Shown here piece after piece: positions 1 to 64,000 of a stretch of DNA of 64,000 bases (the stretch's first letter is position 1; each line of letters begins with the position of its first letter). The notes beneath the pieces were generated by a model. That model worked only from the letters and a program-made list of their open reading frames with translations, ran no database searches and was not told the DNA's origin. This DNA is from a virus: positions 1 to 64,000 of IMG/VR virus record IMGVR_UViG_3300046542_000335. The stretch is one strand, 5' to 3'. The translations under genes and the position numbers were made by a program.

Positions 1-3000
1 CAGGGCGTTGAGTCCATGAACGAAGATGACGAACTGGTGAAGTCCAATACCAGCCTCGACATCAACGTCTTGAGTCAAGTGGCAGAGACACCTAAGGAAG
101 GTGAGGCTATCCGTAATAAAGCGGATGAACTGGCTGCCAAGGGTATCCTGTCCACGGCTGAGCACCGTCGTCTGTTCCGGGTGAGCGATTCCTTCAAGTC
201 GCTGACCAACCCGTACAACAGTAGTCAGTCGCTCGAAGAAGCGATGTCGATGACTGAAGCGGATGTGATCATTGAGCCGGATGTGTTGACTGACGATGCT
301 GTCGTGGTCGACAAGTCTTTGACCCTGAGTCGTGTTGACGCCATGGAGCGTCAGTACATCCAGAAGGTCATGAAGAAAGACATCCTGCGTGTGGTCATGT
401 CGATGCAGCGTGCGCCGGTGGCAATCACCGACTACCGCATCGAGGAAGAAAAGGACGCGATGAACGACCGTGAGATCCACACGGTGCGTTTCGTTCCTGC
501 GGTGGGGAAACCTTCCACAGTGAAGTTCTCGATCCCTCGTCTGCGTGATGATGGTACGTTCCTTTATAATGGCACCAGCTACCGCATGCGTAAGCAGCGC
601 TCTGACTTGCCATTCCGGAAGATCGGCCCAACCCGTGTTGCGCTGACCAGCTACTACGCCAAGGTCTTCGTGGATCGTTCCGCTCGTAAGCGTTTCGATT
701 ACTCGGCCTGGTTGCTGAACATCATCAAGAACAAGTGTCAGAACCCTGCGGACCCTGACATCAGCAATGCTGTCATCTCCAAGTGTGTGGATTACAAGAT
801 CCAGGTTCCAACGGTCTACACGACGATGGCCACTGAGATCTCGTACTTCGACATCGGACAGAACAAGTTCGGTTTCGATTACAAGCACCGCGTGGAGAAG
901 TTCGGGTTCACGGAATCGGATCTGAAGCTCGAGAAGAAAGGCTGGGTACTGGTTGGCCGTAACCGTAAGGGTGCGCTGATCATGGATCCTGATGAAGTCA
1001 TCTACCAGGTGACTGATGGTCAGGTGGGTGAAGACCTCGGCAAGCTTGAGTTCATGCTGGGTATCGAAGTTGATAAAGCTCCGATCACCATGGCTGAGGT
1101 GAAGATCTACTCGAAGTCGATTCCGATCGGTGTGGCATTGGCGTACATGATGGGCCTTGAAGGTCTGCTGTCGCTGCTGAAGTTGAAGCCTCGTCGTGTG
1201 GGTGCTGGTGAGCGTCTGCAATTGCGTCCGAATGAATACGCGGTTCGTTTCAAGAACGAGTCGTTGATCTTCGATCGTAATGACAAGGTTGCTTCGTTGA
1301 TCATGGGTGGCTTCAGTCTGTACCACGCCCACATCCGCGAGTACAACATCGGCCTGTTCGATGAGAAAGACGTTTACGCTGCTGTCCTGGAACGTGCTGG
1401 CATTGGCCGTCGTTACCTGAACGAGCTCGACATGATGAACACTCTGTTCATTGACCCTATTACAGAAGACATCCTGAAATGGATGAATGAGCCGACGACC
1501 TTCACTGGACTCTTGTTCCGTGCTGTGAGTCTGCTGACGGACGAATACGTCCCTTCCCGTCGTAAGGACAAGGACCAGCAGGTCGAATCGCTTGAGCGCG
1601 TGCGTGGTTACGAGCGTGTGGCTGGTAACATCTACGAAACCCTAAGTCGTTCGGTGCGTGCTTACAGCGCACGGGCCGCTACGGGTAACTCGTCGATTGT
1701 GGTGAACCCTAATGAGATCATGAACGAGATCATCAAGGACCCAACCACAGCGCCAGTGAACAACATCAACCCGATTCACCAACTGCGGGAACGTGAAGTA
1801 ATTACGTTTGGCGGTAAAGGTGGTCGGAGTCGTCGTGCCATGACGGCGAAGGCTCGTCTATTTACTGACGAAGACATGGGCTTCATCTCCGAAGGTTCTG
1901 TGGACTCCGGTGATGTGGGTATCATTACCTACCTCTCCCCTAACTCCAACATCACTTCGGTGCGTGGTACTGTTCGTTTGTTCGACAGGAAGCGCGATGG
2001 TGCAGCCAGCATCATGTCCACCGCAGCACTGTTGTCTCCAGCCGCGGATGGTGACGATCCTAAACGGGTCAACTTCATCACGGTACAACACGGTCACGGT
2101 ATCCAGGCAGTGGGTTATGAAACCCAAGGCATCCGTACCGGCATGGAGCGTGCACTGGTCGCTCGTATGGGTCCAGAGTTTGCTTCGACTGCTTCGGAAG
2201 ATGGCAAGGTCATTGAGCGCAGCGATACTCACATCGCTGTCGAGTACAAGGATAGCGTGGTACGTTACCCAATCGGTCTGGTTCACACCACCGCTGAAGG
2301 TTCCTACTACCCGAACCAACTCGTGTCTCAATTCCAGGAAGGGGATAAGGTCAAGAAGTTTGACGTGATCACCTACAACACTGGTTTCTTCAAGCCAAGC
2401 CCGTTCGATAAGAACCGGGTGGATTACATGGTCGGTTGCCTGGGCCGTATTGCATTACGCGAAGCCACGTACACCGTAGAGGACTCCTCGTCTCTGTCGG
2501 TAGCGTTCGCTGAGCGGATGGGTACGGTCGTGTCCAAGCCGAAATCGATCTCCATTAACTACGAGCAAAACATCAGTGGCTTGCTCAAGGTCGGGGATTC
2601 GGTCGATTTAGACACAATTCTATGCACTATTGAAGACGACCTCGTCGGCGATGAATCGCTGTTCGACGATGACACTCGTGAGACGCTACGCCGTTGGACA
2701 GACAAGTCCCCTCGCGCTGCGGTAGTTGGCACGATCGCCAAGATCGAAGTCTTCTATAACGGTGGCTACGAAGACATGTCGGAAAGCTTGCAGATTATTG
2801 TGAGTGAGTCCGAGAAACGTCGGCGTCGTGAATCGAAGCGTCTTGGCCACACCTACACAACCGGTGAGGTCGATCGCAATGTCCGTATCGACGGGTATAA
2901 CCTGGAGGAGCATCAGGCTCTTATCCGGATTTACATCAGCAACCCGGTTGGCATGGGTGTTGGTGACAAACTCGTTGTGGGCAACCAAGGTAAGTCGACG

Positions 3001-3183
3001 GTCGGGGAAATCCTGTTCGGCGATAACCGGACTGTTGAAGGCGAAGTGATTGACATGATCTTCGGATGCAAGTCTTTCATCGACCGGATCATTACCAGTC
3101 CGTTCATCATTGGTACCACCAACACGACCCTGCGTTATATCGGCGAACTGGCCTACGAGATGTATTTCGGGTCAGACGAGTAA
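1..3183 (+). CDS. Virion RNA polymerase beta subunit (5' end outside window)
   Basis: Beta-like subunit of a phage multisubunit RNA polymerase, probably the virion enzyme that is packaged and transcribes early genes. Seen: an N-terminal beta-like strand region (DDGTFLYNGTSYRM near residue 190); a fork-like segment (NNINPIHQLREREVITFGG near 575) that aligns with QNNPLSEITHKRR of bacterial beta; a segment near 695-718 matching the ANMQRQAVP...GTGME region; and GVGDKLVVGNQGK at 981-993, counting from the ATG at 16, matching GDKMAGRHGNKG. The second lysine motif is altered, and only about 60 residues follow it, so the beta C-terminal clamp is missing. The frame is open back to base 1 and the ATG at 16 has no Shine-Dalgarno, so the true start is probably upstream. 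Its place two genes before head genes and the protease matches my recollection of phiKZ gp178. Confidence 0.85.
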   Translation, partial: QGVESMNEDDELVKSNTSLDINVLSQVAETPKEGEAIRNKADELAAKGILSTAEHRRLFRVSDSFKSLTNPYNSSQSLEEAMSMTEADVIIEPDVLTDDAVVVDKSLTLSRVDAMERQYIQKVMKKDILRVVMSMQRAPVAITDYRIEEEKDAMNDREIHTVRFVPAVGKPSTVKFSIPRLRDDGTFLYNGTSYRMRKQRSDLPFRKIGPTRVALTSYYAKVFVDRSARKRFDYSAWLLNIIKNKCQNPADPDISNAVISKCVDYKIQVPTVYTTMATEISYFDIGQNKFGFDYKHRVEKFGFTESDLKLEKKGWVLVGRNRKGALIMDPDEVIYQVTDGQVGEDLGKLEFMLGIEVDKAPITMAEVKIYSKSIPIGVALAYMMGLEGLLSLLKLKPRRVGAGERLQLRPNEYAVRFKNESLIFDRNDKVASLIMGGFSLYHAHIREYNIGLFDEKDVYAAVLERAGIGRRYLNELDMMNTLFIDPITEDILKWMNEPTTFTGLLFRAVSLLTDEYVPSRRKDKDQQVESLERVRGYERVAGNIYETLSRSVRAYSARAATGNSSIVVNPNEIMNEIIKDPTTAPVNNINPIHQLREREVITFGGKGGRSRRAMTAKARLFTDEDMGFISEGSVDSGDVGIITYLSPNSNITSVRGTVRLFDRKRDGAASIMSTAALLSPAADGDDPKRVNFITVQHGHGIQAVGYETQGIRTGMERALVARMGPEFASTASEDGKVIERSDTHIAVEYKDSVVRYPIGLVHTTAEGSYYPNQLVSQFQEGDKVKKFDVITYNTGFFKPSPFDKNRVDYMVGCLGRIALREATYTVEDSSSLSVAFAERMGTVVSKPKSISINYEQNISGLLKVGDSVDLDTILCTIEDDLVGDESLFDDDTRETLRRWTDKSPRAAVVGTIAKIEVFYNGGYEDMSESLQIIVSESEKRRRRESKRLGHTYTTGEVDRNVRIDGYNLEEHQALIRIYISNPVGMGVGDKLVVGNQGKSTVGEILFGDNRTVEGEVIDMIFGCKSFIDRIITSPFIIGTTNTTLRYIGELAYEMYFGSDE

Positions 3184-3190
3184 CGTAACC

Positions 3191-3216
3191 CCTCCAGCTC
3201 CTTGCGGGGCTGGAGG
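3191..3216 (+). terminator. Hairpin after vRNAP beta gene
   Basis: CCTCCAGC pairs with GCTGGAGG around a 10-nt loop. There is no T-run, so it may attenuate transcription or process or stabilise the mRNA rather than terminate it. Confidence 0.35.
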
Positions 3217-3238
3217 TATGTTCATTTACGAGGTAAGT

Positions 3239-3430
3239 ATGTCTCCGAACGAAGCAAAGAATTTGCCGGTATTTGCGAACTCCATTCAACTGATCAGCGA
3301 CATCGCGCTGGAAGTTATTGGTAACGACATTGCCGCCGAAGTTGACGGGGTGAAGATCACTCAGTCGTCCGTCAAACTCCTGTCGGCTGCCAGCCTGACC
3401 AAAGCAATCATGGAGAAGGGCAATGCTTGA
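3239..3430 (+). CDS. Small conserved-position protein, 63 aa
   Basis: Function not recognised. The start at 3239 has GAGG five bases upstream; an in-frame ATG at 3218 lies too close to its GGAGG to be used. The product (MSPNEAKNLPVFANS...) is predicted helical with no membrane segment or cysteine motif. It overlaps the next gene by 8 bases, suggesting coupled translation with the structural gene that follows. Sitting between vRNAP beta and head genes suggests late expression, but this is inference. Confidence 0.65.
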   Translation: MSPNEAKNLPVFANSIQLISDIALEVIGNDIAAEVDGVKITQSSVKLLSAASLTKAIMEKGNA

Positions 3431-4817
3431 CACTCAATCTGCAAAGACGGCGATTGACCTGACCCTGGAAACTTCTGCCAAAGGGATCATGCTCGCTGCC
3501 GTGCCTGATACCCCACTGGGTTTGCTGTGCCGTCAGACTCCACTGGAACTGACCGACCGTACTTCGGACACTCTCTCGGCTGCTGCTGAAGAGATGGTCT
3601 CGATGACCCGCGGTGAAGAACACGCTGGCGTTCTGGGTGGCGTGGTCAGCATGGCTGCCGAATCCGTGCGTCGTACGCTGGACCTGGCTCGCAACACCAC
3701 CATGCCGCACATCCGTCGCGTCGTGGCACTGTTCGAAGAATACGTAGCGGCTGAAGCCCAAGCGCGTTCTCCGTACAACGTTCTGCCGACCTATCTGCCT
3801 GAAGCCTTCTCGACCGACACCGCCGAACGTCTGTTGAGTGGCTACAACCAGATCCTGCCACAGTCGGTTGATGGCAACCCGTTCTTCGGCAAGTTCTCGC
3901 CGGACGAAATCCGTGAGCTGGTGCGTGTCACCAACGACGGCGAGTTCAACGAACTGATCGATGAACTGCTGATGGCAAACAACGGCCAGGTCCTGGGCGA
4001 AGTCACTGCTGCCCTCGAAGGTCTGTTGAACGTCAAGCGTATCTCGCCTGACGCAGCTCTGCCTCTGCTGATCGTTCTCAAGAACATCGAAGTACCGAAA
4101 GAGGGTGTCTCGACCAACCTCGCCAAGTACAACGCTGATCGTGAGATCTTCGCGGCTAACGTCGGCAAGATCGCTGCTACTCAAGTGGGGCGCGTGACTC
4201 AGTCGGCTCTGACCTCCGCCCTGTACCCAGTGACTGGCGATGACGTAGCGACCAACATCCGTGTAAACGGTGAAGTCTACGCCAAGCTGCTGTCCCGCGG
4301 TCTGTCGGCTGAAGCAGTTATCGGTAACGAGCTGCTGGGTCGTAAGTACCGCGGCGAACTGATGGTGTCGGAAGAAGCCCTCAAAGACATGATGGCTGCG
4401 TACAACCGCGACAAGAACATCCGTCAGCAAGCCCACGAAGTGCGCAAGCAACAGGTCATCCGTAAGGGTGTTCTGGAGTCCCTGCGCTCTGACCACGCCT
4501 ACGTCACTGGCGATGGCAATGGCATGCAAGTGGCTGGCGATGATGCCGGTCGTTCCTGGATCCGCCTGCGTGAATTCGTGGACGGCATCTACAGCGGTTA
4601 CGGTCAGAATGCTGAACCGGCTATCATCATCGCGGCGACTGTCTGCGCTGTGTGGTACGGTCACACTGACGTTGGTCGTGTGATCAACGCCATGATGGCT
4701 GTCGAGAAGGCGAACCCTAACCTCGAACCGCGTGAAGTAGCTACCCTGGCTACCCTGCGCTACATCGCCGACTGGGTTGCCAGTCAAATCGTTGTTGTCC
4801 CTAACATCGACGAATAA
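3423..4817 (+). CDS. Virion structural protein, phiKZ gp177-like by position, 464 aa
   Basis: A largely helical, soluble protein with Ala-rich stretches and no enzyme motif that I recognise. RBS GGAGAAGGG lies just upstream of ATG 3423. It lies between vRNAP beta and the prohead protease, an order that matches phiKZ gp178-gp177-gp176-gp175 as I recall it, so a role in the virion head is likely. The assignment rests on gene order and length, not on a motif. A 459-aa antisense frame across this gene is a coding-bias shadow. Confidence 0.6.
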   Translation: MLDTQSAKTAIDLTLETSAKGIMLAAVPDTPLGLLCRQTPLELTDRTSDTLSAAAEEMVSMTRGEEHAGVLGGVVSMAAESVRRTLDLARNTTMPHIRRVVALFEEYVAAEAQARSPYNVLPTYLPEAFSTDTAERLLSGYNQILPQSVDGNPFFGKFSPDEIRELVRVTNDGEFNELIDELLMANNGQVLGEVTAALEGLLNVKRISPDAALPLLIVLKNIEVPKEGVSTNLAKYNADREIFAANVGKIAATQVGRVTQSALTSALYPVTGDDVATNIRVNGEVYAKLLSRGLSAEAVIGNELLGRKYRGELMVSEEALKDMMAAYNRDKNIRQQAHEVRKQQVIRKGVLESLRSDHAYVTGDGNGMQVAGDDAGRSWIRLREFVDGIYSGYGQNAEPAIIIAATVCAVWYGHTDVGRVINAMMAVEKANPNLEPREVATLATLRYIADWVASQIVVVPNIDE

Positions 4818-4829
4818 AGGTAGGTCCTG

Positions 4830-5552
4830 ATGCAGTCTAAGGAATTTACACGTTCCAAGGCTCGCGTTGATAGCGCTCTAAAGAAGGTGGGTACCAAACT
4901 CATTGCTCAGGAGCCGCTTCGGATTCATATCCCGGAACGGTTCTCTGAGCGTGGTTTGGCTGAGATCGAGGATGTCTCGTACATCCTCGGCTTCATGGCC
5001 ATCATCACGGAGGATAACTACTACGCATCGTCGACCCTGACCGCTATGATCCGGACAGAACCGGACCGTATTGGTAAGGTCGTGGTTGATGATGTGGCGT
5101 ATATCGAGCTTTTCTACGAGAAAGGTTCGGCTGTTATCGCGAGTACCGATGTGGTGGTGAACGACAACCTCCCTCACCGCATCTACACCGAAATGTTGGG
5201 TAAAGGTCGTATCCCTTGGTATTACGGGTACGAAGATATCCCCAAAATGTTTGTCGACACCAAGAAGTATAACGGTGTGACAATCGGTGCTGACTTTGCT
5301 GTCTGGGAGTATATCTCAGCGGCGCTCTGCCGGGATCCTGATGATCCGTCGAAGTACTTCCGGCAAAGGCCCAATGCAAAGAAGGATACCGAGACCCTCA
5401 CCCCGCTATACATTCCACTTCGGAACGTGAGTGTCGGCGCTACCAACGTCACAGCCAAATTAGGCGGCTCGTATACAAACGATGGTATCACTGCTGCTCT
5501 GGTGAACCCGTCGGATCGACCTGAGAAAATTGAGACGTTGCTTCGTCAATAA
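4830..5552 (+). CDS. Conserved protein upstream of prohead protease, 240 aa
   Basis: Unknown function. ATG 4830 follows AGGTAGGT. The sequence is mixed alpha/beta and rich in aromatic residues in the middle (DNYYASS, IPWYYGYEDIP), with no transmembrane segment. It ends 11 bases before the protease gene. By order it corresponds to phiKZ gp176, which I recall only as a conserved, probably virion-associated protein. Confidence 0.55.
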   Translation: MQSKEFTRSKARVDSALKKVGTKLIAQEPLRIHIPERFSERGLAEIEDVSYILGFMAIITEDNYYASSTLTAMIRTEPDRIGKVVVDDVAYIELFYEKGSAVIASTDVVVNDNLPHRIYTEMLGKGRIPWYYGYEDIPKMFVDTKKYNGVTIGADFAVWEYISAALCRDPDDPSKYFRQRPNAKKDTETLTPLYIPLRNVSVGATNVTAKLGGSYTNDGITAALVNPSDRPEKIETLLRQ

Positions 5553-5563
5553 GGACAACAGCA

Positions 5564-6352
5564 ATGGCTGCCATCGCGACAAATCAGGTTACCAGCTACA
5601 GCAACATTGCTTTGGCGGGTAGCGGCAAGAAAGGTATCCTCAAGAAACTGGATAACGACTACTGCGAAATCATCCTGGGCGCCTTCGGTGCCTTTGGTAA
5701 CGGCGGCTGGTTGTACGACACGGCTACGGCCATGCGGTACATCGAGAACAACCCTGACTTCATCAAGATGATGCAGACCGGGCGTTGCCGGAGCGAGTGG
5801 GGTCACCCACGTCGTACTCCAGGGATGACTGATCAGGAGTGGTTCATCCGGATCAACGAGATCATGGAAAGCAACACCAGCTCTCACATCCGTCGCATCA
5901 GTACGTCCATGGACACTGTGATAGATGAAAAGGGTCGTAAGGTCGTTGCGATCATCGGGGAAGTCCGCGCCTCGGGTCCTAAAGCCGACGAGTTCCGTCG
6001 CCAACTGGAAAACCCGTACGAAGACGTGAACTACTCCATTCGTTGCTTTGCAGCGAAGAACTTCGCCAACATGCGAAAACACATCAACCGGATCATCACC
6101 TGGGACAACGTGTTCGAGCCTGGTATCGGTGTGGCGACCAAGTACAACACACCGAGTATGGAATCCAAATCCGACGTCTGCCGGATGCTGGATTACGCCG
6201 AATTCAACATCGATCGTCTACGCCATGGTATGTCCGAGAGCGTAAACGAGGATAGTTTCGAATCGGTGGCCCCGTTTGTCCAGATTCTGGACAGCTTAGC
6301 TTATGTAGAAAACCCCTCCATTATCGCCGTGCCGAAGAGCTTCGGTTGGTAA
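5564..6352 (+). CDS. Prohead (morphogenetic) protease, phiKZ gp175 / T4 gp21-like
   Basis: Serine protease that cleaves head and inner-body precursors during capsid maturation. Seen: WGHPRR with the candidate catalytic His at 81, followed about 75 residues later by NYSIRCFA with the candidate nucleophile Ser at 158. This His-then-Ser spacing and the YSIR context are typical of herpesvirus-fold prohead proteases such as T4 gp21 and phiKZ gp175. Length 262 aa fits the family. RBS AAGGAC precedes ATG 5564. The next gene encodes an Ala-rich inner-head candidate with matching S/A-x-E cleavage sites. The N-terminus (to about 30) may be a removable propeptide. Confidence 0.82.
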   Translation: MAAIATNQVTSYSNIALAGSGKKGILKKLDNDYCEIILGAFGAFGNGGWLYDTATAMRYIENNPDFIKMMQTGRCRSEWGHPRRTPGMTDQEWFIRINEIMESNTSSHIRRISTSMDTVIDEKGRKVVAIIGEVRASGPKADEFRRQLENPYEDVNYSIRCFAAKNFANMRKHINRIITWDNVFEPGIGVATKYNTPSMESKSDVCRMLDYAEFNIDRLRHGMSESVNEDSFESVAPFVQILDSLAYVENPSIIAVPKSFGW

Positions 6353-6381
6353 ACACTTCACAATTGAATGGATGATACCCC

Positions 6382-7743
6382 ATGTCTGATTTGAACTCCC
6401 TCCTGCGCGACTACGCCATCGAGTCCGGCGAACTGGTTGTACCGGAAGTTATCAGCTCCGGCGACGCACTGGCCGAAGTCATGAACGACGAGCTGGAAAT
6501 CGCTCGCGAGCCTGGCCTGGCTGAAAAGCTGGAACACGCTGACAAAGCCGAAGCCATTGCTGAACAACTCGACGTGCTGGCCGACCGTGCTGAAGAACAA
6601 GCCGCGATGGACCAAACCGAAGTCAGCGCCGCTGTTGCCCAGGTTTCCGCCGAATCCATGCACCGCGAATTCGCCACCATCATGGCGTCCAACGGTCTGG
6701 AACTGAAAGCCGCCTCTTTCGAATCCGCCGCTGATCCACAAGCCCAACTGGCTGGCCTGGGTAAAGATGCCCGCGCAACTGCTGCCGTGGTTCGTAACTT
6801 CGCCAACGACGTGCGTGACATCTCCACCGAAGGCGCTGTAATGCAGTTCCTGCGTCAGGACAAAGCCCGTCTGACCAAAGCACACGGTGCTCTGACTGCC
6901 GCTGGTACCGAGCTGGCCGCCAAGAAAGGTGAGCTGAGCAAAGAAGCCGTTGCCCTGACCCATGACGGTCTGAAGCGTTTCCTGACCGTGAACGGCGCTC
7001 AGGTGACCAACGCCAAGCAGGCTGTCGAACACGACATCCAGTGGCTGAAGAAAGCTGAAGCTGCGGTCAACAAAGCTGCTGCCGAAATCGGTGCCGCTCT
7101 GGCTTCCGCTCACGGCGAAGGCGATCACAGCGCCGCTGTCACCAAGCTGAACGCTATCGCCGCTGGCGCTGCTGCTGGCCTGGAAGCCCACCTGCTGGGT
7201 AACCACGAAATCACCGGCGGTAAGCGCAGTGGTGGTGAGAAGGGTTCGGCTAGCGCTGCGGTGGTTTCCTACATCGTCCAATCGTTCAAACAGGCTCCTG
7301 CCTCGTTTGCCCTGGTCATCGGTGGCGCTGCCGTAGGTGCCGCAGTCGGCGCCGTTGCTGGCGGTGGCGCTGGTGCGTTGGTTGGTGCAGCTGCCGGTTA
7401 CGGCGCTGGTGTTGGTGCTGCTGGTAAGAACCTGGTCAACAAAACGGCTGGCGACTACAAGAAGAAGATGGAACACACCGACCAGAAGTCGTGTGCTGGT
7501 GCCAACGACCTTCAGGCCATCGTGAAAGATATCCTGAGCCTGTCCAGCGCTACCAACTTCTCGATGGACGAGAAAGTGGAAAACGCTGGCGAGAAACTGG
7601 AAGGTGCTTCTGCCGATGCGAAAGCTGCTGGCAAGAAAGCTCTGTCCACCGTTTCGAAGCTGGCTGACACCGTGTACGAGCACGCTGTCTACCTGACCGT
7701 GAAATCGGCTCAGCTGGTTAGCGCTGCTGCAAAATCGGCCTAA
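6382..7743 (+). CDS. Ala-rich inner-head protein candidate, 453 aa
   Basis: Probably a packaged internal head (inner body) protein. Residues 1-110 are acidic and helical and look like a propeptide or scaffold. Possible protease sites of the A/S/G-x-E type include VSAE and the end of LELKAASFE (about residue 115). The middle is helical and Ala/Lys/Glu-rich. A Gly/Ala-rich hydrophobic stretch (about 310-355, GGAAVGAAVGAVAGGGAG) looks like a glycine zipper that could insert in a membrane. The very regular codon use suggests high expression. It directly follows the prohead protease, and a strong terminator follows it. Role inferred from context and composition. Confidence 0.55.
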   Translation: MSDLNSLLRDYAIESGELVVPEVISSGDALAEVMNDELEIAREPGLAEKLEHADKAEAIAEQLDVLADRAEEQAAMDQTEVSAAVAQVSAESMHREFATIMASNGLELKAASFESAADPQAQLAGLGKDARATAAVVRNFANDVRDISTEGAVMQFLRQDKARLTKAHGALTAAGTELAAKKGELSKEAVALTHDGLKRFLTVNGAQVTNAKQAVEHDIQWLKKAEAAVNKAAAEIGAALASAHGEGDHSAAVTKLNAIAAGAAAGLEAHLLGNHEITGGKRSGGEKGSASAAVVSYIVQSFKQAPASFALVIGGAAVGAAVGAVAGGGAGALVGAAAGYGAGVGAAGKNLVNKTAGDYKKKMEHTDQKSCAGANDLQAIVKDILSLSSATNFSMDEKVENAGEKLEGASADAKAAGKKALSTVSKLADTVYEHAVYLTVKSAQLVSAAAKSA

Positions 7744-7758
7744 GGCCTAGCGTCACAG

Positions 7759-7792
7759 GACATCACCCGGTTTGCGCCGGGTGATGTCTTTA
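7759..7792 (+). terminator. Rho-independent terminator
   Basis: A perfect 12-bp stem (GACATCACCCGG with CCGGGTGATGTC), 6-nt loop, then TTTAT. It closes the head-gene unit that ends with the inner-head gene. Confidence 0.8.
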
Positions 7793-7815
7793 TGCTGTCA
7801 ACGGAATCTTGGTTA

Positions 7816-7831
7816 TACATTACCGGCATGA
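7816..7831 (+). promoter_or_regulatory. Candidate early (vRNAP) promoter
   Basis: TACATTAC-CGGCA-TGA, 45 bases before the start of the following gene and just after a terminator. One of eight intergenic copies of TACATTAY-N5-TGA in this window; it resembles the TATATTAC core I recall for phiKZ early promoters. Confidence 0.6.
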
Positions 7832-7860
7832 GTCACCCCACCCATAGTTGGAGATGCGAA

Positions 7861-8325
7861 ATGTCGCAAGCAAAGAACTTCTATCCAATCGTCAATATCT
7901 TCAAAGCCCTTAGCGTGTTCGCTGAGCTGAAAGATCTCGGGATGCAAGGCAACGGTAAGCTCGAGACCGATCTCACCTTCCAGGCAGTCCCAGGGACCAC
8001 CGTGTACCACTTGAATGCCGATACGCAGAATGGCGTGAGTGGTTATCGCGTTCTGCTGAACGATCGTCCTCTGGAGCAAACTCCTGACACGGCGACTTCG
8101 GCTGAATCGATCATGAACCACATGGTCAATGAATACGAAGAAGCTCACAAAGGTAAGTTGCCTTTCGTGATGATGGTCAAGGATGCGAATGACGAGGTGC
8201 GACTCTTCCTCGACGGGTCTATCAGGATCAAGTCTGAGCGTGGTGAACAACTGGCTGAGATGGTTGATCGTCATCCGGACATGGTAACCCAGGCTCTTGA
8301 GAATATCCTGACCTCGGTCGTCTAA
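7861..8325 (+). CDS. Single-domain paralogue of the next gene, 154 aa
   Basis: Function unknown. Start chosen at ATG 7861 with GGAG 8 bases upstream; an in-frame ATG at 7792 lies inside the terminator. The product has an N-terminal helix (NFYPIVNIFKALSVFAEL), a beta-rich core, then a segment VKDANDEVRLFLDGSIRI that aligns with VKDGQNEIRLFSNGTITI in the next gene. It therefore represents one copy of a domain that occurs twice downstream. A candidate early promoter lies just upstream, so it is probably expressed early and may act on the host. Confidence 0.65.
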   Translation: MSQAKNFYPIVNIFKALSVFAELKDLGMQGNGKLETDLTFQAVPGTTVYHLNADTQNGVSGYRVLLNDRPLEQTPDTATSAESIMNHMVNEYEEAHKGKLPFVMMVKDANDEVRLFLDGSIRIKSERGEQLAEMVDRHPDMVTQALENILTSVV

Positions 8326-8330
8326 ACGTT

Positions 8331-8350
8331 TTATGTAAAATTTTACATAA
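8331..8350. promoter_or_regulatory. Perfect 20-bp palindrome, possible operator
   Basis: TTATGTAAAATTTTACATAA is a perfect inverted repeat in the gap between the two paralogous genes. It contains TGTAA-N4-TTACA, which recurs in several other intergenic regions. It could bind a dimeric regulator or be an AT-rich upstream promoter element. Confidence 0.5.
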
Positions 8351-8447
8351 CGTCGTAATCTCTTGACTTACCCCGCTTCTAGCGTTAGCTCCTGTGCCAC
8401 GAGCGCAGGAGCGTTCACTCTATATTCCTAGTCCGATGGAGGACAAC

Positions 8448-9269
8448 ATGGCACAAGCATTCACTATCAACAACTGGTTCCCTATCCTGGCTCTTCAAGG
8501 CTACGAGACCGCAATAGCGGCTATCCAGCAGAAAGGTGCTGAGATCTCCGAAGAAGGTGGAGTCGTTACCTTCAAGACGCGGGCAGGTGTCTACGTCATC
8601 ACTCCGTTTGCAAACGACGGACATATGGGCGTGAACCTCACCCTCAATGGTGAGGAGGTCATGAACATGCCGATCCCTCGCATCCTCTATGCTGAAGAGC
8701 GCATCGAGAACATCCTCGCCCTGGAAGAGATTTACGGTGAGCGGGCCGACCGTCTACGTGAAGCGCAGCCTGAAGGCTACAGCAACTTCTATCAGCAGTA
8801 CGATCCACTGACCTGGCTGGAAACCGCTGCCAAGATTCGTGAGTTCGGCGATATCGAGGCGGGCGAGACACTCACCATCCAAACCGCTGGCGACGGTAGC
8901 GATGTCGGTGTCTACACCCTCACCAAAGTCGTCACGGACGATAAGGCTGGTATCAACGTCACGCTAGACGGTGCACCCAAGTTCAACTACCCGCAACCGA
9001 TACTGCGTACGGCTGAGCAGATCGTTTCGGCTATCCTGAACCTGCGACGGAAGTTTGCTTTCGGCAATCAGTTCCAACACAACCCTGAAAACGCCAAGCC
9101 GCTGGTGGCTACCGTGAAAGATGGGCAGAATGAAATCCGACTGTTCAGCAACGGTACTATCACCATCACCGGTCCTGGTGTGATGAAGATCGTCACGATG
9201 GCAGATGCTGATGCAAGCAAAGCCAACGAGTTGATGGAACAGATCCTCGATCTGACCCTGAAGCACTAA
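8448..9269 (+). CDS. Two-domain internally duplicated protein, 273 aa
   Basis: Unknown function. ATG 8448 is preceded by a good GGAGG, which excludes the longer frame from 8394. The protein contains two similar modules (about residues 5-115 and 118-270). Each has a start like WFPILAL/PLTWLE, a beta hairpin (VYVITPF...VNLTLNGEE and VYTLTKV...INVTLDGAP), a P-x-I/L segment and a helix (AEERIENIL and AEQIVSAIL). Only the second module has the VKDGQNEIRLFSNG tail that is shared with the preceding single-domain gene. The two genes arose by duplication. A strong terminator follows. Confidence 0.7.
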   Translation: MAQAFTINNWFPILALQGYETAIAAIQQKGAEISEEGGVVTFKTRAGVYVITPFANDGHMGVNLTLNGEEVMNMPIPRILYAEERIENILALEEIYGERADRLREAQPEGYSNFYQQYDPLTWLETAAKIREFGDIEAGETLTIQTAGDGSDVGVYTLTKVVTDDKAGINVTLDGAPKFNYPQPILRTAEQIVSAILNLRRKFAFGNQFQHNPENAKPLVATVKDGQNEIRLFSNGTITITGPGVMKIVTMADADASKANELMEQILDLTLKH

Positions 9270-9279
9270 GCGACATAAG

Positions 9280-9320
9280 CACAGCAGGGGTGGTGGCCCC
9301 TGCTGTGTCTTTCTTTTTTG
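9280..9320 (+). terminator. Rho-independent terminator
   Basis: CACAGCAGGGG pairs with CCCCTGCTGTG (11 bp, 6-nt loop) followed by TCTTTCTTTTTTG. Confidence 0.88.
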
Positions 9321-9399
9321 TGCTGCAAACCTTACCACCGCATCCCTTCCTCAGATCTCGTATACGCTGCGCTATCTATAAAGGTAAGGAAACGCCCGT

Positions 9400-9534
9400 A
9401 TGAATGGAGAACGTTCCTTATATAGCCAGCTAGAGCCCTTGTACCGTAAACGTGGCTATAAATACGATCCAAAGATTTTACAGTCATACATAGTAGACAT
9501 GAACAATCACACTGATCAAGGAATGCCGCTATGA
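9400..9534 (+). CDS. Small ORF, 44 aa, coupled to next gene
   Basis: Begins MNGERSLYSQLEPLYRK; a basic, Tyr-rich, soluble peptide. AAGGTAAGGA lies about 9 bases upstream of ATG 9400. Its TGA overlaps the ATG of the next gene (ATGA), a typical coupling arrangement. Against it: a candidate early promoter for the next gene lies inside its 3' end. Function unknown and coding status not certain. Confidence 0.4.
   Translation: MNGERSLYSQLEPLYRKRGYKYDPKILQSYIVDMNNHTDQGMPL
9487..9502 (+). promoter_or_regulatory. Candidate early promoter (variant)
   Basis: TTTTACAGTCA-TACATAGT-AGACA-TGA. The core departs at two or three positions from TACATTAY, but the upstream TTACAG and the N5-TGA spacing are kept. 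It lies 29 bases before the next gene. Confidence 0.45.
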
Positions 9535-9716
9535 GCGCACTCAAAATTGTTGCTGGTTCTGTAGCTGTCGCTGGCGTGGCAGTCGTTGGTTACAAAGCAA
9601 TTCAGCGTTACCGCATGAAGCGTGCTGAGAAGAAGATGCACGAAGCGATCGATGCCTTTGCCGACGAGCTGGGTAAGATCTTCGACACGCCTGAATTCCG
9701 CAACGCCTGTAAGTAA
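9531..9716 (+). CDS. Small single-pass membrane protein, 61 aa
   Basis: Residues 3-22 (ALKIVAGSVAVAGVAVVGYK) form a Gly/Ala/Val-rich hydrophobic helix. It is followed by a basic stretch (RYRMKRAEKK) and a short helical cytoplasmic-type tail. AAGGA lies upstream of ATG 9531. First of three adjacent small hydrophobic or basic proteins, all probably early. It could alter the host membrane or block other phages, but no known family is recognised. Confidence 0.6.
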   Translation: MSALKIVAGSVAVAGVAVVGYKAIQRYRMKRAEKKMHEAIDAFADELGKIFDTPEFRNACK

Positions 9717-9746
9717 CACCAACCCTAGTCCGAGGAGGACATTAAC

Positions 9747-9869
9747 ATGAACATCGTAAACATCATCATCAAGGTCGCCGTAGTTTGCATCGCCGCTGAC
9801 ATCATCTACGAGACCAACCAGAAGCACAACTTGACTGGCAAGATCAAAGCCAAGTTCAGCAAGAAGTAA
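9747..9869 (+). CDS. Tiny membrane peptide, 40 aa
   Basis: ATG 9747 follows a strong CGAGGAGG. The peptide starts MNIVNIIIKVAVVCIAADII, one hydrophobic helix, and ends with a lysine-rich tail (KIKAKFSKK). The excellent RBS and the matching design of its neighbours (hydrophobic helix plus basic tail) support it as a real gene despite its length. Function unknown. Confidence 0.6.
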   Translation: MNIVNIIIKVAVVCIAADIIYETNQKHNLTGKIKAKFSKK

Positions 9870-9939
9870 GTTGCACTGGTAAGTCGTAACACCCAAACCT
9901 CATTCGCAAGACCCAATTTAAAATATCTGGAGAATCACC

Positions 9940-10197
9940 ATGTCCGCAATCGAAATCGTTGGTACCGTAGTTGAAGCTGGTTCCGTAGTAGCTGATGCTG
10001 CTCAAGTCGCTGGTGAAGCTACCAAGCTGGGCGTAGCAACTGCTGCTGTCGCCAAGTACGCACAGACTGGCGCCAACATCGCCAAGTGCCACCCGGTGGC
10101 CGCAGCTGTCGTCGGTGCAGCCGCAGCAGCCGCAGCTGTCTACGGTAGCTACAAGATGTTCAAAGGTTTCACCAACAAGAAAGCGAAAGCTGCATAA
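9940..10197 (+). CDS. Small Ala/Val-rich membrane-active protein, 85 aa
   Basis: Two hydrophobic or amphipathic Ala/Val/Gly segments (about 5-45 and 52-70) are joined by a short polar part with one Cys (AKCHPV). The protein ends with a basic tail (KGFTNKKAKAA). RBS TGGAGA upstream. The design resembles helical-hairpin membrane peptides; a holin-like or host-membrane role is possible but not shown. A UUCG-loop terminator follows immediately. Confidence 0.6.
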   Translation: MSAIEIVGTVVEAGSVVADAAQVAGEATKLGVATAAVAKYAQTGANIAKCHPVAAAVVGAAAAAAAVYGSYKMFKGFTNKKAKAA

Positions 10198-10203
10198 AGG
10201 ACT

Positions 10204-10241
10204 GGGGAGCTTCGGCTCCCCTGCTCCACCTTTTCTTTTGT
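10204..10241 (+). terminator. UUCG tetraloop terminator
   Basis: GGGGAGC-TTCG-GCTCCCC, then CTGCTCCACCTTTTCTTTTG. The same stem-loop and flanks (GGACTGGGGAGC...) recur at 45164. Confidence 0.85.
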
Positions 10242-10283
10242 CTTCATGCGGTGGTAAATCCTCAGGTAAAGGATTTTTAGCCC

Positions 10284-10299
10284 TACATTATCGAAGTGA
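10284..10299 (+). promoter_or_regulatory. Candidate early promoter
   Basis: TACATTAT-CGAAG-TGA between a terminator and the gene at 10402. A TGTAAAATATTACC half-palindrome lies at 10323-10336, just downstream. Confidence 0.6.
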
Positions 10300-10401
10300 A
10301 CAGTGGGGCTAGATACTTCATCTGTAAAATATTACCAAACCTGGGTATGAAGTGAACAACCACTATTCCGTACCCATCATCATCCTGAAAGGAAATGCAC
10401 C

Positions 10402-10860
10402 ATGAGCAAAGAACTCCCGGACAACATCAAGACTCTGGCCCAAGAACTGGAAGCCATCACCGTCATCGACGCCGCTACCAAAGTCGGCGACATGCCTGGC
10501 TTCGAAGACATCGTTCTGAAGTACCTGCCGCCGAGCCTGAGCGCTGATGGCCTGAAAGATGCCCAAGGCTTCCTGATCGACGTCGCTTCGGCTCAGACCC
10601 TGGCGTTCGGCAACAAGTCGCAAGCGGCCATGGTTGCTGACAAAGAGCTGGATCGCACCACCCTGCGCACCAAGCTCGGCCACAGCGCCATCGACACCAG
10701 CTACAGCCGCCACAAGTCCGGTACTGCTGCCGGTGCTGAATGGAACAAGTACGGCGTGGCCAAGTCCGACGTGATCATCGGTGTCGGCCGTCGCACCAGC
10801 CACTACAAAGGCGTAGTGAGCTACCTGGGCGAAGAAGCCGAGAAAGTGTTCGCCTCTTAA
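10402..10860 (+). CDS. Hypothetical protein, 152 aa, probably early
   Basis: RBS AAAGGAA before ATG 10402. Soluble; the N-terminal half is helical and acidic, the C-terminal half basic and Gly/Ser/Tyr-rich (TSYSRHKSGT, GVGRRTSHYKG). No family recognised. Codon use is strongly biased to C-ending codons as in highly expressed genes here. Flanked by its own candidate early promoter and a terminator, so it is a single-gene unit. Confidence 0.6.
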   Translation: MSKELPDNIKTLAQELEAITVIDAATKVGDMPGFEDIVLKYLPPSLSADGLKDAQGFLIDVASAQTLAFGNKSQAAMVADKELDRTTLRTKLGHSAIDTSYSRHKSGTAAGAEWNKYGVAKSDVIIGVGRRTSHYKGVVSYLGEEAEKVFAS

Positions 10861-10881
10861 TCGGCGATCAACGCAAGTCAG

Positions 10882-10907
10882 GCCTGGGGTTCTCACCCCA
10901 GGCTTTA
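10882..10907 (+). terminator. Terminator hairpin
   Basis: GCCTGGGGT-TCTC-ACCCCAGGC followed by TTTATG; short T-tract. Confidence 0.7.
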
Positions 10908-10938
10908 TGCCCTCAATTGAATAAGGTTAGTACCAGAT

Positions 10939-11772
10939 ATGCAAATCACTGTTAGCAACCTACTCGCCTCCGAAGCACTCTGGGCCACCATGACCAAGCT
11001 GGCCGATCGGGTCGTAGATGGTTGTATCTGTGCGCAAAACGGCATTGCCCCTTACAGCGTCATCCATTTCAAGAACGACCTCGACGACAGCGTAACCCGC
11101 CGTCAGCGCGATGTTGTTGAACACCTGACAATCAATGCGTCTAACGCAAGCTTCCGTGTATCCCGCATCATCGACGTCGCAGAAGGTACCATCAAGTATA
11201 ACTGCCAGAAAGGCGGCTACGTTGGCCGTGCCATCAGACGGCACCTGGAACTCACTCAACAGAGTTCGGTCGACGCTATCCAATTCTTCGCCGGTCTGAT
11301 CAACTTCATCGACACCTACCGCACCAAAGATGGCGCACAAATCCGCGAGAAGCTGGCCCTGGCTGAAGCCTACAGCGTACTCAAGAACAAAGCACGCAGC
11401 ACCTTCTACAAGCACATCAGCGACAACGCGACCAACGTTCTCAGTCTCCGTTCGTTCTACAGACAGGGTATCGACCTGAGCGACTTGGAACAGATCGCTG
11501 ACTCCGGTCTGCCTAACGTCGGTAGCGGCGTCTACGTTTACCCGTCGCTTGATGGCGGTGGCGTTGCCGATACCCTGGTCATCGTAACGGACACCGGTTC
11601 CGTAGCCGTTATCCATCTGCCGAAGTCTGGCAAGTTCCACCTATACACCACAAGCCGTCAACTCGGCCTTATGGTAGATTTCCTACACGGTGTAGGCGCA
11701 AGTCTCATCGATTCGTTGGTTGACACAAACTCGTTCATCCACGGTCTCCTGAATCAGGTTACTGTCGAGTAA
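10939..11772 (+). CDS. Hypothetical protein, 277 aa
   Basis: ATG 10939 follows AAGGTTAG. Mixed alpha/beta soluble protein. A central segment (VLSLRSFYRQGIDLSDLEQIADSG) is followed by a beta-rich part (GVYVYPSLDGG, TLVIVTDTGSVAVIHLP). No catalytic motif recognised. Single-gene unit between two terminators. Function unknown. Confidence 0.55.
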   Translation: MQITVSNLLASEALWATMTKLADRVVDGCICAQNGIAPYSVIHFKNDLDDSVTRRQRDVVEHLTINASNASFRVSRIIDVAEGTIKYNCQKGGYVGRAIRRHLELTQQSSVDAIQFFAGLINFIDTYRTKDGAQIREKLALAEAYSVLKNKARSTFYKHISDNATNVLSLRSFYRQGIDLSDLEQIADSGLPNVGSGVYVYPSLDGGGVADTLVIVTDTGSVAVIHLPKSGKFHLYTTSRQLGLMVDFLHGVGASLIDSLVDTNSFIHGLLNQVTVE

Positions 11773-11787
11773 GCGTCATTTCGACAT

Positions 11788-11829
11788 CCACGCTGGGGGC
11801 CGCATCCCCTGGCGTGTCTTTTTCTTTTT
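11788..11829 (+). terminator. Rho-independent terminator
   Basis: ACGC-T-GGGG loop CCCC-TG-GCGT followed by TCTTTTTCTTTTTG. Confidence 0.8.
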
Positions 11830-11845
11830 GTATTAGGAACGTCCC

Positions 11846-12277
11846 GTGACCGCAATTGAACTCCGCTTCCTCCGCATCCCAGCCCGCCCTACTGATGGTC
11901 CACAGCCATGGCCGGAAGAACTCGATGGGTTCACGCCAGACTTCACTAATCTGAACACCTACCGCTATGGCCACTACTACGGGGTGAAGAAACCCGGCAG
12001 ACTGGCAGCGGAGAACACGCACCAACTGCGTCCGTTCACCCTCGACCTCAGTAACAGCATCATCAGTTTCACCATCGAAGACGACTACACCCCATTCACG
12101 ATGCAGGGATGTGATCTAATCTTCACCCTGGATCTCGATGCCAGGACCTACGTTGTAACCCTAGGCGACAACCACACCTTCGACGAAGAGGATTACCTCG
12201 AACTAGACGAAGATGATCGGACTGTCGCTATCTTTGGTTTTGAAGGAGCGTTCAAAGATGAGTCAGAAAGAGCTTGA
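11846..12277 (+). CDS. Hypothetical protein, 143 aa, GTG start
   Basis: Starts at GTG 11846 with TAGGAAC upstream. Beta-rich, acidic at the C-terminus (TFDEEDYLELDEDDR), no membrane segment. It overlaps the next gene by 20 bases, so the two are probably translated together. Unknown function. Confidence 0.55.
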   Translation: MTAIELRFLRIPARPTDGPQPWPEELDGFTPDFTNLNTYRYGHYYGVKKPGRLAAENTHQLRPFTLDLSNSIISFTIEDDYTPFTMQGCDLIFTLDLDARTYVVTLGDNHTFDEEDYLELDEDDRTVAIFGFEGAFKDESERA

Positions 12278-12992
12278 TGGCGGACTTCTCGCCCTGATGG
12301 AAATACATTGCAAGGACATGCGCAAGCAGTACGGCCATCTGCGAATCGATAAGCTGGCAGAAGACCAGCCTATTCCATTCCCTCATCGCCAGATGCCTAC
12401 GTTCTTTGTGCTACAGATTGCAACCAAGAAAGAACTCAAGATCTGGTTCCAGCTCGAGAAGACTCTGTTCGATCATTACGAGACCCCACTCGACATTCCG
12501 ACCTACATGGGTGTCCGACCACGCCAGATGGGGAAGGCTACTGAAGCTGGGAGACTGAGGACTCTGTTGGGATTAGACCTCGATGCCCACCGTATCCATC
12601 CCGTCCACGACACCCCGATACGTGCCGACTTGACAATAGACTGGACGGCACAATTGTACGCCAGGCGAACCCACCGCCCGTCAGTTGGTCCCGGCGGACA
12701 TGCGGATGATAAAGACATCAACATCATCGGCAAGTCTGGTCTACTCCTCGCCAACTCCGGTCTGTTCTTAGGGCTAGATCCAGGTATGGGTCGTTTCAGC
12801 CGGATGTTTACTGAGGAGCATAAACGCCGCTTCGACCTTTGGCCACGTAAGGTGGAGGAAGATGATCCACCCGAAGTCAAACACAGTACTGATTACAAAC
12901 GCTCGAAAGGGTGGAAGCGAATCCCGCTACAAATCCCCAATCAGGCCAAACCTTCAATCGTACTACTCGCACTACTCAGTCGTTCAGCATAA
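12258..12992 (+). CDS. Hypothetical protein, 244 aa
   Basis: Start set at ATG 12258, which has AAGGAG at 12243; the longer frame from 12213 lacks an RBS. Basic, Pro/Arg-rich protein with His/Asp-rich stretches (HRIHPVHDTPIRADLT; SVGPGGHADDKDIN) and a Lys/Arg-rich C-terminus. No enzyme family recognised. It ends just before a very strong terminator. Confidence 0.55.
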   Translation: MSQKELDGGLLALMEIHCKDMRKQYGHLRIDKLAEDQPIPFPHRQMPTFFVLQIATKKELKIWFQLEKTLFDHYETPLDIPTYMGVRPRQMGKATEAGRLRTLLGLDLDAHRIHPVHDTPIRADLTIDWTAQLYARRTHRPSVGPGGHADDKDINIIGKSGLLLANSGLFLGLDPGMGRFSRMFTEEHKRRFDLWPRKVEEDDPPEVKHSTDYKRSKGWKRIPLQIPNQAKPSIVLLALLSRSA

Positions 12993-12994
12993 GA

Positions 12995-13046
12995 GCATAG
13001 AGCCAGGGCGTAATGCCCTGGCTCTATGCATGTGTTCTTTTTTTTT
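12995..13046 (+). terminator. Strong terminator, 15-bp perfect stem
   Basis: GCATAGAGCCAGGGC pairs with GCCCTGGCTCTATGC around GTAAT, then TCTTTTTTTTT. It lies between convergent genes and could work both ways. Confidence 0.9.
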
Positions 13047-13055
13047 GCATCCTTA

Positions 13056-13373
13056 TCAGAACTTGCCTTGAATGGCAACCCCTGCACCGTACGGCAAAAC
13101 CAACTTCCCGACAACAGTCTGAATGTAGACCATCCCTGTCAATTTGATCACGAACACAGCGTGTCCAGTTTCCTGGATCTTGTACTGGTCGAAATCATTG
13201 GCGTACACCGGGATACGGCATTTGAGACCCATCACCGCGCGATAGACTTCCCGAAGCTCGGGAGATAGACTATCTTTGCTCAGTGTGATGAGTGCACTGC
13301 CGTACACCTTATAATTCTTGAGGTCTGCTTCCAGATCTCTTAACGCTGCATGTAACTGCTCGCATGCTGTCAT
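13056..13373 (-). CDS. Hypothetical protein, 105 aa
   Basis: Minus-strand gene downstream of the tail tube gene. Begins MTACEQLHAALRDLEADLKNYK (a helix), then beta-rich sequence (GHAVFVIKLTGMVYIQTVVG). A weak RBS (GAGTAAG) precedes the ATG at 13373. Being in the sheath-tube unit suggests a tail-related or late protein; function unknown. Confidence 0.5.
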   Translation of the reverse strand: MTACEQLHAALRDLEADLKNYKVYGSALITLSKDSLSPELREVYRAVMGLKCRIPVYANDFDQYKIQETGHAVFVIKLTGMVYIQTVVGKLVLPYGAGVAIQGKF

Positions 13374-13400
13374 GTTGGCTTACTCGGAGACTTCCCTATA

Positions 13401-13430
13401 AACCTGGGGGCAGCCCTAGCCACCCCCAAG
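13401..13430 (-). terminator. Hairpin after tail tube gene
   Basis: On the minus strand CTTGGGGG pairs with CCCCCAGG (one G-U), followed by TTTATAGG. Weak T-tract; may end most sheath-tube transcripts. Confidence 0.5.
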
Positions 13431-13445
13431 CTCCGGCCTTACTTG

Positions 13446-14306
13446 TTACGGCGAAACCAGCGTGCTCTTCAGCAAGTTGATTTGTTCGCTGTAACCAGTT
13501 TTCACCGCGCCCACGTTCGAGTCGACACCCGATACGAAGGTCGGCTGGTACGAAGGATCGATACCAGTAACGCGCTGTGCGTCCATGAAGGCTTGCGCCA
13601 ACTTGTCCACAGCGTAACCGACTTTCTGGAAGCCAGTCCACGACAGGTTGTACGTCGCGATCTCGCCGTCTTGTTGCAGCTGACGGCTACCAATGTTCTC
13701 ACCGATATCGTTGTACGGGAAGAAGTTGGTTACCAGGAAGGCGTTTTCCACGTAGCGGAAAGTCTTGTCTGGTTCGAACGCGATGATGGTACCGCCGTAG
13801 ATGTCGGCGAGTTGGTCGGTGAACTTGTCGCTCACACCGCTCAGGAGCGCATGACCCACATCCGGATCCATGATCAGGTAGCGGGTGTAGTCTTCCAGGA
13901 AGCGAATCACTGGACGACGATCTTTCTCGACGATGGTCGAGGTGATCTGCGAACGAGCACGGGCCACGCGGGATGGAGTCTGGAAAGACTCGCCCGAGTT
14001 ACCGATCTGGGTTTCGTTTACCGAAACGGCCAGGGTGCGGTTGAAACCAGACCAGGACTGCATCCAGTTCTCGATCAGGTTCTTGTACGCTGCGATGTAA
14101 GCCGCGGCGTTAGGCATGTAGGTCAAGCCCACTGGTGCCTGAAGAACCTTCACGATCAACGGCTTACGGATGTAGTCCGTAGCCGATGGGTAGTAGGCCA
14201 TATCGGTGATATAGCCCTGTTGACCCTGAACGGCGAGGTTCAGTACCTTGGCCTGCGCGGTACCTGCGTAGGCCTTGTCAGTCAACGTTTCGTTATAACG
14301 TGGCAT
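13446..14306 (-). CDS. Tail tube protein, phiKZ gp30-like
   Basis: Contractile-tail tube subunit, 286 aa. It lies 6 bases downstream of the sheath gene on the same strand, the fixed sheath-tube order of phiKZ-type myoviruses (gp29-gp30). Strong GAGGAG upstream of the ATG at 14306. The beta-rich sequence has typical structural-protein composition and no membrane segment. Assignment rests on size, order and composition; no diagnostic short motif exists for this family. Confidence 0.75.
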   Translation of the reverse strand: MPRYNETLTDKAYAGTAQAKVLNLAVQGQQGYITDMAYYPSATDYIRKPLIVKVLQAPVGLTYMPNAAAYIAAYKNLIENWMQSWSGFNRTLAVSVNETQIGNSGESFQTPSRVARARSQITSTIVEKDRRPVIRFLEDYTRYLIMDPDVGHALLSGVSDKFTDQLADIYGGTIIAFEPDKTFRYVENAFLVTNFFPYNDIGENIGSRQLQQDGEIATYNLSWTGFQKVGYAVDKLAQAFMDAQRVTGIDPSYQPTFVSGVDSNVGAVKTGYSEQINLLKSTLVSP

Positions 14307-14312
14307 ACGCTA

Positions 14313-16364
14313 TTACTCCTCGTTCCGGCGACGTTGTGCAATAACCGCCAGGTTCTGCACAGTGCGGATGTTATCACCAGCCATGCCGATGTCCAGGTGC
14401 CAGCTGAAGCCCAACGCTTCGTCCAGGGCATTGTAGTAGGCGTTCGGAGTGATGGTCACCCGGCCGTCGTACTTGCCAGTGGTACGCTCGGTAACCTTGT
14501 CGGTCACGGCGTCCAGGAACTCTTCGTCGGTCAGTTGGCTGTCGCCCGACATTTCACGCCACACGATGTGACCGATACGCGTCAGGTTGCAAGCAATCTG
14601 AGTGTTCAGGTAACCGTGCAGTACGGAAGTGTGGGTTTCGTAGATCGACTGGATACCTGCGTAGAACAGGCGAGACATGTCGAACCACTCAGCGTAGTTC
14701 AGGCCGTTGTCCCAATCGTTCTTACGAGCGCCAACCAGCTTGGTGCCGGCGTTGTGGTCGCGGTAACGAGTCACGATGTTCTGCTCACCACGCCCGAAAG
14801 CGAAGTCAGAGTTCATCGAGCCGTCAGCGGCCGACATGTACTCGGCGCCTTTGATCAGCAGCCATTCCAGGAATGGAACCAGACCATCGTAGTTGTCGTT
14901 GATCAGACGACCAGCCGACATTACCACCGCATAGCGGCAGGCCTTGGTGCCGAACTCAGCCGACTCTTGCGATGCACGGAAGTGCGAACGCAGGGTCACG
15001 CCGATGGACGAATCCGCGGCAGCGCTGTTCAGCGGCTTCAGCACGTCCTGGGTGCAGGCGTGGATGTACACGTCTGGACGGATGGCGTGGAAGTTGGCGA
15101 ACTTCAGCTTGGTGTCGACCGGGAAGCCCGAGTCCCACACGGAATCGTACGGCATGCGCGCGATGTCAGCGTAAGGGAACGAAGCATCGTCCAGACCGCC
15201 CAGGATGTTGTCAACCAGGACGTTGAACTCTGCCACACCGATGGTACCGTCGGTACCGCCTTGCAGGAAGTGGTTCGAGGTTTCGGTGAACAGCAGACCG
15301 CCAGCCTGAGGACCTTCAACTACGAAGGTGTTGTATGGTACGCCATGGACGTCCACACCAGTCAGGATGTTGATCAGATGCGCATCAGCGATCTCGTCGC
15401 CAGTGTGCGCTTCTTCCGCGTCCTTCAGCTGAGCCAGGATACCCTCGATGTTGGCATCGTAGATATTCAGCTTTTCGAAGTTGCCGAAACCGGTGAACTG
15501 AGACAGGTCGGTGGTTTCGTACGAACGGATGATGTTCTTGCCGCCGTAGTACTCGATGTCGGTGGACAGGTCCACGGCACCTTTCTTCAGCGAGAAGTCA
15601 ACGAAGTTGCCGCCGTCGAGGTTCGAGACCAGGCGAGCAGTCGACTGAGCGTTGGTACGCTCGATCATCTGGATACGGTACAGGAAGGTACCCAGGTTTT
15701 CGCTCAGATCGGCGTCAGCCGGATCGGTGCTGTTCACGGTCGGAGCGGACAGGCGGAAACCGAGGTTCTTGCCTTTCTCACCGATGTGACGGCCATTGAA
15801 GTCCAGGACCGGAGTCAGGGTGGAGATGTCGCCATCCTTACCCGATACCAGACCGCCATCACCAGCCTGACCAGCGCCGAAGCCGTTAGCCGGGATTTCG
15901 ACAGCTTTCCATTGCAGACGGAAACCTTGAACGGTCTCGCCAGCAACAACGATCTTCGCGCCCGACGTGTCGAGTTTGAAGGTGCCGTCAGCGTTACGCT
16001 CGTAAACAGGCAGCTCATCAGCAACCATGTCCAGCGACAGACGAACAGTCGCACGCTTCGCATCGGCAGGCACGATACGCTGCAAGAGCGCCTTGCCGCC
16101 AGCGGCGAAGTGAGAGCGAATGAACTGGCTCTGGTGAGTGAAGAATTTCGAACGCGGGTTGGTCAACTCTTTGCCGTAAAGCAATTCCTGACCATCGCCA
16201 TCCACGTAACGTGCTTTGTCAGTTTCGCCCCAGGCAGCCAGGGTGAAAAACAGTGGCACGCGGATCGGGAGGCTTTCGCCTGGCATAACCAGGTTGACCG
16301 CCGATTCGTCCTTGATACCACGGAAAACCGTCCGTGGCAAAGAACTGTAAGTACTTACAGACAT
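14313..16364 (-). CDS. Contractile tail sheath protein, phiKZ gp29-like
   Basis: 683-aa sheath subunit (phiKZ gp29 is about this length as I recall). It starts MSVSTYSSLPRTVFRGI with GGGAG upstream. It is beta-rich in the first two thirds and ends with the compact C-terminal domain expected of sheath folds (DGRVTITPNAYYNALDEALGF and a final helix). Immediately followed by the tube gene. Transcribed divergently from the large virion genes at 16.5 kb. A 1018-aa plus-strand frame across this gene is an antisense shadow. Confidence 0.8.
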   Translation of the reverse strand: MSVSTYSSLPRTVFRGIKDESAVNLVMPGESLPIRVPLFFTLAAWGETDKARYVDGDGQELLYGKELTNPRSKFFTHQSQFIRSHFAAGGKALLQRIVPADAKRATVRLSLDMVADELPVYERNADGTFKLDTSGAKIVVAGETVQGFRLQWKAVEIPANGFGAGQAGDGGLVSGKDGDISTLTPVLDFNGRHIGEKGKNLGFRLSAPTVNSTDPADADLSENLGTFLYRIQMIERTNAQSTARLVSNLDGGNFVDFSLKKGAVDLSTDIEYYGGKNIIRSYETTDLSQFTGFGNFEKLNIYDANIEGILAQLKDAEEAHTGDEIADAHLINILTGVDVHGVPYNTFVVEGPQAGGLLFTETSNHFLQGGTDGTIGVAEFNVLVDNILGGLDDASFPYADIARMPYDSVWDSGFPVDTKLKFANFHAIRPDVYIHACTQDVLKPLNSAAADSSIGVTLRSHFRASQESAEFGTKACRYAVVMSAGRLINDNYDGLVPFLEWLLIKGAEYMSAADGSMNSDFAFGRGEQNIVTRYRDHNAGTKLVGARKNDWDNGLNYAEWFDMSRLFYAGIQSIYETHTSVLHGYLNTQIACNLTRIGHIVWREMSGDSQLTDEEFLDAVTDKVTERTTGKYDGRVTITPNAYYNALDEALGFSWHLDIGMAGDNIRTVQNLAVIAQRRRNEE

Positions 16365-16460
16365 GTTTATACTCCCAGGAGTTTAGTTCCGCGCAGAACA
16401 ATCGAGGAATTGTATGGTCGCTACTACATTGGTGGAATACGCCAAATGTCGCAGCGTACG

Positions 16461-16509
16461 CATACTATTTTAAATCAGCTCCTACAGCAGCTGTTTTAAT
16501 ATTTTACAA
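16461..16509 (-). promoter_or_regulatory. Divergent intergenic control region, sheath side
   Basis: On the minus strand this AT-rich part of the 167-bp divergent gap holds ATAGTATG (at 16461-16468) preceded by TGTAAAATATTAAAA. The same pairing (TGTAA-N4-TTA..., ATAGTATG) occurs near 28333-28533 and 40646-40678. ATAGTATG may be a late promoter core, since phiKZ late promoters centre on TATG as I recall. Confidence 0.4.
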
Positions 16510-16531
16510 ACCTTCATGGAGACCGCGAACA

Positions 16532-17425
16532 ATGTTCGATACCCCATACCAAACAACACCGTGTTCGCGTTTCGTGCTGGATAAAATCGCAACCGGAATC
16601 CGCAGACTCGAGATCGATGAAAAACTGGTGAAGGTAGCAGGTGTGGAAGGTATCGCCCTTGTACCGCCAGGAGTCACCGAGTTCCAACCTTTCAACCAGC
16701 CCATCACCAATAAAGAAATTCCTACGCTCGCTAATACCGTCGTACTGGACGGTCGGTCGTTGCTACGTCCCGATGGGACTGCGGTTCGGATCGATGTTTT
16801 CCAACACACCATCCTGACAGCCAAACTGACAAAGCTCTGGGTGGAAGGTGACGTGTCGGCTCGCCATGACTTCTTGAACGTCGGCGACTTTGCACTGAAA
16901 TCGTTCACGGCGTGGGTGAGTTCTGCGCTGGCTTTGCGGTTGAGTCTTGACTTTGGTCAGACCTCGATGTTGCGTGCCTTGACAACCATTTACTTCTTGC
17001 AGTTGCACGAAGCGGTTGACAGTCACACCACACCATTAGAGCAGGACCGTATTATGGTCCGTGCAGCCCGCGCTTTGGTGGGTATGGATCCAGTCACCCT
17101 GCACGCTGCGGTCGGTGATGTTCCTCCTCTGAACAGCGTCTCTGACTTCGTAGCCTGGGTGAAGAAAGTGATGAACAGCCCTCGGGTTGAGCAACTCACT
17201 GTCGGCTTCCTTTACATCGCCCTGGGTGCGTCTTACGGTCCGGCTTACCGTGAAGCAGTGGCCATCGCATTGGAATACCCTCCGATGTTTATCGCCATGG
17301 TGTACTCGGCAGTGAACGATCGCGGTTACTCCAAAACTGGCCTGGGTAAAACCGTTGAGCGCGTGATCAGTCGCGACAACCACAAAGAGTTCATCAAGAA
17401 CGTCAACAACCTCATCAAGGGGTAA
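16532..17425 (+). CDS. Virion protein, phiKZ gp28-like by position, 297 aa
   Basis: Start chosen at ATG 16532 (GGAG ten bases upstream). The 66 residues of open frame before it run through the divergent promoter region. Helical, soluble; the C-terminal half has Ala/Val-rich helices (IVMVRAARALVGMDP-like pattern) and ends basic. It lies between sheath and TerL on the strand opposite to the sheath, and four bases before the next gene. Likely a tail or neck component by gene order; no motif. Confidence 0.55.
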   Translation: MFDTPYQTTPCSRFVLDKIATGIRRLEIDEKLVKVAGVEGIALVPPGVTEFQPFNQPITNKEIPTLANTVVLDGRSLLRPDGTAVRIDVFQHTILTAKLTKLWVEGDVSARHDFLNVGDFALKSFTAWVSSALALRLSLDFGQTSMLRALTTIYFLQLHEAVDSHTTPLEQDRIMVRAARALVGMDPVTLHAAVGDVPPLNSVSDFVAWVKKVMNSPRVEQLTVGFLYIALGASYGPAYREAVAIALEYPPMFIAMVYSAVNDRGYSKTGLGKTVERVISRDNHKEFIKNVNNLIKG

Positions 17426-17428
17426 TCC

Positions 17429-20071
17429 ATGAGCAGTTCGACTGATTACTTGGTCGACTATGCCACTCGCAATATCTGGTGTTCTCCAGGAATGGACCGC
17501 CAGCACATCGTCGCCCCAACGCGAGTAACACGGCATTGGGGTGCGTATGCGAACGTGCGTATCGGTCGGCGTGACTACAACCTTCCAACGATCAACACCT
17601 ACTACCATGTCTTCGTGGTCGGTGACCTCCCTCCCTTCTTGGTTGGGATGGATGAGATCCGTAATAAGTGGGTGTCTGCTCGGGCGCATTCTGTCAACAC
17701 GTCGCTGCTGATCGATACCTACACCGCTCCTGGTAAACGCATCCCGTCTCAGAACGTCTACTTCCTGTATACCCGTGACGGGAACATGGTCGTGGCCATC
17801 AAGGACATGCCGATCGTGACTGAGATCGGTACTGAGCAACCTTATATCCGCTGGCGCAGCAATGCCTGGTTCGATAGCAAGGACGCCGTGGCCATTGACC
17901 AGGGTATCGAGATCGAAGGCTACACCTACGTCGACAACAATAGCTTCTACGCCTACCAGCAACTCTGGCGTGCAGCAAAGGCCGCCACCCCTGGCGCGGC
18001 CATGGCGTATGTCAACGGCAAGCGGATCAAGGACATCAACAACGTCACCTGCAAGATGGGCGACATTATTGAGTACGTCCGGGATAAGTCGATCCGTGAA
18101 GTGGTCGAGTACAAGCTCAAGGACTTGAAGTCGTTTGCCAGTACCCTCGATCTCAAGGACAAATACCTGATCGCTCGCAATGGATTGGGTACCTTGATCG
18201 ACTACGTGGACGACATCGACATCTTCCTGCTGCGGTACACCACAGAGTTCGTCTATGACGGCCTGTACTACCACCAGAACCAGGTGGACGGTGTTCGGAT
18301 GGTAACCCACCGGGATTACGCCATCAGTACCGCCTACGTCGCCTCGATGATTGAGGCTGAAGAGTTCTGGCAGAACTACCACGACATCCGAGTGGAAGTC
18401 GTAGTGCGGCATGGTGGGTATCGTCGTCCGTTGGTGTATAACGCTCAGCGTATCCAGGAACTGTTTAAGCTTCCGTACACCAAACGCATTAATGCCATGA
18501 TCGGTCCGGCGTCTAACGTGTCGGTGTGGAAAGCGGCTGCTCTTGAAGCGTCTGCTTATTGCAACGTCATCGGTGCGTTGGACGGTGCTATCACTCGACC
18601 ACTGGCGCGTGACGCCTTGGGTTATCATGCGATCAGTCGCATGGTGGGTGACCTGCCTCAGAAGATGGCTGTTTCCCCTAATGCGCGTTGGTTGCAATTG
18701 CCGTGGCAGTCTGTGAAGAAGGGGACCGTCTTTGAGTATAACGCTTCTGGTCTGCTGTTGGGTTGGTATCCGCATGATTACTCAATGGAATACCTCGTTA
18801 ACAACGCGAACGCGATTTACTTCGAAGCGTTGACGGGCGAAGCCAGTGCGGCGGATTACACGATCTACGACGTTCAGGACTTCGCAGTCCAGGCCGACAC
18901 CGATTACCGCTTCTACGTCTGCACCATCTGGAACAACATCCCTCGCAACGACTGGATCGATGTCACCGGTGATGACGACTACTACGAGATCGTCAATGGT
19001 CTCGTGAAGTGGAAGATCAACCCAACGATGAAGAAGGCGGCGATTCGCTGCGACACTCGGACGTACATCAAGAACTTCGAGCTGTCCTACCGCGACCGTG
19101 CGTTGGCCTTCAGTGTCATCTCTAAAGAAGACATGATCGTTGCGGATGACGAGACTGACCTGGAAGCCATGGTCGAGATCCCGTTTGGTCAGGTCGATGT
19201 GTTCCTCAATGGCCGTACCTTGATCGAGAACCTGGACTACTACGTATCCTGGCCTGAGATCTGTATCGTCAACAAGGAATACCTGCTGGATGACCGTATT
19301 CAGTACGTGACGGTTCGTGGTCGTGGTTTCTGCACCAAGGACTTCAAGCGTGAGACGGCGCGTGACTGGGGCTTCATTGCTCACCGTGCGCTCAGCGAGA
19401 ACTTCCGGTTCAACCTGCATGACGACCAAGTCGCTCGTGTGGTGATCGGTGGTCAGCTGTACTCTCGCAGCGAACTGAAGTGGGCGGAAGACAACGGTCT
19501 GTTGCCAGTCGGTATCCAGAACGGTGCTCCGTACCAGGTGACCAACCCAATCATCCCGATGAAAGGGCTGACCGATATCGACACCTACGAATGGCGTGAC
19601 AAGTCGTGGGCAGTGGATAACGAGATCGAGGACTACATGTCCCTCTATCTACCTCAGAAGCCCCCAGCCACTCCGAACCCGATCCCGGCTTGGTATAGGG
19701 TTTACAGTCCGCTCTGCACCAAGTTGATCTACGACATGCTCGATGGCGTGATCAACATGAACGAGTTCAAAGAGGAGTACAGCCTCGAATGGCTTCGTGA
19801 GCGGATGCGTGGTTACGACTGGCTGCTCAAGTACGATCCTTCGCTGAAGGAGGAAGTTGACCTGCAACACGTCATCATCCACCCTCACCCGGAAGATGGT
19901 GCGATCGGTCTCAACATCTACCAGTACCGCCTGCTGGACCGTGTGATCCAAGTCATGCTCGATGGTCGTGTTTCGATCACCCGTGACCTGGTAGTCGTCG
20001 AAGAAGGCTTTGAGCACGATTCGATCGATCACCCGCATCCACATCAGACCTGGGAGTCTGTGGGTCAATAA
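17429..20071 (+). CDS. Large virion structural protein, phiKZ gp27-like by position, 880 aa
   Basis: A long Tyr/Trp/Asp-rich beta-type protein with no membrane segment and no enzyme motif. Two parts share a repeated style: about 1-250 and 480-700 both carry beta segments ending in VDVFLNGRTLIENLDYYVSW-like patterns, seen in tail attachment proteins. AAGGGG precedes ATG 17429. Position between the gp28-like gene and TerL suggests a neck, baseplate or tail role. The 579-aa and other antisense frames are shadows. Confidence 0.55.
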   Translation: MSSSTDYLVDYATRNIWCSPGMDRQHIVAPTRVTRHWGAYANVRIGRRDYNLPTINTYYHVFVVGDLPPFLVGMDEIRNKWVSARAHSVNTSLLIDTYTAPGKRIPSQNVYFLYTRDGNMVVAIKDMPIVTEIGTEQPYIRWRSNAWFDSKDAVAIDQGIEIEGYTYVDNNSFYAYQQLWRAAKAATPGAAMAYVNGKRIKDINNVTCKMGDIIEYVRDKSIREVVEYKLKDLKSFASTLDLKDKYLIARNGLGTLIDYVDDIDIFLLRYTTEFVYDGLYYHQNQVDGVRMVTHRDYAISTAYVASMIEAEEFWQNYHDIRVEVVVRHGGYRRPLVYNAQRIQELFKLPYTKRINAMIGPASNVSVWKAAALEASAYCNVIGALDGAITRPLARDALGYHAISRMVGDLPQKMAVSPNARWLQLPWQSVKKGTVFEYNASGLLLGWYPHDYSMEYLVNNANAIYFEALTGEASAADYTIYDVQDFAVQADTDYRFYVCTIWNNIPRNDWIDVTGDDDYYEIVNGLVKWKINPTMKKAAIRCDTRTYIKNFELSYRDRALAFSVISKEDMIVADDETDLEAMVEIPFGQVDVFLNGRTLIENLDYYVSWPEICIVNKEYLLDDRIQYVTVRGRGFCTKDFKRETARDWGFIAHRALSENFRFNLHDDQVARVVIGGQLYSRSELKWAEDNGLLPVGIQNGAPYQVTNPIIPMKGLTDIDTYEWRDKSWAVDNEIEDYMSLYLPQKPPATPNPIPAWYRVYSPLCTKLIYDMLDGVINMNEFKEEYSLEWLRERMRGYDWLLKYDPSLKEEVDLQHVIIHPHPEDGAIGLNIYQYRLLDRVIQVMLDGRVSITRDLVVVEEGFEHDSIDHPHPHQTWESVGQ

Positions 20072-20076
20072 TCACA

Positions 20077-20094
20077 GGGGAGGGTAACCTCCCC
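20077..20094 (+). terminator. GC hairpin between structural genes
   Basis: GGGGAGG-GTAA-CCTCCCC without a T-run; it may tune expression between cotranscribed genes. Confidence 0.4.
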
Positions 20095-20111
20095 CTCACT
20101 TGGATATGGAA

Positions 20112-21827
20112 ATGGCTGAAGTCACTATTCCGCTTGGTAACGGCGATTCCGTTATCGTGTTCAAAGACCGCCGGGCCCTGACGTTCAATCTCCAGGACCT
20201 GTACAAATACAAGTTGGTCGATAGCTCGCCCGACATCATCAAAACCGAGAAGGGTGTCCACATCGCCAACGAAGGCGACTTGGTCTACGACTTCTCCATG
20301 GGCTGGTTCCGTGTCAGTCGCGTGGATTACACCACCTACGTGGCCGAGCTGAACATCTGGGAACCCCTCGATACTGGGGAGTCTCTGGCACAGCTGGACA
20401 TCCTGTTGGGTACTGGTCCTGGCTACGCTAGTGAAACCTGGCGCTGCTACCTGGACACTCGTGTGTTCCCTCACCGCCTGCAAGTGGATAACCAACTCCA
20501 CATCCGCGGTTCTGAGGCTCACGAGATCCGCATCTTTAAAGGTGTGAACGTCTCGGTCTCTGGTGAAGTCATCAGTGCGTACTACGTTAACAACGAATAC
20601 GTCAATGATGCCATTCCGCTGGAAGTCTACGCGACGACCAAGTTGGACAACATCGCTGAGAAGATCCCGAAGATGGGCTACACCAGCCGTAAGTTGAATG
20701 ACGGCGAAGTGGTCACAGCGGTGACGTACAACATCCACGGTACGCCGATCGACTACAACAAGCTCCTGATCCACAACACCAACCTGACTCGTGCTCCAAG
20801 CGAAGCTCAGAAGCGTGTGGCTGGCATCAAGCTGATCACCAGTCGTCTGTCCAGTTCCGAACCGAACGTGATCGAGATGCCAATCAACATCACGGTAGCG
20901 TCCCTGGCCATGCGTGCCCAAGTGACCTACACCGACGGCACCAGTTCCATCATGGACGTGGTGGACGAAGACGCCAACGGCAAGTTCCGCATCAATGGTC
21001 TGAAGTACTGGTCTCCAACCGTGGGTGGTCGCGAGCAGAAGCTCGAGTTGACCTACGAGTTGTCGCAGAACGAGGAATACTCGTACACGCAAGGTCAGAC
21101 TGCCAACGGCCGCGTGACCGAACCGTACCTGATCCGTGGCATCGAGTCCGATCCAGCATACAGCCTGAAGCTCTACGCCTACCCAACGTGGAAGGACAGC
21201 GTCAACGGCTACATCCTGGACTACTGGCTGTACGACGCTACCCGTCAGACGGCGCTGCGCGTTCCTCGTAACGCTGTGGAACTCCATCCGGACAGCTCGC
21301 CATTCAACGGCATCGACTTCACCACCATTCAGATCATGAAAGTGGCAGTCAAGATGAAGTTGATCGACGCGGCTTACGGCGACTACCAGCACGTTCAACA
21401 GTTCCAGGTCAGCTTGCTCCGCTCCGGTGGCATGCAGCAGACCAACTGGCGCATGAAGTTCTCCGACAACCAGGTCGACTGGTACGGCGACAACCTGATG
21501 GCCAAGATCACTGCCAACACTGGCGGTCTGTCTTACATCGAGTTGGCGAATGGCTTCACCAAGCAATCCGATTGGCTCAACGCTCTGTACTACGGGATCA
21601 ACCCACTGTACGACAACATGAGCGAAACCATCGCGCCAGCGCCTACCCACGTCATCATCACTACGAACACCCGTACGTTCGAACTGCCGATCAGTCAGTG
21701 GGCTACCAAAACGATCTTCGTCAACGACGTGATCGAGGGTGGCGTCATTTACCTGAAGTGGATCAAGCGTATGATCAACGGCGATCTACAGCTGGGTGTC
21801 AGTGGTGTGGTTTGTCACAACTATTGA
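20112..21827 (+). CDS. Virion structural protein, phiKZ gp26-like by position, 571 aa
   Basis: Start at ATG 20112 (MAEVTIPLGNG), 7 bases after TTGGA; the TTG at 20100 and ATG at 20106 have no usable RBS. Beta-rich and Tyr/Thr/Asn-rich throughout, like a tail or fibre-type structural protein. It ends with a beta segment (EGGVIYLKWIKRM...LGVSGVVCHNY). A hairpin and TerL follow. Function inferred from position and composition only. Confidence 0.55.
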   Translation: MAEVTIPLGNGDSVIVFKDRRALTFNLQDLYKYKLVDSSPDIIKTEKGVHIANEGDLVYDFSMGWFRVSRVDYTTYVAELNIWEPLDTGESLAQLDILLGTGPGYASETWRCYLDTRVFPHRLQVDNQLHIRGSEAHEIRIFKGVNVSVSGEVISAYYVNNEYVNDAIPLEVYATTKLDNIAEKIPKMGYTSRKLNDGEVVTAVTYNIHGTPIDYNKLLIHNTNLTRAPSEAQKRVAGIKLITSRLSSSEPNVIEMPINITVASLAMRAQVTYTDGTSSIMDVVDEDANGKFRINGLKYWSPTVGGREQKLELTYELSQNEEYSYTQGQTANGRVTEPYLIRGIESDPAYSLKLYAYPTWKDSVNGYILDYWLYDATRQTALRVPRNAVELHPDSSPFNGIDFTTIQIMKVAVKMKLIDAAYGDYQHVQQFQVSLLRSGGMQQTNWRMKFSDNQVDWYGDNLMAKITANTGGLSYIELANGFTKQSDWLNALYYGINPLYDNMSETIAPAPTHVIITTNTRTFELPISQWATKTIFVNDVIEGGVIYLKWIKRMINGDLQLGVSGVVCHNY

Positions 21828-21834
21828 TTAGGAG

Positions 21835-21858
21835 ACGGCTGGGGTAACTCCCAGCCGT
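21835..21858 (+). terminator. Hairpin before TerL start
   Basis: ACGGCTGGG pairs with CCCAGCCGT around GTAACT; no T-run. It ends 10 bases before the TerL start, which lacks a clear Shine-Dalgarno, so it may influence TerL translation. Confidence 0.4.
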
Positions 21859-21868
21859 ACACCAACTT

Positions 21869-24028
21869 ATGGCCATTTTGTACGAAAAGGATTGGGACAA
21901 GTATCCCGACGCGATTGTTCACACGGAATCTCGTAACGAGTCCTGGGTGAGAATGGCGGGCAAATACAAGTTGATGGGAGTCAAGCATTGGTACATGATG
22001 CTGGCATTGATCCAGCCTGAGTTGGCCAAATGGGACCCTTTCGACCCTAACCTGCCTGAACACATTGTCCAGATGATGATGCTGGAATGCGAAGAGAACC
22101 CTTGGTACTTCTTCCGGGAGATCCAACGGGTACCTGCCAAATCTGGTGGTGGTTCTCACCCACTGCGGGCTAACCGCGGTAACATCGCCATGTTCTGGTG
22201 CGTAATGAACTCCTTCATTACCTACGTCCAGCAAATCCGTCAGACCGGTAAGTCGCTGAACACCCGCGCTGTGGTGAACTACTTCCACAACGTGGCAGCT
22301 CGTGATTCCATGCACATTCTGTTTACCAAGGGCGACCTGCGTAAAGAGGAGATCAAGGAATACAAGCTGATGCGGGACCTGCTGCCTAAGTGGATGTGGT
22401 ACTTGCATCCTAAGGACGCGGACAACCAGCATGAGTTCACCACCCTGTCCCGTGGCAACCGCACCAAGTCGTACGTTCCTCAAGGTGACCCTGAGGCAGC
22501 TAACGGCGTGGGTCGTGGTACAACTCCAACCCTGGTAACAGGTGACGAGGTTCCTTTCCTTCCGTACGCAGAGATCTCGATTCCTTCCCTGATCGCTGCA
22601 ACCACAGCCTCTTTCGACGAAGCCCGCGCAAACGGTTCCATGCACGGCATCTTGTACACGACTACGGCCGGTGACTTGTCCACCGATTCCGGTAAGTACG
22701 TGTTCGAGAAGATCAAGTCGATCGCGATGTTCTTCAGTGAGATCCTTTACGATTGCGTTGACCGTAAAGACGCCGTGGCCACTATCCGGGCTAACAGTAA
22801 GTCGGAAGCGCCCTACGTCGACATCTCCTTCAACCACCTGCAACTCGGTTACAGTGACGAGTGGCTGCGTGAGAAGATTGCTACCGTACCAGCGTCCCGA
22901 GACAAGATCCGTCGAGACTACCTGGGACAGTGGACGTTCGGTTCTGCCAGTAACCCGATCAAGGAGAAAGTCCTCAACCGTATCCGGAAGAGTCTCAACC
23001 AAGAGCCGATTACCGACAAGTCGAACGAATCGTACATTATCCGATACCACGTTCCGAAGGAAGAAGCCCTGCGCCGTAAGTCGGTACTGGGTCTCGATAC
23101 TTCCAACGCCGTGGGACGAGACAGCATGTCGGGCATCATGGTGGACATCGAAACCGGTGAGGTGTTGTTGGCCTTCTCGGTCTCTGAGTCCAACTTGATT
23201 CGATTCTCGATGTGGTTCAGTAAGTTTATCCAGGAATTCAAGGAGATGACGGTTATCCCTGAAGCCAAGTCTACTTGGATCACCATCCTGGACTACCTGC
23301 TGATCGATCTACCGGTGAATGGCGTTGACCCTGGCCGTCGCATCTACTCTCGGGTTGTCGATCGTGCAGAGCTCTCTGAGAGCGCTAAGCGGGACTATCG
23401 TGAGTACTCGCATGGCGTTCCTACTGAACGGAAGTTCTTTCCGTACCGTGCGGACTTTGGCTTCCCTACTTCGGGACCACTGCGGGAAGCGTTGTACATC
23501 GACATCATGCCAGTGGCTACTGAAACGACTGCAACCATGATTCGGGATGCCTCACTCATTGAGGAACTCTCGACCCTGGTGGAACGTCGTGGGCGGATTG
23601 ACCACGCCTCCAGCGGACACGATGACCATGTAATCTCATGGCTCATGACTCACTGGTTCATGCGTTCTGCTCGTAACCTGGATCACTACGGTATTGATAC
23701 TCGCCGTATCTTGAGTCGTTTGCGTACTGCGGCCGTTGAATCGCCACAGGAAAACAAACGGATCCTGAAGGAAGAGAAACTCCTGACGGATATCCAGTTG
23801 ATGGAGGAGAAGATCGACAACAGCAAGTCTCACATGGAACGTAAGTACCTGGAGACCAAGTTGAAGGTCATGCGCTCCGAACTGAAGTCGGTCGAAGTGG
23901 TGGACAGTGGTGTGTCTATCGATAAACACTCCGACACGGCCAGGTTTGACAAACAAGCTCGTGCGAAGTCCAAACATCGCGACCAGCTGTTTGGTGGGTT
24001 CAAGAACAACACGTTCCTTCGACGTTAA
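21869..24028 (+). CDS. terL: Terminase large subunit (TerL), phiKZ gp25-like
   Basis: DNA-packaging motor ATPase and nuclease, 719 aa. ATPase: Walker A IRQTGKS at 123-129 (the R-x-x-GKS form usual in TerL), Walker B TLVTGDE with D226-E227, and a coupling TTTAGD near 263. RNase H-like nuclease: VLGLDTSN (first acid) near 410, PEAKS near 460 and SGHDDH near 590, giving three acidic metal ligands in order. The C-terminus is Lys/Glu-rich and coiled-coil-like. No Shine-Dalgarno before ATG 21869; an upstream hairpin may matter. Headful or other end type cannot be told from this. Convergent with the next gene across a strong terminator. Confidence 0.93.
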   Translation: MAILYEKDWDKYPDAIVHTESRNESWVRMAGKYKLMGVKHWYMMLALIQPELAKWDPFDPNLPEHIVQMMMLECEENPWYFFREIQRVPAKSGGGSHPLRANRGNIAMFWCVMNSFITYVQQIRQTGKSLNTRAVVNYFHNVAARDSMHILFTKGDLRKEEIKEYKLMRDLLPKWMWYLHPKDADNQHEFTTLSRGNRTKSYVPQGDPEAANGVGRGTTPTLVTGDEVPFLPYAEISIPSLIAATTASFDEARANGSMHGILYTTTAGDLSTDSGKYVFEKIKSIAMFFSEILYDCVDRKDAVATIRANSKSEAPYVDISFNHLQLGYSDEWLREKIATVPASRDKIRRDYLGQWTFGSASNPIKEKVLNRIRKSLNQEPITDKSNESYIIRYHVPKEEALRRKSVLGLDTSNAVGRDSMSGIMVDIETGEVLLAFSVSESNLIRFSMWFSKFIQEFKEMTVIPEAKSTWITILDYLLIDLPVNGVDPGRRIYSRVVDRAELSESAKRDYREYSHGVPTERKFFPYRADFGFPTSGPLREALYIDIMPVATETTATMIRDASLIEELSTLVERRGRIDHASSGHDDHVISWLMTHWFMRSARNLDHYGIDTRRILSRLRTAAVESPQENKRILKEEKLLTDIQLMEEKIDNSKSHMERKYLETKLKVMRSELKSVEVVDSGVSIDKHSDTARFDKQARAKSKHRDQLFGGFKNNTFLRR

Positions 24029-24030
24029 CG

Positions 24031-24067
24031 GCATAGAGGCAGGGGCGGTAAACCCCTGCCTCTATGC
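24031..24067. terminator. Bidirectional terminator
   Basis: A perfect 15-bp stem, GCATAGAGGCAGGGG with CCCCTGCCTCTATGC, between convergent genes. T-tracts are weak on both sides. Confidence 0.75.
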
Positions 24068-24073
24068 TGCGCA

Positions 24074-24403
24074 TTACGCTGAACGACGGTTCAGGTTTTC
24101 GAGCTCAACGCCGATCACCAGCGTGTGGTCTTGGTGTTCCTGACCCCACGTTTCCAGCAAGCCGGTCTGGTAGTCAACCCGGACAACGAACGGACCAATG
24201 TCTGCGGTGTAGCCATTGGCTTCACGTTTGACCGGACCGCCCTTGAAGCCGATGTACGAGCTGTTGGCCTCTTCGCCAGCTGCATCGAGGACGCCCATGA
24301 TCTCGACATGCTTGATGCTGTCGGTGAAGCAAGGGTTGTCACCACCCAACAGGGCAATGAGGTTGGCCTTACCTTGCTTGAACGGAATCTTGTACTGATG
24401 CAT
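24074..24403 (-). CDS. Hypothetical protein, 109 aa
   Basis: Last gene of a four-gene minus-strand unit. Its ATG overlaps the stop of the 54-aa gene upstream (TAATG), so translation is probably coupled. Mostly beta-type sequence (YTADIGPFVVRVDYQTGLLETW, HTLVIGVELEN). Function unknown; possibly a small structural or assembly protein because of its place beside TerL. Confidence 0.55.
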   Translation of the reverse strand: MHQYKIPFKQGKANLIALLGGDNPCFTDSIKHVEIMGVLDAAGEEANSSYIGFKGGPVKREANGYTADIGPFVVRVDYQTGLLETWGQEHQDHTLVIGVELENLNRRSA

Positions 24404-24567
24404 TACGCCACCGCCTTACAAACCATGACTGGAACCGGAATACCCAACTCAGCACAACGTTTCTCAAGAGCTTCTTGAGCTGCCTGGAACTGACGCACTT
24501 GTTGGAGGTGCCACTCACGAGGACGTGGCTTGATCTTGCTGCGATCGAGCTGACTAAGCCGGACCAT
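24403..24567 (-). CDS. Small helical protein, 54 aa
   Basis: Begins MVRLSQLDRSKIKPRPREW and continues as a charged helix. Both ends are joined to neighbours by one-base TAATG overlaps: it starts on the stop of the 113-aa gene and its stop overlaps the start of the 109-aa gene. This double coupling is strong evidence that it is translated. Function unknown. Confidence 0.6.
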   Translation of the reverse strand: MVRLSQLDRSKIKPRPREWHLQQVRQFQAAQEALEKRCAELGIPVPVMVCKAVA

Positions 24568-24908
24568 TAGACAGCAACCTCGTGTTCGATCTGGCTGAAC
24601 GCATCAACCTTCTTCTGGGTGACGTTCATGTACAGCTTGAGCAGATCACGCTCGATGTCGGCCAAGTCGCCAGGAACGCCTTCCAGAGCATCCAGACGGG
24701 CTTGGAACTCGACCATGTCCGCCAGGATCAGCTGTTGGTCGTAAGTGAACTGACCAACATGACCCAACGCCAGGTGGGATTCGTCGAACGCCTCTTTCGG
24801 AGACCAGGAGATGTGACCGTTGGAGTACTTGACGTTGTACCCAGCTTGACCGTCCTTTTCCTGTTCCCAGGCCATTACGATCTTACGACCTACGTAGTGT
24901 TGAGTCAT
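24567..24908 (-). CDS. Hypothetical protein, 113 aa
   Basis: Starts MTQHYVGRKIVMAWEQ; a short beta-rich N-terminal part with YNVKYSNGHISWSPKEAFD is followed by a helical C-terminal half (DLADIERDLLKLYMNVTQ). It overlaps the 54-aa gene by one base. The N-terminal part is reminiscent of a small domain that reads a substrate or ligand, but no family can be named. Confidence 0.55.
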   Translation of the reverse strand: MTQHYVGRKIVMAWEQEKDGQAGYNVKYSNGHISWSPKEAFDESHLALGHVGQFTYDQQLILADMVEFQARLDALEGVPGDLADIERDLLKLYMNVTQKKVDAFSQIEHEVAV

Positions 24909-24920
24909 GTTGCTATTCCC

Positions 24921-26180
24921 TTATTGGCGGTAGTGTTTCATAGTGAATGTGCGGAGGAGGATGTAAAGCAGTACTGCGTTGCGGACAGCTGCGATGAGAA
25001 CACCGTTCTTACTCTTCAGAGTCCGGCGGGCGATCCCTTCAGCCAGTTCGCGCATTTCGATGATCTGCGGATCTGCGGTACGACTGGCTTGATAGAGAGC
25101 ACGCATCTTCTTGAGCAACCCGCCGATGTCACTTTGGTTCTCCATCACGTTAGGATTTCGAGCCAGGTAATTGAAGGCGTGTTGCAATACGACCGTACAA
25201 AGCTGTTGAACGTCTTTGTCGGCACGAGGCGAGGAGTTGGCACTCATGTATTGCAAAGTCGCCTGCAACGAGCTCTTAGGCATCGTAGGGACGGTCTTGG
25301 CAATCACTTCGATGAGTTCAGGCACCATGAAGCTGTTCTTGTCCGGGAGCACTTCCAGGATGTAGCGCATATAGGTAGACACGAGTCGTGTTTTATCACG
25401 CACTTTCAACTCGCCATCCATCTCAATCATGGAGCTACTGGAACGGATCTGCATCTCAGGACTGTTCTTAACGACGGTGAAGACGTCCCGGATGTTCTTC
25501 AGGATATCCTTGATACGACCTTGAGTGTCGTTCACCATATATACAACTTTGTCGTCGTTAAGAAATGACAACAGTTCTTTATAGTGTAGCTCACCTTTAC
25601 CTACGACTGCTGCCGCACGAATGCGTAGCAGGGCACCCCAACTACCAGCCACCTTCAAACCAAAGCGTTTGTTGAGGGCTGCGTAGGTAGCCTGTGCGAT
25701 AATCGGGTCGGCGTTATAACGGAACCAATCGGTGAGGATGGAGGTGATGAACTTGTATTGCACAACCAGGATGGAAGCAAGCGCGCCTTCATAACGCTGC
25801 TGTTCATTCAGCAACGGACTGGTGAGGAAACGGTGAGCCATCCAGAAACAGCTGAGGTTCATTACGTCGCTGGATACATGGCGGTGAGGTAGGATAGCAG
25901 GCAGGGCGTGGAGATCATCCTCCAGCGAGTCCTCATCGGCATCCATGACTTCGTTGAACCAGCGGTTGCGATCCTCGTCCTTAAAGCGGACAGGGTGGAC
26001 GCCCATGAGGTTTCCGCCGAAGAACGCGATGTGTGTGTCGTTCTTGTTTACGAACTGCTGCTCGTAGACTTTTACCTTTGTCAGAAACTTCACGTCAAAA
26101 ATGATGTGAGAACAGTGTTTCTCAAAGGTACTGTTGACGCAAGGCGAATCGGCCTTTACAGACGGCAAGACGTTGCTCAT
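24921..26180 (-). CDS. Probable virion protein, 419 aa
   Basis: First gene of the minus-strand unit; TTGAGGT lies upstream of the ATG at 26180. Helical and soluble except for a hydrophobic segment near the C-terminus (LIAAVRNAVLLYILLRTF, about 395-412) that could be a membrane helix. No enzyme motif. Its position opposite TerL fits a conserved jumbo-phage structural gene, but this is inference. Confidence 0.5.
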   Translation of the reverse strand: MSNVLPSVKADSPCVNSTFEKHCSHIIFDVKFLTKVKVYEQQFVNKNDTHIAFFGGNLMGVHPVRFKDEDRNRWFNEVMDADEDSLEDDLHALPAILPHRHVSSDVMNLSCFWMAHRFLTSPLLNEQQRYEGALASILVVQYKFITSILTDWFRYNADPIIAQATYAALNKRFGLKVAGSWGALLRIRAAAVVGKGELHYKELLSFLNDDKVVYMVNDTQGRIKDILKNIRDVFTVVKNSPEMQIRSSSSMIEMDGELKVRDKTRLVSTYMRYILEVLPDKNSFMVPELIEVIAKTVPTMPKSSLQATLQYMSANSSPRADKDVQQLCTVVLQHAFNYLARNPNVMENQSDIGGLLKKMRALYQASRTADPQIIEMRELAEGIARRTLKSKNGVLIAAVRNAVLLYILLRTFTMKHYRQ

Positions 26181-26218
26181 GAGTACCTCAATAAATCGAT
26201 TGAAATTAATTATGACAG

Positions 26219-26234
26219 TACATTACTGCCATGA
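26219..26234 (+). promoter_or_regulatory. Candidate early promoter
   Basis: GACAG-TACATTAC-TGCCA-TGA, just upstream of the small Cys-rich gene. The leader would be very short. Confidence 0.5.
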
Positions 26235-26248
26235 TCAGGAGAAGAAAG

Positions 26249-26434
26249 ATGTCGATCAAAACTGAAAGCATTAGCACTGGCCAAGGTATCGAATGTGAAG
26301 ACTGCTGCTCGTTCGCGAGCATGCGCGTTGTCACTCCGAAGGAGACGTTCCATCTCTGTGGCCGACATTACAATGACCGCCGTGACGACTTTGACGTCTC
26401 AACCCCGGCAAAAGAAACCACATCATTAGGCTGA
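26249..26434 (+). CDS. Small Cys/His-rich protein, 61 aa
   Basis: Start ATG 26249 behind CAGGAG. Contains CEDCCSF...HLCGRHY: two CxxC/CxxH-like pairs about 16 residues apart, consistent with a small zinc-binding fold. It could be an early host-takeover peptide since an early-type promoter lies immediately upstream. Function unknown. Confidence 0.55.
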   Translation: MSIKTESISTGQGIECEDCCSFASMRVVTPKETFHLCGRHYNDRRDDFDVSTPAKETTSLG

Positions 26435-26452
26435 TTTACCGTGGAGGTAACC

Positions 26453-26920
26453 ATGCATCAGACTCAAGTAGCCCAACGAAGCGCGTTCGCTCACGTCCTT
26501 GAACACCACACTCTGGATTATCTCATGTGCGATAACGAACTGAGCCAGCGACTGGTCTCAATGAACGAAGAAGTTGAAGTCCCGCGCACTGTCGTTGGGA
26601 TGTCCTACCCACCGACCAAACGTTGGTCGTCTACCGAGACTTGCCTGGAGTATCTCCGCATTCTCGCCTACGTTCCAGATCACCACTACGAACTGGAAAT
26701 GGAAAGCGCCACCTTCCCACTCATGATGCTCCAGGTTCATGAGAACTATCGTCCTGAGCTCTCCCTGGATGAGTTCCACGACGAAGTATCGACCAAGGCT
26801 GGCGTCATCAAGCTGTTGGTCTTCCTGACCGGTGAAGAGTATCCTGCGAAGCCGTTCTCCTGGGAAGGGTTGTTCTGGGATATCCAGCCAATCGATCAGT
26901 TCCAAGCCATCCAACAATGA
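26453..26920 (+). CDS. Hypothetical protein, 155 aa
   Basis: ATG 26453 sits five bases after GGAGG, preferred over the GTG at 26441. Acidic (Glu-rich), soluble, mixed alpha/beta. Only 18 bases separate it from the Cys-rich gene, so both probably share the early-type promoter at 26219. A terminator follows. Unknown function. Confidence 0.55.
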   Translation: MHQTQVAQRSAFAHVLEHHTLDYLMCDNELSQRLVSMNEEVEVPRTVVGMSYPPTKRWSSTETCLEYLRILAYVPDHHYELEMESATFPLMMLQVHENYRPELSLDEFHDEVSTKAGVIKLLVFLTGEEYPAKPFSWEGLFWDIQPIDQFQAIQQ

Positions 26921-26957
26921 CATAAAGGCGGGGGTGAAAGCTCCTGCCTTTATGCTG
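26921..26957 (+). terminator. Terminator hairpin
   Basis: CATAAAGGC-GGGG ... CC-T-GCCTTTATG; a long stem with internal mismatches and little T-tract. Confidence 0.6.
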
Positions 26958-27031
26958 CGTCCTCTTCGGCTCAGTTCGCTGGGCGTGGTCGAAGTAAACC
27001 ATCACCATGCCTGACGGCAAGGGAGCGTGTA

Positions 27032-27529
27032 ATGAAACGTCAATTCCATGGCCACCCGCAACGGCCTAACAATCAGCAACAAACCCCACAGTCCACTCAA
27101 GAGAAACCCGCCATGACTTTCGAAGTTAACGAACACGAAAACGAAAAAGGTAATGGTCACCAAGGCGACCAGTCCCGCCAACCAGTAGCCGGTAGCACTG
27201 ACACCGCCGTTACCCACGGCGATGTTCACCTGGCCCTGCGTTGCCGTCAAGCGGCCCTGGACGTCGTTCTGGATGGCGTGCCGTTGATGCGTGCCCAATC
27301 CCGCCTGATGAGCATCGTGGACAGCCAGTGGTGGCAGCAAGCCTTCGAGCTGACCAATCAGGAAGTCCTGCGCCACCGCGACATGCTGGCCGAAGGCGCA
27401 ACCTTCCAAGAGATCGTTCTCTCCGCCGAAGACAACGGTGAAGACATGATCTCCCTGGCCAAGCGTCTCAACGTCAGCTTTGAATCCATCGCTGACGCCC
27501 TCGACAACCGCGACACTGTGAAGATCTAA
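27032..27529 (+). CDS. Hypothetical protein, 165 aa
   Basis: RBS AAGGGAG before ATG 27032. The first 60 residues are Gln/Asn/His/Glu-rich and look disordered. The rest is helical (LALRCRQAALDVVLDGVPLMRAQ...). Nine bases separate it from the next gene, so they form an operon. No family recognised. Confidence 0.55.
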   Translation: MKRQFHGHPQRPNNQQQTPQSTQEKPAMTFEVNEHENEKGNGHQGDQSRQPVAGSTDTAVTHGDVHLALRCRQAALDVVLDGVPLMRAQSRLMSIVDSQWWQQAFELTNQEVLRHRDMLAEGATFQEIVLSAEDNGEDMISLAKRLNVSFESIADALDNRDTVKI

Positions 27530-27538
27530 GGAGCCGAC

Positions 27539-28252
27539 ATGGCTGGCAAGACTACTGCTAAAGCACCATCTGGTACCGCTGCGGACAAACCGCAAACCCG
27601 TGCTAAGCCAGGCCCTAAGCCTGGTGCTGCGAAAGCGGCTACCAAACCCGCTGCCGCTAAACCGGCGGACCCTAAACCGGAAGCACCTACCAGCCCGGAG
27701 CAACTGGCGATGAAGGTCGACCACACCAAGGAAAACAGCGATACCTTCATGACGATCGTCGAAGTGGGTACCGCGAAGAAGGTGTTCTTGGAGAACATGG
27801 CTCATGCCCTGATCTTCGACATCTTCCAAATGCACCAGGTGCTCCACGCGCTCCGCAGCATCACCGACGTAGAAGCCAGTTACTTCTTGGACTTCTACGC
27901 CTCCCGTCTGCGTCCGCTGTTGGTCGAAGACATCCTGAACGGCGACATCGGCGGTCTGCTGGACCTCGGTGTCTGGTACGCACTGGACGGTCAGGAAGAG
28001 ATCCTCACGGAAGGTCTGATCACTCGCCTCGGCGATGACATCCAGGCTACCCCTGAGCAAACTCGCAAGCTGGCCATCGAAGCCGTCTACGGCGACAACC
28101 GCAACGAGACTCCTTCCAGGGGTGAACGTTGGATGCCTGCCCTACACCGCAACAGCTCCCGTGAGGACCTGGAACGTGTAGCGCCAGGTCATGGCGGCCG
28201 GTCGGCCTCGGATGCGCGTGAGAGCACTTATACCTCGCGCCGCAACCGTTAA
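27539..28252 (+). CDS. Protein with Lys/Ala/Pro-rich (histone H1-like) N-terminal tail, 237 aa
   Basis: TAAGGAG lies upstream of ATG 27539. Residues 1-55 consist almost only of K, A, P, T and G with repeated KPG/KPA units, like H1-type or AlgP-type DNA-binding tails. Residues 60-180 are a helical domain (FMTIVEVGTAKKVFLENMAHALIF...). The C-terminus is Arg/Ser-rich and ends TSRRNR. A role in binding DNA or RNA, or in packing DNA, is plausible but unproven. Terminator follows. Confidence 0.6.
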   Translation: MAGKTTAKAPSGTAADKPQTRAKPGPKPGAAKAATKPAAAKPADPKPEAPTSPEQLAMKVDHTKENSDTFMTIVEVGTAKKVFLENMAHALIFDIFQMHQVLHALRSITDVEASYFLDFYASRLRPLLVEDILNGDIGGLLDLGVWYALDGQEEILTEGLITRLGDDIQATPEQTRKLAIEAVYGDNRNETPSRGERWMPALHRNSSREDLERVAPGHGGRSASDARESTYTSRRNR

Positions 28253-28266
28253 CGATTAAGAAGGAT

Positions 28267-28308
28267 GGGAGGGGAGGGCCAACCCCTCTCCTGTCTTTCT
28301 TTTTTTGT
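28267..28308 (+). terminator. Rho-independent terminator
   Basis: GGAGGGG pairs with CCCCTCTCC, followed by TGTCTTTCTTTTTTTG. Confidence 0.85.
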
Positions 28309-28669
28309 GTAAATAATGACACCGTTGGCTAGATAGTATGTTTCACCTCTTTTCATGCTGGAGAAGGCGAGGAAGGGGGTGGTATAGACTCGAGCGAAGC
28401 GATGAGGATATACCGGGGGATGGAGTGGATGAGGCATAACTCAATCTAGTCTGACCAGTGAGTGTAACGAACGCCGTTAGACTAGATTATCTATATAGCG
28501 CCGCAGGCGCTAATAGGGTTGTAAAATATTACAGAATAGCTAAATCCTATTTAGATCTAAAGAGAGTCTGGGTCTACTGCCCAGACTCTCTGCTCTTAAT
28601 AGACCGAATAAGATGAGTGCGGTTTACCACCGCACGAAATCATTACTCCAACAACCAAGGGTCTTTTCG
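28309..28669 (+). other. Noncoding region with an array of hairpins
   Basis: No convincing gene in about 360 bases. In order: ATAGTATG (28333); a GGTATA/TATACC stem (28381/28409); AATCTAGTCT/AGACTAGATT (28443/28479, loop holding GAGTGTAACGA); TAGCGCC-GCA-GGCGCTA (28496-28512); TGTAAAATATTACA (28520-28533); and AGAGAGTCTGGG/CCCAGACTCTCT (28561/28580, 12-bp perfect stem). This could be a structured leader, a small RNA or a control region for the following gene. Confidence 0.55.
28561..28591. terminator. 12-bp perfect hairpin
   Basis: AGAGAGTCTGGG-TCTACTG-CCCAGACTCTCT, then GCTCTTAAT. Either a terminator with a weak T-tract or the last stem of the structured region. Confidence 0.45.
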
Positions 28670-29215
28670 ATGTCCTACTATGCTGAACTACTCAAGGGGA
28701 GTTTTGAATCCCTGAAATCCGCTACTGAGCCAGGCATGCGTTCCAGTGGTGGTTCCATGATTGACGTCAAGGTCAGTGAGAACCCTGTGCTGGACAAAGT
28801 CGTTCCAGTGAAGGAAGAGGTCCGTAAGGCCCTGCAAGTCTCCGGTTACCTGATCAAGGGCGACGGTACGCTGGATGCTGGTGAAGAAGATGGTCCTACC
28901 CCTGCTGTCAAACCTAGCCTGGAATCCTCGGGTCACGATCCGGTAGCCTTGGCTGCGATGGTAAGTCAGGGTCAAGTGCCTAAAGAGACCAACCTGGTGG
29001 TCAATGGCGTACACCTGGCGGAAAGCATCGATCCGAATGCTACCCAGACCCAGACGGTCACCATCATGACCCCGAACGATGTGGTCGATCCTGAAGCCGA
29101 CGTATTGTTCCTCACCGGGGATGATGAATACGGCAGCGCCAAAGAGTACCTCTCCACTGAGGGCTACAAGGTAGCGACTACCACGGATGAGCTGATCACT
29201 CTCCTGCGCTCGTAA
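28670..29215 (+). CDS. Possible inner-head protein with SFES motif, 181 aa
   Basis: Start placed at ATG 28670 (MSYYAELLKGSFESLKS), although the RBS is weak (AAGGGT); an in-frame ATG at 28613 has none. SFES near residue 12 matches the SFES in the Ala-rich head candidate at 6382 and fits an S-x-E prohead protease site. The middle is acidic and Pro/Gly-rich (GDGTLDAGEEDGPTPAV), the end folded (DVLFLTGDDEYGSAKEYLS). Packaging into the head is a hypothesis. Expression may use the structured region upstream. Confidence 0.5.
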   Translation: MSYYAELLKGSFESLKSATEPGMRSSGGSMIDVKVSENPVLDKVVPVKEEVRKALQVSGYLIKGDGTLDAGEEDGPTPAVKPSLESSGHDPVALAAMVSQGQVPKETNLVVNGVHLAESIDPNATQTQTVTIMTPNDVVDPEADVLFLTGDDEYGSAKEYLSTEGYKVATTTDELITLLRS

Positions 29216-29223
29216 AAACTTAC

Positions 29224-29258
29224 ACGGCAGAGGTATCTGTTGAACAACCCTCTGCCGT
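29224..29258 (+). terminator. Intergenic hairpin
   Basis: ACGGCAGAGG pairs with CCTCTGCCGT around a 15-nt loop; no T-run. It ends against the RBS of the next gene, so it may affect translation rather than terminate. Confidence 0.4.
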
Positions 29259-29268
29259 TGGAGTGACC

Positions 29269-29880
29269 ATGGCTAAAGAAGTCGTACCAAATCCAGAGCT
29301 GCGCAAGATCGGCTTGGAGTTCTACAAAGGTCCTTTCCGATTCGACCATCTCGGTGGTTACATCTGGGCTAAGGGCGATCCATCCACCCACGGCAGCCAG
29401 ATGTTTGCCGACCTTGATCAGGCTGGTGAGCGTTGTGCTCGTATCCGTGGCTGGGGTGCTCTCCAGTACCTGAAAGGCGTGGACTGCGGTGCACTGCAAG
29501 ATGAAATCGGCGTGATGTTCGCTGAAGCCATCACTGAGTACTGGGATCGGGCAAAGAACACACTGGTCGTCGTACTGCCTGCTCCTGGCACAAAGACGCC
29601 TGAACTCCTACAACTACTCACCTACCTCGACCAGCACCACCAGAACGAGTACAACATCGACGTAGAGGGTGAGATGAAGGGCGGTTGGGAAAACAACACA
29701 CCGACCACGTTCGCTCCAGATATTGACGTTGCCGTACCACGCTGCCATGTCCAACGCTACTGGAAGTTCTGGCTGCATTCGCAGGGCATAGAAGCCTCCC
29801 TGCGAGAAGGTGATATAATCACCCTCCAGCAAGGTCGCTTCTTGATCACCCGTGCAGGCACTCCGGTACAGCAAAACTAA
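29269..29880 (+). CDS. Hypothetical protein, 203 aa
   Basis: ATG 29269 with TTGGAG upstream is preferred over the GTG at 29263. Mixed alpha/beta protein with many aromatic residues. It contains LVVVLPAPGTKTPELLQLL (strand-loop-helix) and ends with a beta segment (GDIITLQQGRFLITRAG). No family recognised. Convergent with the gene at 29928 across an IR that contains a promoter-like motif. Confidence 0.5.
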   Translation: MAKEVVPNPELRKIGLEFYKGPFRFDHLGGYIWAKGDPSTHGSQMFADLDQAGERCARIRGWGALQYLKGVDCGALQDEIGVMFAEAITEYWDRAKNTLVVVLPAPGTKTPELLQLLTYLDQHHQNEYNIDVEGEMKGGWENNTPTTFAPDIDVAVPRCHVQRYWKFWLHSQGIEASLREGDIITLQQGRFLITRAGTPVQQN

Positions 29881-29888
29881 TACAGCCA

Positions 29889-29919
29889 TACATTATCAAG
29901 GTGTAAGCTATTGATAATG
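29889..29919. promoter_or_regulatory. TACATTAT motif inside an inverted repeat
   Basis: TACAGCCA-TACATTAT-CAAGG-TGT fits the early-promoter consensus except for TGT instead of TGA. CATTATCAA (29891-29899) also pairs with TTGATAATG (29911-29919). It lies between convergent genes, so it may instead be a terminator or yield an antisense transcript. Confidence 0.4.
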
Positions 29920-29927
29920 CGGAGGTA

Positions 29928-30767
29928 TTAGAACTTCGGTCGAGCTCCCAAGGCTAGCTTCATCACCTTGCGGTAAGCTTCGGTATCATTCATCAACCCG
30001 ATCCGCTGCCACTTGGTGTTCAGGTATTCCTTGTACATCTGGTTCGCATCTGCGTATTGGTCAACAATCTCGCGGATACGGCCAAGGGATGCACCGCCTT
30101 TGATAGCGCCCTCATCGAGGTCGATTACCAGGGTGTTGTAGATGTAGGCCTTAGTAGCCAACGTCACCAGTTCACCAAACGCGTGGTAGTACACCGGCTT
30201 GATGTCGTTGAAGTTGAGTTCGTGAGACAACCTGCAACGCAAACCACCATAAGCGATCATCTGGTTAACGTCATTCACCAATACGGTGTTCTGACCTACC
30301 AGCTGACAGTAAGAGGTGGAGGCGGTGTTTACGCCAACAGAGGCGTTGAGGATGTCCCGCGCATTCTTCAGGAGAACGCTACTACGTTGCATGGTCAAGC
30401 CAGACACGTTGTTGCCGTTCAAACCTTGAGTAATGCCGTAGAGTACCTCGTAGACCGCGGTGATACGACGGCCGTTGGTGACATCGCTACCAAACCGGTA
30501 GATGACGTTCCAAGGGTCGATGTGTTCCACTTCAGCGGCCTGGAGGGGTAGCACCATCTCGGTACCAGACAGCAAGTTGACATCGATAGCCACCCGACCT
30601 TCAACTACGACGGAGCGGATGAGTTCATCGATGGATGCTGCGAAGACGTTGTCCTGGTAACGAACACGTCGTGTGGGGTCATAACGCTTGGGCATGAACG
30701 CTTGCGTCAGCACCGCGCGTGGGACCTCGTTCTTGACATTATTGATGGCGACCGTAACACAGTCCAT
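29928..30767 (-). CDS. Hypothetical protein, 279 aa, divergent from PhuZ
   Basis: Start set at 30767 (MDCVTVAINN), behind AGAGG; an upstream in-frame ATG at 30809 has no RBS and overlaps the promoter gap. Mixed alpha/beta, no membrane segment. It begins with a beta part (AIDVNLLSGTEMVLPLQ), followed by an Asn/Tyr-rich helical half. Only 61 bases separate it from PhuZ, so the two share a divergent control region. Unknown function. Confidence 0.55.
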   Translation of the reverse strand: MDCVTVAINNVKNEVPRAVLTQAFMPKRYDPTRRVRYQDNVFAASIDELIRSVVVEGRVAIDVNLLSGTEMVLPLQAAEVEHIDPWNVIYRFGSDVTNGRRITAVYEVLYGITQGLNGNNVSGLTMQRSSVLLKNARDILNASVGVNTASTSYCQLVGQNTVLVNDVNQMIAYGGLRCRLSHELNFNDIKPVYYHAFGELVTLATKAYIYNTLVIDLDEGAIKGGASLGRIREIVDQYADANQMYKEYLNTKWQRIGLMNDTEAYRKVMKLALGARPKF

Positions 30768-30828
30768 AATCAAAACCTCTTTCTTGGGATCGACATACGA
30801 TTCCCTCAATTAAATAGTGGAGCTCTAC

Positions 30829-31845
30829 ATGAACGCAGTAAACGAAAGCATCAACGCCGATCTGATCAAGCCTAAAACCCGTTCGATCATGTTCTACGCC
30901 TGCGGCGGCACCGGTATCAACCTGCTGCGCAGCCATCGTGAAGACCTGGTCCTGAACCCTGAAGACCAGAACGCCAACGAGCACTTCGCTTACATCGACA
31001 CCTCGTTCGCCAACCTGCACAACGTCCAGGCCAAAGACACCTTCACTCTGAAGGGTCTGGATGGTTCCGGTTCCAACCGTCCGAAGAACGCCGAAGCGAT
31101 CATGGGCGTCCTGCCACAAATCCTGCTGGCTCACGAGCCGAAGGACATGAACGTGGTTCTGTTCTCCGCATCCGGTGGTTCGGGTTCCGTTGCCGGTCCT
31201 CTGATCATGGAAGAACTGCTGAAGCAGGGCAAGATGGCTGTGGCGATCATCATCGGTTCCCACGAAACCCTGAAGCGTACCACCAACACCATCGGTACCC
31301 TGACTGGCCTGGAACAAGCCGTAGCTCGCGTTGGTCGTCCGGTTGTCATGTTCTACGCCGAAAACAACCCGACCAAATCGATCCTGGACAACAACCTGGT
31401 GCCGAAGTTCGTCCTGGGTTCGCTGGGCATGTTGGGTTCGGGCCGTAACAAGGCTCTGGACAGCGCTGACATCCAGAACATGTTCGACTTCCACCTGGTG
31501 TCGCACAACAAGCCAGGTCTGGCCATGCTGGACGTCTTCACCAAATCCGAAGACCTGGCAAAATCCTCGGCCCGTCCGATTGCCTACATCTCGCTGTTGA
31601 CCGGTGAAGATCAGGTTGGTCCTCAGGTCGATGCCGACTACGACAAGACTGGCTACCTGCCGGGTGATGCCGGCAGCAAGAACAATTTCTTCTACACCGT
31701 TTCGGTGGATCACTTGTCCGGCCTGTTCGAGCGCCTGAACAAGCTGAAGAGCACCATTGCCTTGCAGAAGCAAAACCAGCAGGCCACCACCAAGCTGAGC
31801 GACGCTAGCACCGTCACCCACGCCACCGGTCTGGTCTTCGAGTGA
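30829..31845 (+). CDS. phuZ: PhuZ-like phage tubulin
   Basis: Tubulin/FtsZ-type GTPase that forms the spindle which centres the phage nucleus and carries capsids. Start ATG 30829 with GGAG upstream. Seen: GGTGIN at 26-31 (N-terminal nucleotide loop), GSGSNRPKN at 80-88 (a loop typical of PhuZ), and the tubulin signature SGGSGSVAGPL at 115-125 in place of GGGTGSG. Length 338 aa compares with about 315-325 aa for known PhuZ. A Gln/Lys/Thr-rich C-terminal tail replaces the acidic tail I recall for 201phi2-1 PhuZ, so filament contacts may differ. Own unit with a hairpin terminator. Confidence 0.9.
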   Translation: MNAVNESINADLIKPKTRSIMFYACGGTGINLLRSHREDLVLNPEDQNANEHFAYIDTSFANLHNVQAKDTFTLKGLDGSGSNRPKNAEAIMGVLPQILLAHEPKDMNVVLFSASGGSGSVAGPLIMEELLKQGKMAVAIIIGSHETLKRTTNTIGTLTGLEQAVARVGRPVVMFYAENNPTKSILDNNLVPKFVLGSLGMLGSGRNKALDSADIQNMFDFHLVSHNKPGLAMLDVFTKSEDLAKSSARPIAYISLLTGEDQVGPQVDADYDKTGYLPGDAGSKNNFFYTVSVDHLSGLFERLNKLKSTIALQKQNQQATTKLSDASTVTHATGLVFE

Positions 31846-31857
31846 TCTAAACACATC

Positions 31858-31884
31858 GGTACCTGGTAACCCCAGGTACCTTTG
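31858..31884 (+). terminator. Hairpin after phuZ
   Basis: GGTACCTGG pairs with CCAGGTACC around GTAACC (approximately), followed by TTTG. Confidence 0.65.
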
Positions 31885-31914
31885 TGCCGTTAACACTAAT
31901 AAAGGAACAACTCC

Positions 31915-32136
31915 ATGTCTTACGGCGTCTCCATGTTCGTTTGCGAAAGCTGCAACACCATCGACTCTCTCCAACTGACTCCGTCCAATGGCGACGGCTT
32001 CAAATGCCACCAGTGCCGTCACGGCGGTTGGCATGGCGCATTCTCGCAAGAACAGTACGATCCGTTGAAACACCGCGGCCTGCTGAACAAGTCTGATCCC
32101 TCCTTCGAAGACCTGGGCGATCCCTCCTTCTCGTAA
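31915..32136 (+). CDS. Small zinc-ribbon protein, 73 aa
   Basis: AAAGGAAC lies upstream of ATG 31915. CESC and CHQC are 16 residues apart (VCESCNT...FKCHQCRHGGW), a classic four-cysteine zinc ribbon. The C-terminal tail is acidic with repeated DPSF units (SDPSFEDLGDPSFS). Such proteins often bind nucleic acid or a polymerase; the target here is unknown. Confidence 0.7.
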   Translation: MSYGVSMFVCESCNTIDSLQLTPSNGDGFKCHQCRHGGWHGAFSQEQYDPLKHRGLLNKSDPSFEDLGDPSFS

Positions 32137-32281
32137 GCAGATTACCCCCTCCGGCTAGCGTTCGGTCTAAAACCCATATCGCGCTAGCCGAGTGTAACGA
32201 TCGCAGCGTAGAGAAGCTCTCAGGCACCTTCCTGTGTATTTAGTTACAGAATCTACTTATCTAATGTATAAAGGGGGATCT
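32137..32281 (+). other. Noncoding region with hairpin and shared element
   Basis: CGGCTAGCG (32152) pairs perfectly with CGCTAGCCG (32182), directly followed by GAGTGTAACGA (32190), an 11-mer also present in the hairpin array at 28460. Further on TTACAGAATCTACTTATC (about 32230) resembles a degenerate early promoter before the nine-gene array. Confidence 0.45.
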
Positions 32282-32635
32282 ATGGCTTACATCATCACTG
32301 ACATATCTGAGCTCATCAGGATGGTCGACCCCGAACGCACATTGCACCCATCCGTTCTTGAGGACTGGCTGGTCAGGGAGTACACCCACTCCTACGGCAT
32401 CCCATGTACTCAAATGACGCCGTGGCCACAAAGGTCTATCGACGAAGACACAATAAGACTGGATAGAGCAATACAGCGGTTTGCGCTGGACGCGACTACC
32501 TTCTTACCTGTTACTGTCGGAGGACGACTTTGCGATGAAGAACTCTGGTTCCTGGTCAACCGCAATACCTTGATCATTGGAGATTTCCGTGACGTCAGAC
32601 AGTGTTACAGGCTCATTCGTACTAGACTTCGGTGA
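32282..32635 (+). CDS. Paralogue array member 1, 117 aa
   Basis: First of nine consecutive, mostly overlapping small genes of similar plan. ATG 32282 follows GGGGG. It starts with the strand MAYIITDISELIRM, which recurs in altered form in all members (hydrophobic strand, D or E, then a helix). The end is Arg-rich. No named family. It overlaps the next gene by 47 bases. Membership in the array rests on pattern similarity, not on high identity. Confidence 0.55.
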   Translation: MAYIITDISELIRMVDPERTLHPSVLEDWLVREYTHSYGIPCTQMTPWPQRSIDEDTIRLDRAIQRFALDATTFLPVTVGGRLCDEELWFLVNRNTLIIGDFRDVRQCYRLIRTRLR

Positions 32636-33119
32636 GCTTGCCAATCAAATCTACCAATCAGCCCTTCGCTACGAGGAGAAAGGATCGCGGCACTTGCAGA
32701 ATGATGCGTCAGATTTGGTTTACGACATGATTGACGACTTCATTACCGAGCAGCTGTACTGGGCTCGTCCTCTGCAACGCCGTCCATCGGCAGACGCGAG
32801 GGATCTGTTGCGTCATGAACGCGTCGACAGACGTAGGAACCGTCGGGATGAGTTTTACCCGCAACAGCCCTACGAAGGCACCAATCTGCGCGTGAAGTAC
32901 AAACACCTGTTGAGGAACATCCCCAATCCTGGAGAACTCCTTGACCGTATATCCGATCGAATGGCAGAAATGGTCTACGATCATATCGACCTCCCGACCT
33001 GGCGCATCGTTCACCTCACTCGTCACCGCAATGGCGTACTGGTGGAGATCGGTGAAGATTATCGGGTTGAGCAGTGGATGAAAGAGCATGGCCACGAATA
33101 CGGCTTCAGAGTCGACTAA
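32589..33119 (+). CDS. Paralogue array member 2, 176 aa, GTG start
   Basis: GTG 32589 with TTGGAG upstream. Opens with GSFVLDFGELANQIYQSALRY, the same strand-helix opening as member 1. It has a long helix, an Arg-rich linker (RRPSADARDLLRHERVDRRRNRR), and closes with a strand WRIVHLTRHRNGVLVEIGED. This opening and closing pair is repeated in the next genes. Overlaps member 3 by 32 bases. Confidence 0.55.
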   Translation: MTSDSVTGSFVLDFGELANQIYQSALRYEEKGSRHLQNDASDLVYDMIDDFITEQLYWARPLQRRPSADARDLLRHERVDRRRNRRDEFYPQQPYEGTNLRVKYKHLLRNIPNPGELLDRISDRMAEMVYDHIDLPTWRIVHLTRHRNGVLVEIGEDYRVEQWMKEHGHEYGFRVD

Positions 33120-33630
33120 GGTTGTTCGTTACTGCCGAATAGGCTGTAGTGAATTTATCCGACAAATGCGTAATGTGTTGGAATCCTCCCGCATGGACCT
33201 GTTTAAGGTTCAAAAGGCAGCAGAGGATATCCTGGTGGAAACCTTTATCCGGTGCTTCAGCGGACAGGGGAGTACCATCCTGGACATCCTGGAAGACTTA
33301 CGGCCTCACCGCGTTGACCGCAGGGATATGATCAACGTCCTCATTGAGTTTGAGGACTTCGTTTATAAGGACAAGACCCTGAGTGACATGCGGCGTTTCA
33401 CCGTAGTGGATGCGAAGTTCATCTACGACACGCCGTTATTGGAAGTCGAGTATCATGAAACAGTACCTAAGGAGGAGACACAGTCGTTTAGTCGATTTAT
33501 CCGACAAAGGCGACAGGCTGGAGACCTCATCCACCCCGCGATCGAGAAGGCACTCGAGGAATTCAATCGAGAGCTGGACCATAGTTCCACCGTACACCGG
33601 CAAGGCCGAATATCGCCACGTCGTCGTTGA
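33088..33630 (+). CDS. Paralogue array member 3, 180 aa
   Basis: ATG 33088 with AAAGAG. Opening strand-helix VVRYCRIGCSEFIRQMRNVL; helical core; closing strand FIYDTPLLEVEYHET. About 40 further residues follow (FSRFIRQRRQAGDLIHPAIEKALEEFNREL), an extension not seen in the others. The last 15 residues look atypical, and the frame +1 to it carries the next member, so a frameshift near 33570-33610 is possible. Confidence 0.5.
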   Translation: MATNTASESTKVVRYCRIGCSEFIRQMRNVLESSRMDLFKVQKAAEDILVETFIRCFSGQGSTILDILEDLRPHRVDRRDMINVLIEFEDFVYKDKTLSDMRRFTVVDAKFIYDTPLLEVEYHETVPKEETQSFSRFIRQRRQAGDLIHPAIEKALEEFNRELDHSSTVHRQGRISPRRR

Positions 33631-33949
33631 CCTGGAAGATATAGAGTTCCAATCCCTGGAGCAGGATCTGTGTGCTGAGGCTGATGTTATCCTCAAAGCG
33701 TTTATCCACTATATCTGCTACGATGACGATTTCTTTCTAGCCCGTCTGACGGATGAGTTCTTACCGCCTGACGATATAGGGAGAGCGGCCATGGCGATAG
33801 ATGTTTGGTTTTCCATACACCTGGATAAGTTCCGGGACGTCTTTGCTGTTGTGAAGCGGTTTGCCCCAATGAGGGTGAATAATGTCGAAATCAAACAAAG
33901 GTCGGTACTCCTCGAGCTTACTTACGAGGACTTCATCGATGCCACCTAG
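33455..33949 (+). CDS. Paralogue array member 4, start uncertain
   Basis: The conserved part begins at about 33602 (YRHVVVDLEDIEF) and closes with VEIKQRSVLLELTYEDF. No ATG, GTG or TTG lies near that point: the nearest in-frame ATG is 33455, which gives 164 aa, an unlikely Arg/Ser-rich extension and a 176-base overlap with member 3. Alternatives are initiation at ATA 33581, or a +1 frameshift joining members 3 and 4. Annotated from 33455 only for want of a better start. Confidence 0.4.
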   Translation: MKQYLRRRHSRLVDLSDKGDRLETSSTPRSRRHSRNSIESWTIVPPYTGKAEYRHVVVDLEDIEFQSLEQDLCAEADVILKAFIHYICYDDDFFLARLTDEFLPPDDIGRAAMAIDVWFSIHLDKFRDVFAVVKRFAPMRVNNVEIKQRSVLLELTYEDFIDAT

Positions 33950-34343
33950 CGTAGATTTGTACCCAGGATTCGTCCTGACGTTGGATCCTGATCTGTCAGG
34001 GGCTCTCAATGCCTTGGGAGAACAGGTGGACTACGACAATGGGAAGGAGCTGCCATGCGTCCTGCTGTCGATCATGCTGTTTGGGTTGGTAGCACCGCAC
34101 GATGAGGTGATGCGTGCTTTCGAAAGATTGTCCGTACATTACAAGAATCCCCAGAGTGAAGACTACTCAGAGTTCTGGGGCGGGTTCCAAGCAACGTTCT
34201 ATGTGTTCAAGCGTCGGTACATACACGACGAAGATCTCAAGAACATGATTCATGACGTCCTTCCGCGTGACTGCGATTATTGCGAGGAGGGTTTACTCCG
34301 CGTCAAGTCCAGTCGGTCAGGGAGACATTTCTTTATAAGCTGA
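33939..34343 (+). CDS. Paralogue array member 5, 134 aa
   Basis: ATG 33939 (MPPSVDLYPGF) with GAGG nine bases upstream; overlaps the end of member 4 by 11 bases. Opening FVLTLDPDLSGALNALGEQ and a helical core. The close contains CDYC and ends SGRHFFIS. More diverged than its neighbours. Confidence 0.5.
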   Translation: MPPSVDLYPGFVLTLDPDLSGALNALGEQVDYDNGKELPCVLLSIMLFGLVAPHDEVMRAFERLSVHYKNPQSEDYSEFWGGFQATFYVFKRRYIHDEDLKNMIHDVLPRDCDYCEEGLLRVKSSRSGRHFFIS

Positions 34344-34351
34344 GGCCAGCT

Positions 34352-34690
34352 ATGCAAGTAGAACGTTACGTACTTGAGTTGCCAGAGTTTCCGGTCATGA
34401 AGCGAGACGCTGCTGAGCGTATCGTGAAAGAGGTCATCACCATGACGGCTGAAGCCAACGTGGGACTGGACCGTGAGGTATTGGGGAGTATCAGTCGGGA
34501 ACACGAGGTGACGCTGCACGATGTGGAGTTGTACATCAACCGTCTACTGACGATCCTGTACAACACCAAGATCTTCAGCTCCGTCTTGAATGTGAGTCAT
34601 CCATTGTCGAACGTCGACGTAGAGGTTGCTCACCGCCAAGCTTTTGTGGAGATCGCATGGAATGACAGGGCTAACAAGAACCACCCGTGA
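34352..34690 (+). CDS. Paralogue array member 6, 112 aa
   Basis: ATG 34352 (MQVERYVLELPEF) with GAGG seven bases upstream, eight bases after member 5. Opening strand RYVLELPE, helices with many Glu/Arg, closing strand DVEVAHRQAFVEIAWND. Overlaps member 7 by 29 bases. Confidence 0.55.
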   Translation: MQVERYVLELPEFPVMKRDAAERIVKEVITMTAEANVGLDREVLGSISREHEVTLHDVELYINRLLTILYNTKIFSSVLNVSHPLSNVDVEVAHRQAFVEIAWNDRANKNHP

Positions 34691-35036
34691 GTTGGTGTTG
34701 ATCCATGATTACGGCCTGAGGGATTTCGTATCCCTTCAGGATGTCCAGCACACGCTGGGTAAGTTGAGCGTCATGTTCCAGAAGGATATAGAAGGAGACG
34801 TATCGGACAAGCCCTACTCGCTGGGGCTTTATCTGGGGTGGGATAACCTGGATCTCCTGTCCGTGCACCTCGGTCCGTATTCCCAGGAACAGAAGTTGTT
34901 TCGTATCCTGTGCGATCACTTATATGGCGTTTACTCACTTGGTTCAATTTACACGCTCCAGGCGACCCAGTTCAAGCGAGCGGGGCCATTTCTATTACTG
35001 TCAGTTGATACGAGGTGGAAAATTGGCCACTGGTGA
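34662..35036 (+). CDS. Paralogue array member 7, 124 aa
   Basis: ATG 34662 (MTGLTRTTRELVLIHDY) with GGAG five bases before it. Opening ELVLIHDYGLRDFV, helical core, closing ATQFKRAGPFLLLSVDTRW. Overlaps member 8 by 14 bases. Confidence 0.55.
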   Translation: MTGLTRTTRELVLIHDYGLRDFVSLQDVQHTLGKLSVMFQKDIEGDVSDKPYSLGLYLGWDNLDLLSVHLGPYSQEQKLFRILCDHLYGVYSLGSIYTLQATQFKRAGPFLLLSVDTRWKIGHW

Positions 35037-35400
35037 CATTGACTTCTGTGTAGTCGATATCACTGAGCCGACCCGAGCACTCATTCGGTATCTGGATGGG
35101 AGGTTAGACGAGTTGAACTATCGTCCTGACCTGGTCATCCAGAAACAAGCCGTCTGGGGACGGCGAATGTCCAATGGTGCTAACCGCGAGAAACTCGCTC
35201 GGGAACTGCGAAGTGATGAGGTGTTTAAATCATTGGGAGCTGCTGAAGTAGCCGCCGATTACTTATTGGATGAGTACTACCCTGCGCTCGAGAGTATCTT
35301 CAGACACGTTGGTCTGCATGCAGCCGCCGTACATCTTGTGCGATTAACCATTTCCAATTCACGTCAAATCCATGCCAGAGTTTTGGTGGCCTGTATCTGA
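35023..35400 (+). CDS. Paralogue array member 8, TTG start, 125 aa
   Basis: TTG 35023 is preceded by GAGGTGG and starts the product just before the conserved opening DFCVVDITEPTRALIRYL. A longer frame from ATG 34924 would overlap member 7 by 113 bases. Closing part HLVRLTISNSRQIHARVLVA. The start fits the rule seen in the other members, where translation begins a few residues before the opening strand. Confidence 0.5.
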   Translation: MATGDIDFCVVDITEPTRALIRYLDGRLDELNYRPDLVIQKQAVWGRRMSNGANREKLARELRSDEVFKSLGAAEVAADYLLDEYYPALESIFRHVGLHAAAVHLVRLTISNSRQIHARVLVACI

Positions 35401-35420
35401 CGTACCCCTGGACCACTGCC

Positions 35421-35780
35421 ATGAGCTACTACATACTGGGACATTCCCCGAAACTAGGATCGATGTTAACCACGCTGGTCTGGGACCTCGTGCGGAATGA
35501 CCCTGTTCTCGGGGAGGTTCCGCGGAGACTCTCCAAGAAATCAGTAGCTTTCAAGGAGTGCTGGGATTTCGTTCTCGAAAGCCTGGTCCAAGGTGAAGGT
35601 TATCTTGACAGCCTGGGTATTGACCTGGATCCACTCTGGGACAACATCGACCACGACGAGTTGGAATCAGTCCTGTCCGTAGGACTGGTACACAAACTCG
35701 AGATGGTTGAACACGGTTACTTCAGCGCCCTGTTAATGGAGACACCTTTAAATGCAGTTGAATTCCGATGCACTCAATAA
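35421..35780 (+). CDS. Paralogue array member 9, 119 aa
   Basis: ATG 35421 (MSYYILGHSPKLGSML) with a weak RBS (TGGACC). Helical core (LSKKSVAFKECWDFVLESLV), closing LVHKLEMVEHGYFSALLMET. Overlaps the next gene by 29 bases. Last member of the array by this pattern. Confidence 0.5.
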   Translation: MSYYILGHSPKLGSMLTTLVWDLVRNDPVLGEVPRRLSKKSVAFKECWDFVLESLVQGEGYLDSLGIDLDPLWDNIDHDELESVLSVGLVHKLEMVEHGYFSALLMETPLNAVEFRCTQ

Positions 35781-36144
35781 GACGATTACCTTCGACACGT
35801 ACGAAGGTGTTCGTTACAAGAACTTGCGCTTCGTGGCCATCCTGGATGCCGCCACTGTAACAGCCCTGGGCTTCGATGCTCCGGCGAAGCACATGCAGAA
35901 CTACCCTTACCTCCCACCAGGGGTATCGGACTCGTACACGGGCTACAGCTACGCCAAGCTGATCAATGCCAATAACGAGACCATCTACATGGGCGTTCCT
36001 TGGGTCAAGCCTTCCTCCATCACGGAGAATGCCAACCCGGTGCGACTGATCACCCTCCGCAACTCTGACGATAATACGTTGGCGTCCCTGCGGTCGATGA
36101 TGATCGCCCATGGCATTGAAGACTTCACCATCGAAACAAAGTGA
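35752..36144 (+). CDS. Hypothetical protein, 130 aa
   Basis: ATG 35752 with GGAG upstream. Starts MQLNSDALNKTITFDTYEG and is beta-rich with Pro/Tyr/Asn-rich loops. It does not show the opening and closing pattern of the array before it. Two Ile/Thr/Glu-rich strands near the end (NPVRLITLRNSDDNTLASL). No family recognised. Last gene of the long operon; a strong terminator follows. Confidence 0.55.
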   Translation: MQLNSDALNKTITFDTYEGVRYKNLRFVAILDAATVTALGFDAPAKHMQNYPYLPPGVSDSYTGYSYAKLINANNETIYMGVPWVKPSSITENANPVRLITLRNSDDNTLASLRSMMIAHGIEDFTIETK

Positions 36145-36151
36145 CATATAG

Positions 36152-36194
36152 CCCACCTGCCTGACGGCGGGTGGGTTTGTGCCCTTTCTTTTTT
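36152..36194 (+). terminator. Rho-independent terminator
   Basis: CCCACCTGCC-TGAC-GGCGGGTGGG, then TTTGTGCCCTTTCTTTTTTT. Confidence 0.88.
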
Positions 36195-36243
36195 TACTAG
36201 GCGTACTTACGTAATGTAGAGCAATGTACCCCTGGAGCAATAG

Positions 36244-38364
36244 ATGAACCCATTTCTTCTTCCCCTCGACGAATATAACCGCAATCTGGATGTCCGTCAG
36301 GGCTACATCGAACAAACTGCCAAGTACATCTCGTTGCAATTAAAGAAGCCGCTGTCCGAGTGTCTCGACTACGTCAAGAAAGAGACCCGTCGCGGTGGTA
36401 AGTTCGAGTTCAAAGATCCACAAATGCTACAACTGGTCCGTAAAGGTCCGGGTCACCGTGAACCGGAAGAGACCACCTTCCTGGGTTACGTGAACGAGGT
36501 GATCGATACCAACCGTATCCTTTCCCCGTCCATGGTGATCTACGAGCGTCCTGAGGTTGAGAAGTCCGTAACCGCCGAATGGCAGGACGACAACATCGCC
36601 GCTCGTAAGCGCTCCAAGAAGCGCATGTTCGTCTTGAAGCAAGAAGGGGACGTACTGGGCAGTCAACTGGCCGACTATGACCAAAACGCCCGTAAGATCC
36701 GAATCAACTCCGTGTCCGGTATGCGTGGCTTTGAGGGTAACCCTCTGTTCATCGCCACTGGCCACTCCAGCCTGACATCTCTGTGCCGTGCAGCAGCAGG
36801 TTACGGTAACGCTACGGTAGAGCGTTTCCTGGCTGGTTCCCGTCATTACCACACGCCAGAGATCGCCAAGGCCAACATCGTGGCAGTCTGCACCATCGAG
36901 AAGCGCGCAGCGTTTGCTGACGTGATCGATAAGTACGGGATCAACTACCCAACCGTAGACCAAGTCTGCAAGATGATCTCCCGTTCGACTGACCTCTACT
37001 GGAGCGACGTCACCGAAGATGCCATCATCCGTTCGGCGGTAGAAGGCATGACCGCTCTGGAACGTGCGATCTTCTGTTACTCCGGCGACATGTACCACTT
37101 GGCTCAGTACAACGACCAAGTGATCCGTGACATGCTGACCACTCTGATCGCAATCGACATCAGCGACGTTCCTGACGTTGTAACTGACGACGTGATCAAA
37201 GGCATGGATCCTACTGACCTGGCCTATGTGAACGCCCTGTGCGCTACAGTGCTGCGTGGGTCGACTTACGACCGGGTTAAGGCAAACGATCCAGTGGGTT
37301 GGCAAACGATCGGTAAGGTGGCGTGGAAGGTCCAGCAGGGTCTGAATCACTACGCTGACTTCATCACTATGTTCTTTGCGACTTCCCACCTCCCACCAAC
37401 CGTAGCCTCGTTGAAATCCATTCAGCGCCGGGTATGTTTGGCAGCGGATACCGACTCCTCCATCTTTACCTGCGAAGGTTGGGTTGAATGGTACTCGGGT
37501 AACCTGATGCGTGGGGAAGAACAGGACCGTATCTGGTACCTGGCTACTTACATGGTCTGCCAGTGCATCGCTCACTCGTTGGCTAAGCTGTCCACCAACA
37601 TTGGCGTTGAGAAGTCCCAGACCTTCCGTCTGGCAATGAAGAACGAGTACGCGTTCCCTCAGTTCGCATTGACGAATCTGGCGAAGCACTACTACTCCAC
37701 CATGTCCATGCGGGAAGGTAACGTCTATAAAGAGCTGGAGATGGAGACCAAGGGCGTGGAGCTGCGTGGTTCGACTTCGCAGAAGCACATCCTGAAAGCC
37801 ACTGCGGACTTGATGGAATCGACCCTCCATGCGGTGAACGAAGGCAAGAAGCTCAATGCCGGCGATACACTGAAACTGGTGGCGAACTCTGAGCTGGAAT
37901 GCGTCCGGTCTATCCTGCGGGGTGAGTACACCTTCCTGAAGTCGGACAACATCAAGCCAGACAGTAAGAAGATGCCTTACCATGAACTGTGGCAAGACGT
38001 GTTCGGTCCGAAGTACGGCAAGATGACTGAGCCTCCGTACGCTTGCGTGAAGCTGTCCCTCGACCTGAGCAACCAAACAGCCCTCAAGGCTTGGCTGGCT
38101 GACCTGGAAGACCGGGAGTTCGCTGAACGGATGGCGCTGTGGTGCTCCCGTTACAACCGCAAAGACCTGAACACCATCCTGTTGCCGACTCAGGCGATCC
38201 GTAGCTGTGGTCTGCCGATTGAGATCCAACAGGCAGCCAACATCCGCAAACTGGCCTACCAGATCAACTCCGGCTTCTACCGGATCCTGGAATCCATGGG
38301 CCTGTTCATTGTGGACAGAAACAACCTGCGTCTGGTGTACGACTTCTTGGGGCTTGAGCCATGA
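36244..38364 (+). CDS. Family B DNA polymerase, C-terminal (palm-thumb) part
   Basis: 706 aa. Seen: motif B-like RKIRINSVSG at 150-159 followed by a helix (compare K-x3-NS-x-YG), motif C AADTDSSIF with D402-T403-D404 (compare YxDTDS), and a thumb-type segment near 478-515 (LAKHYYSTM ... ETKGVELRGS, compare KKRY...KGvelvR). Missing: any exonuclease domain and motif A (SLYPSII), so this is only part of a split polymerase whose N-terminal partner lies outside the window. Motifs B and C are about 245 residues apart instead of about 60, so a large insertion sits between them. GGAG upstream of ATG 36244; overlaps the next gene (ATGA). Confidence 0.75.
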   Translation: MNPFLLPLDEYNRNLDVRQGYIEQTAKYISLQLKKPLSECLDYVKKETRRGGKFEFKDPQMLQLVRKGPGHREPEETTFLGYVNEVIDTNRILSPSMVIYERPEVEKSVTAEWQDDNIAARKRSKKRMFVLKQEGDVLGSQLADYDQNARKIRINSVSGMRGFEGNPLFIATGHSSLTSLCRAAAGYGNATVERFLAGSRHYHTPEIAKANIVAVCTIEKRAAFADVIDKYGINYPTVDQVCKMISRSTDLYWSDVTEDAIIRSAVEGMTALERAIFCYSGDMYHLAQYNDQVIRDMLTTLIAIDISDVPDVVTDDVIKGMDPTDLAYVNALCATVLRGSTYDRVKANDPVGWQTIGKVAWKVQQGLNHYADFITMFFATSHLPPTVASLKSIQRRVCLAADTDSSIFTCEGWVEWYSGNLMRGEEQDRIWYLATYMVCQCIAHSLAKLSTNIGVEKSQTFRLAMKNEYAFPQFALTNLAKHYYSTMSMREGNVYKELEMETKGVELRGSTSQKHILKATADLMESTLHAVNEGKKLNAGDTLKLVANSELECVRSILRGEYTFLKSDNIKPDSKKMPYHELWQDVFGPKYGKMTEPPYACVKLSLDLSNQTALKAWLADLEDREFAERMALWCSRYNRKDLNTILLPTQAIRSCGLPIEIQQAANIRKLAYQINSGFYRILESMGLFIVDRNNLRLVYDFLGLEP

Positions 38365-39071
38365 GCGAAGATGACGAATATACTGACTACCTGAATGCGC
38401 TCGGCAAATTGGAGGCGTGTCCGGCAGGGCGGTACTTGATCGACCTGAACCAGCGCATTAGTACAGATTTCTTCAAGTGCCGCTGCGGTGCTGCTGAGAC
38501 AAGGGCGCTGGGTGAGCTTGAAGCTTTCTGCACAGTGAAGGACTACAAGGTCGTCGAGGGTCTCCGTAAGAAGGATATCCCGTGCGAGTGCACACCGGGT
38601 GCCTTCGCCAGGAGACTTGCTGCCGAAAGGGTCCCAATGGTGGTCTTGCCTCAGAGTGAACCTCACCCGGATGAGAGGAAGTACCGTCGTCGAGAAGAAC
38701 GGGAGTACGGTGGCGTCAAGTACTACTGTTACTTCTACGGTGACGATTGGCTCACGAGGAAGATCCAGGAAGTCAGGGAAAACCCGGTAAAGGACTTCTT
38801 GGCCGATTGGACCAACCCTGATCCGCTGTCCTTCGGCATCCATCATCACGTCCCAGAGTTCCCATCCTTCCTCGATATCGCTAAGAATGGCGTACGAATG
38901 AAAGATCGACCTATCGCGAGGCCTAGTCCGGAGGCTGTCGCCGCCATTACCGATGCGCATACAGGCGTAACCCAAAGCCTCAACGATGCGCTGAAAGAGG
39001 TGCGGCATAAAGGGGAGAGTTTCCCCTCCCCATTTTTAACCCATGTCTACACGGTGAATCCGGATGAGTGA
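38361..39071 (+). CDS. Hypothetical Cys-containing protein, 236 aa
   Basis: ATG overlaps the polymerase stop (ATGA), so translation is coupled. Contains FKCRCG and CECTPG about 45 residues apart, possible zinc ligands, and a basic Arg/Tyr-rich middle (RKYRRREEREYGG). A terminator-like hairpin with a T-run lies inside its 3' end. May assist the polymerase, from its context only. Confidence 0.55.
   Translation: MSEDDEYTDYLNALGKLEACPAGRYLIDLNQRISTDFFKCRCGAAETRALGELEAFCTVKDYKVVEGLRKKDIPCECTPGAFARRLAAERVPMVVLPQSEPHPDERKYRRREEREYGGVKYYCYFYGDDWLTRKIQEVRENPVKDFLADWTNPDPLSFGIHHHVPEFPSFLDIAKNGVRMKDRPIARPSPEAVAAITDAHTGVTQSLNDALKEVRHKGESFPSPFLTHVYTVNPDE
39011..39036 (+). terminator. Terminator-like hairpin inside a reading frame
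   Basis: GCATAAA-GGGGAGAGTTTCCCC-TCCCCATTTTT: same layout as intergenic terminators here, but inside the last 20 codons of the 236-aa gene. Confidence 0.4.
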
Positions 39072-39570
39072 AGTGTACCGATACAACGAAGGTGAGGCGG
39101 AGAAGTCGAAAGACATGATGGCCTTGCTGATCGAAGGCCTCAGAGCCTCCTGCTACGCCAGAAGTAAACCGACCGCCCTTGGGCCAACATCCCTAGCAAG
39201 GGCTGCGCGCTTCAACTTCGGTGGTGACTGGGATTTCGTAATGGAACCCGGTATCGCCGTGACCCGTAAACTCAGTGTCGAGCTGGATCCTAACGACCCA
39301 GATCCGTTGGGTACCTGCCTACTCCTCAAGAAGGCGAGCGATGATGCCATCCGCAAGCGCACCATTGAGGAGCTCATCCTACCGGACCTGCAAGCCATGT
39401 ACGCCCCAGACCTGGATTGGCACAAGGCGCTCCAGAAGCAGATCGCCGAAGCCATGGGTCTACCGGCACACTTCCTGGAACCAGTCAAGAAGATAGCCGG
39501 TATGGGACGCTACTACAGCGAATCCATCGGAACGCCTTGGCCAGGGTACTACAGCTTCGAAGAGACGTAA
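39064..39570 (+). CDS. Hypothetical protein, 168 aa
   Basis: ATG 39064 overlaps the end of the preceding gene by 8 bases. Helical soluble protein; SARSKPT-like basic part early, hydrophobic-aromatic end (RYYSESIGTPWPGYYSFEET). Its 3' end overlaps the convergent gene at 39549 by 22 bases. Function unknown. Confidence 0.5.
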   Translation: MSEVYRYNEGEAEKSKDMMALLIEGLRASCYARSKPTALGPTSLARAARFNFGGDWDFVMEPGIAVTRKLSVELDPNDPDPLGTCLLLKKASDDAIRKRTIEELILPDLQAMYAPDLDWHKALQKQIAEAMGLPAHFLEPVKKIAGMGRYYSESIGTPWPGYYSFEET

Positions 39571-40625
39571 CGGACGAAGCGGTCTTCCAAGAAGGCTGCG
39601 TTGTCTGCTGTCTGTCCGGCACTGAAGTACTTGTCCTGCTCAGCCCGGATAACCGTCCGGCGGAGTTTGATCATGGTAGGTAGCATCTTGTCCTCACCCA
39701 CCTTGTCGGCCCAGTAAATGGCCAATGCAGCACGGGATTCCTTTTGGGTCAGAATAGCCCAGAGGATCTGGTGGGTAGGGACTGTGGATGGGAATGCCCC
39801 AGCCTCCAATGCATCCTGACTATAAAGAGTGGGAATGCTTGCCAGGATCTGATTGGCCGTCATACGGCGCGATGCGATCTTGTTGTAGGCATCCTCAATG
39901 ATTTCGTCGGCATGCGTGTCTGTAGGCGTCTGGGCGAACAGGAGGTTGGACTTGACGGAGCATTCCTTACGGAGTCCGCACTTGACCAGCATCTTGTTGA
40001 ACATCACCTGATCCAGGTGGGACTTCATCATCCCTGGGAGTAGCACAGAGGTAATGAAGGTTTCGTTGTTCTCGAATGGGTTGGCTGCTTTCCACATCCG
40101 CCACTGACAGGCCAATAGAGGGATGTCGATGTTTACCACCGCAAGTCCCCGCTTCGAGGTACGGGCTTCGTTCATGACGCCCAACTCGTAGACGGTCAGT
40201 TCGGTGACCGGATGTTCCAGCACTTCAATGGCGGATACTGAGCGCCAGTCTTTCCAGAGGTCCATCCAGTTCCAGTTCTCGGACCGGACAAAGGTGATGA
40301 TCTCTGGGCAGTTATCGTAGAAGTGACCTTCCTTATGGATGCGGCCACGACTATAGGGGGAGGTGATCCCGAGCGTTCCACAGATGCGTTCACAGTCAGT
40401 CGTGACTTGATCGATGTAACCCAGCATGTCCCCGCGGAAAGGTGTCGTGAGGGTGGACAGGAGTTTCATGAGGAGATGGGAGGAAGCCAAACGACCTGAG
40501 ACGGTCTGGCGGAGATCCGTGTACTTCTTGAGGTTCTCAGCCACCCGACCCTGGAGGTAGGTCATTCGGGCGTACTGAAACGGACTGTCATCGAATCCGT
40601 TGGTGCGGTGGAAACTCGTGTTCAT
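39549..40625 (-). CDS. Hypothetical protein, 358 aa
   Basis: Start at 40625 (MNTSFHRTNGFDD); the 30 extra codons back to 40715 run through an AT-rich control region. Helical, soluble, Trp/Arg/Lys-containing. No catalytic motif recognised. It is transcribed away from chmA, with 349 bases of shared noncoding DNA containing palindromes. It overlaps the convergent gene by 22 bases. Confidence 0.5.
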   Translation of the reverse strand: MNTSFHRTNGFDDSPFQYARMTYLQGRVAENLKKYTDLRQTVSGRLASSHLLMKLLSTLTTPFRGDMLGYIDQVTTDCERICGTLGITSPYSRGRIHKEGHFYDNCPEIITFVRSENWNWMDLWKDWRSVSAIEVLEHPVTELTVYELGVMNEARTSKRGLAVVNIDIPLLACQWRMWKAANPFENNETFITSVLLPGMMKSHLDQVMFNKMLVKCGLRKECSVKSNLLFAQTPTDTHADEIIEDAYNKIASRRMTANQILASIPTLYSQDALEAGAFPSTVPTHQILWAILTQKESRAALAIYWADKVGEDKMLPTMIKLRRTVIRAEQDKYFSAGQTADNAAFLEDRFVRYVSSKL

Positions 40626-40778
40626 TTCAGTAATCCATTGAATGTTGTAAAATATTACATACCTGTATGTATAGTATGTAAAATAACTCGCCTGGTGTAA
40701 CAACCGGGCAAGCACCCATGCCGCGTCTATTGCGGTTTGGCTGGAATGGTAGGATCTCGTTGTAAAAATTCACAGACC
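40626..40778. promoter_or_regulatory. Divergent control region upstream of chmA
   Basis: No gene seen. Contains TGTAA-AATA-TTACA (40646-40659), the inverted repeat TACATAC-CT-GTATGTA (40656-40671), ATAGTATG (40671-40678) and TGTAAAAATTCACA (about 40760). Likely operator and promoter elements for the minus-strand gene and for chmA. Confidence 0.5.
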
Positions 40779-40794
40779 TACATTATTCTAGTGA
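40779..40794 (+). promoter_or_regulatory. Candidate early promoter of chmA
   Basis: CACAGACC-TACATTAT-TCTAG-TGA. 14 of 16 core bases or more match the copy at 50175 (TACATTAT-ACTAG-TGA). It leaves a leader of roughly 180 nt before chmA. Confidence 0.65.
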
Positions 40795-40974
40795 CACAGA
40801 CCGCAACTGTTGTTAACCCGCAGTCCGCTAGTACAACGGATGAGTAGGCCCAGTGTCTACGACGGTAGAAATCCCACTGGGAACCTTCAATAGCGATACG
40901 AAGGAATCGTACTGAATTCTGGGAATAGGTCCCACTCGCTGAATAAAACGTGTATACACATCTGGAGATGCAAC
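40795..40974 (+). other. Long structured 5' leader of chmA
   Basis: About 180 nt with no good gene. CCCAGTG (40849) can pair with CACTGGG (40875), and further short inverted repeats follow (CTTC...GAAG; GATACGA...TCGTAC). Ends with TGGAGATGCAAC before the chmA ATG. Possible translational control or mRNA stabilisation. Confidence 0.4.
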
Positions 40975-42954
40975 ATGAGCGATACTTTTGTAACTGACGC
41001 ACCTGCTTCCGAGCCACGTCGTGAAGATACCCGTTCCGAGCTGCGCGAAGATACCCGCCGCGACGAACGTGATTCCCGCGATGGTGACCGTGGCAGCCGT
41101 GGTCGTCGCGATGAGAATCGTGATACCCAGGTGACCTTCGCTGACATGTCGCGTCTGCAAGCCCGTCCTTCCATGGGCGGCCTCAGCGACGCGGTACTGG
41201 CCACGCTGGTCAACACCTTCGAGAACGCCAAGTCGTACGACAAGCCGGGCGTTCCTGCTGAAACCAAGCGCAACCTGTTCAAGGTCATCCCGATGGATGG
41301 CTCGCTGGCACGTTCTTCGCAATCCAGCCTGCTGGTGGTTCTGCCTGCTGTAATCGGTGCCGAGCGTTTCGCACTGACCTACATCCTGCTGATCGAACAA
41401 TCCGGCGATGTACAAACCCGTCCGTTGATCGAACGCGGCGAAACGTTTGATGCTCTGGTTCTGCCAGAAGATCACCTGACCGAAACGTACATCAACATCG
41501 TACGTGATCAGGCAGCTGCTGCCGTTGGCGGCGTGGCTCGTGTTGTTGGCAATCAGGTTATCCTGGCTGACACCTTCACGCACCGCACCGAGAAAGAGAT
41601 GGAGCAGATCATTGCTCACATCTACGATAATGCCTTCGAGGCGATCTGCGGGTTCCGCGAGAACATGATCGACGCCAAGTCGGGCGTTCGTTCCTCGCAG
41701 TTCCGTGTTAGCCCGGACAAGATGGGTAAAGGCTCCCGCCTGGAAGTTTCGTTCGACTACACCGGTAAGCAAGTGGTTGATACCTCTGGCCTGCCGATCC
41801 GTAGCGACGTGACCACCAACCTGTACTACTCCGAGCCGAACGGCGACGACAACCTGTTCTCCCGTACCAAAATGGGCGACATTCGCTGCGGCCTGGACCT
41901 GTTCGTCTCCTACGACGAGAAGGGCGAAAGCGAGCAACGTCGTTTCGGCGGTCGTCGCCGTCGTGGTCGTGATCTGGAATCTCCGTTCTGGCAAGCAGTG
42001 TTGAACATCAACTCTGTTGGCTCGGGCGACTTCCCGTACTCGCTGGAACTGGCGCAACTGCTGATCGCTCAGTCGGTGCAACAGTCCAACGATTACCGTT
42101 GGGCCACCATGCTGCGTCCGCGTAGCACCATGGCAGAAGGTCTGAAGCCTCTGATGTCGCTGGGCCATCTGTTCCTGATGAACCCGGACGAAGAAGCTGC
42201 ATGCGTTGCCAAGGACATCGGTCCGAACATCAACGACAACGACCTGGCCGATTACCTCGACCTGACCGTCAAGCCGGACATCGCCTTCGGCATGACCGTT
42301 CCATCCTCGGGCGAGAAGTCCTGGGTACTGTCGATCTACGAGCGCATTGCGATCGCAGAGCCTGGCAGCGAGCTGGACGATCTGATCGACCTGCTGCACG
42401 CCTCGGCTGACGTGCTGACCGGCAACCGCTTCAGCGCGGCGCTGGAGAAGCGTAACCTGGGTAACGACTACCGTCCGGTGTACACCACCGGTAGCCGTGC
42501 TCTGCTGGGCACCTGGTTGGACGAGAACCAGAACCGTCGTGACGTCCGTGAATGGAACGTCCCTGCGTTGCTGGCTCGTGTTGGCGAGAAGAACCTGGAT
42601 CTGGTATCGGACTTCCAGGCTACTTTCGAAGACACCCGTCGTTCGATCGAGTTCAACCTGGCTGAGCGTTACGCGATCCTGCGTAAAGTGGTTCCTGGTC
42701 TGCACGTTACCGGCACTGCCGAGCAACTGGCGTTCGACCTGGACTACCTGATCGCTCTGCAAGACGCGCTGGATGGTGCGAAGATGTCTCCGCACGTTTC
42801 GTCCAACGATGGTCTGTCGACTCGTCGCTCGATCGGTCACGATGGCTACAGCCGCTACGCTACCAGCGAAATCGGTCGTACCCGTCGCAACCGTAACGAC
42901 GACAACGTCGACCGTCGCGGTCGTCGTCCGTACAACGGTGGCAACTACTACTAA
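40975..42954 (+). CDS. chmA: Chimallin (ChmA), phage nucleus shell protein
   Basis: Major protein that assembles the protein shell around replicating phage DNA. 659 aa (201phi2-1 gp105 is 631 aa). Seen: a core segment VVDTSGLPIRSD that matches DTVGNPIRAD in 201phi2-1 ChmA as I recall it; and a segment with FWQAVLNI...ELAQLLIAQSV...RWATMLRP...LKPLMSLGHL that follows the same pattern as ChmA. The RNAP beta' N-terminal gene follows directly, the phiKZ gp54-gp55 order. Odd: the first 50 residues are extremely Arg/Asp/Glu-rich (RRDERDSRDGDRGSRGRR), and the C-terminus is an Arg/Asn/Gly/Tyr-rich tail, both probably flexible linkers between lattice subunits. GGAG upstream; own early-type promoter and terminator. 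Confidence 0.85.
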   Translation: MSDTFVTDAPASEPRREDTRSELREDTRRDERDSRDGDRGSRGRRDENRDTQVTFADMSRLQARPSMGGLSDAVLATLVNTFENAKSYDKPGVPAETKRNLFKVIPMDGSLARSSQSSLLVVLPAVIGAERFALTYILLIEQSGDVQTRPLIERGETFDALVLPEDHLTETYINIVRDQAAAAVGGVARVVGNQVILADTFTHRTEKEMEQIIAHIYDNAFEAICGFRENMIDAKSGVRSSQFRVSPDKMGKGSRLEVSFDYTGKQVVDTSGLPIRSDVTTNLYYSEPNGDDNLFSRTKMGDIRCGLDLFVSYDEKGESEQRRFGGRRRRGRDLESPFWQAVLNINSVGSGDFPYSLELAQLLIAQSVQQSNDYRWATMLRPRSTMAEGLKPLMSLGHLFLMNPDEEAACVAKDIGPNINDNDLADYLDLTVKPDIAFGMTVPSSGEKSWVLSIYERIAIAEPGSELDDLIDLLHASADVLTGNRFSAALEKRNLGNDYRPVYTTGSRALLGTWLDENQNRRDVREWNVPALLARVGEKNLDLVSDFQATFEDTRRSIEFNLAERYAILRKVVPGLHVTGTAEQLAFDLDYLIALQDALDGAKMSPHVSSNDGLSTRRSIGHDGYSRYATSEIGRTRRNRNDDNVDRRGRRPYNGGNYY

Positions 42955-42981
42955 GCAACACTAGTAGTAGGTTAATCTGAG

Positions 42982-43013
42982 CGGAGGGGGCAACCCCTCC
43001 GTCTCTATTTTTT
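42982..43013 (+). terminator. Rho-independent terminator after chmA
   Basis: CGGAGGGG-GCAA-CCCCTCCG, then TCTCTATTTTTTATTT. It separates chmA from the RNAP gene. Confidence 0.88.
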
Positions 43014-43037
43014 ATTTATGTCCCACCGGAGAGAAGT

Positions 43038-44528
43038 ATGGAACTCATTACAGGCGATATTACAGAGCCCCGCTTCCGGTACATTGGACGTAAGGGGATC
43101 TATCCGGTCATCGTGGATTACGACGATCTGTTTCGCCGTTTGGGTACCGAGCCAGTGTTGGCAAACGACATTGACCTGTCGACGGAGGAAGGTCGAGTCC
43201 GGTTTAACCGTCTTGTGTACAGTAGTTACGATGGTGACGTGTTCTCTAACGTTCCCTCCTGCCCCTGCCGTGAGACAAAAGGTGGTCACCTGGTTCATCG
43301 CCGGTGTCCGAACTGTGGTTTTGAATGCCTACCCGTTACTGAACAGAGTATTGAACCTCTGGTCTGGGTGCGCGTACCGGAAGGAATCCCTGGGTTCCTC
43401 AACCTCACCGTTTATACGCAGCTGCGCAAGAAGCTGTTAAAGAATGGATTCTCTGCACTGGATTGGTTCTTGGACCCGTCTTATCAGGCCTTGAAAGAGG
43501 ACTGTCCCGTTGAAGCTGTCGTTACCCGCATGGGTTTCAAACGTGGTCTAACCTCGTTCCATGACAACTTTGACGACATCGTTACTGCTTTATGCCGCAC
43601 ACGGACTTTCTTTGCCGATAAAGAAGGTAAGGAAATGCTGCGGTTTATCGAGTTTATCCGCAACAAAGTGTTCTGCCAATACCTGCCATTCCCGAGTAAG
43701 ATCGGGTTCATTCTGGAAACCGTAGGGGAACGAATCTACGCAGACCCGAAGATGGCGCCTGCGTTAAACGCATTGCTGTCCATTGCGAACACTGAACGTG
43801 CCCGCAAACGTTCCATGGCCCAAGTAGAGTCCCGCGTGGCTCGATCTCTGGCTAACCTGACGATGTACTATCAGGAGAACGAAAAGAACAAGATCTTCCC
43901 GAAGAAGGGGATCTTCCGCAAACTGGCCTACGGGGTGGATCCGCACTGGACTTTCCGGACGGTGATCACTTCCAAACACACGCCGCATAACCACGAAGAA
44001 CTCGACATTCCTTGGGGCACTGCGGTCTTAACGTTAAAACTTCACATTGCGAACAAATTACGTAGAGAAGGTTATACTCCCAACGAGATCTTCACCCTCA
44101 TCTACGATAACGTTCTACGAACTCACCACAAGCTGGAGCGAATCTTCGATCAGCTGATCGCGGAAACACCTGGCGGCAAAGGGATACCGTGTACATTCAC
44201 GCGATTCCCATCCCTGAAGCGTGGCTCTACTCAACGCTTCTACATCAGGACCATCAAGCGTGATCCTAACCAACTGAGTACCAGTATCTCGGTACTCTGC
44301 CTCAAGGCACCAAACGCCGACTTTGACGGCGACTACATGTCTGGTCAACTGGCGCTGGATAACTTCACAGCCCGCGCTTTCGATCGGATGGCACCTAGCA
44401 CTGGTATCATGGACTTGGACGTACCGTTCCAGGTGAGCGACCATGCGATGATCCCGGCTCCGGTATTGTCAACCATCAATGCTAGACTCGAGGAAGGGGA
44501 AGATCATTCTGTTGAATTGGAGGGCTAA
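43038..44528 (+). CDS. Non-virion RNAP beta' subunit, N-terminal part (phiKZ gp55-like)
   Basis: Catalytic half of beta' of the phage polymerase that works during infection. 496 aa. Seen: a zinc site of four cysteines C75, C77, C90, C93 (CPC...RRCPNC); a segment GIFRKLAYGVDPHWTFRTVI that matches [20 protein letters not shown] of bacterial beta'; and the invariant metal-binding motif NADFDGD at 426-432. The chain ends about 65 residues later; the rest of beta' is a separate gene at 57345. GAGAAG upstream of ATG 43038. It lies directly downstream of chmA, supporting non-virion identity. Confidence 0.93.
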   Translation: MELITGDITEPRFRYIGRKGIYPVIVDYDDLFRRLGTEPVLANDIDLSTEEGRVRFNRLVYSSYDGDVFSNVPSCPCRETKGGHLVHRRCPNCGFECLPVTEQSIEPLVWVRVPEGIPGFLNLTVYTQLRKKLLKNGFSALDWFLDPSYQALKEDCPVEAVVTRMGFKRGLTSFHDNFDDIVTALCRTRTFFADKEGKEMLRFIEFIRNKVFCQYLPFPSKIGFILETVGERIYADPKMAPALNALLSIANTERARKRSMAQVESRVARSLANLTMYYQENEKNKIFPKKGIFRKLAYGVDPHWTFRTVITSKHTPHNHEELDIPWGTAVLTLKLHIANKLRREGYTPNEIFTLIYDNVLRTHHKLERIFDQLIAETPGGKGIPCTFTRFPSLKRGSTQRFYIRTIKRDPNQLSTSISVLCLKAPNADFDGDYMSGQLALDNFTARAFDRMAPSTGIMDLDVPFQVSDHAMIPAPVLSTINARLEEGEDHSVELEG

Positions 44529-44533
44529 CAATC

Positions 44534-45157
44534 ATGGCGTACATTGTATCAGACGGTGACGCCGATGTGATACACGCATCGACACACGGGATGATGTCTC
44601 GCGCCGACCTGGAGTTCTTCCGGGATCGAGTGGACAGAGTCGCGCGTTCGGCGGGTAACTTTGCTTCACGTTACTTGACCCGAGCGAAAGAGGCGTTGGA
44701 CAACTTCGACTTCAGCTCCATCCGCGATCGTGTGGAAGGTATGCGGGATCGATTCGGGAGACGCTGGGATGAAGACCGCATTCTTCCCCTGGTAAACCTG
44801 GCCGATTTCCAGAACGCCAAACCACGCAACCGAGCGGTCGTCATGTCGAACCCACGCTACCGAGCCTTGTGGTATAAAGGTCAGGCAGATGGGTACGATG
44901 GTCTGTACGAAGACGACGAACGCGACAGTATCGGTCGTGAGCACGACATGTACCGTGAAATCATGAACGGTGCACACGTCGAAGGGGAAGAGGGCGAAGA
45001 TACTTTCGTCACCTACCTCGGAGTTGTGGACGAACACGGCGACGCCAAGTTCAACCAGAACGAGAAAGATACAGCTCGAGACATCTACAGAACTCTCGAA
45101 GAGATTCTGGACCGGGGCAAGCAAGACCCTGGCAGTCTCGTTCGCAAGACGTTGTAA
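44534..45157 (+). CDS. Hypothetical acidic protein, 207 aa
   Basis: Five bases after the RNAP gene, with TTGGAGGG upstream. Starts MAYIVSDGDADVIHAS. Helical, rich in Asp, Arg and Glu, with long charged helices (SIRDRVEGMRDRFGRRWDEDR). No cysteine or membrane segment. Cotranscribed with the RNAP beta' piece; a terminator follows. Function unknown. Confidence 0.55.
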   Translation: MAYIVSDGDADVIHASTHGMMSRADLEFFRDRVDRVARSAGNFASRYLTRAKEALDNFDFSSIRDRVEGMRDRFGRRWDEDRILPLVNLADFQNAKPRNRAVVMSNPRYRALWYKGQADGYDGLYEDDERDSIGREHDMYREIMNGAHVEGEEGEDTFVTYLGVVDEHGDAKFNQNEKDTARDIYRTLEEILDRGKQDPGSLVRKTL

Positions 45158-45163
45158 TGGACT

Positions 45164-45200
45164 GGGGAGCTTCGGCTCCCCTGACCCCTTTCTTTTTTTG
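45164..45200 (+). terminator. UUCG tetraloop terminator, second copy
   Basis: GGGGAGC-TTCG-GCTCCCC followed by TGACCCCTTTCTTTTTTTG; the same stem-loop and left flank as at 10204. Confidence 0.88.
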
Positions 45201-45238
45201 TCATAATAGGATGTATTCAACGACTGAGGTAGATTCCT

Positions 45239-45664
45239 ATGTCTACGAGCATCCTAGGTCTGGGCAAGGAAGGAGTCATCTCTGATATTGACATCAAGAT
45301 CGACTACCTGATGTGCACTTTCTTCTTCGCAAAACACAGCCAATCGACCCTGTACCGTAACAGCATCACTTCCCTGGCCAAGATCATCCAACTCTACGGA
45401 GACGATGACCTGACCATTCCGGGAGAGATCCAAACGGAACTACAGAAGTTCCTGGCCAAATTCTTCTCCTCCGCTCAAGTGACAGTCGACGTCGAGAACG
45501 ATGGCGATGATCCAGGCATCAACCTGAAAATTGAAGCGGTGGTGACAGATAGCACGCCTTCGGGTACCGTTAGCACAAGCATCGGTTACTCGTTGACGAC
45601 TCGAGACTCCGCACTCAAGTCGATCGTGAACGTTAGTAATGGCACCATTGTATACACCTCGTAA
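45239..45664 (+). CDS. Hypothetical protein, 141 aa
   Basis: ATG 45239 with GAGG upstream. Helical N-terminal half (ITSLAKIIQLYGDDDL), beta-rich C-terminal half rich in Ser/Thr/Val (TSIGYSLTTRDSALKSIVNVS). Could be a small structural protein. Upstream, TGTATTCA-ACGAC-TGA (45211) is a distant relative of the early promoter motif. No family recognised. Confidence 0.5.
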   Translation: MSTSILGLGKEGVISDIDIKIDYLMCTFFFAKHSQSTLYRNSITSLAKIIQLYGDDDLTIPGEIQTELQKFLAKFFSSAQVTVDVENDGDDPGINLKIEAVVTDSTPSGTVSTSIGYSLTTRDSALKSIVNVSNGTIVYTS

Positions 45665-45693
45665 CCCAAAACCCCGCCTATTAAGGAAGTAAC

Positions 45694-46290
45694 ATGTCTC
45701 AAGTAGAAACCGCAGCACCGATCGCCTTCCCATCGACCACCGAAGAACTGCGTGCCTTCGTTGCCGGGACCATGACCGAAGTGCTGAACATCCCTGAAAA
45801 CAAGGCCATCCAGGCTGAATCCCTGCTGGGCTTCCTGCTGGGCCTGGTTCAGGAACGTCGTGCCAAAGACGACCGTGCCCAGTTCCGTCCGGTGGTTGTA
45901 TCCACCTACTACCGCGGCGCTGCTCGTGCCACCTGCGGCGTGAAGGAAGGCGAGTTCTTCGTCCAGTTCGAAGAAGAAGCCAAGGACGCCGATGGCAAGC
46001 TGGTTCTGGAAGCGCACGACGTCAATGGCGTGTCGATGACCCGTCCGGTCTGGAAAGCCATGCCGCTGGAAGCCGGTCCCCTGGAAATGCTGACCAAGCT
46101 GGTTCTGTCCCAGCCAGTACAGCCAGGCCAGGTCTTCTACGTTACCACCGCAGCTGGCATCGAAGCGCACATGGAAGCCATGACCGACATGTTCCAGGCT
46201 ACCGACGCCACGCGCACCAAGCTGGACGGCGCCAGCAAAGAAGAACTGTTGGCCTCGGGTGAAGCGCAAGCCTTCGCCGAAGCTCAGTAA
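45694..46290 (+). CDS. Hypothetical protein, 198 aa
   Basis: AAGGAAG upstream of ATG 45694. Acidic, Ala/Glu-rich, helical with a beta-rich middle (FFVQFEEEAKDADGKLVLEAHDVNGV). Strong C-ending codon bias suggests high expression. Terminator follows. Function unknown. Confidence 0.55.
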   Translation: MSQVETAAPIAFPSTTEELRAFVAGTMTEVLNIPENKAIQAESLLGFLLGLVQERRAKDDRAQFRPVVVSTYYRGAARATCGVKEGEFFVQFEEEAKDADGKLVLEAHDVNGVSMTRPVWKAMPLEAGPLEMLTKLVLSQPVQPGQVFYVTTAAGIEAHMEAMTDMFQATDATRTKLDGASKEELLASGEAQAFAEAQ

Positions 46291-46308
46291 TTCGGCCGTA
46301 ACAATCAC

Positions 46309-46334
46309 AGCTGGAGGGTGAAAACCCTCCAGCT
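46309..46334 (+). terminator. Hairpin
   Basis: AGCTGGAGGG-TGAAAA-CCCTCCAGCT; a run ATTTTTTT starts 9 bases later and doubles as the spacer before the next start. Confidence 0.6.
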
Positions 46335-46350
46335 TGACAAGGATTTTTTT

Positions 46351-46995
46351 ATGACGCCTCAAGATCAAGCCAACCACACCTACCATGAAATCGTACGTCG
46401 GGGCCTGGAAGGCTTCGACAGTGCGGTAGAAGCCATCAACGCCGGTAGCTCTGCTCGTGTGCGTAACGTGCGGGAGAAGTACTTCCAGGCTGTCATACTG
46501 CCTATTCTCCGCAAGCGTGTGCGTAACGAAGTCTGCGAAGACCTGGGCGTCTGGTTGAACACGGCTGATGGCCTGCACAACCCGATGAACATCGTGGACG
46601 ATTCCGGCGCCCTGCTGTTTGTCTGCCCACCTGCCTTCATCGACCAGCAGCTTAACACAAAGCCGCCTGAGGGCCGTTTCACTACAACCCACCACGTAGT
46701 GCAGCAGCAAGCCGATATGATCGCCAACGGCGACATGCGCGGTATCATGGCTATCGAGGAAGGTATCTTTGAGGCCCACAAACCTCAGACCGAAATGCAT
46801 CATCGCGCTGATGCGATTATGTTGTTGGTAGATATTTACAAGTTCTACCAGATACCTATGGAAGAACTGCTCGGACCTCAAGCCAACGAGATCCTGGCAT
46901 TGGCCAACAAGCGCGATTCCACGAAAGTCGCTTTGCCCACCCCGCAACAAGAAGAGATCCATGACGAACCCTCAGACGATGACCTCATCTACTGA
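46351..46995 (+). CDS. Hypothetical protein, 214 aa
   Basis: ATG 46351 behind AAGGA; the longer frame from 46318 runs through the hairpin. Helical, with VREKYFQAVILPILRKRVRNE early and a charged, acidic tail (EEIHDEPSDDDLIY). It overlaps the SbcD-like gene by 35 bases, so the two are probably coupled. Function unknown; a partner of the nuclease is possible. Confidence 0.55.
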   Translation: MTPQDQANHTYHEIVRRGLEGFDSAVEAINAGSSARVRNVREKYFQAVILPILRKRVRNEVCEDLGVWLNTADGLHNPMNIVDDSGALLFVCPPAFIDQQLNTKPPEGRFTTTHHVVQQQADMIANGDMRGIMAIEEGIFEAHKPQTEMHHRADAIMLLVDIYKFYQIPMEELLGPQANEILALANKRDSTKVALPTPQQEEIHDEPSDDDLIY

Positions 46996-48148
46996 GACTC
47001 GCATCCTCCGCGTTAAGCTCAACGGTATAACCGCCGCCATCCGTCAAATAGATGAAGGTTATACCGTGGCACTTATCAGCGACGTCCATTTGGGACATGG
47101 ACGAGTCCACGCCACTAAAGTGATCAAAACCCTCAACACAATGTTCCCAGAGTCTCGGTTAGCCGGGATTGACATGGTGATGATCACAGGCGACCTGTTT
47201 GATAAACGATTGACCTACGACAGTGACGATGCGTTGCTGATCACCCGGTGGATCGAGATCTTCCTCCGCCTCTGCGCCAGACACAATGTCGCTGTGCGGA
47301 TTCTGGAAGGTACGCCTAGCCACGACAACAAACAGTCGCGTTGGCTGCCATTGATTAACGAAGTGTCGAACATCAACCTCGACATCAAGTATTACGGCAC
47401 GCTGGCGATTGATGAGTTGTACGAAGGAGGGCCTCTGGCGCTGTACGTGCCGGACGAAGTAAACCACGACGCCAGTGTTACCTGGATGCAGGTAAACGAG
47501 CTCCTGCGTCAACGTGGAGTCTCTCAGGTGCATTACGCGTTCATGCACGGCATGTTCACGTACCAAGAGCCAATCCGAACCGTAGTCAGCCATAACGTCG
47601 ACAACTATCACTCGATCGTGACCGAGCGGATCTACATCGGACACCACCACACCCACACCACCTGTGGGCGCATTACCGTACCGGGCTCCCCTGAGCGTTT
47701 GCGGCATAACGAGGAGGAGGACAAAGGCCACCTCCAGTTTACCATCGCAAAAGATTGGACCTGCCACAACGAACTCTTCATTATTAACGAAGATGCGACG
47801 ATCTTCTCGACCTTTGACCTTAAAGGCGTGCAGATCAAGGCAGCGTACAAGTTCCTTGAAAGTCACGAGCATCTCCCGCAGGGTAGCCATATCCGCCTGG
47901 AGATCAGTCGTGAAGATCCTGCGTATGCAGCCTTGGCTGAGATCAAAGCCAGGTTCCCTCAGTTCAACATCACGACCAAAGTGGTGGAAGCTGATGCCTA
48001 TACGCCAGACACCACTGATCTGATCGAACGGCCAGTCATCACGGCTATCCGTCCGGACACGATCAACGACCTCCTGTGGTCGCGTGTGAAAGATGTAGAG
48101 AAACCTGTCCTTGATTGTATCCAACGAATCCTTGCGGAGGCTGCATGA
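46961..48148 (+). CDS. SbcD/Mre11-like metallophosphatase nuclease
   Basis: Two-metal DNA end-processing nuclease, 395 aa. Motifs in order: ISDVHLG with D41 and H43; GDLFDKR at 77-83; GTPSHD at 117-122 in place of the usual GNHD/E; HGMF near 200; IGHHHTH near 230. This is the calcineurin-like phosphodiesterase core of SbcD, T4 gp47 and Mre11. No SbcC/gp46 ATPase partner is seen in the window. Likely role in repair, recombination or degrading host DNA. RBS AAGAG before ATG 46961. Confidence 0.85.
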   Translation: MTNPQTMTSSTETRILRVKLNGITAAIRQIDEGYTVALISDVHLGHGRVHATKVIKTLNTMFPESRLAGIDMVMITGDLFDKRLTYDSDDALLITRWIEIFLRLCARHNVAVRILEGTPSHDNKQSRWLPLINEVSNINLDIKYYGTLAIDELYEGGPLALYVPDEVNHDASVTWMQVNELLRQRGVSQVHYAFMHGMFTYQEPIRTVVSHNVDNYHSIVTERIYIGHHHTHTTCGRITVPGSPERLRHNEEEDKGHLQFTIAKDWTCHNELFIINEDATIFSTFDLKGVQIKAAYKFLESHEHLPQGSHIRLEISREDPAYAALAEIKARFPQFNITTKVVEADAYTPDTTDLIERPVITAIRPDTINDLLWSRVKDVEKPVLDCIQRILAEAA

Positions 48149-48345
48149 AGAATATCCCACGTCTGTATACCCTCAGACAACTGATCGCTACCACGGCGGG
48201 TGAGGAAGGCACTCGTGTCCTCATCAACAACCAGTGGGTCCCAGCCCGCCCTATGGGGTACGGTGGGATCGTTCGTCGCTTCAAGCTAGCCTGGAAGGTC
48301 TTCACGGGCAAAGCTGACGCGGTCACCTGGCCGGGTAACCAATGA
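48145..48345 (+). CDS. Small basic protein, 66 aa
   Basis: ATG 48145 overlaps the nuclease stop (ATGA) and has GGAGG upstream. Starts MKNIPRLYTLRQLIATTAG and has a basic C-terminal half (GGIVRRFKLAWKVFTGKA). No motif. Coupled to the SbcD-like gene, so it may act with it. Confidence 0.6.
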   Translation: MKNIPRLYTLRQLIATTAGEEGTRVLINNQWVPARPMGYGGIVRRFKLAWKVFTGKADAVTWPGNQ

Positions 48346-48364
48346 TCGCTCCTGGAGTGACATC

Positions 48365-49222
48365 ATGTCCTTAGAATCCGTCTCACGGGACCTCTTGACC
48401 AATCGAGCGGTTGGTCAGTTTCCCCTCTCCATCGCTACCTCCCTGGCCATTGAATCGCTGATCGGTATCTTCCCAGACGCCCCCAGCGAACATCCGCCTA
48501 TTCGGGACCACGATTCCCTCTGGGTTAATATGCGGACACTGATCCGTAACCTGTTGGGATCGCTCAAAACCGAGGACCGCAAACACCTGACCGAGCATAC
48601 CGTTGCCGAATACATCGTCAATGAGATGCGTACCATCGAGACGGTTTGCGTGGAGCATGGCGATGGACGGTTTGAAGTTGCCTTCTATAAGTGCAGCTAC
48701 ACAGACCTGTCCTACAGCTACAACAAGTCCATCCTCAAGGTTCCGTCCACCCCAGGTCAGAAGTTGTCCTGGGCATTTGAGGAGAACGTCCTCAAGGTAA
48801 TCGACGAAGAATACCAGGGCCATATCCCGTACTTGACCTTGACCCGGAAGTTTCCAGAAGTCCATTCAAGGGTGCTGTTGATTTCCCACTATCCTGTGGA
48901 TCTCCTACAGCGGTACAAGTTCGACAACCTCGCCTTGCTGGAAACCCACACAGGCGCCGTTAAGCCGCCGAACATGTGGAACACCAAGCTGAAGGACGGT
49001 CGAGAGCTGGAGCGCATCCCGTTTGATCGTATGACGTTACAGATGTTCGGTGACGGCATCACCTTCTCCCCGATGAATCTCAAGGTTCGTCAGAAGCTGG
49101 TGGAAATCGCCGAGAAGAACAAATGGACTCCGTTAACAACCAAGGAGTTCGTCATCTATTGTGTGGAACAGAACCGAGATCCGGCGCTTGAATCGCTGGT
49201 CAAAGATCTTTACCGCATTTAA
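48365..49222 (+). CDS. Hypothetical protein, 285 aa
   Basis: GGAG eight bases upstream of ATG 48365. Mixed alpha/beta; contains a Tyr-rich part (YKCSYTDLSYSYNKS) and a segment LTRKFPEVHSRVLLISHYPVDLL. No nuclease or ATPase motif recognised. It sits between nuclease and SSB-like genes, so a role in DNA metabolism is likely but unproven. Confidence 0.5.
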   Translation: MSLESVSRDLLTNRAVGQFPLSIATSLAIESLIGIFPDAPSEHPPIRDHDSLWVNMRTLIRNLLGSLKTEDRKHLTEHTVAEYIVNEMRTIETVCVEHGDGRFEVAFYKCSYTDLSYSYNKSILKVPSTPGQKLSWAFEENVLKVIDEEYQGHIPYLTLTRKFPEVHSRVLLISHYPVDLLQRYKFDNLALLETHTGAVKPPNMWNTKLKDGRELERIPFDRMTLQMFGDGITFSPMNLKVRQKLVEIAEKNKWTPLTTKEFVIYCVEQNRDPALESLVKDLYRI

Positions 49223-49281
49223 TTTTACTGTCCGTACAAATCAGTTGCACGTACGACCCTCCACTTTACAGAGAAGTATCA

Positions 49282-50073
49282 ATGTCCAACGGAAATGAGA
49301 AAGCCCGCCGCGATCCGATGTGCCTGGATGATAGCAAACTGCGCCTGTACGGTACCCCTATCCAGGACGGTGCCTACCCTCCAAGCCTTCGCATCAAGCT
49401 GATTGAAAACAATCCTTGTCTGGAAGTCGACCTCGGCATGAAAACCGAGAAAGGCTACCCGATGAAGATCGAGGGCCCGATGGATCCGCAGCAGTTCAAC
49501 ACCCTGTTGATCCTGCTCGAGAAAGTGGCGGCTTACCCGAACGCGATTTCGTTCGAAATGGAAAACTGGGGTCACCCGTTCATCTGGGACCGCGACCAGG
49601 GCAAATCCATTCGCTCCAAAGACCGCGTCATCATTTCGAAGACCCAGGTCCAGAAGCGCGAAGATGGCGTTGTTACCATCGCACTGGCAGCCAAGAAGAT
49701 GCAACTCGTCGAGTTCGTATTCCAGCCTGGCGAATTCCACCCGATCACTCAAGGCGGCCAGCCGGCTCCTCTGAAGATCACCTCGCCTGTTGCAGCGGCC
49801 GGTTGGGCCAAAGCGATCAGCGACATCTACAACACCAACTTCGCCATCAACTGGAAAGAACCTGAGTTCCAGAAGAAGAAACGTCTTGAGCGCATGCAGA
49901 ATGCTCAGAACGGTGGCGGGCAGCGTCAAGGTGGTGGCGGTAACAACTACAACCGTAACGGCAATGGGGGCGGCGGTGGTAACAACTACAACGGCGGTCA
50001 ACAGCAGCAACAACGTCCAGCTCCAGCTCCGGCGCCAGCGTCCGACAGCTTCGACGACGACATTCCGTTCTAA
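49282..50073 (+). CDS. ssDNA-binding-type protein with bacterial SSB C-terminal tip
   Basis: 263 aa, RBS GAGAAG before ATG 49282. Residues 1-205 form a beta-rich domain that I cannot place in the OB family by eye. Then comes a Gly/Asn/Gln-rich linker (GGGQRQGGGGNNYNRNG..., QQQQQRP) with an Ala/Pro stretch, and a final acidic tip SFDDDIPF. The linker plus DFDDDIPF-type tip is the signature of bacterial SSB, used to recruit host repair and replication enzymes. This phage protein has therefore very likely copied that docking tail. Acts at the fork or in repair inside the phage nucleus. Confidence 0.72.
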   Translation: MSNGNEKARRDPMCLDDSKLRLYGTPIQDGAYPPSLRIKLIENNPCLEVDLGMKTEKGYPMKIEGPMDPQQFNTLLILLEKVAAYPNAISFEMENWGHPFIWDRDQGKSIRSKDRVIISKTQVQKREDGVVTIALAAKKMQLVEFVFQPGEFHPITQGGQPAPLKITSPVAAAGWAKAISDIYNTNFAINWKEPEFQKKKRLERMQNAQNGGGQRQGGGGNNYNRNGNGGGGGNNYNGGQQQQQRPAPAPAPASDSFDDDIPF

Positions 50074-50111
50074 CGGATATAGCCAGTAAACCAAGGTATC
50101 TCGGACTAAGG

Positions 50112-50134
50112 TACAGGTCCCTCTGGGGCCTGTA
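50112..50134 (+). terminator. Hairpin after SSB-like gene
   Basis: TACAGG-TCCC-TCT-GGGG-CCTGTA; weak T-tract. Confidence 0.45.
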
Positions 50135-50174
50135 TCGAGGAATTTATGCCGTTCATGATAAAACTTTACAATGC

Positions 50175-50190
50175 TACATTATACTAGTGA
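50175..50190 (+). promoter_or_regulatory. Candidate early promoter of nvRNAP block
   Basis: TTTACAATGC-TACATTAT-ACTAG-TGA, almost identical to the chmA copy at 40779. It lies 22 bases before the gp68-like start. Confidence 0.65.
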
Positions 50191-50211
50191 CCACTCACCT
50201 AGGAGTCCGTG

Positions 50212-51786
50212 ATGGAATTTAAAATCTCTACCTACACCGAACGAAGTTTCTCCGCAGTCTCCCTGACTCGGGAACCCGGTACGGAAGGCGAGCTGTTCTT
50301 CCCAACCGGAGGATACTCTACTGCCCGTCCAAACGCTTCCGTTCGTGAAGATGATGAGATTGGGAGCCATCTGGACATGTTCGCGGAGATCAACCAGTTT
50401 CTCCAGAAGTACTTGTCCGAAGATCAGAAGGACCAGCTGTTCGCACACTACGAGAAGCTGGAAGGTATCTTTACTCAGTCCAACCCGAAAGACTGCAACA
50501 TCGACGACTTGACGCGAGCCATCATGCGGGAAGTCAACGGTATCTACAATATCGTGAAGTTCGATCAGTTGCGTGAATTCATCGTCACCAATCCGAAGAT
50601 CCGCTTGCCGCAAGAGCTGTCTGACGATTACGTGACTGAAGACAAGATCACCCCAACCTACAAGTCCCTGACCTACCGCCTCCAGGAATACATCGATCTG
50701 GTAGCCGGTGCGTTGGGACTCCGACTGATGATCCCAATCTGGGGTTTCTATCTGCCGATAGCAGGCAAAGAGTCAAACATCAACATGAAGGAGTTCACCT
50801 CCTACCAGTTGATCATGAACAGCAAGTTCTACAAGTCCACAGTGTTCTCTCGCTTGGATGTGTACGTACGGGCTAATCTCAAAGAAACCACCTACGACAT
50901 CACTGCGGCACTGAACTTCATGTCGTCGGAAGAAATCCCGACGTACCTGTTGGCATTGGCCGTAATCCGTAAACTGTCGATTGCTCCACTCTCTATTGAG
51001 CGTGAGCGCGATCACCTGATGAAGATCTTGTACAACTATATCGATGGCCGGTTTGACCGCATGGCTACCGAGTTCAAACAGCAAGTCGCCGAGAAGAAGA
51101 GCGGTGCTGGGCCAGTTGAGGATAACTCCTCTGTCTGGTCGATGTACAAGATGAAGGAAGCGATCACAGCCGGTGAGCTTACGCTGATCCAGCTGTACGT
51201 GAACGAGTATCACACTTGCGCGGCCGCAATCGATCCGAACTACATGCCGGACCGCTTGGCAGCTTCCATTGCGCACATCGCCACCATTGAAGACTTCAAC
51301 CCAACACGAGCCCAGAAAGGCTTGGCTGCTTGGATCATGTCTACTGTTATCGCCGGTGTGGTGATTGACATGTTCGACATGGAAACCTTGAAGAACAACA
51401 TGGCTATCGCGCAGACGATTCTCTGGGAATGGGGATTCCTGGATCTGGCCATCATGCTGACTGCCCGAAAGGACGTATCAGCGATCACCACTGAACTCAG
51501 CAAGGCTAAGGTTAGCCAAAGTCATCGTGACGTGTTGGACGTAATCAACCCGTACATGATGCCTGACCCAAAACGTGATGACCAACTCTTCATTGCCAAC
51601 TCGGCAGTGCGTGGTATCGAAGAGATCATCAAGGAGTTCATGCGATCCGATTGGTTCATCGACTGCCCGAAACAGCTGGCTGTAGAATACAACCGCGCTG
51701 ATCTTTCCGAATATCTGGACATCTCGCCTAGCGTCCGCAATCGCCTGGCAGAAATCCTGATTCGTCTGAATGATCACGTTCGCTAA
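50212..51786 (+). CDS. Candidate nvRNAP fifth subunit (phiKZ gp68-like)
   Basis: 524 aa; phiKZ gp68 is about the same length as I recall. ATG 50212 with AGGAG upstream. Mostly helical (DQLREFIVTNPKIRLPQ; IPTYLLALAVIRKLSIAPLSIERE), no enzyme motif, as expected for the fifth, promoter-recognition-linked subunit of the non-virion RNAP. It is followed by two genes, then beta C-terminal and beta' C-terminal genes, the same order as phiKZ gp68-gp74. Identity rests on order, length and fold type, not on a motif. Confidence 0.6.
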   Translation: MEFKISTYTERSFSAVSLTREPGTEGELFFPTGGYSTARPNASVREDDEIGSHLDMFAEINQFLQKYLSEDQKDQLFAHYEKLEGIFTQSNPKDCNIDDLTRAIMREVNGIYNIVKFDQLREFIVTNPKIRLPQELSDDYVTEDKITPTYKSLTYRLQEYIDLVAGALGLRLMIPIWGFYLPIAGKESNINMKEFTSYQLIMNSKFYKSTVFSRLDVYVRANLKETTYDITAALNFMSSEEIPTYLLALAVIRKLSIAPLSIERERDHLMKILYNYIDGRFDRMATEFKQQVAEKKSGAGPVEDNSSVWSMYKMKEAITAGELTLIQLYVNEYHTCAAAIDPNYMPDRLAASIAHIATIEDFNPTRAQKGLAAWIMSTVIAGVVIDMFDMETLKNNMAIAQTILWEWGFLDLAIMLTARKDVSAITTELSKAKVSQSHRDVLDVINPYMMPDPKRDDQLFIANSAVRGIEEIIKEFMRSDWFIDCPKQLAVEYNRADLSEYLDISPSVRNRLAEILIRLNDHVR

Positions 51787-51810
51787 TTAAGTAAGGAGTG
51801 GGAAAATATC

Positions 51811-53370
51811 ATGACAATGCGTCTATTGAAGTTGAGTGTGGTGGAAACAGACGGCGCCGTTCAAGGCGTGATCCGTCCGTTCGACACCGACATCAAACAA
51901 TCAGACATCGACCGCGTTGTGAACTTGACCGATGATGGTCAGAGCCTCAGTGCGGACCGTCTGGCCAGAGCGATCTCCAGCGGCGACGGGATGATCGTTC
52001 CGTCTATTGATTTCAAGATCGACTCGAAGATCGAGAACGGTTGGGGCGAACGTCGCCTGATGTTTGCAATGGTGGTAGAGATTGCCACCAGCCGTACCTC
52101 CAGCCACTACGAGTACATCGTAGGTTACACTGACCATTCCGGTTACAGTAACCTCGGTGGCCGGGCGAAGTTTGACCCGGACATGAAAATGTTCTTCAAC
52201 TCGATCACTCGAGTCCACATGACGGCAGCCACTTACCGTGGAGGTAGTCAGATCTGGCAGCCGTCTATCAAGGCGCACGATCAGATCCTTAACCGGTCAG
52301 CAATCAATGGCGAACGTCGCCGTACAGACCTGACTCCAGTAACCCTGCGTCCTACCGACTTGTTCAACCGCAAAGGTTCCGAATCCGCATTCGGTGCCCA
52401 CCTGCGTTCGAGCGGTTCCGTCGGTATGAACACCACCGGTTCCTTCAGCTCCCAGCTGCGGGCATCGACCCGTGAGAACAACGACCCATCCCGTTTCCTG
52501 TCCCGAGCGTTGACTGCACACTCCCGAGCAACTGCCGCTCATGGCCGTGGTGATCTGGATGGTGACGACGACGATCTGGTAATGGCAAACGCCTCCGACG
52601 CGGCAGCTGAGACCTGTCTGGACGTGGATCCGTACCTGGAAGAATTGCGTCGTGTCAGCGGTATCATGGATTCCGGCTACATCACCTTCGGTGAGCTCAT
52701 GGAGTTGAATCCTGAGTTTGACGAAGACGAGCAGCTGCCATTCACGCCGTATGAAATGCGCAAAACGTCCATCAATCTGTCCGAAGCCCGTTCCTGGAAC
52801 TCGGACTCCCCTGAATGCCTGGCAGCCACCATTGTTGCCCAGAGCCTTCCGGTGGTGATGATCAACGCCATGTACTCGAAGGTTGATAACCTCATCCTGA
52901 ACACTCGTGCCCGCATGGGCGAGCCTCGTGTACTGGCCGGTCGTTGTACCCCGTTCGTTCCTGGATTGGAAGCGACCTCCACGCTGGAGTATTTCGAATC
53001 CACAGTGGAATCGGTGATCCTCCAAGCCATCAGTCATGGTGGCATGATGGACATCGACTGCACCATCAACGCCAACATTGACCAGGATATCGAAATCTGG
53101 ATCAGTCTTGACGGTGGTGAGGAACACTACTTCCCATTCTTCAGTGCCGCGGACAGTCTGACTGCCCCGACCCTGAGTGACTCTATCCAAACAGTTGATC
53201 TGTTGTCCGAGGACATCGTGAGACTGGCCGAAGGTGTCCGCCATAATCGGGATGGCCGTCGTCCTACTCACGTTACCGAGAATCGTGGCATCAGCCTCAG
53301 CACTGACTTGTCGGACGCCCGCGATGACCGCGATCGTTCCCGCAGCCGTAATGGCCGTCCGGCCTGGTAA
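51811..53370 (+). CDS. phiKZ gp69-like protein, candidate nuclear import factor
   Basis: 519 aa, AGGAGTGG upstream of ATG 51811. A beta-rich N-terminal part (to about 160) is followed by a Ser/Arg/Thr/Asn-rich middle (GAHLRSSGSVGMNTTGSFS), an acidic stretch (GDLDGDDDDLV), then a second folded part. The C-terminal tail is Arg/Asp-rich and ends RSRSRNGRPAW. By position it matches phiKZ gp69, which I recall being described as the factor that selects proteins for import into the phage nucleus (PicA/Imp1). That function is carried over by gene order only. The tail resembles those of ChmA and the next gene. Confidence 0.5.
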   Translation: MTMRLLKLSVVETDGAVQGVIRPFDTDIKQSDIDRVVNLTDDGQSLSADRLARAISSGDGMIVPSIDFKIDSKIENGWGERRLMFAMVVEIATSRTSSHYEYIVGYTDHSGYSNLGGRAKFDPDMKMFFNSITRVHMTAATYRGGSQIWQPSIKAHDQILNRSAINGERRRTDLTPVTLRPTDLFNRKGSESAFGAHLRSSGSVGMNTTGSFSSQLRASTRENNDPSRFLSRALTAHSRATAAHGRGDLDGDDDDLVMANASDAAAETCLDVDPYLEELRRVSGIMDSGYITFGELMELNPEFDEDEQLPFTPYEMRKTSINLSEARSWNSDSPECLAATIVAQSLPVVMINAMYSKVDNLILNTRARMGEPRVLAGRCTPFVPGLEATSTLEYFESTVESVILQAISHGGMMDIDCTINANIDQDIEIWISLDGGEEHYFPFFSAADSLTAPTLSDSIQTVDLLSEDIVRLAEGVRHNRDGRRPTHVTENRGISLSTDLSDARDDRDRSRSRNGRPAW

Positions 53371-53383
53371 CTAGGAGTAAACC

Positions 53384-54670
53384 ATGTCAAAGCAAGAAGC
53401 GGTACTGGAGTTTAGCGCAAACGTTCTAAAGGACGTCGGCGTATTCGACGCCAGCGGTGAAGGGTTCCTGTCGTATCTGGCAGGTGATCTCCCGAAGCCA
53501 GTCACCATTGGCCCTAAACGTCTCTGCCTGCCAGTCCGCGCCATTCTGGATGACGGACAGTGGGATCAGCGCATCGCGTTTGCTCCCTTGGCTGAGCAGA
53601 TCAGTCAGGGTCCAAGCCCTGTACTGAATGCGTTCAAGGAATTCGTTCAGCTGCGTCTGAAAGAAACCTTCAAGGCGGTGATCCTGTCCTTGATGGAATT
53701 GGCCATTGACCAGAAACGTCACAAAGGCCTCAAGGCTGATGCGGCGAAGTTCCTGCAACTGCTGGTCGAAGCTGACCAGAAGACCATGGACACACTGGTT
53801 CGTGTTCTGAACGCGGTCGGCACGGCGCCTGAGAAACGCCTGGTCTCGCTGTTCCTCAAGAATGGCGGTGAAGGTGGTGCACTTCGCAGCTGCGTGGTTT
53901 CCTTCCCAATCATGGAAGACGCCCCAGCTGAAGACACCACCACCTTCTTCGGCGTGAAGATGGCCCGCAAGACCAAAGACAAGCACCTGATCGTCAACCT
54001 GCTGGAATACGTCCTGGGTAACGAAGAAGAGCGTAAGGCATTCACCAAGTCGTCTAACGATGGCGAGGCGCCTTACTTCCATTCGCTGCTCCTGTCCTTC
54101 CACGCAATGGCCACTCACCTGAACAAACTGATTGATCGTCACAAGGCGGGCTGCTCCCACCTCGACGGTCTGCGGTTTGAACTGGCGTGGACTGAGCAGC
54201 TGGTCGATTTCACCAACTTCGCCCACACCCACGGTCGTGTCATTCCGGTACTACCGGGTAACCGTGGCAAAGAGCGTGAAGAAGCGATCAAGAAAGAAGC
54301 GCTGGAACTCAGTGCTGATGACCTGGGTCTGGCTGAAGAAGATCGGCCACGTCGTAACAGCGACGAGCGCGATCGTGAACGCAACCGTCGTGACGAACCT
54401 GAGCGCGAGCGTAGCTGGCGTGATAGCCGTCGTGAAGAACCGGAAGATCGTGGCAGTCGCCGGGATCGGGACTACGACCGTGAAGAACCTCGGGTAGAAA
54501 TTAGCCGGGATGATAGCGGTGGTCGTTCTCTGAGTGACATCCTGGGTCGTGCAGGGCGTGGGCGTGACGACGATCGTGAAGAACGTGGTCGCAGTCGTGA
54601 CCGAGATGGCGGACGTGACGGTGGCCGTAATAGCCGTTACACCAGCCGTCGTGGCGGCCGTGCCTGGTAA
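53384..54670 (+). CDS. phiKZ gp70-like protein with long Arg/Asp/Glu tail, 428 aa
   Basis: TAGGAG upstream of ATG 53384. Residues 1-300 are helical and folded. Residues 305-428 are almost purely R, D, E, G and S (RDRERNRRDEPERERSWRDSRR...) and end RRGGRAW, close to the RPAW end of the preceding protein. Such mixed-charge tails can drive clustering or bind RNA. By position phiKZ gp70; function unknown, probably early and nucleus-related from its partners. Terminator follows. Confidence 0.6.
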   Translation: MSKQEAVLEFSANVLKDVGVFDASGEGFLSYLAGDLPKPVTIGPKRLCLPVRAILDDGQWDQRIAFAPLAEQISQGPSPVLNAFKEFVQLRLKETFKAVILSLMELAIDQKRHKGLKADAAKFLQLLVEADQKTMDTLVRVLNAVGTAPEKRLVSLFLKNGGEGGALRSCVVSFPIMEDAPAEDTTTFFGVKMARKTKDKHLIVNLLEYVLGNEEERKAFTKSSNDGEAPYFHSLLLSFHAMATHLNKLIDRHKAGCSHLDGLRFELAWTEQLVDFTNFAHTHGRVIPVLPGNRGKEREEAIKKEALELSADDLGLAEEDRPRRNSDERDRERNRRDEPERERSWRDSRREEPEDRGSRRDRDYDREEPRVEISRDDSGGRSLSDILGRAGRGRDDDREERGRSRDRDGGRDGGRNSRYTSRRGGRAW

Positions 54671-54686
54671 TCAGGTAGCGGCATAA

Positions 54687-54728
54687 ATAGAGGAGGGGTC
54701 AAACCCTCCTCTATCCTTTTCTTTTTTG
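54687..54728. terminator. Rho-independent terminator
   Basis: ATAGAGGAGGG-GTCAAA-CCCTCCTCTAT, then CCTTTTCTTTTTTG; lies between convergent genes. Confidence 0.88.
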
Positions 54729-54730
54729 TA

Positions 54731-55066
54731 CTAGATACGGGTGCGATAGACTTGTTTGAGCTGACCGAGAAACTGCTGATCTGGGATCAATAGTTTGGTG
54801 GTGTGTTCGTCGAAGTCCTGCGGACCGTTGAGGTCATTGAGACGAATAATGACCAAGTGGTCCTCAATGGCTACTTTTTGATCGAGTAAGAACGATGTCA
54901 GGTCGTAACGGAACAGGTATCCCGTTTCCACTGGTATCGTCAAGAGGGTTGTGGACCGGTCATTCCTGATCGATGGAATGATGGACTCTACGAACGCTTT
55001 GTATTCGTCCGAGAGCACAAAGGCTGCCGGGACTGAGATCATTGCGTTATCTAGACTACTGGCCAT
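54731..55066 (-). CDS. Minus-strand insertion in the nvRNAP block, 111 aa
   Basis: Start at 55066 (MASSLDNAM) with AAGGAG upstream; a longer frame to 55117 crosses the promoter of the RNAP gene. Mixed alpha/beta (TLLTIPVETGYLFRYDLTSFLL; HLVIIRLNDLNG). It is the only minus-strand gene between 40.6 and 62.9 kb and sits where phiKZ passes directly from gp70 to gp71. Probably acquired separately. Function unknown. Confidence 0.6.
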   Translation of the reverse strand: MASSLDNAMISVPAAFVLSDEYKAFVESIIPSIRNDRSTTLLTIPVETGYLFRYDLTSFLLDQKVAIEDHLVIIRLNDLNGPQDFDEHTTKLLIPDQQFLGQLKQVYRTRI

Positions 55067-55090
55067 GAATACTCCTTTAAATTGCAGACA

Positions 55091-55106
55091 TACATTATCA
55101 GATTGA
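55091..55106 (+). promoter_or_regulatory. Candidate early promoter of RNAP beta gene
   Basis: TTGCAGACA-TACATTAT-CAGAT-TGA, 33 bases before the start of the nvRNAP beta gene. Confidence 0.62.
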
Positions 55107-55138
55107 ACCTCATTCACTGAAAGCAGTAGGAGCTAGTG

Positions 55139-57313
55139 ATGGATTTGCCACCAGAGTTGCCGCATAACGAAATCCCGATCGAAATGGTCCCCGTGAGCGG
55201 CTCTAACCCCTACTTCCCCTACGTGTCCGCAGCACGACAGGTGATGTACACCGGTAACCGCACTCAAGAATTGTCCGTGGTAGGACGCACGCGTAAACGC
55301 CAACGGTCTGCGCTTGAGAAAGAACTGGCCAAAGCCACCTTCCGCCATCAGTTCGATGTGGATGCGACGGTATTGGCTGTAATCCCACGATTTAAGAACG
55401 ACGGTATCCACGGCGATTTCAAGATCAATCCGCTGGATGTCGTAATCTTCGAGAACTACGAGAGTGGTCAGCTGGATGTACTTGAGCTGTCCAAATTTCA
55501 TGTAATGCACCAGCACTACGGTTTCCGCTTTGCGGAGAACGAAGACGCGATGGATAAGTTGCGCAACACCAATAAGCCAAACTTCGAGGCTGGTACGGTG
55601 TTGATGCGCAGTCCTAACGTCACCGACGACGGCGACTACATGCCTGGGCTGGAAACCAACGTGATCCTGATCACCGATCCGGCGGTAACGGAGGATGCGC
55701 TGGTATATAGCGAATCCTACGCCCAGCGTATCCGGACGACTGGTTACGAAAGTCGGACGTTTGGCTTTGGTCGGACTCATTATCCGATCAACTCCTACGG
55801 CACCACCACGGAATGCAAGATCTTGCCAGATGTAGGCGATAAGATCCATTCCAACGGTCTGCTGTGCGCCATGCGTCCATACGATCCGATTCTGGATGCC
55901 GTATACATGTCGGCGAAGAAGTTGCTGAAACCCGTTTACGGGATGGATACGCCGGTGTATGGCGTACCTGATGCGGTGGTAGTTGACATCCGTGTGGTGC
56001 GTAACGAATCGGTACGTGATCGCCGACTGCCAGAAGAGTTGGTGAAACAGCTCGACCGGTACTACCAGGCTGACAAGCGGTATTACAAGGAAATCATCAA
56101 GACTGCACTGAAACGTTCGGGCAAATACATGACCGCCCGTCCGAATCTGTCGATGCGTTTGAATGCGCTGCTGTACGAAGCTTTCGCATTCGTGGGCAAA
56201 GACCTGCTGGACGATGACCTGTGGCCGTACGACAACTCCGCTGCCCTGGAAGTGAATCGCCGCTACCGTGGTGAAACACTCGACGAGTATCGGGTTGAAG
56301 TTACGTACGAATACCTGGCTCAGGTAAAGGAAGGCTCCAAAGGTACCGGCATGCACGGTAACAAAGGGGTATCCGGTGAAGTACGTCCTGATGCTGACAT
56401 GCCAATCGATGAGAACGGCAACCGCGCTGAAGTCATGGCGCTGTGTACCTCTGTCGGTAACCGGATGAACCCTGGGTTGATCCATGAGCAGTATGTGGGT
56501 GCCGCCGGGCGGGACGTGATCAAACGTATCCGTCGAGCATTCGGCATGCCAGACATGGGCGTCATTCGCATGGATGACATCAACGACGCGGTGTTCGATG
56601 ATCGCAACGCAGCCTTGGCTGACGAGCAGTTCGAGTACCTGATGGGTTGGTACAAGATCGTAGCGCCGAACGAGAACTTCAAGGCGTTGAGCAAACCACA
56701 CGTCAGGAGCACTGACCGTTGGTTGCGTCACTTGGCCCAAGTCATCAAAGATGGCGACGAGCCATGGGGCACTTACTTCAACCTGCCATCCACTTCCGGC
56801 GTCCGTATGGACAAGGTGCTGGAACAGCTGGAAACTGGTCCATACGCTCCAGAGATCACTCGGGTTACTTACCGGGATCACGGCGGCAACATGGTCACCA
56901 CCAAAGAACCTATCCTGATCGGGCCGAACTACTACCTGATCCTGGAAAAGACTGCGACCGACTGGTCGGGTGTAAGTTCCTCCAAGACCAGCCACTTCGG
57001 TACCACTGCCCGTCTCACCAACGCGGACAAGTACTCGTCGCCTGGCCGTCAGACCGTAACCCGGTCTATGGACGAATCGACCGTACGGAACATGGCTCAT
57101 GCAATGGGGGCGGAAATCATCGCCGACATCATGGACCTGAACAACAACCCAACCGCACACAAAGAGGTTTGCTACAACATCCTCACGGCTGAACAGCCAA
57201 CGAACATCGAACGCGTCATCGATCGAGAGAAGTTCAAGCTCGGTGGTCACCGCCCATTGGCGTTTGCGATCCACCAGTTGATCGTTTCCGGCAAGAACAT
57301 CTCCCGCGACTAA
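55139..57313 (+). CDS. Non-virion RNAP beta subunit, C-terminal part (phiKZ gp71-73-like)
   Basis: 724 aa. ATG 55139 with AGGAG at 55128; the GTG at 55136 is closer to it and less likely. Seen: FPYVSAARQVMYTGNRTQ (about 26-43), matching the conserved beta segment before the flap; GSKGTGMHGNKG at 399-410, with both catalytic lysines of GDKMAGRHGNKG; then DMPIDENGNRAE and NRMNPGLIHEQYVG, matching DMPYDENG and RMNIGQILETHLG. The gene is continuous; phiKZ gp71 and gp73 are, as I recall, split by an intron holding gp72. Ends over a hairpin. Confidence 0.93.
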   Translation: MDLPPELPHNEIPIEMVPVSGSNPYFPYVSAARQVMYTGNRTQELSVVGRTRKRQRSALEKELAKATFRHQFDVDATVLAVIPRFKNDGIHGDFKINPLDVVIFENYESGQLDVLELSKFHVMHQHYGFRFAENEDAMDKLRNTNKPNFEAGTVLMRSPNVTDDGDYMPGLETNVILITDPAVTEDALVYSESYAQRIRTTGYESRTFGFGRTHYPINSYGTTTECKILPDVGDKIHSNGLLCAMRPYDPILDAVYMSAKKLLKPVYGMDTPVYGVPDAVVVDIRVVRNESVRDRRLPEELVKQLDRYYQADKRYYKEIIKTALKRSGKYMTARPNLSMRLNALLYEAFAFVGKDLLDDDLWPYDNSAALEVNRRYRGETLDEYRVEVTYEYLAQVKEGSKGTGMHGNKGVSGEVRPDADMPIDENGNRAEVMALCTSVGNRMNPGLIHEQYVGAAGRDVIKRIRRAFGMPDMGVIRMDDINDAVFDDRNAALADEQFEYLMGWYKIVAPNENFKALSKPHVRSTDRWLRHLAQVIKDGDEPWGTYFNLPSTSGVRMDKVLEQLETGPYAPEITRVTYRDHGGNMVTTKEPILIGPNYYLILEKTATDWSGVSSSKTSHFGTTARLTNADKYSSPGRQTVTRSMDESTVRNMAHAMGAEIIADIMDLNNNPTAHKEVCYNILTAEQPTNIERVIDREKFKLGGHRPLAFAIHQLIVSGKNISRD

Positions 57314-57320
57314 GCGGGAG
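57301..57320 (+). terminator. Hairpin over the stop codon
   Basis: CTCCCGC-GACTAA-GCGGGAG; the stop codon of the beta gene is in the loop. No T-run; the next gene follows at 25 bases. Confidence 0.35.
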
Positions 57321-57344
57321 TACCATTCACCAAGGAGTTATCGA

Positions 57345-59312
57345 ATGCGTCAGTTCCATGTACGTCATTTCTTCGAGACACCACGCTCGCAGTGGAAATG
57401 CGAATACAACGAACGTTTCATGCTGGAGTTCGATGATGGTACCAACGAGGTTGTAACGACTGCTCGGATGGAGGTCAGTAAAATGCTCTGGCTTCCGCAC
57501 GAGCAGTACACCCAACTTCCGCTACTCAGTCGCCACGTTATCCCGAAAGGATCTCTCCCTAACAAGAAGATCCAGGATCTCCTGTCAGCGGTTGCCCGCG
57601 ACATGCAGGAAATCTACGGTACGGGTAACTACAACCGTGAAGAGCTTTGGTACTGGATCTACAAGGCTGAAGAACGTTTGTTCAACACCGCGATCGTGGA
57701 CTATTCCGAATACGTTCGGAGTGTGAACTCCATCCACTATCTGCGGCTCTACAACCACCCACCGATCAAAGAGGCGCGTGAGGGCATCAAGAAGAACGAT
57801 GCTTCCATTGCGAAAGGTCAGAAGTTGCTGGAGGAAATCCTCCTCAACGACATGTCGATCAGTCGGAACCCGGTAGTCAGTGACTTGCGCTGCGGGATCA
57901 TGAAGATGGAGCAGTTGCTCCAGATCATCGGCGTACGGGGTGCAAACACCGACATCGATGACTTCATCTATAAGACGCCTATCATGGGCAACTACTTTGC
58001 GGGTATCCATGACCCAGCAGAAGCCATGATGGAATCGACGCTGGCCGGTAAGTCCATCATCTTTACGGGCGCTCCGTTGGAACAGACGGAATACGCCAAC
58101 CGTAAGTTGCAGTTCACCTCGCAGCGGGTGGATCTGTTGGTGATGGGCGACTGTGGCAGTACGTACCTGTCGGAGATCGAAGTCACGAACGAGCGGTTCA
58201 AGTCCATGTTGGGCTTGTACTTCCGTGACCCGATGCATGGCCGCATGCGACCGCTACAACAGTCCGACAAGAAGTTGATCGACCAGAAGCTGGAATTCCG
58301 GATCGCATTCAACTGCCGTCATCGTCACATGAGCTGCGTTTGCTCGGTGTGTTATGGCGACCTGGCGTACAACGTTCCTTACGGGGCCAACATCGGTCAC
58401 ATCGCGTCCACCAAGACGCAGTCCGAGGTATCCCAACGGGTACTGAAGGTTAAGCACTCGGAATCCTCCACGGTATCCGAAGCGATCACCATCAACGCTG
58501 ATGAGCGGGAATTCATCCTTCCCGGTAAAGAACTCAATCAGATCACCCTCAACCCACGTCTGAAGGAGAAGGGAATCAAGATGCTCCTGCGTAGCACGCC
58601 AAAGAATCGTGCAGCGAACGCATCGAAACTCCCGATCCTCAAGAAGGCGGATGTCCAAGAAGGCATGTCGGCGGCGAAGCATTCCCAATTCCGGGATGTC
58701 ACCTTCGAGGTTCCTTCCACTACCAAGCGTCCAATGCGTTTCCACGTATCGGTCAGCCGTGGTGCACGGATGTCCTACCTGACCAATGAATTCCTGCGTT
58801 GGTTCTTGAAGAAAGGGTTCAGTATCCAGGACGATGCGATGTATCACATCGACTTGAGTGACTGGGACTTCACCAAGCCGGTCTTTGAACTGCCGAACAA
58901 ACACGTCAGCATGAAGGACTTCGCAGCCGAAGTTGAAGTGTTTATCCGGTCCACCCACGATGACTCATCCCGCCACTTGGGACAACTCCGTCAGCTCCGG
59001 CAGTACACGGACCCAGTGGAAGCGCTCCTGGATCTGCATTCGTTGATTCAGCCAAAGGTACATGTTCACTTTACACATTTGGCAGTTGTTATGTTGGCGC
59101 TTATGGTGCCTGCCGTCGGTACTGGGCATTACAAAATCCCAGAGGTAGGTCAGCCTATCCGCTTCGCTAAATACGACGAGGTCATCAACGGTGGCTCTCT
59201 GGGTGCGTTGTTTGCATACCAGGGTGGTGCTGAACAGCTGACCAAAGTTGGACAGTACTTGAACACTGATCGGCCTCAGCATCTGCTCGATCCACTGATT
59301 CTGCCGCTGTAG
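57345..59312 (+). CDS. Non-virion RNAP beta' subunit, C-terminal part (phiKZ gp74-like)
   Basis: 655 aa, AAGGAG upstream. Seen: bridge-helix/trigger region at about 215-272 (NYFAGIHDPAEAMMESTL ... DLLVMGDCGST), matching NFREGLNVLQYFISTHGA...DLVVTEDDCGT of beta'. A cysteine cluster follows (C324, C331, C333, C336 in NCRHRHMSCVCSVCYG), then GANIGHIASTKTQSEVSQRVLKV, matching [21 protein letters not shown]. Together with the gene at 43038 it makes a full beta'. Cotranscribed with the beta gene. Confidence 0.92.
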   Translation: MRQFHVRHFFETPRSQWKCEYNERFMLEFDDGTNEVVTTARMEVSKMLWLPHEQYTQLPLLSRHVIPKGSLPNKKIQDLLSAVARDMQEIYGTGNYNREELWYWIYKAEERLFNTAIVDYSEYVRSVNSIHYLRLYNHPPIKEAREGIKKNDASIAKGQKLLEEILLNDMSISRNPVVSDLRCGIMKMEQLLQIIGVRGANTDIDDFIYKTPIMGNYFAGIHDPAEAMMESTLAGKSIIFTGAPLEQTEYANRKLQFTSQRVDLLVMGDCGSTYLSEIEVTNERFKSMLGLYFRDPMHGRMRPLQQSDKKLIDQKLEFRIAFNCRHRHMSCVCSVCYGDLAYNVPYGANIGHIASTKTQSEVSQRVLKVKHSESSTVSEAITINADEREFILPGKELNQITLNPRLKEKGIKMLLRSTPKNRAANASKLPILKKADVQEGMSAAKHSQFRDVTFEVPSTTKRPMRFHVSVSRGARMSYLTNEFLRWFLKKGFSIQDDAMYHIDLSDWDFTKPVFELPNKHVSMKDFAAEVEVFIRSTHDDSSRHLGQLRQLRQYTDPVEALLDLHSLIQPKVHVHFTHLAVVMLALMVPAVGTGHYKIPEVGQPIRFAKYDEVINGGSLGALFAYQGGAEQLTKVGQYLNTDRPQHLLDPLILPL

Positions 59313-59320
59313 GTAGTAGG

Positions 59321-59343
59321 GCGGGGAAACCCGCCTTCTCCCT
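59321..59343 (+). terminator. Hairpin with GAAA tetraloop
   Basis: GGCGGG-GAAA-CCCGCC then TTCTCCCTCT; a second weaker stem (CCCTCTGGC...TCAGGGGG) follows. Confidence 0.6.
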
Positions 59344-59392
59344 CTGGCAGCGTCAGGGGGAACTACAGGTGCCCAGGTGAAAGGGATGATAG

Positions 59393-60913
59393 ATGAAGAT
59401 CGATGTATATAGTCATTGCTTCATGATCACAGAGCCGAGCTTTCTCCACAAGAAGGTGATTGATTCCTTCTGCCGGGGACTGGTTCAGTTCGAGATGGTG
59501 ATTACCGAAGGAGTGAAGTCCTACCGGGCGGCTAAAGTATTTGCTTCGGCGGACATCGGCCGGAACTACTATCGCTTACACATTAACGCACTTCAACCGT
59601 TCTTGGACCACGTCTCGTACAATCAGATCAGAGAATCTGAATACGTGATCCACAGACACTCGTTCGCCGTGGAAGAGCGGCATCGGGTAAAGTTCAAAGT
59701 AAAGGATCTTCCTGACCCAAGGGATCCACAACCCAAGATCATCGACCACATTCTGGCCGACGGCCCGAACAAGATCGTTACACTCCAGACCGGTAAAGGG
59801 AAGACCTTCTTAACGAAGTACTCCATGAACCAACTGGGGCTGCGGTCTTGCTTCTTCATGAAGGGTGGGTTTATCGATCGCTGGGTACCTGACATGGAAG
59901 AGTCTTTCCATTTCAAGGGCGGTGAGCTGTTGGTCGTACGCGGTGGTAAATCGCTGTCGGCTGTCATGCACATGGCTATCGATGGAGAGCTTGGTCCTGC
60001 CAAGTGTATCTTCATCTCCATCAACACGTATTCGGCGTACATCAAGGACTTCGAAGAGCACGGCGTGACGGAAACCTATCCGATTGCACCTGGCGAATTC
60101 TTCAGTCGTCTGAACATCGGGATGGCAGCACTCGATGAGGGTCACCAAAACCCCCATCAGGTAATGAAGCTGTTTTGCTACACCCATATCCCAAAATTCG
60201 TCACCCTGTCGGCAACCCTGGATACCATGGATGCCTTCATGACGAAGATGTACGAACTGATGTATCCCCGCAATGAGCGCTTTAACGGCGACTATTACGA
60301 CGTGTACATCAAGGTGTGCGCTATCAAGTACCAACTGAACAGGCCTAAGAACCTGCGATGGAAGGGATTTGGTGGAGCTTACAACCACACCGCGTACGAA
60401 GCCTCCATGATGACTGCCAAGAATCGGGTGGAACTAAAGAACTACCTGGATCTCATCACTTGGTGCGTGGACGACAAGTTTGTCAAGATCATGGAGAAAG
60501 GTCAGAAGATGTTGGTCTTCTGTGGTACGGTTAAGTTCTGTACGTTGGTGCAGAAGTACCTCCAGAAGAAGTTCCCGAACCTCGTGATCGGGCGCTACGT
60601 CTCTGGCGACAAGATGTCCGTGTTTGATGACTCCGATATCGTGGTTAGTACTGTACTCTCCGCAGGTACTGCGGTAGACATCAAGAACCTACGCGTCGGT
60701 CTGATGACCACGGCGATCAACTCCCAGCAGTCGAACGAACAAACCCTGGGCCGTACACGTCGACTGAAAGGTTGGCCGGACGTTACCCCAGAGTTCCTAT
60801 ACTTCGTCTGCACTTCGATCGATAAACACGTCAGATACCATGACGCAAAGATCGAAGCATTCAAATCCAAGGTCTTGTACCACGGTGTGGAGCAAGCACC
60901 GATTAGTGTGTAA
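59393..60913 (+). CDS. SF2 DNA helicase, phiKZ gp75-like (UvsW type)
   Basis: 506 aa. Helicase motifs: I QTGKGKT at 132-138; II DEGH at 248-251 (unusual G for A in DEAH); III LSAT at 272-275; a C-terminal RecA domain with VIGRYVSGD and DDSDIVVSTVL; VI QTLGRTRRLKG near 456. This layout fits UvsW/RecG-like branch-migrating or recombination helicases. It follows the beta' gene as phiKZ gp75 follows gp74. AAAGGGATGA upstream of ATG 59393. Works on DNA in the phage nucleus. Confidence 0.85.
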   Translation: MKIDVYSHCFMITEPSFLHKKVIDSFCRGLVQFEMVITEGVKSYRAAKVFASADIGRNYYRLHINALQPFLDHVSYNQIRESEYVIHRHSFAVEERHRVKFKVKDLPDPRDPQPKIIDHILADGPNKIVTLQTGKGKTFLTKYSMNQLGLRSCFFMKGGFIDRWVPDMEESFHFKGGELLVVRGGKSLSAVMHMAIDGELGPAKCIFISINTYSAYIKDFEEHGVTETYPIAPGEFFSRLNIGMAALDEGHQNPHQVMKLFCYTHIPKFVTLSATLDTMDAFMTKMYELMYPRNERFNGDYYDVYIKVCAIKYQLNRPKNLRWKGFGGAYNHTAYEASMMTAKNRVELKNYLDLITWCVDDKFVKIMEKGQKMLVFCGTVKFCTLVQKYLQKKFPNLVIGRYVSGDKMSVFDDSDIVVSTVLSAGTAVDIKNLRVGLMTTAINSQQSNEQTLGRTRRLKGWPDVTPEFLYFVCTSIDKHVRYHDAKIEAFKSKVLYHGVEQAPISV

Positions 60914-60920
60914 CGCAAGG

Positions 60921-60945
60921 GCCGGAGGTGATTCTCCGGCTTTAT
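60921..60945 (+). terminator. Terminator hairpin
   Basis: GCCGGAG-GTGATT-CTCCGGC followed by TTTATG. Confidence 0.7.
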
Positions 60946-60972
60946 GCCCCATCCTGCAAAAGGAATCAATAC

Positions 60973-61350
60973 ATGACTAACTTAATCCTGCGTCTTTATA
61001 AAGAAATCCCTAACGTCGACGAACCTGCTGAAGAGCGGGTGGAAGTCAACCTCCAAGGAGGTAGCCAAGAGATCGGTAAAGGTCTTGGGTATCTGGTCGG
61101 CTATGCCGAGGGTATGCTGACCTTCCTGACCGAACCCGGTGATTACGTTCCGATCGAGGTCGAGAACTATGACGCCCTCGACGAGTACGAGAAAATGCGT
61201 GCCCGTGAACTGATCGTACTGATGAAGAACTTCTACACCGGTCCGGATGTTGAGAAGCTCTCTCCGTTGAATATCCACATGAAACTTGAACTAGACGGAT
61301 CTCCACCACGGGTGTTGATCTACGCTATCCAAGACAGCAATAAGGACTAA
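60973..61350 (+). CDS. Hypothetical protein, 125 aa
   Basis: ATG 60973 with AAAGGAA upstream; the frame from 60928 passes through the terminator. Acidic protein, strand-rich start (NLILRLYKEIPNVDEP), helical middle (DEYEKMRARELIVLMKNFY), final strands (IHMKLELDGSPPRVLIYAI). Four bases from the next gene. Function unknown. Confidence 0.55.
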   Translation: MTNLILRLYKEIPNVDEPAEERVEVNLQGGSQEIGKGLGYLVGYAEGMLTFLTEPGDYVPIEVENYDALDEYEKMRARELIVLMKNFYTGPDVEKLSPLNIHMKLELDGSPPRVLIYAIQDSNKD

Positions 61351-61354
61351 CGTC

Positions 61355-61963
61355 ATGTCCACTGAACCAGTACGCGATATGGCACTTGAGAAGTACCTGA
61401 ACAAGTGTGACCTCACCTTGACCGGATACATCCATCAATTCCGTCGCGACGCAGTTGAGTTCTCAGACCAACGGCAATACCTTGAGATGGCAGCTTGGGC
61501 GCTGAATCTCTTCCAGTCTTCAACCGATCTAGAGAAGCGTGCGCTACTCAACGTCACTAAAACGACTGGCGGTCTGGTGAGTTTACGTTCCACCTACCGC
61601 TTTACAGACACAGAGGTGAGCGAACCCTTCGCTACCCTGGAGTTTGATCCACGTCCTACCACGATGGTACGCACCTTTAGCGATATGGGGCGCCCACACG
61701 CTCTCTCAGACGCGTTGATTGATCGCAGTCATCTGAGCCTGACTTACCTACTACGACCCGTACGTAACCTCGTAAGAGGTCTGCGTGGTAAAGGTTGGAA
61801 AGTCTACGCGGACGCAATAGCCGGTGACAAGGTTATCACTGGCCTAACTGACGGTAGTGTTGCTCTGTACGTCATCGTCGATCTAGCACAACTCGAAGCC
61901 GATACCGCTGCCATCAAGGAATTCCACGCCAACAAGGAAACCTCCGATGAGCGAAGTGATTGA
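61355..61963 (+). CDS. Hypothetical protein, 202 aa
   Basis: AAGGAC upstream of ATG 61355. Helical N-terminal half, then a basic segment (LLRPVRNLVRGLRGKGWKVY) and an alternating strand near the end (GSVALYVIVDLAQL). Ends with a charged helix. Overlaps the next gene by 17 bases. No family recognised. Confidence 0.55.
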   Translation: MSTEPVRDMALEKYLNKCDLTLTGYIHQFRRDAVEFSDQRQYLEMAAWALNLFQSSTDLEKRALLNVTKTTGGLVSLRSTYRFTDTEVSEPFATLEFDPRPTTMVRTFSDMGRPHALSDALIDRSHLSLTYLLRPVRNLVRGLRGKGWKVYADAIAGDKVITGLTDGSVALYVIVDLAQLEADTAAIKEFHANKETSDERSD

Positions 61964-62273
61964 TTCCGATGGATTCATCATCGTCAATCTAGAAGAAGGG
62001 GAGAGTTTCGAAGTACTCATCGAAGTAGCCAAGAAACACCCCAACCGTCAAGTGGCCGTCTCCATCGGCAAGCGGATCACCGCTGAAACGCTGATGAAGG
62101 CGGCTGCTGAACACATGCCTCCACGCACAGAGGACTTGAACGACCTCCTGATGTTTCAGACGTCCAGCCGAGTCAAAGCTACTAACGACTTCTGGATTCG
62201 TGGCGAAAGTCGCGATCCTACCCGCACCACCTCAGGCCTCCCATATCGGAGAGGCAAAGGTAGATCCCGTTAA
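61947..62273 (+). CDS. Hypothetical protein, 108 aa
   Basis: ATG 61947 with AAGGAAA upstream, inside the end of the preceding gene. Compact alpha/beta start (GFIIVNLEEGESFEVLIEVAKK, VAVSIGKRITAETLMK), then a basic disordered tail (YRRGKGRSR). Function unknown; the tail suggests nucleic acid contact. Confidence 0.55.
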   Translation: MSEVIDSDGFIIVNLEEGESFEVLIEVAKKHPNRQVAVSIGKRITAETLMKAAAEHMPPRTEDLNDLLMFQTSSRVKATNDFWIRGESRDPTRTTSGLPYRRGKGRSR

Positions 62274-62296
62274 TCATTCCGTCTAAGGAACGCATC

Positions 62297-62896
62297 ATGG
62301 CCCGTGAAGTATTACAACGCATTGTCGTTAACGATCGTCCAACTGTATTTCGACTAGCCGCCGCTGACATCTATCGTCCTGAGCGCAATAAGAAGCGTCT
62401 CGCCGGACGCGTCGACCCAACTCAAGTGGCGGTCACCCGGTTCCACTACCTGTTCGCCAAGTATGGACCTGTGGTAGTTGCCAAGAATCACCTCGGCGTC
62501 GATCTAAGGATCACTACCATTGAGGACCTGGAAGCAAATCCTCAATGGCTTGAAAACAATGCACACTTTCGCAGTGCGAGAGTGAAACCACAGACCCTAA
62601 AAACCAAAGGTGGTTACGTCGGCAGTAACATCGTCCTACTGGTCAATAAAGACGGTCCTATATTCATGGGAGCGGCCGCTGACTACATGACCGACTTCAT
62701 GGGGGCGTTCTTCTACGTCCACGACCACTTCCCAGGTGCGACAGAGGCCAATCTTCGCGATCCTAACATGTGGGCTATGTGGTTGGGTATGTTTACAGTA
62801 GGTTTCGCGAAAACTGGTCCAACCCTGGTGTTTGAGATGCGTGACCATATCCAGAGTCTTGATAAGACCATGGCTTCTTGGTACCCACGACGTTAA
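62297..62896 (+). CDS. Hypothetical protein, 199 aa
   Basis: TAAGGAA upstream of ATG 62297. Basic N-terminal half, then a beta strand with GSNIVLLVNKDGPIFMG and a hydrophobic, Phe/Met/Trp-rich region (AADYMTDFMGAFFYVHDHF; MWAMWLGMFTVGF). That region could sit in a membrane or form a buried core. No family recognised. Terminator follows. Confidence 0.5.
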   Translation: MAREVLQRIVVNDRPTVFRLAAADIYRPERNKKRLAGRVDPTQVAVTRFHYLFAKYGPVVVAKNHLGVDLRITTIEDLEANPQWLENNAHFRSARVKPQTLKTKGGYVGSNIVLLVNKDGPIFMGAAADYMTDFMGAFFYVHDHFPGATEANLRDPNMWAMWLGMFTVGFAKTGPTLVFEMRDHIQSLDKTMASWYPRR

Positions 62897-62898
62897 CA

Positions 62899-62948
62899 GC
62901 ATACAGCCAGGGCTTCCATGCCCTGGCTGTATGCCTTTCTTTTTTTTG
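62899..62948. terminator. Strong terminator between convergent genes
   Basis: GCATACAGCCAGGGC pairs perfectly with GCCCTGGCTGTATGC (15 bp), then CTTTCTTTTTTTT. Confidence 0.9.
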
Positions 62949-64000
62949 TTACTGGCCGTTGCTGTAGTAGAGGAAGAAGTTCTGGCGCTCGTTCTCGTTC
63001 GGCAGGTGACGCAGAACGATTTCGAGGTTGTGGCTCAGCTTCGCAGCACGGTTGCCCGGCTCACGAGTAGAGATGACCACGGTCAGCAGGTCTTCGAACA
63101 GTTGCAGCTGGGATTTGCCCAGTGCGATCTGCGACCAGCCACGACGCGCTTTGTACGGGTCGAACAGGGTGGAGTAGTTTTCGTTCACGAAGTCGAGGAT
63201 GATGTTCCAACCTTCGACGAATTCGTTGAACTCGCGCTTGGTGACGTCGCGGATCGCTTTGTAGAGCATGGTCTGGCAAGCGCCGGCAGTTTCTTCGGTC
63301 TGCGTGCCTGGGTTCTTGGTGATCCCAGTTTTGTATTCGTCAAGCTTGGCGCGGAGGATAGAGTTATCCATGGAAACCTCATCGGGTTGATCTGGCATCT
63401 CCTGAAGGAGACGTTCTTCGCTGTAAGACTCGCTGATGCCCAAGCGATTGCGGTACTGGGACATCAGTTGTTCGCAACTGAACTGGGTTTCGATGTGGCC
63501 CAGCAGTGCAGCACGGATTTCGCGGAAGGTCAGGTGACCCACTTGTTTCTGGTCCCGCTGCCGATCCTTGACCAACACGCCGGCTACGGTACATTCAGGA
63601 ACAGATCCGTTACATACATATTCGCGGAACGCTTCGATGGTCCAGCTGACCGGAACCTTGTAGCGAGCGTAGGCTTCTTCCCAAACGACGGAGAGGTCCG
63701 TGTGTGGTTCGAGAACCAGACGATCCTCGATGAAGTCGAGGATTTCGCTAGCCTTCCAGGCCTTGACACGCTGGCCACGACGCGAGTCGTAGATCCAGTT
63801 GCCACGGGCAGTCTTGCCTGGGTACGCGCCCTTGATGAGGTACAGGAGCATCTCTTCACGGGACCAGGCTTCGGACGGCTCTTTGCCAACCATGCCGAGC
63901 AGCTGAGCGCGCAGCTGAGCGGTGCTGAGGGTGGTGACGTCCACATCGGCAGGTGCTACTTCTTCAGCAACTGGTTCGACTACAGGCGCAGGAGCTTCAA
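62949..64000 (-). CDS. Protein with SAP-like motif, N-terminus outside window
   Basis: At least 350 aa; the frame stays open to the window edge, so the GTG at 63944 is not the start. The part before it is Glu/Ala/Pro/Val-rich and disordered (APVVEPVAEEVAPAD). Then comes LSTAQLRAQLLGMVG...SREEMLLYLI (about 20-55 from 63944), a helix-turn-helix pattern like SAP/HeH DNA-binding motifs. A helical C-terminal half follows (REFNEFVEGWNIILDFVNENY; QLQLFEDLLTVVIS). Highly expressed-type codon use suggests a structural or nucleoid protein. Function not known. Confidence 0.6.
   Translation of the reverse strand, partial: EAPAPVVEPVAEEVAPADVDVTTLSTAQLRAQLLGMVGKEPSEAWSREEMLLYLIKGAYPGKTARGNWIYDSRRGQRVKAWKASEILDFIEDRLVLEPHTDLSVVWEEAYARYKVPVSWTIEAFREYVCNGSVPECTVAGVLVKDRQRDQKQVGHLTFREIRAALLGHIETQFSCEQLMSQYRNRLGISESYSEERLLQEMPDQPDEVSMDNSILRAKLDEYKTGITKNPGTQTEETAGACQTMLYKAIRDVTKREFNEFVEGWNIILDFVNENYSTLFDPYKARRGWSQIALGKSQLQLFEDLLTVVISTREPGNRAAKLSHNLEIVLRHLPNENERQNFFLYYSNGQ

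Follow-up and report, generated by a model that had tools for sequence, protein, structure and literature searches.

The core genes of the nucleus-forming phages (Chimalliviridae) are defined by PSI-BLAST presence in >95% of phages (PMC10299810), and phiKZ genes 039, 042, 049 and 050 are listed as core matches (PMC12571901). The product of phiKZ049 (gp049) is an SH3DP, an SH3-fold domain associated with phage DNA polymerases, and has been described as a polymerase interactor, the silencing of which strongly reduced plaques (PMC12571901). A classical sliding clamp is reported to be lacking in phiKZ-type phages (PMC7824862). Several small proteins encoded near SH3DP in these phages, namely phiKZ gp044-gp048, PhiPA3 gp040-gp045, 201phi2-1 gp76-gp80 and EL gp17-gp19, are annotated as hypothetical; they are not grouped as a family in the publications consulted, and we found no publication discussing the locus tags phiKZ044-048.

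Here we describe an array of nine such genes in a 64,000-nt stretch of DNA, hereafter the window, which belongs to a virus record of 74.7 kb (IMG/VR IMGVR_UViG_3300046542_000335). The window encodes PhuZ (30829-31845), a divergent family-B DNA polymerase of the chimallivirus type (36244-38364, + strand) and chimallin (ChmA; 40975-42954, E 4e-46), which together identify the source as a nucleus-forming jumbo phage. PhuZ, SH3DP and the polymerase are all present and follow one another in the conserved order, and with ChmA this places the phage in the Chimalliviridae. The nearest named relative of the polymerase is that of Pseudomonas phage pPa_SNUABM_DT01 (43% identity), and a search of cellular genome contigs with the polymerase as query gave no match. 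The interval from PhuZ to the polymerase holds a small zinc-ribbon gene, the nine array genes (g1 to g9) and then g10, the SH3DP gene. The arrays of phiKZ, PhiPA3, 201phi2-1 and EL resemble this one in their interval and size class, and several of their members are found among the structural neighbors of the proteins modeled below, whereas they comprise 3-6 copies as compared to nine here.

All nine open reading frames listed in the initial annotation, of about 112-180 aa, were found in tandem on the + strand between PhuZ and the polymerase gene. They are real genes, since about 12 related contigs carry their orthologs in the same order and the dN/dS values against the closest relatives range from 0.07 to 0.32 across g1-g9, indicating purifying selection on all nine. 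The first gene, g1 (32282-32635; 117 aa; orthologs in 12 loci), has a strong SD, AAGGGGGA, before its ATG, and its equivalent in the DT01 clade is d1 (hhalign probability 85%). The most widespread and most recognizable member is g2 (32589-33119), which encodes 176 aa from GTG 32589, preceded by the SD GGAG, or 180 aa from TTG 32577. It is located near the array start in many chimalliviruses, its profile matches Eowyn gp075, JHP1101 gp217, FBKp24 gp322 and proteins in the contigs L050 and L055, and it clusters with FLC9 gp9 and LucasX gp49. The next gene, g3 (33088-33630; 180 aa), is present in 12 loci and missing from contig L027. The start of g4 (33455-33949) is putative: its core, at about 33584-33949, has no ATG, GTG or TTG nearby, and the closest canonical upstream start is ATG 33455, 176 nt into g3. 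In the majority of relatives, the ATG closest to the g4 core on its upstream side is situated about 110-176 nt within g3, and in contig L021 there is a GTG at 89 nt. Frame statistics for the overlap of g4 with g3 (33455-33630) show no clear dual-coding constraint, and codon statistics do not single out a start for g4.

The remaining genes are g5 (33939-34343; 134 aa from ATG 33939; 13 loci), g6 (34352-34690; 112 aa; 13 loci), g7 (34662-35036; 124 aa; 15 loci), g8 (35023-35400; 125 aa from TTG 35023 with an upstream SD, within a longer ORF from ATG 34924) and g9 (35421-35780; 119 aa; 15 loci). The impression that nearly all of these genes overlap the next one by 11-47 bases was correct for most of the array. 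Six junctions overlap, namely g1/g2 (47 nt from GTG 32589), g2/g3 (32 nt), g3/g4, g4/g5 (11 nt), g6/g7 (29 nt) and g7/g8 (at least 14 nt), but the g3/g4 overlap is long and gaps of 8 nt and 20 nt separate g5 from g6 and g8 from g9.

The proteins g4 and g8, which were the only members modeled, have no detectable mutual sequence similarity, and their AlphaFold2 models show one and the same succession of secondary-structure elements, β-α-α-α-long α (25 residues)-β-β. The g8 model (pLDDT 90.9, pTM 0.84) has strands at residues 7-12, 101-110 and 116-124 and helices at 14-27, 35-45, 52-64 and 71-95, and the g4 model (pLDDT 85.2, pTM 0.78) has strands at 10-16, 97-104 and 107-113 and helices at 23-29, 33-46, 50-57 and 62-86. 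Among the BFVD neighbors of the two models, small proteins from other chimalliviruses predominate, and the two top-50 lists have 18 entries in common. Matches fitting array genes, with accessions assigned by organism and length only, include the consecutive PhiEaH1 gp027-030, Eowyn gp076/079/083, Psa21 gp038/040/042/043, 201phi2-1 gp78-80, PhiPA3 gp044, a phiKZ gp047-like protein and Ea35-70 gp212. Taken singly, the Foldseek matches have poor E-values (2e-4 at best) and a TM of about 0.4-0.6, and a fold search of the PDB with g8 returned noise only and no matching solved structure. We infer that g1, g2, g3, g5, g6, g7 and g9 share the fold of g4 and g8. A family-averaged Chou-Fasman prediction, which reached 63-68% on g4 and g8, was not relied on.

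The initial annotation had also read strands at both ends of the proteins, which we examined in array proteins from 11 named phages against 132 control proteins from the same phages. The signal for an N-terminal strand is genuine and exceeds chance, with a strand propensity higher than in the controls (p 7e-5) and a hydrophobic-D/N motif in 33/81 array proteins vs 22/132 controls (p 1e-4), whereas that for a C-terminal strand is weaker (p 0.05). Simple hmmsearch runs with the individual families gave no link among g1-g9, and such links emerge only with group statistics and a maximum-sensitivity search. With hhalign, similarity among the ten families of the window clade exceeded their similarity to seven control families from flanking genes (p 1e-4), to column-shuffled profiles (p 1.6e-9) and to reversed profiles (p 2e-4), these group p-values being approximate because pairs were treated as independent. 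In several of the best-scoring pairs the N-terminal strands are aligned with each other. The all-against-all comparison sets the group apart from the controls (p about 1e-4), but no single pair in the window is significant (best probability 15%). Furthermore, array HMMs match other array proteins about four times as often as they match the 132 control proteins.

Paralogs recognizable by sequence occur within the arrays of relatives, in contigs L055 (E 3e-7) and L058 (E 1e-4), and a trio of consecutive families (F23/F24/F25) gave mutual matches at E 4e-6 to 1e-4. In the window clade, an additional gene, x5, is linked to g5 (E 5e-4). The profile ties of the unmodeled members are weak for g2, g3, g5 and g7 (g7 to g8, E 0.004; g3 to g2, E 0.013) and weaker for g1, g6 and g9, the similarity of g6 to g4 being in register but weak. 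Profile searches with g4 and g8 detected no additional copy anywhere in the 74.7-kb record. The matching topology of the two modeled proteins, the group profile similarity above controls and the paralogs within the arrays of relatives all bear out the proposal of diverged paralogs with a shared fold. We consider it very probable that the nine genes are diverged tandem paralogs of one small fold in a conserved slot; their common origin is well supported, for the seven unmodeled genes on weaker evidence. That no family had been recognized also held, with no significant match in Pfam, PHROGs, PADLOC or the PDB and weak sub-threshold matches only. Pfam matches of g2 to a TFIID/TAF12-like family and of g6 to Orthopox B11R were below cut-off and were treated as chance.

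Array-like clusters are located upstream of the SH3DP and polymerase genes in every chimallivirus examined. The slot is occupied in phiKZ, 201phi2-1, PhiPA3, EL, Ea35-70, FLC9, LucasX, Eowyn, FBKp24, SPN3US, JHP1101, SNUABM_54, PhiEaH1, Psa21, DT01 and several IMG/VR contigs. With array limits in the named phages set by position and size, the number of genes ranges from about 3 (EL) to 11 (Eowyn, contig L055). The array sits among the phiKZ-type core genes listed in PMC12571901, and its proteins, being so diverged, would be expected to fail the PSI-BLAST criterion of PMC10299810. Published core genomes rest on sequence similarity, so a family that is kept in position and fold rather than in sequence is missed, and the array has gone unrecognized as a shared feature in sequence-based surveys. 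Its position, next to the gene for the polymerase partner SH3DP, which is essential in phiKZ, falls within the genome region that is conserved best. Its recognition adds a fold for which there is no solved structure and unites dozens of hypothetical genes that look unrelated, those for phiKZ gp044-048 among them, in one testable set.

Variation among the relatives concerns both gene content and sequence. Most relatives carry the extra gene x5 between g5 and g6, the window's own subclade does not, and contigs L023 and L024 carry a further extra gene, x4. Orthologs of g4 and g8 are about 15-25% identical where the polymerase is about 60-68% identical, and SH3DP identity is 38-48% at distances where that of g4 and g8 is about 20%. 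Synonymous divergence of g1, g2, g5, g6 and g7 is higher than that of the polymerase. In g2 (32589-33119) the identity is 88% to contig L005 and 57% to L007, yet the polymerase is closer to that of L007, and g7 (34662-35036) is 65% identical in L003 although the polymerase of L003 is 98% identical. Such lineage-inconsistent identities, along with the high synonymous divergence, suggest that single array genes have been exchanged between relatives, and allelic exchange of this kind may explain part of the apparent fast divergence. Because spurious antisense ORFs were included among the neighboring ORFs, a pooled comparison of dN with them gave no usable information, and only per-gene values were used.

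The array abuts g10 (35752-36144, + strand), the SH3DP gene (Pfam PF20287, E 2e-19) and equivalent of phiKZ gp049, the start of which overlaps g9 by 29 nt. SH3DP is much better conserved than the array proteins and belongs to a different family; it is not a member of the fold. A hairpin with a T-run, resembling an intrinsic terminator, is located in the gap between g10 and the polymerase gene (36152-36196, + strand). Given the overlap with g9 and this hairpin, the array and SH3DP are probably co-expressed as one unit. Alignments of g4 and g8 have few conserved columns, which are mostly hydrophobic or aromatic, and no conserved catalytic residues, and it is therefore unlikely that the array proteins are enzymes.

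One hypothesis is that the array proteins are non-enzymatic binding or adaptor subunits, which would be produced together with SH3DP and would pair with SH3DP, the polymerase or each other in a complex associated with replication inside the phage nucleus. The paralogs would then occupy distinct, retained places, and what is constrained would be the fold and the interface, not the sequence. The polymerase interaction and silencing phenotype of SH3DP, the reported lack of a classical clamp and the likely co-expression point in this direction, and the association itself is seen as gene adjacency. The copy number of 3-11 counts against such a role, being unusual for subunits of a fixed complex. 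We put the accessory role with SH3DP and the polymerase forward tentatively, as one possibility among several, while the explanation as a whole, a paralogous fold array together with an accessory-subunit role, is the one that we moderately favor. It is improbable, although conceivable, that the paralogs form a hetero-oligomeric factor that is recruited through SH3DP and replaces the classical sliding clamp; if so, the subunit number would be lineage-specific and the fold one not seen in any solved structure.

Nearly as likely as accessory subunits, and thus itself doubtful, is that the proteins are adaptors for host takeover or counter-defence, each paralog binding a different host protein and copies being kept for many hosts or defences. 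Small paralogous genes also form tandem arrays at other phage loci, for example anti-CRISPR loci, which share with this array small, overlapping genes of low identity. The weak constraint on sequence (identity of about 20% at a polymerase identity of 61-68%), the variable copy number, the allele differences in single genes, such as the 57% and 88% identities of g2 to L007 and L005, and the lack of conserved catalytic residues would all suit such adaptors. However, unlike anti-CRISPR-type loci, the array has a stable order and membership, one fold among its modeled members and a fixed site in the replication block. Nearly all members are retained across about 12 loci, and no positive selection is seen at the gene level (dN/dS 0.07-0.32). 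A comparison with PADLOC, a collection of defence and not of anti-defence proteins, also gave no match. The fast diversification that the initial annotation had likened to counter-defence is not supported by these data, since they reveal neither rapid gene gain and loss nor positive selection, and the array adjoins SH3DP rather than being placed in an accessory island.

We also considered the possibility that the array encodes components of the phage-nucleus shell, import system or spindle, since it is present in all chimalliviruses examined, adjoins PhuZ and is about 5 kb from ChmA. This seems unlikely, because the tight run of genes is with SH3DP, a hairpin intervenes between PhuZ and the array, and the published factors PicA, ChmB and ChmC are encoded elsewhere (PMC13282480, PMC12571901). 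That the nine are unrelated small accessory genes, alike by chance in size and in a simple alpha/beta make-up, could be argued from the weak pairwise sequence signals and the frequency of alpha/beta structures among small phage proteins. This interpretation is disfavored and improbable in view of the identical topology and common BFVD neighbors of g4 and g8, the profile signals in excess of controls and the true paralogs in L055 and L058. Least probable is that they are minor virion proteins belonging to the ejected contents of the head: paralogous head-protein families occur in phiKZ-like phages, according to PMC5694885, but the 201phi2-1 record carries a mass-spectrometry note on the neighboring gp73 and gp81 and none on gp76-gp80, and the array is located in the replication block.

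The surroundings of the array contain a few additional features. A 9-bp hairpin 3' of PhuZ (31858-31880, strand unassigned) is a possible terminator, and an inverted repeat (CGGCTAGCG/CGCTAGCCG) without a T-run is found in the leader of g1 (32150-32195). A promoter scan gave no more matches than expected by chance. The zinc-ribbon gene (31915-32136, + strand), which has two conserved CxxC pairs, is located between PhuZ and the array in both the window and DT01 clades. Just upstream of PhuZ, a reverse-strand gene (29928-30809) has 91-93% identity in close relatives and could putatively correspond to the reverse-strand phiKZ gp042, a hit in an essential-gene screen. In the related contigs L050 (11146-13140) and L053 (13202-15196), a 664-aa ORF between PhuZ and the array resembles, as judged by eye, an NAD-dependent DNA ligase.
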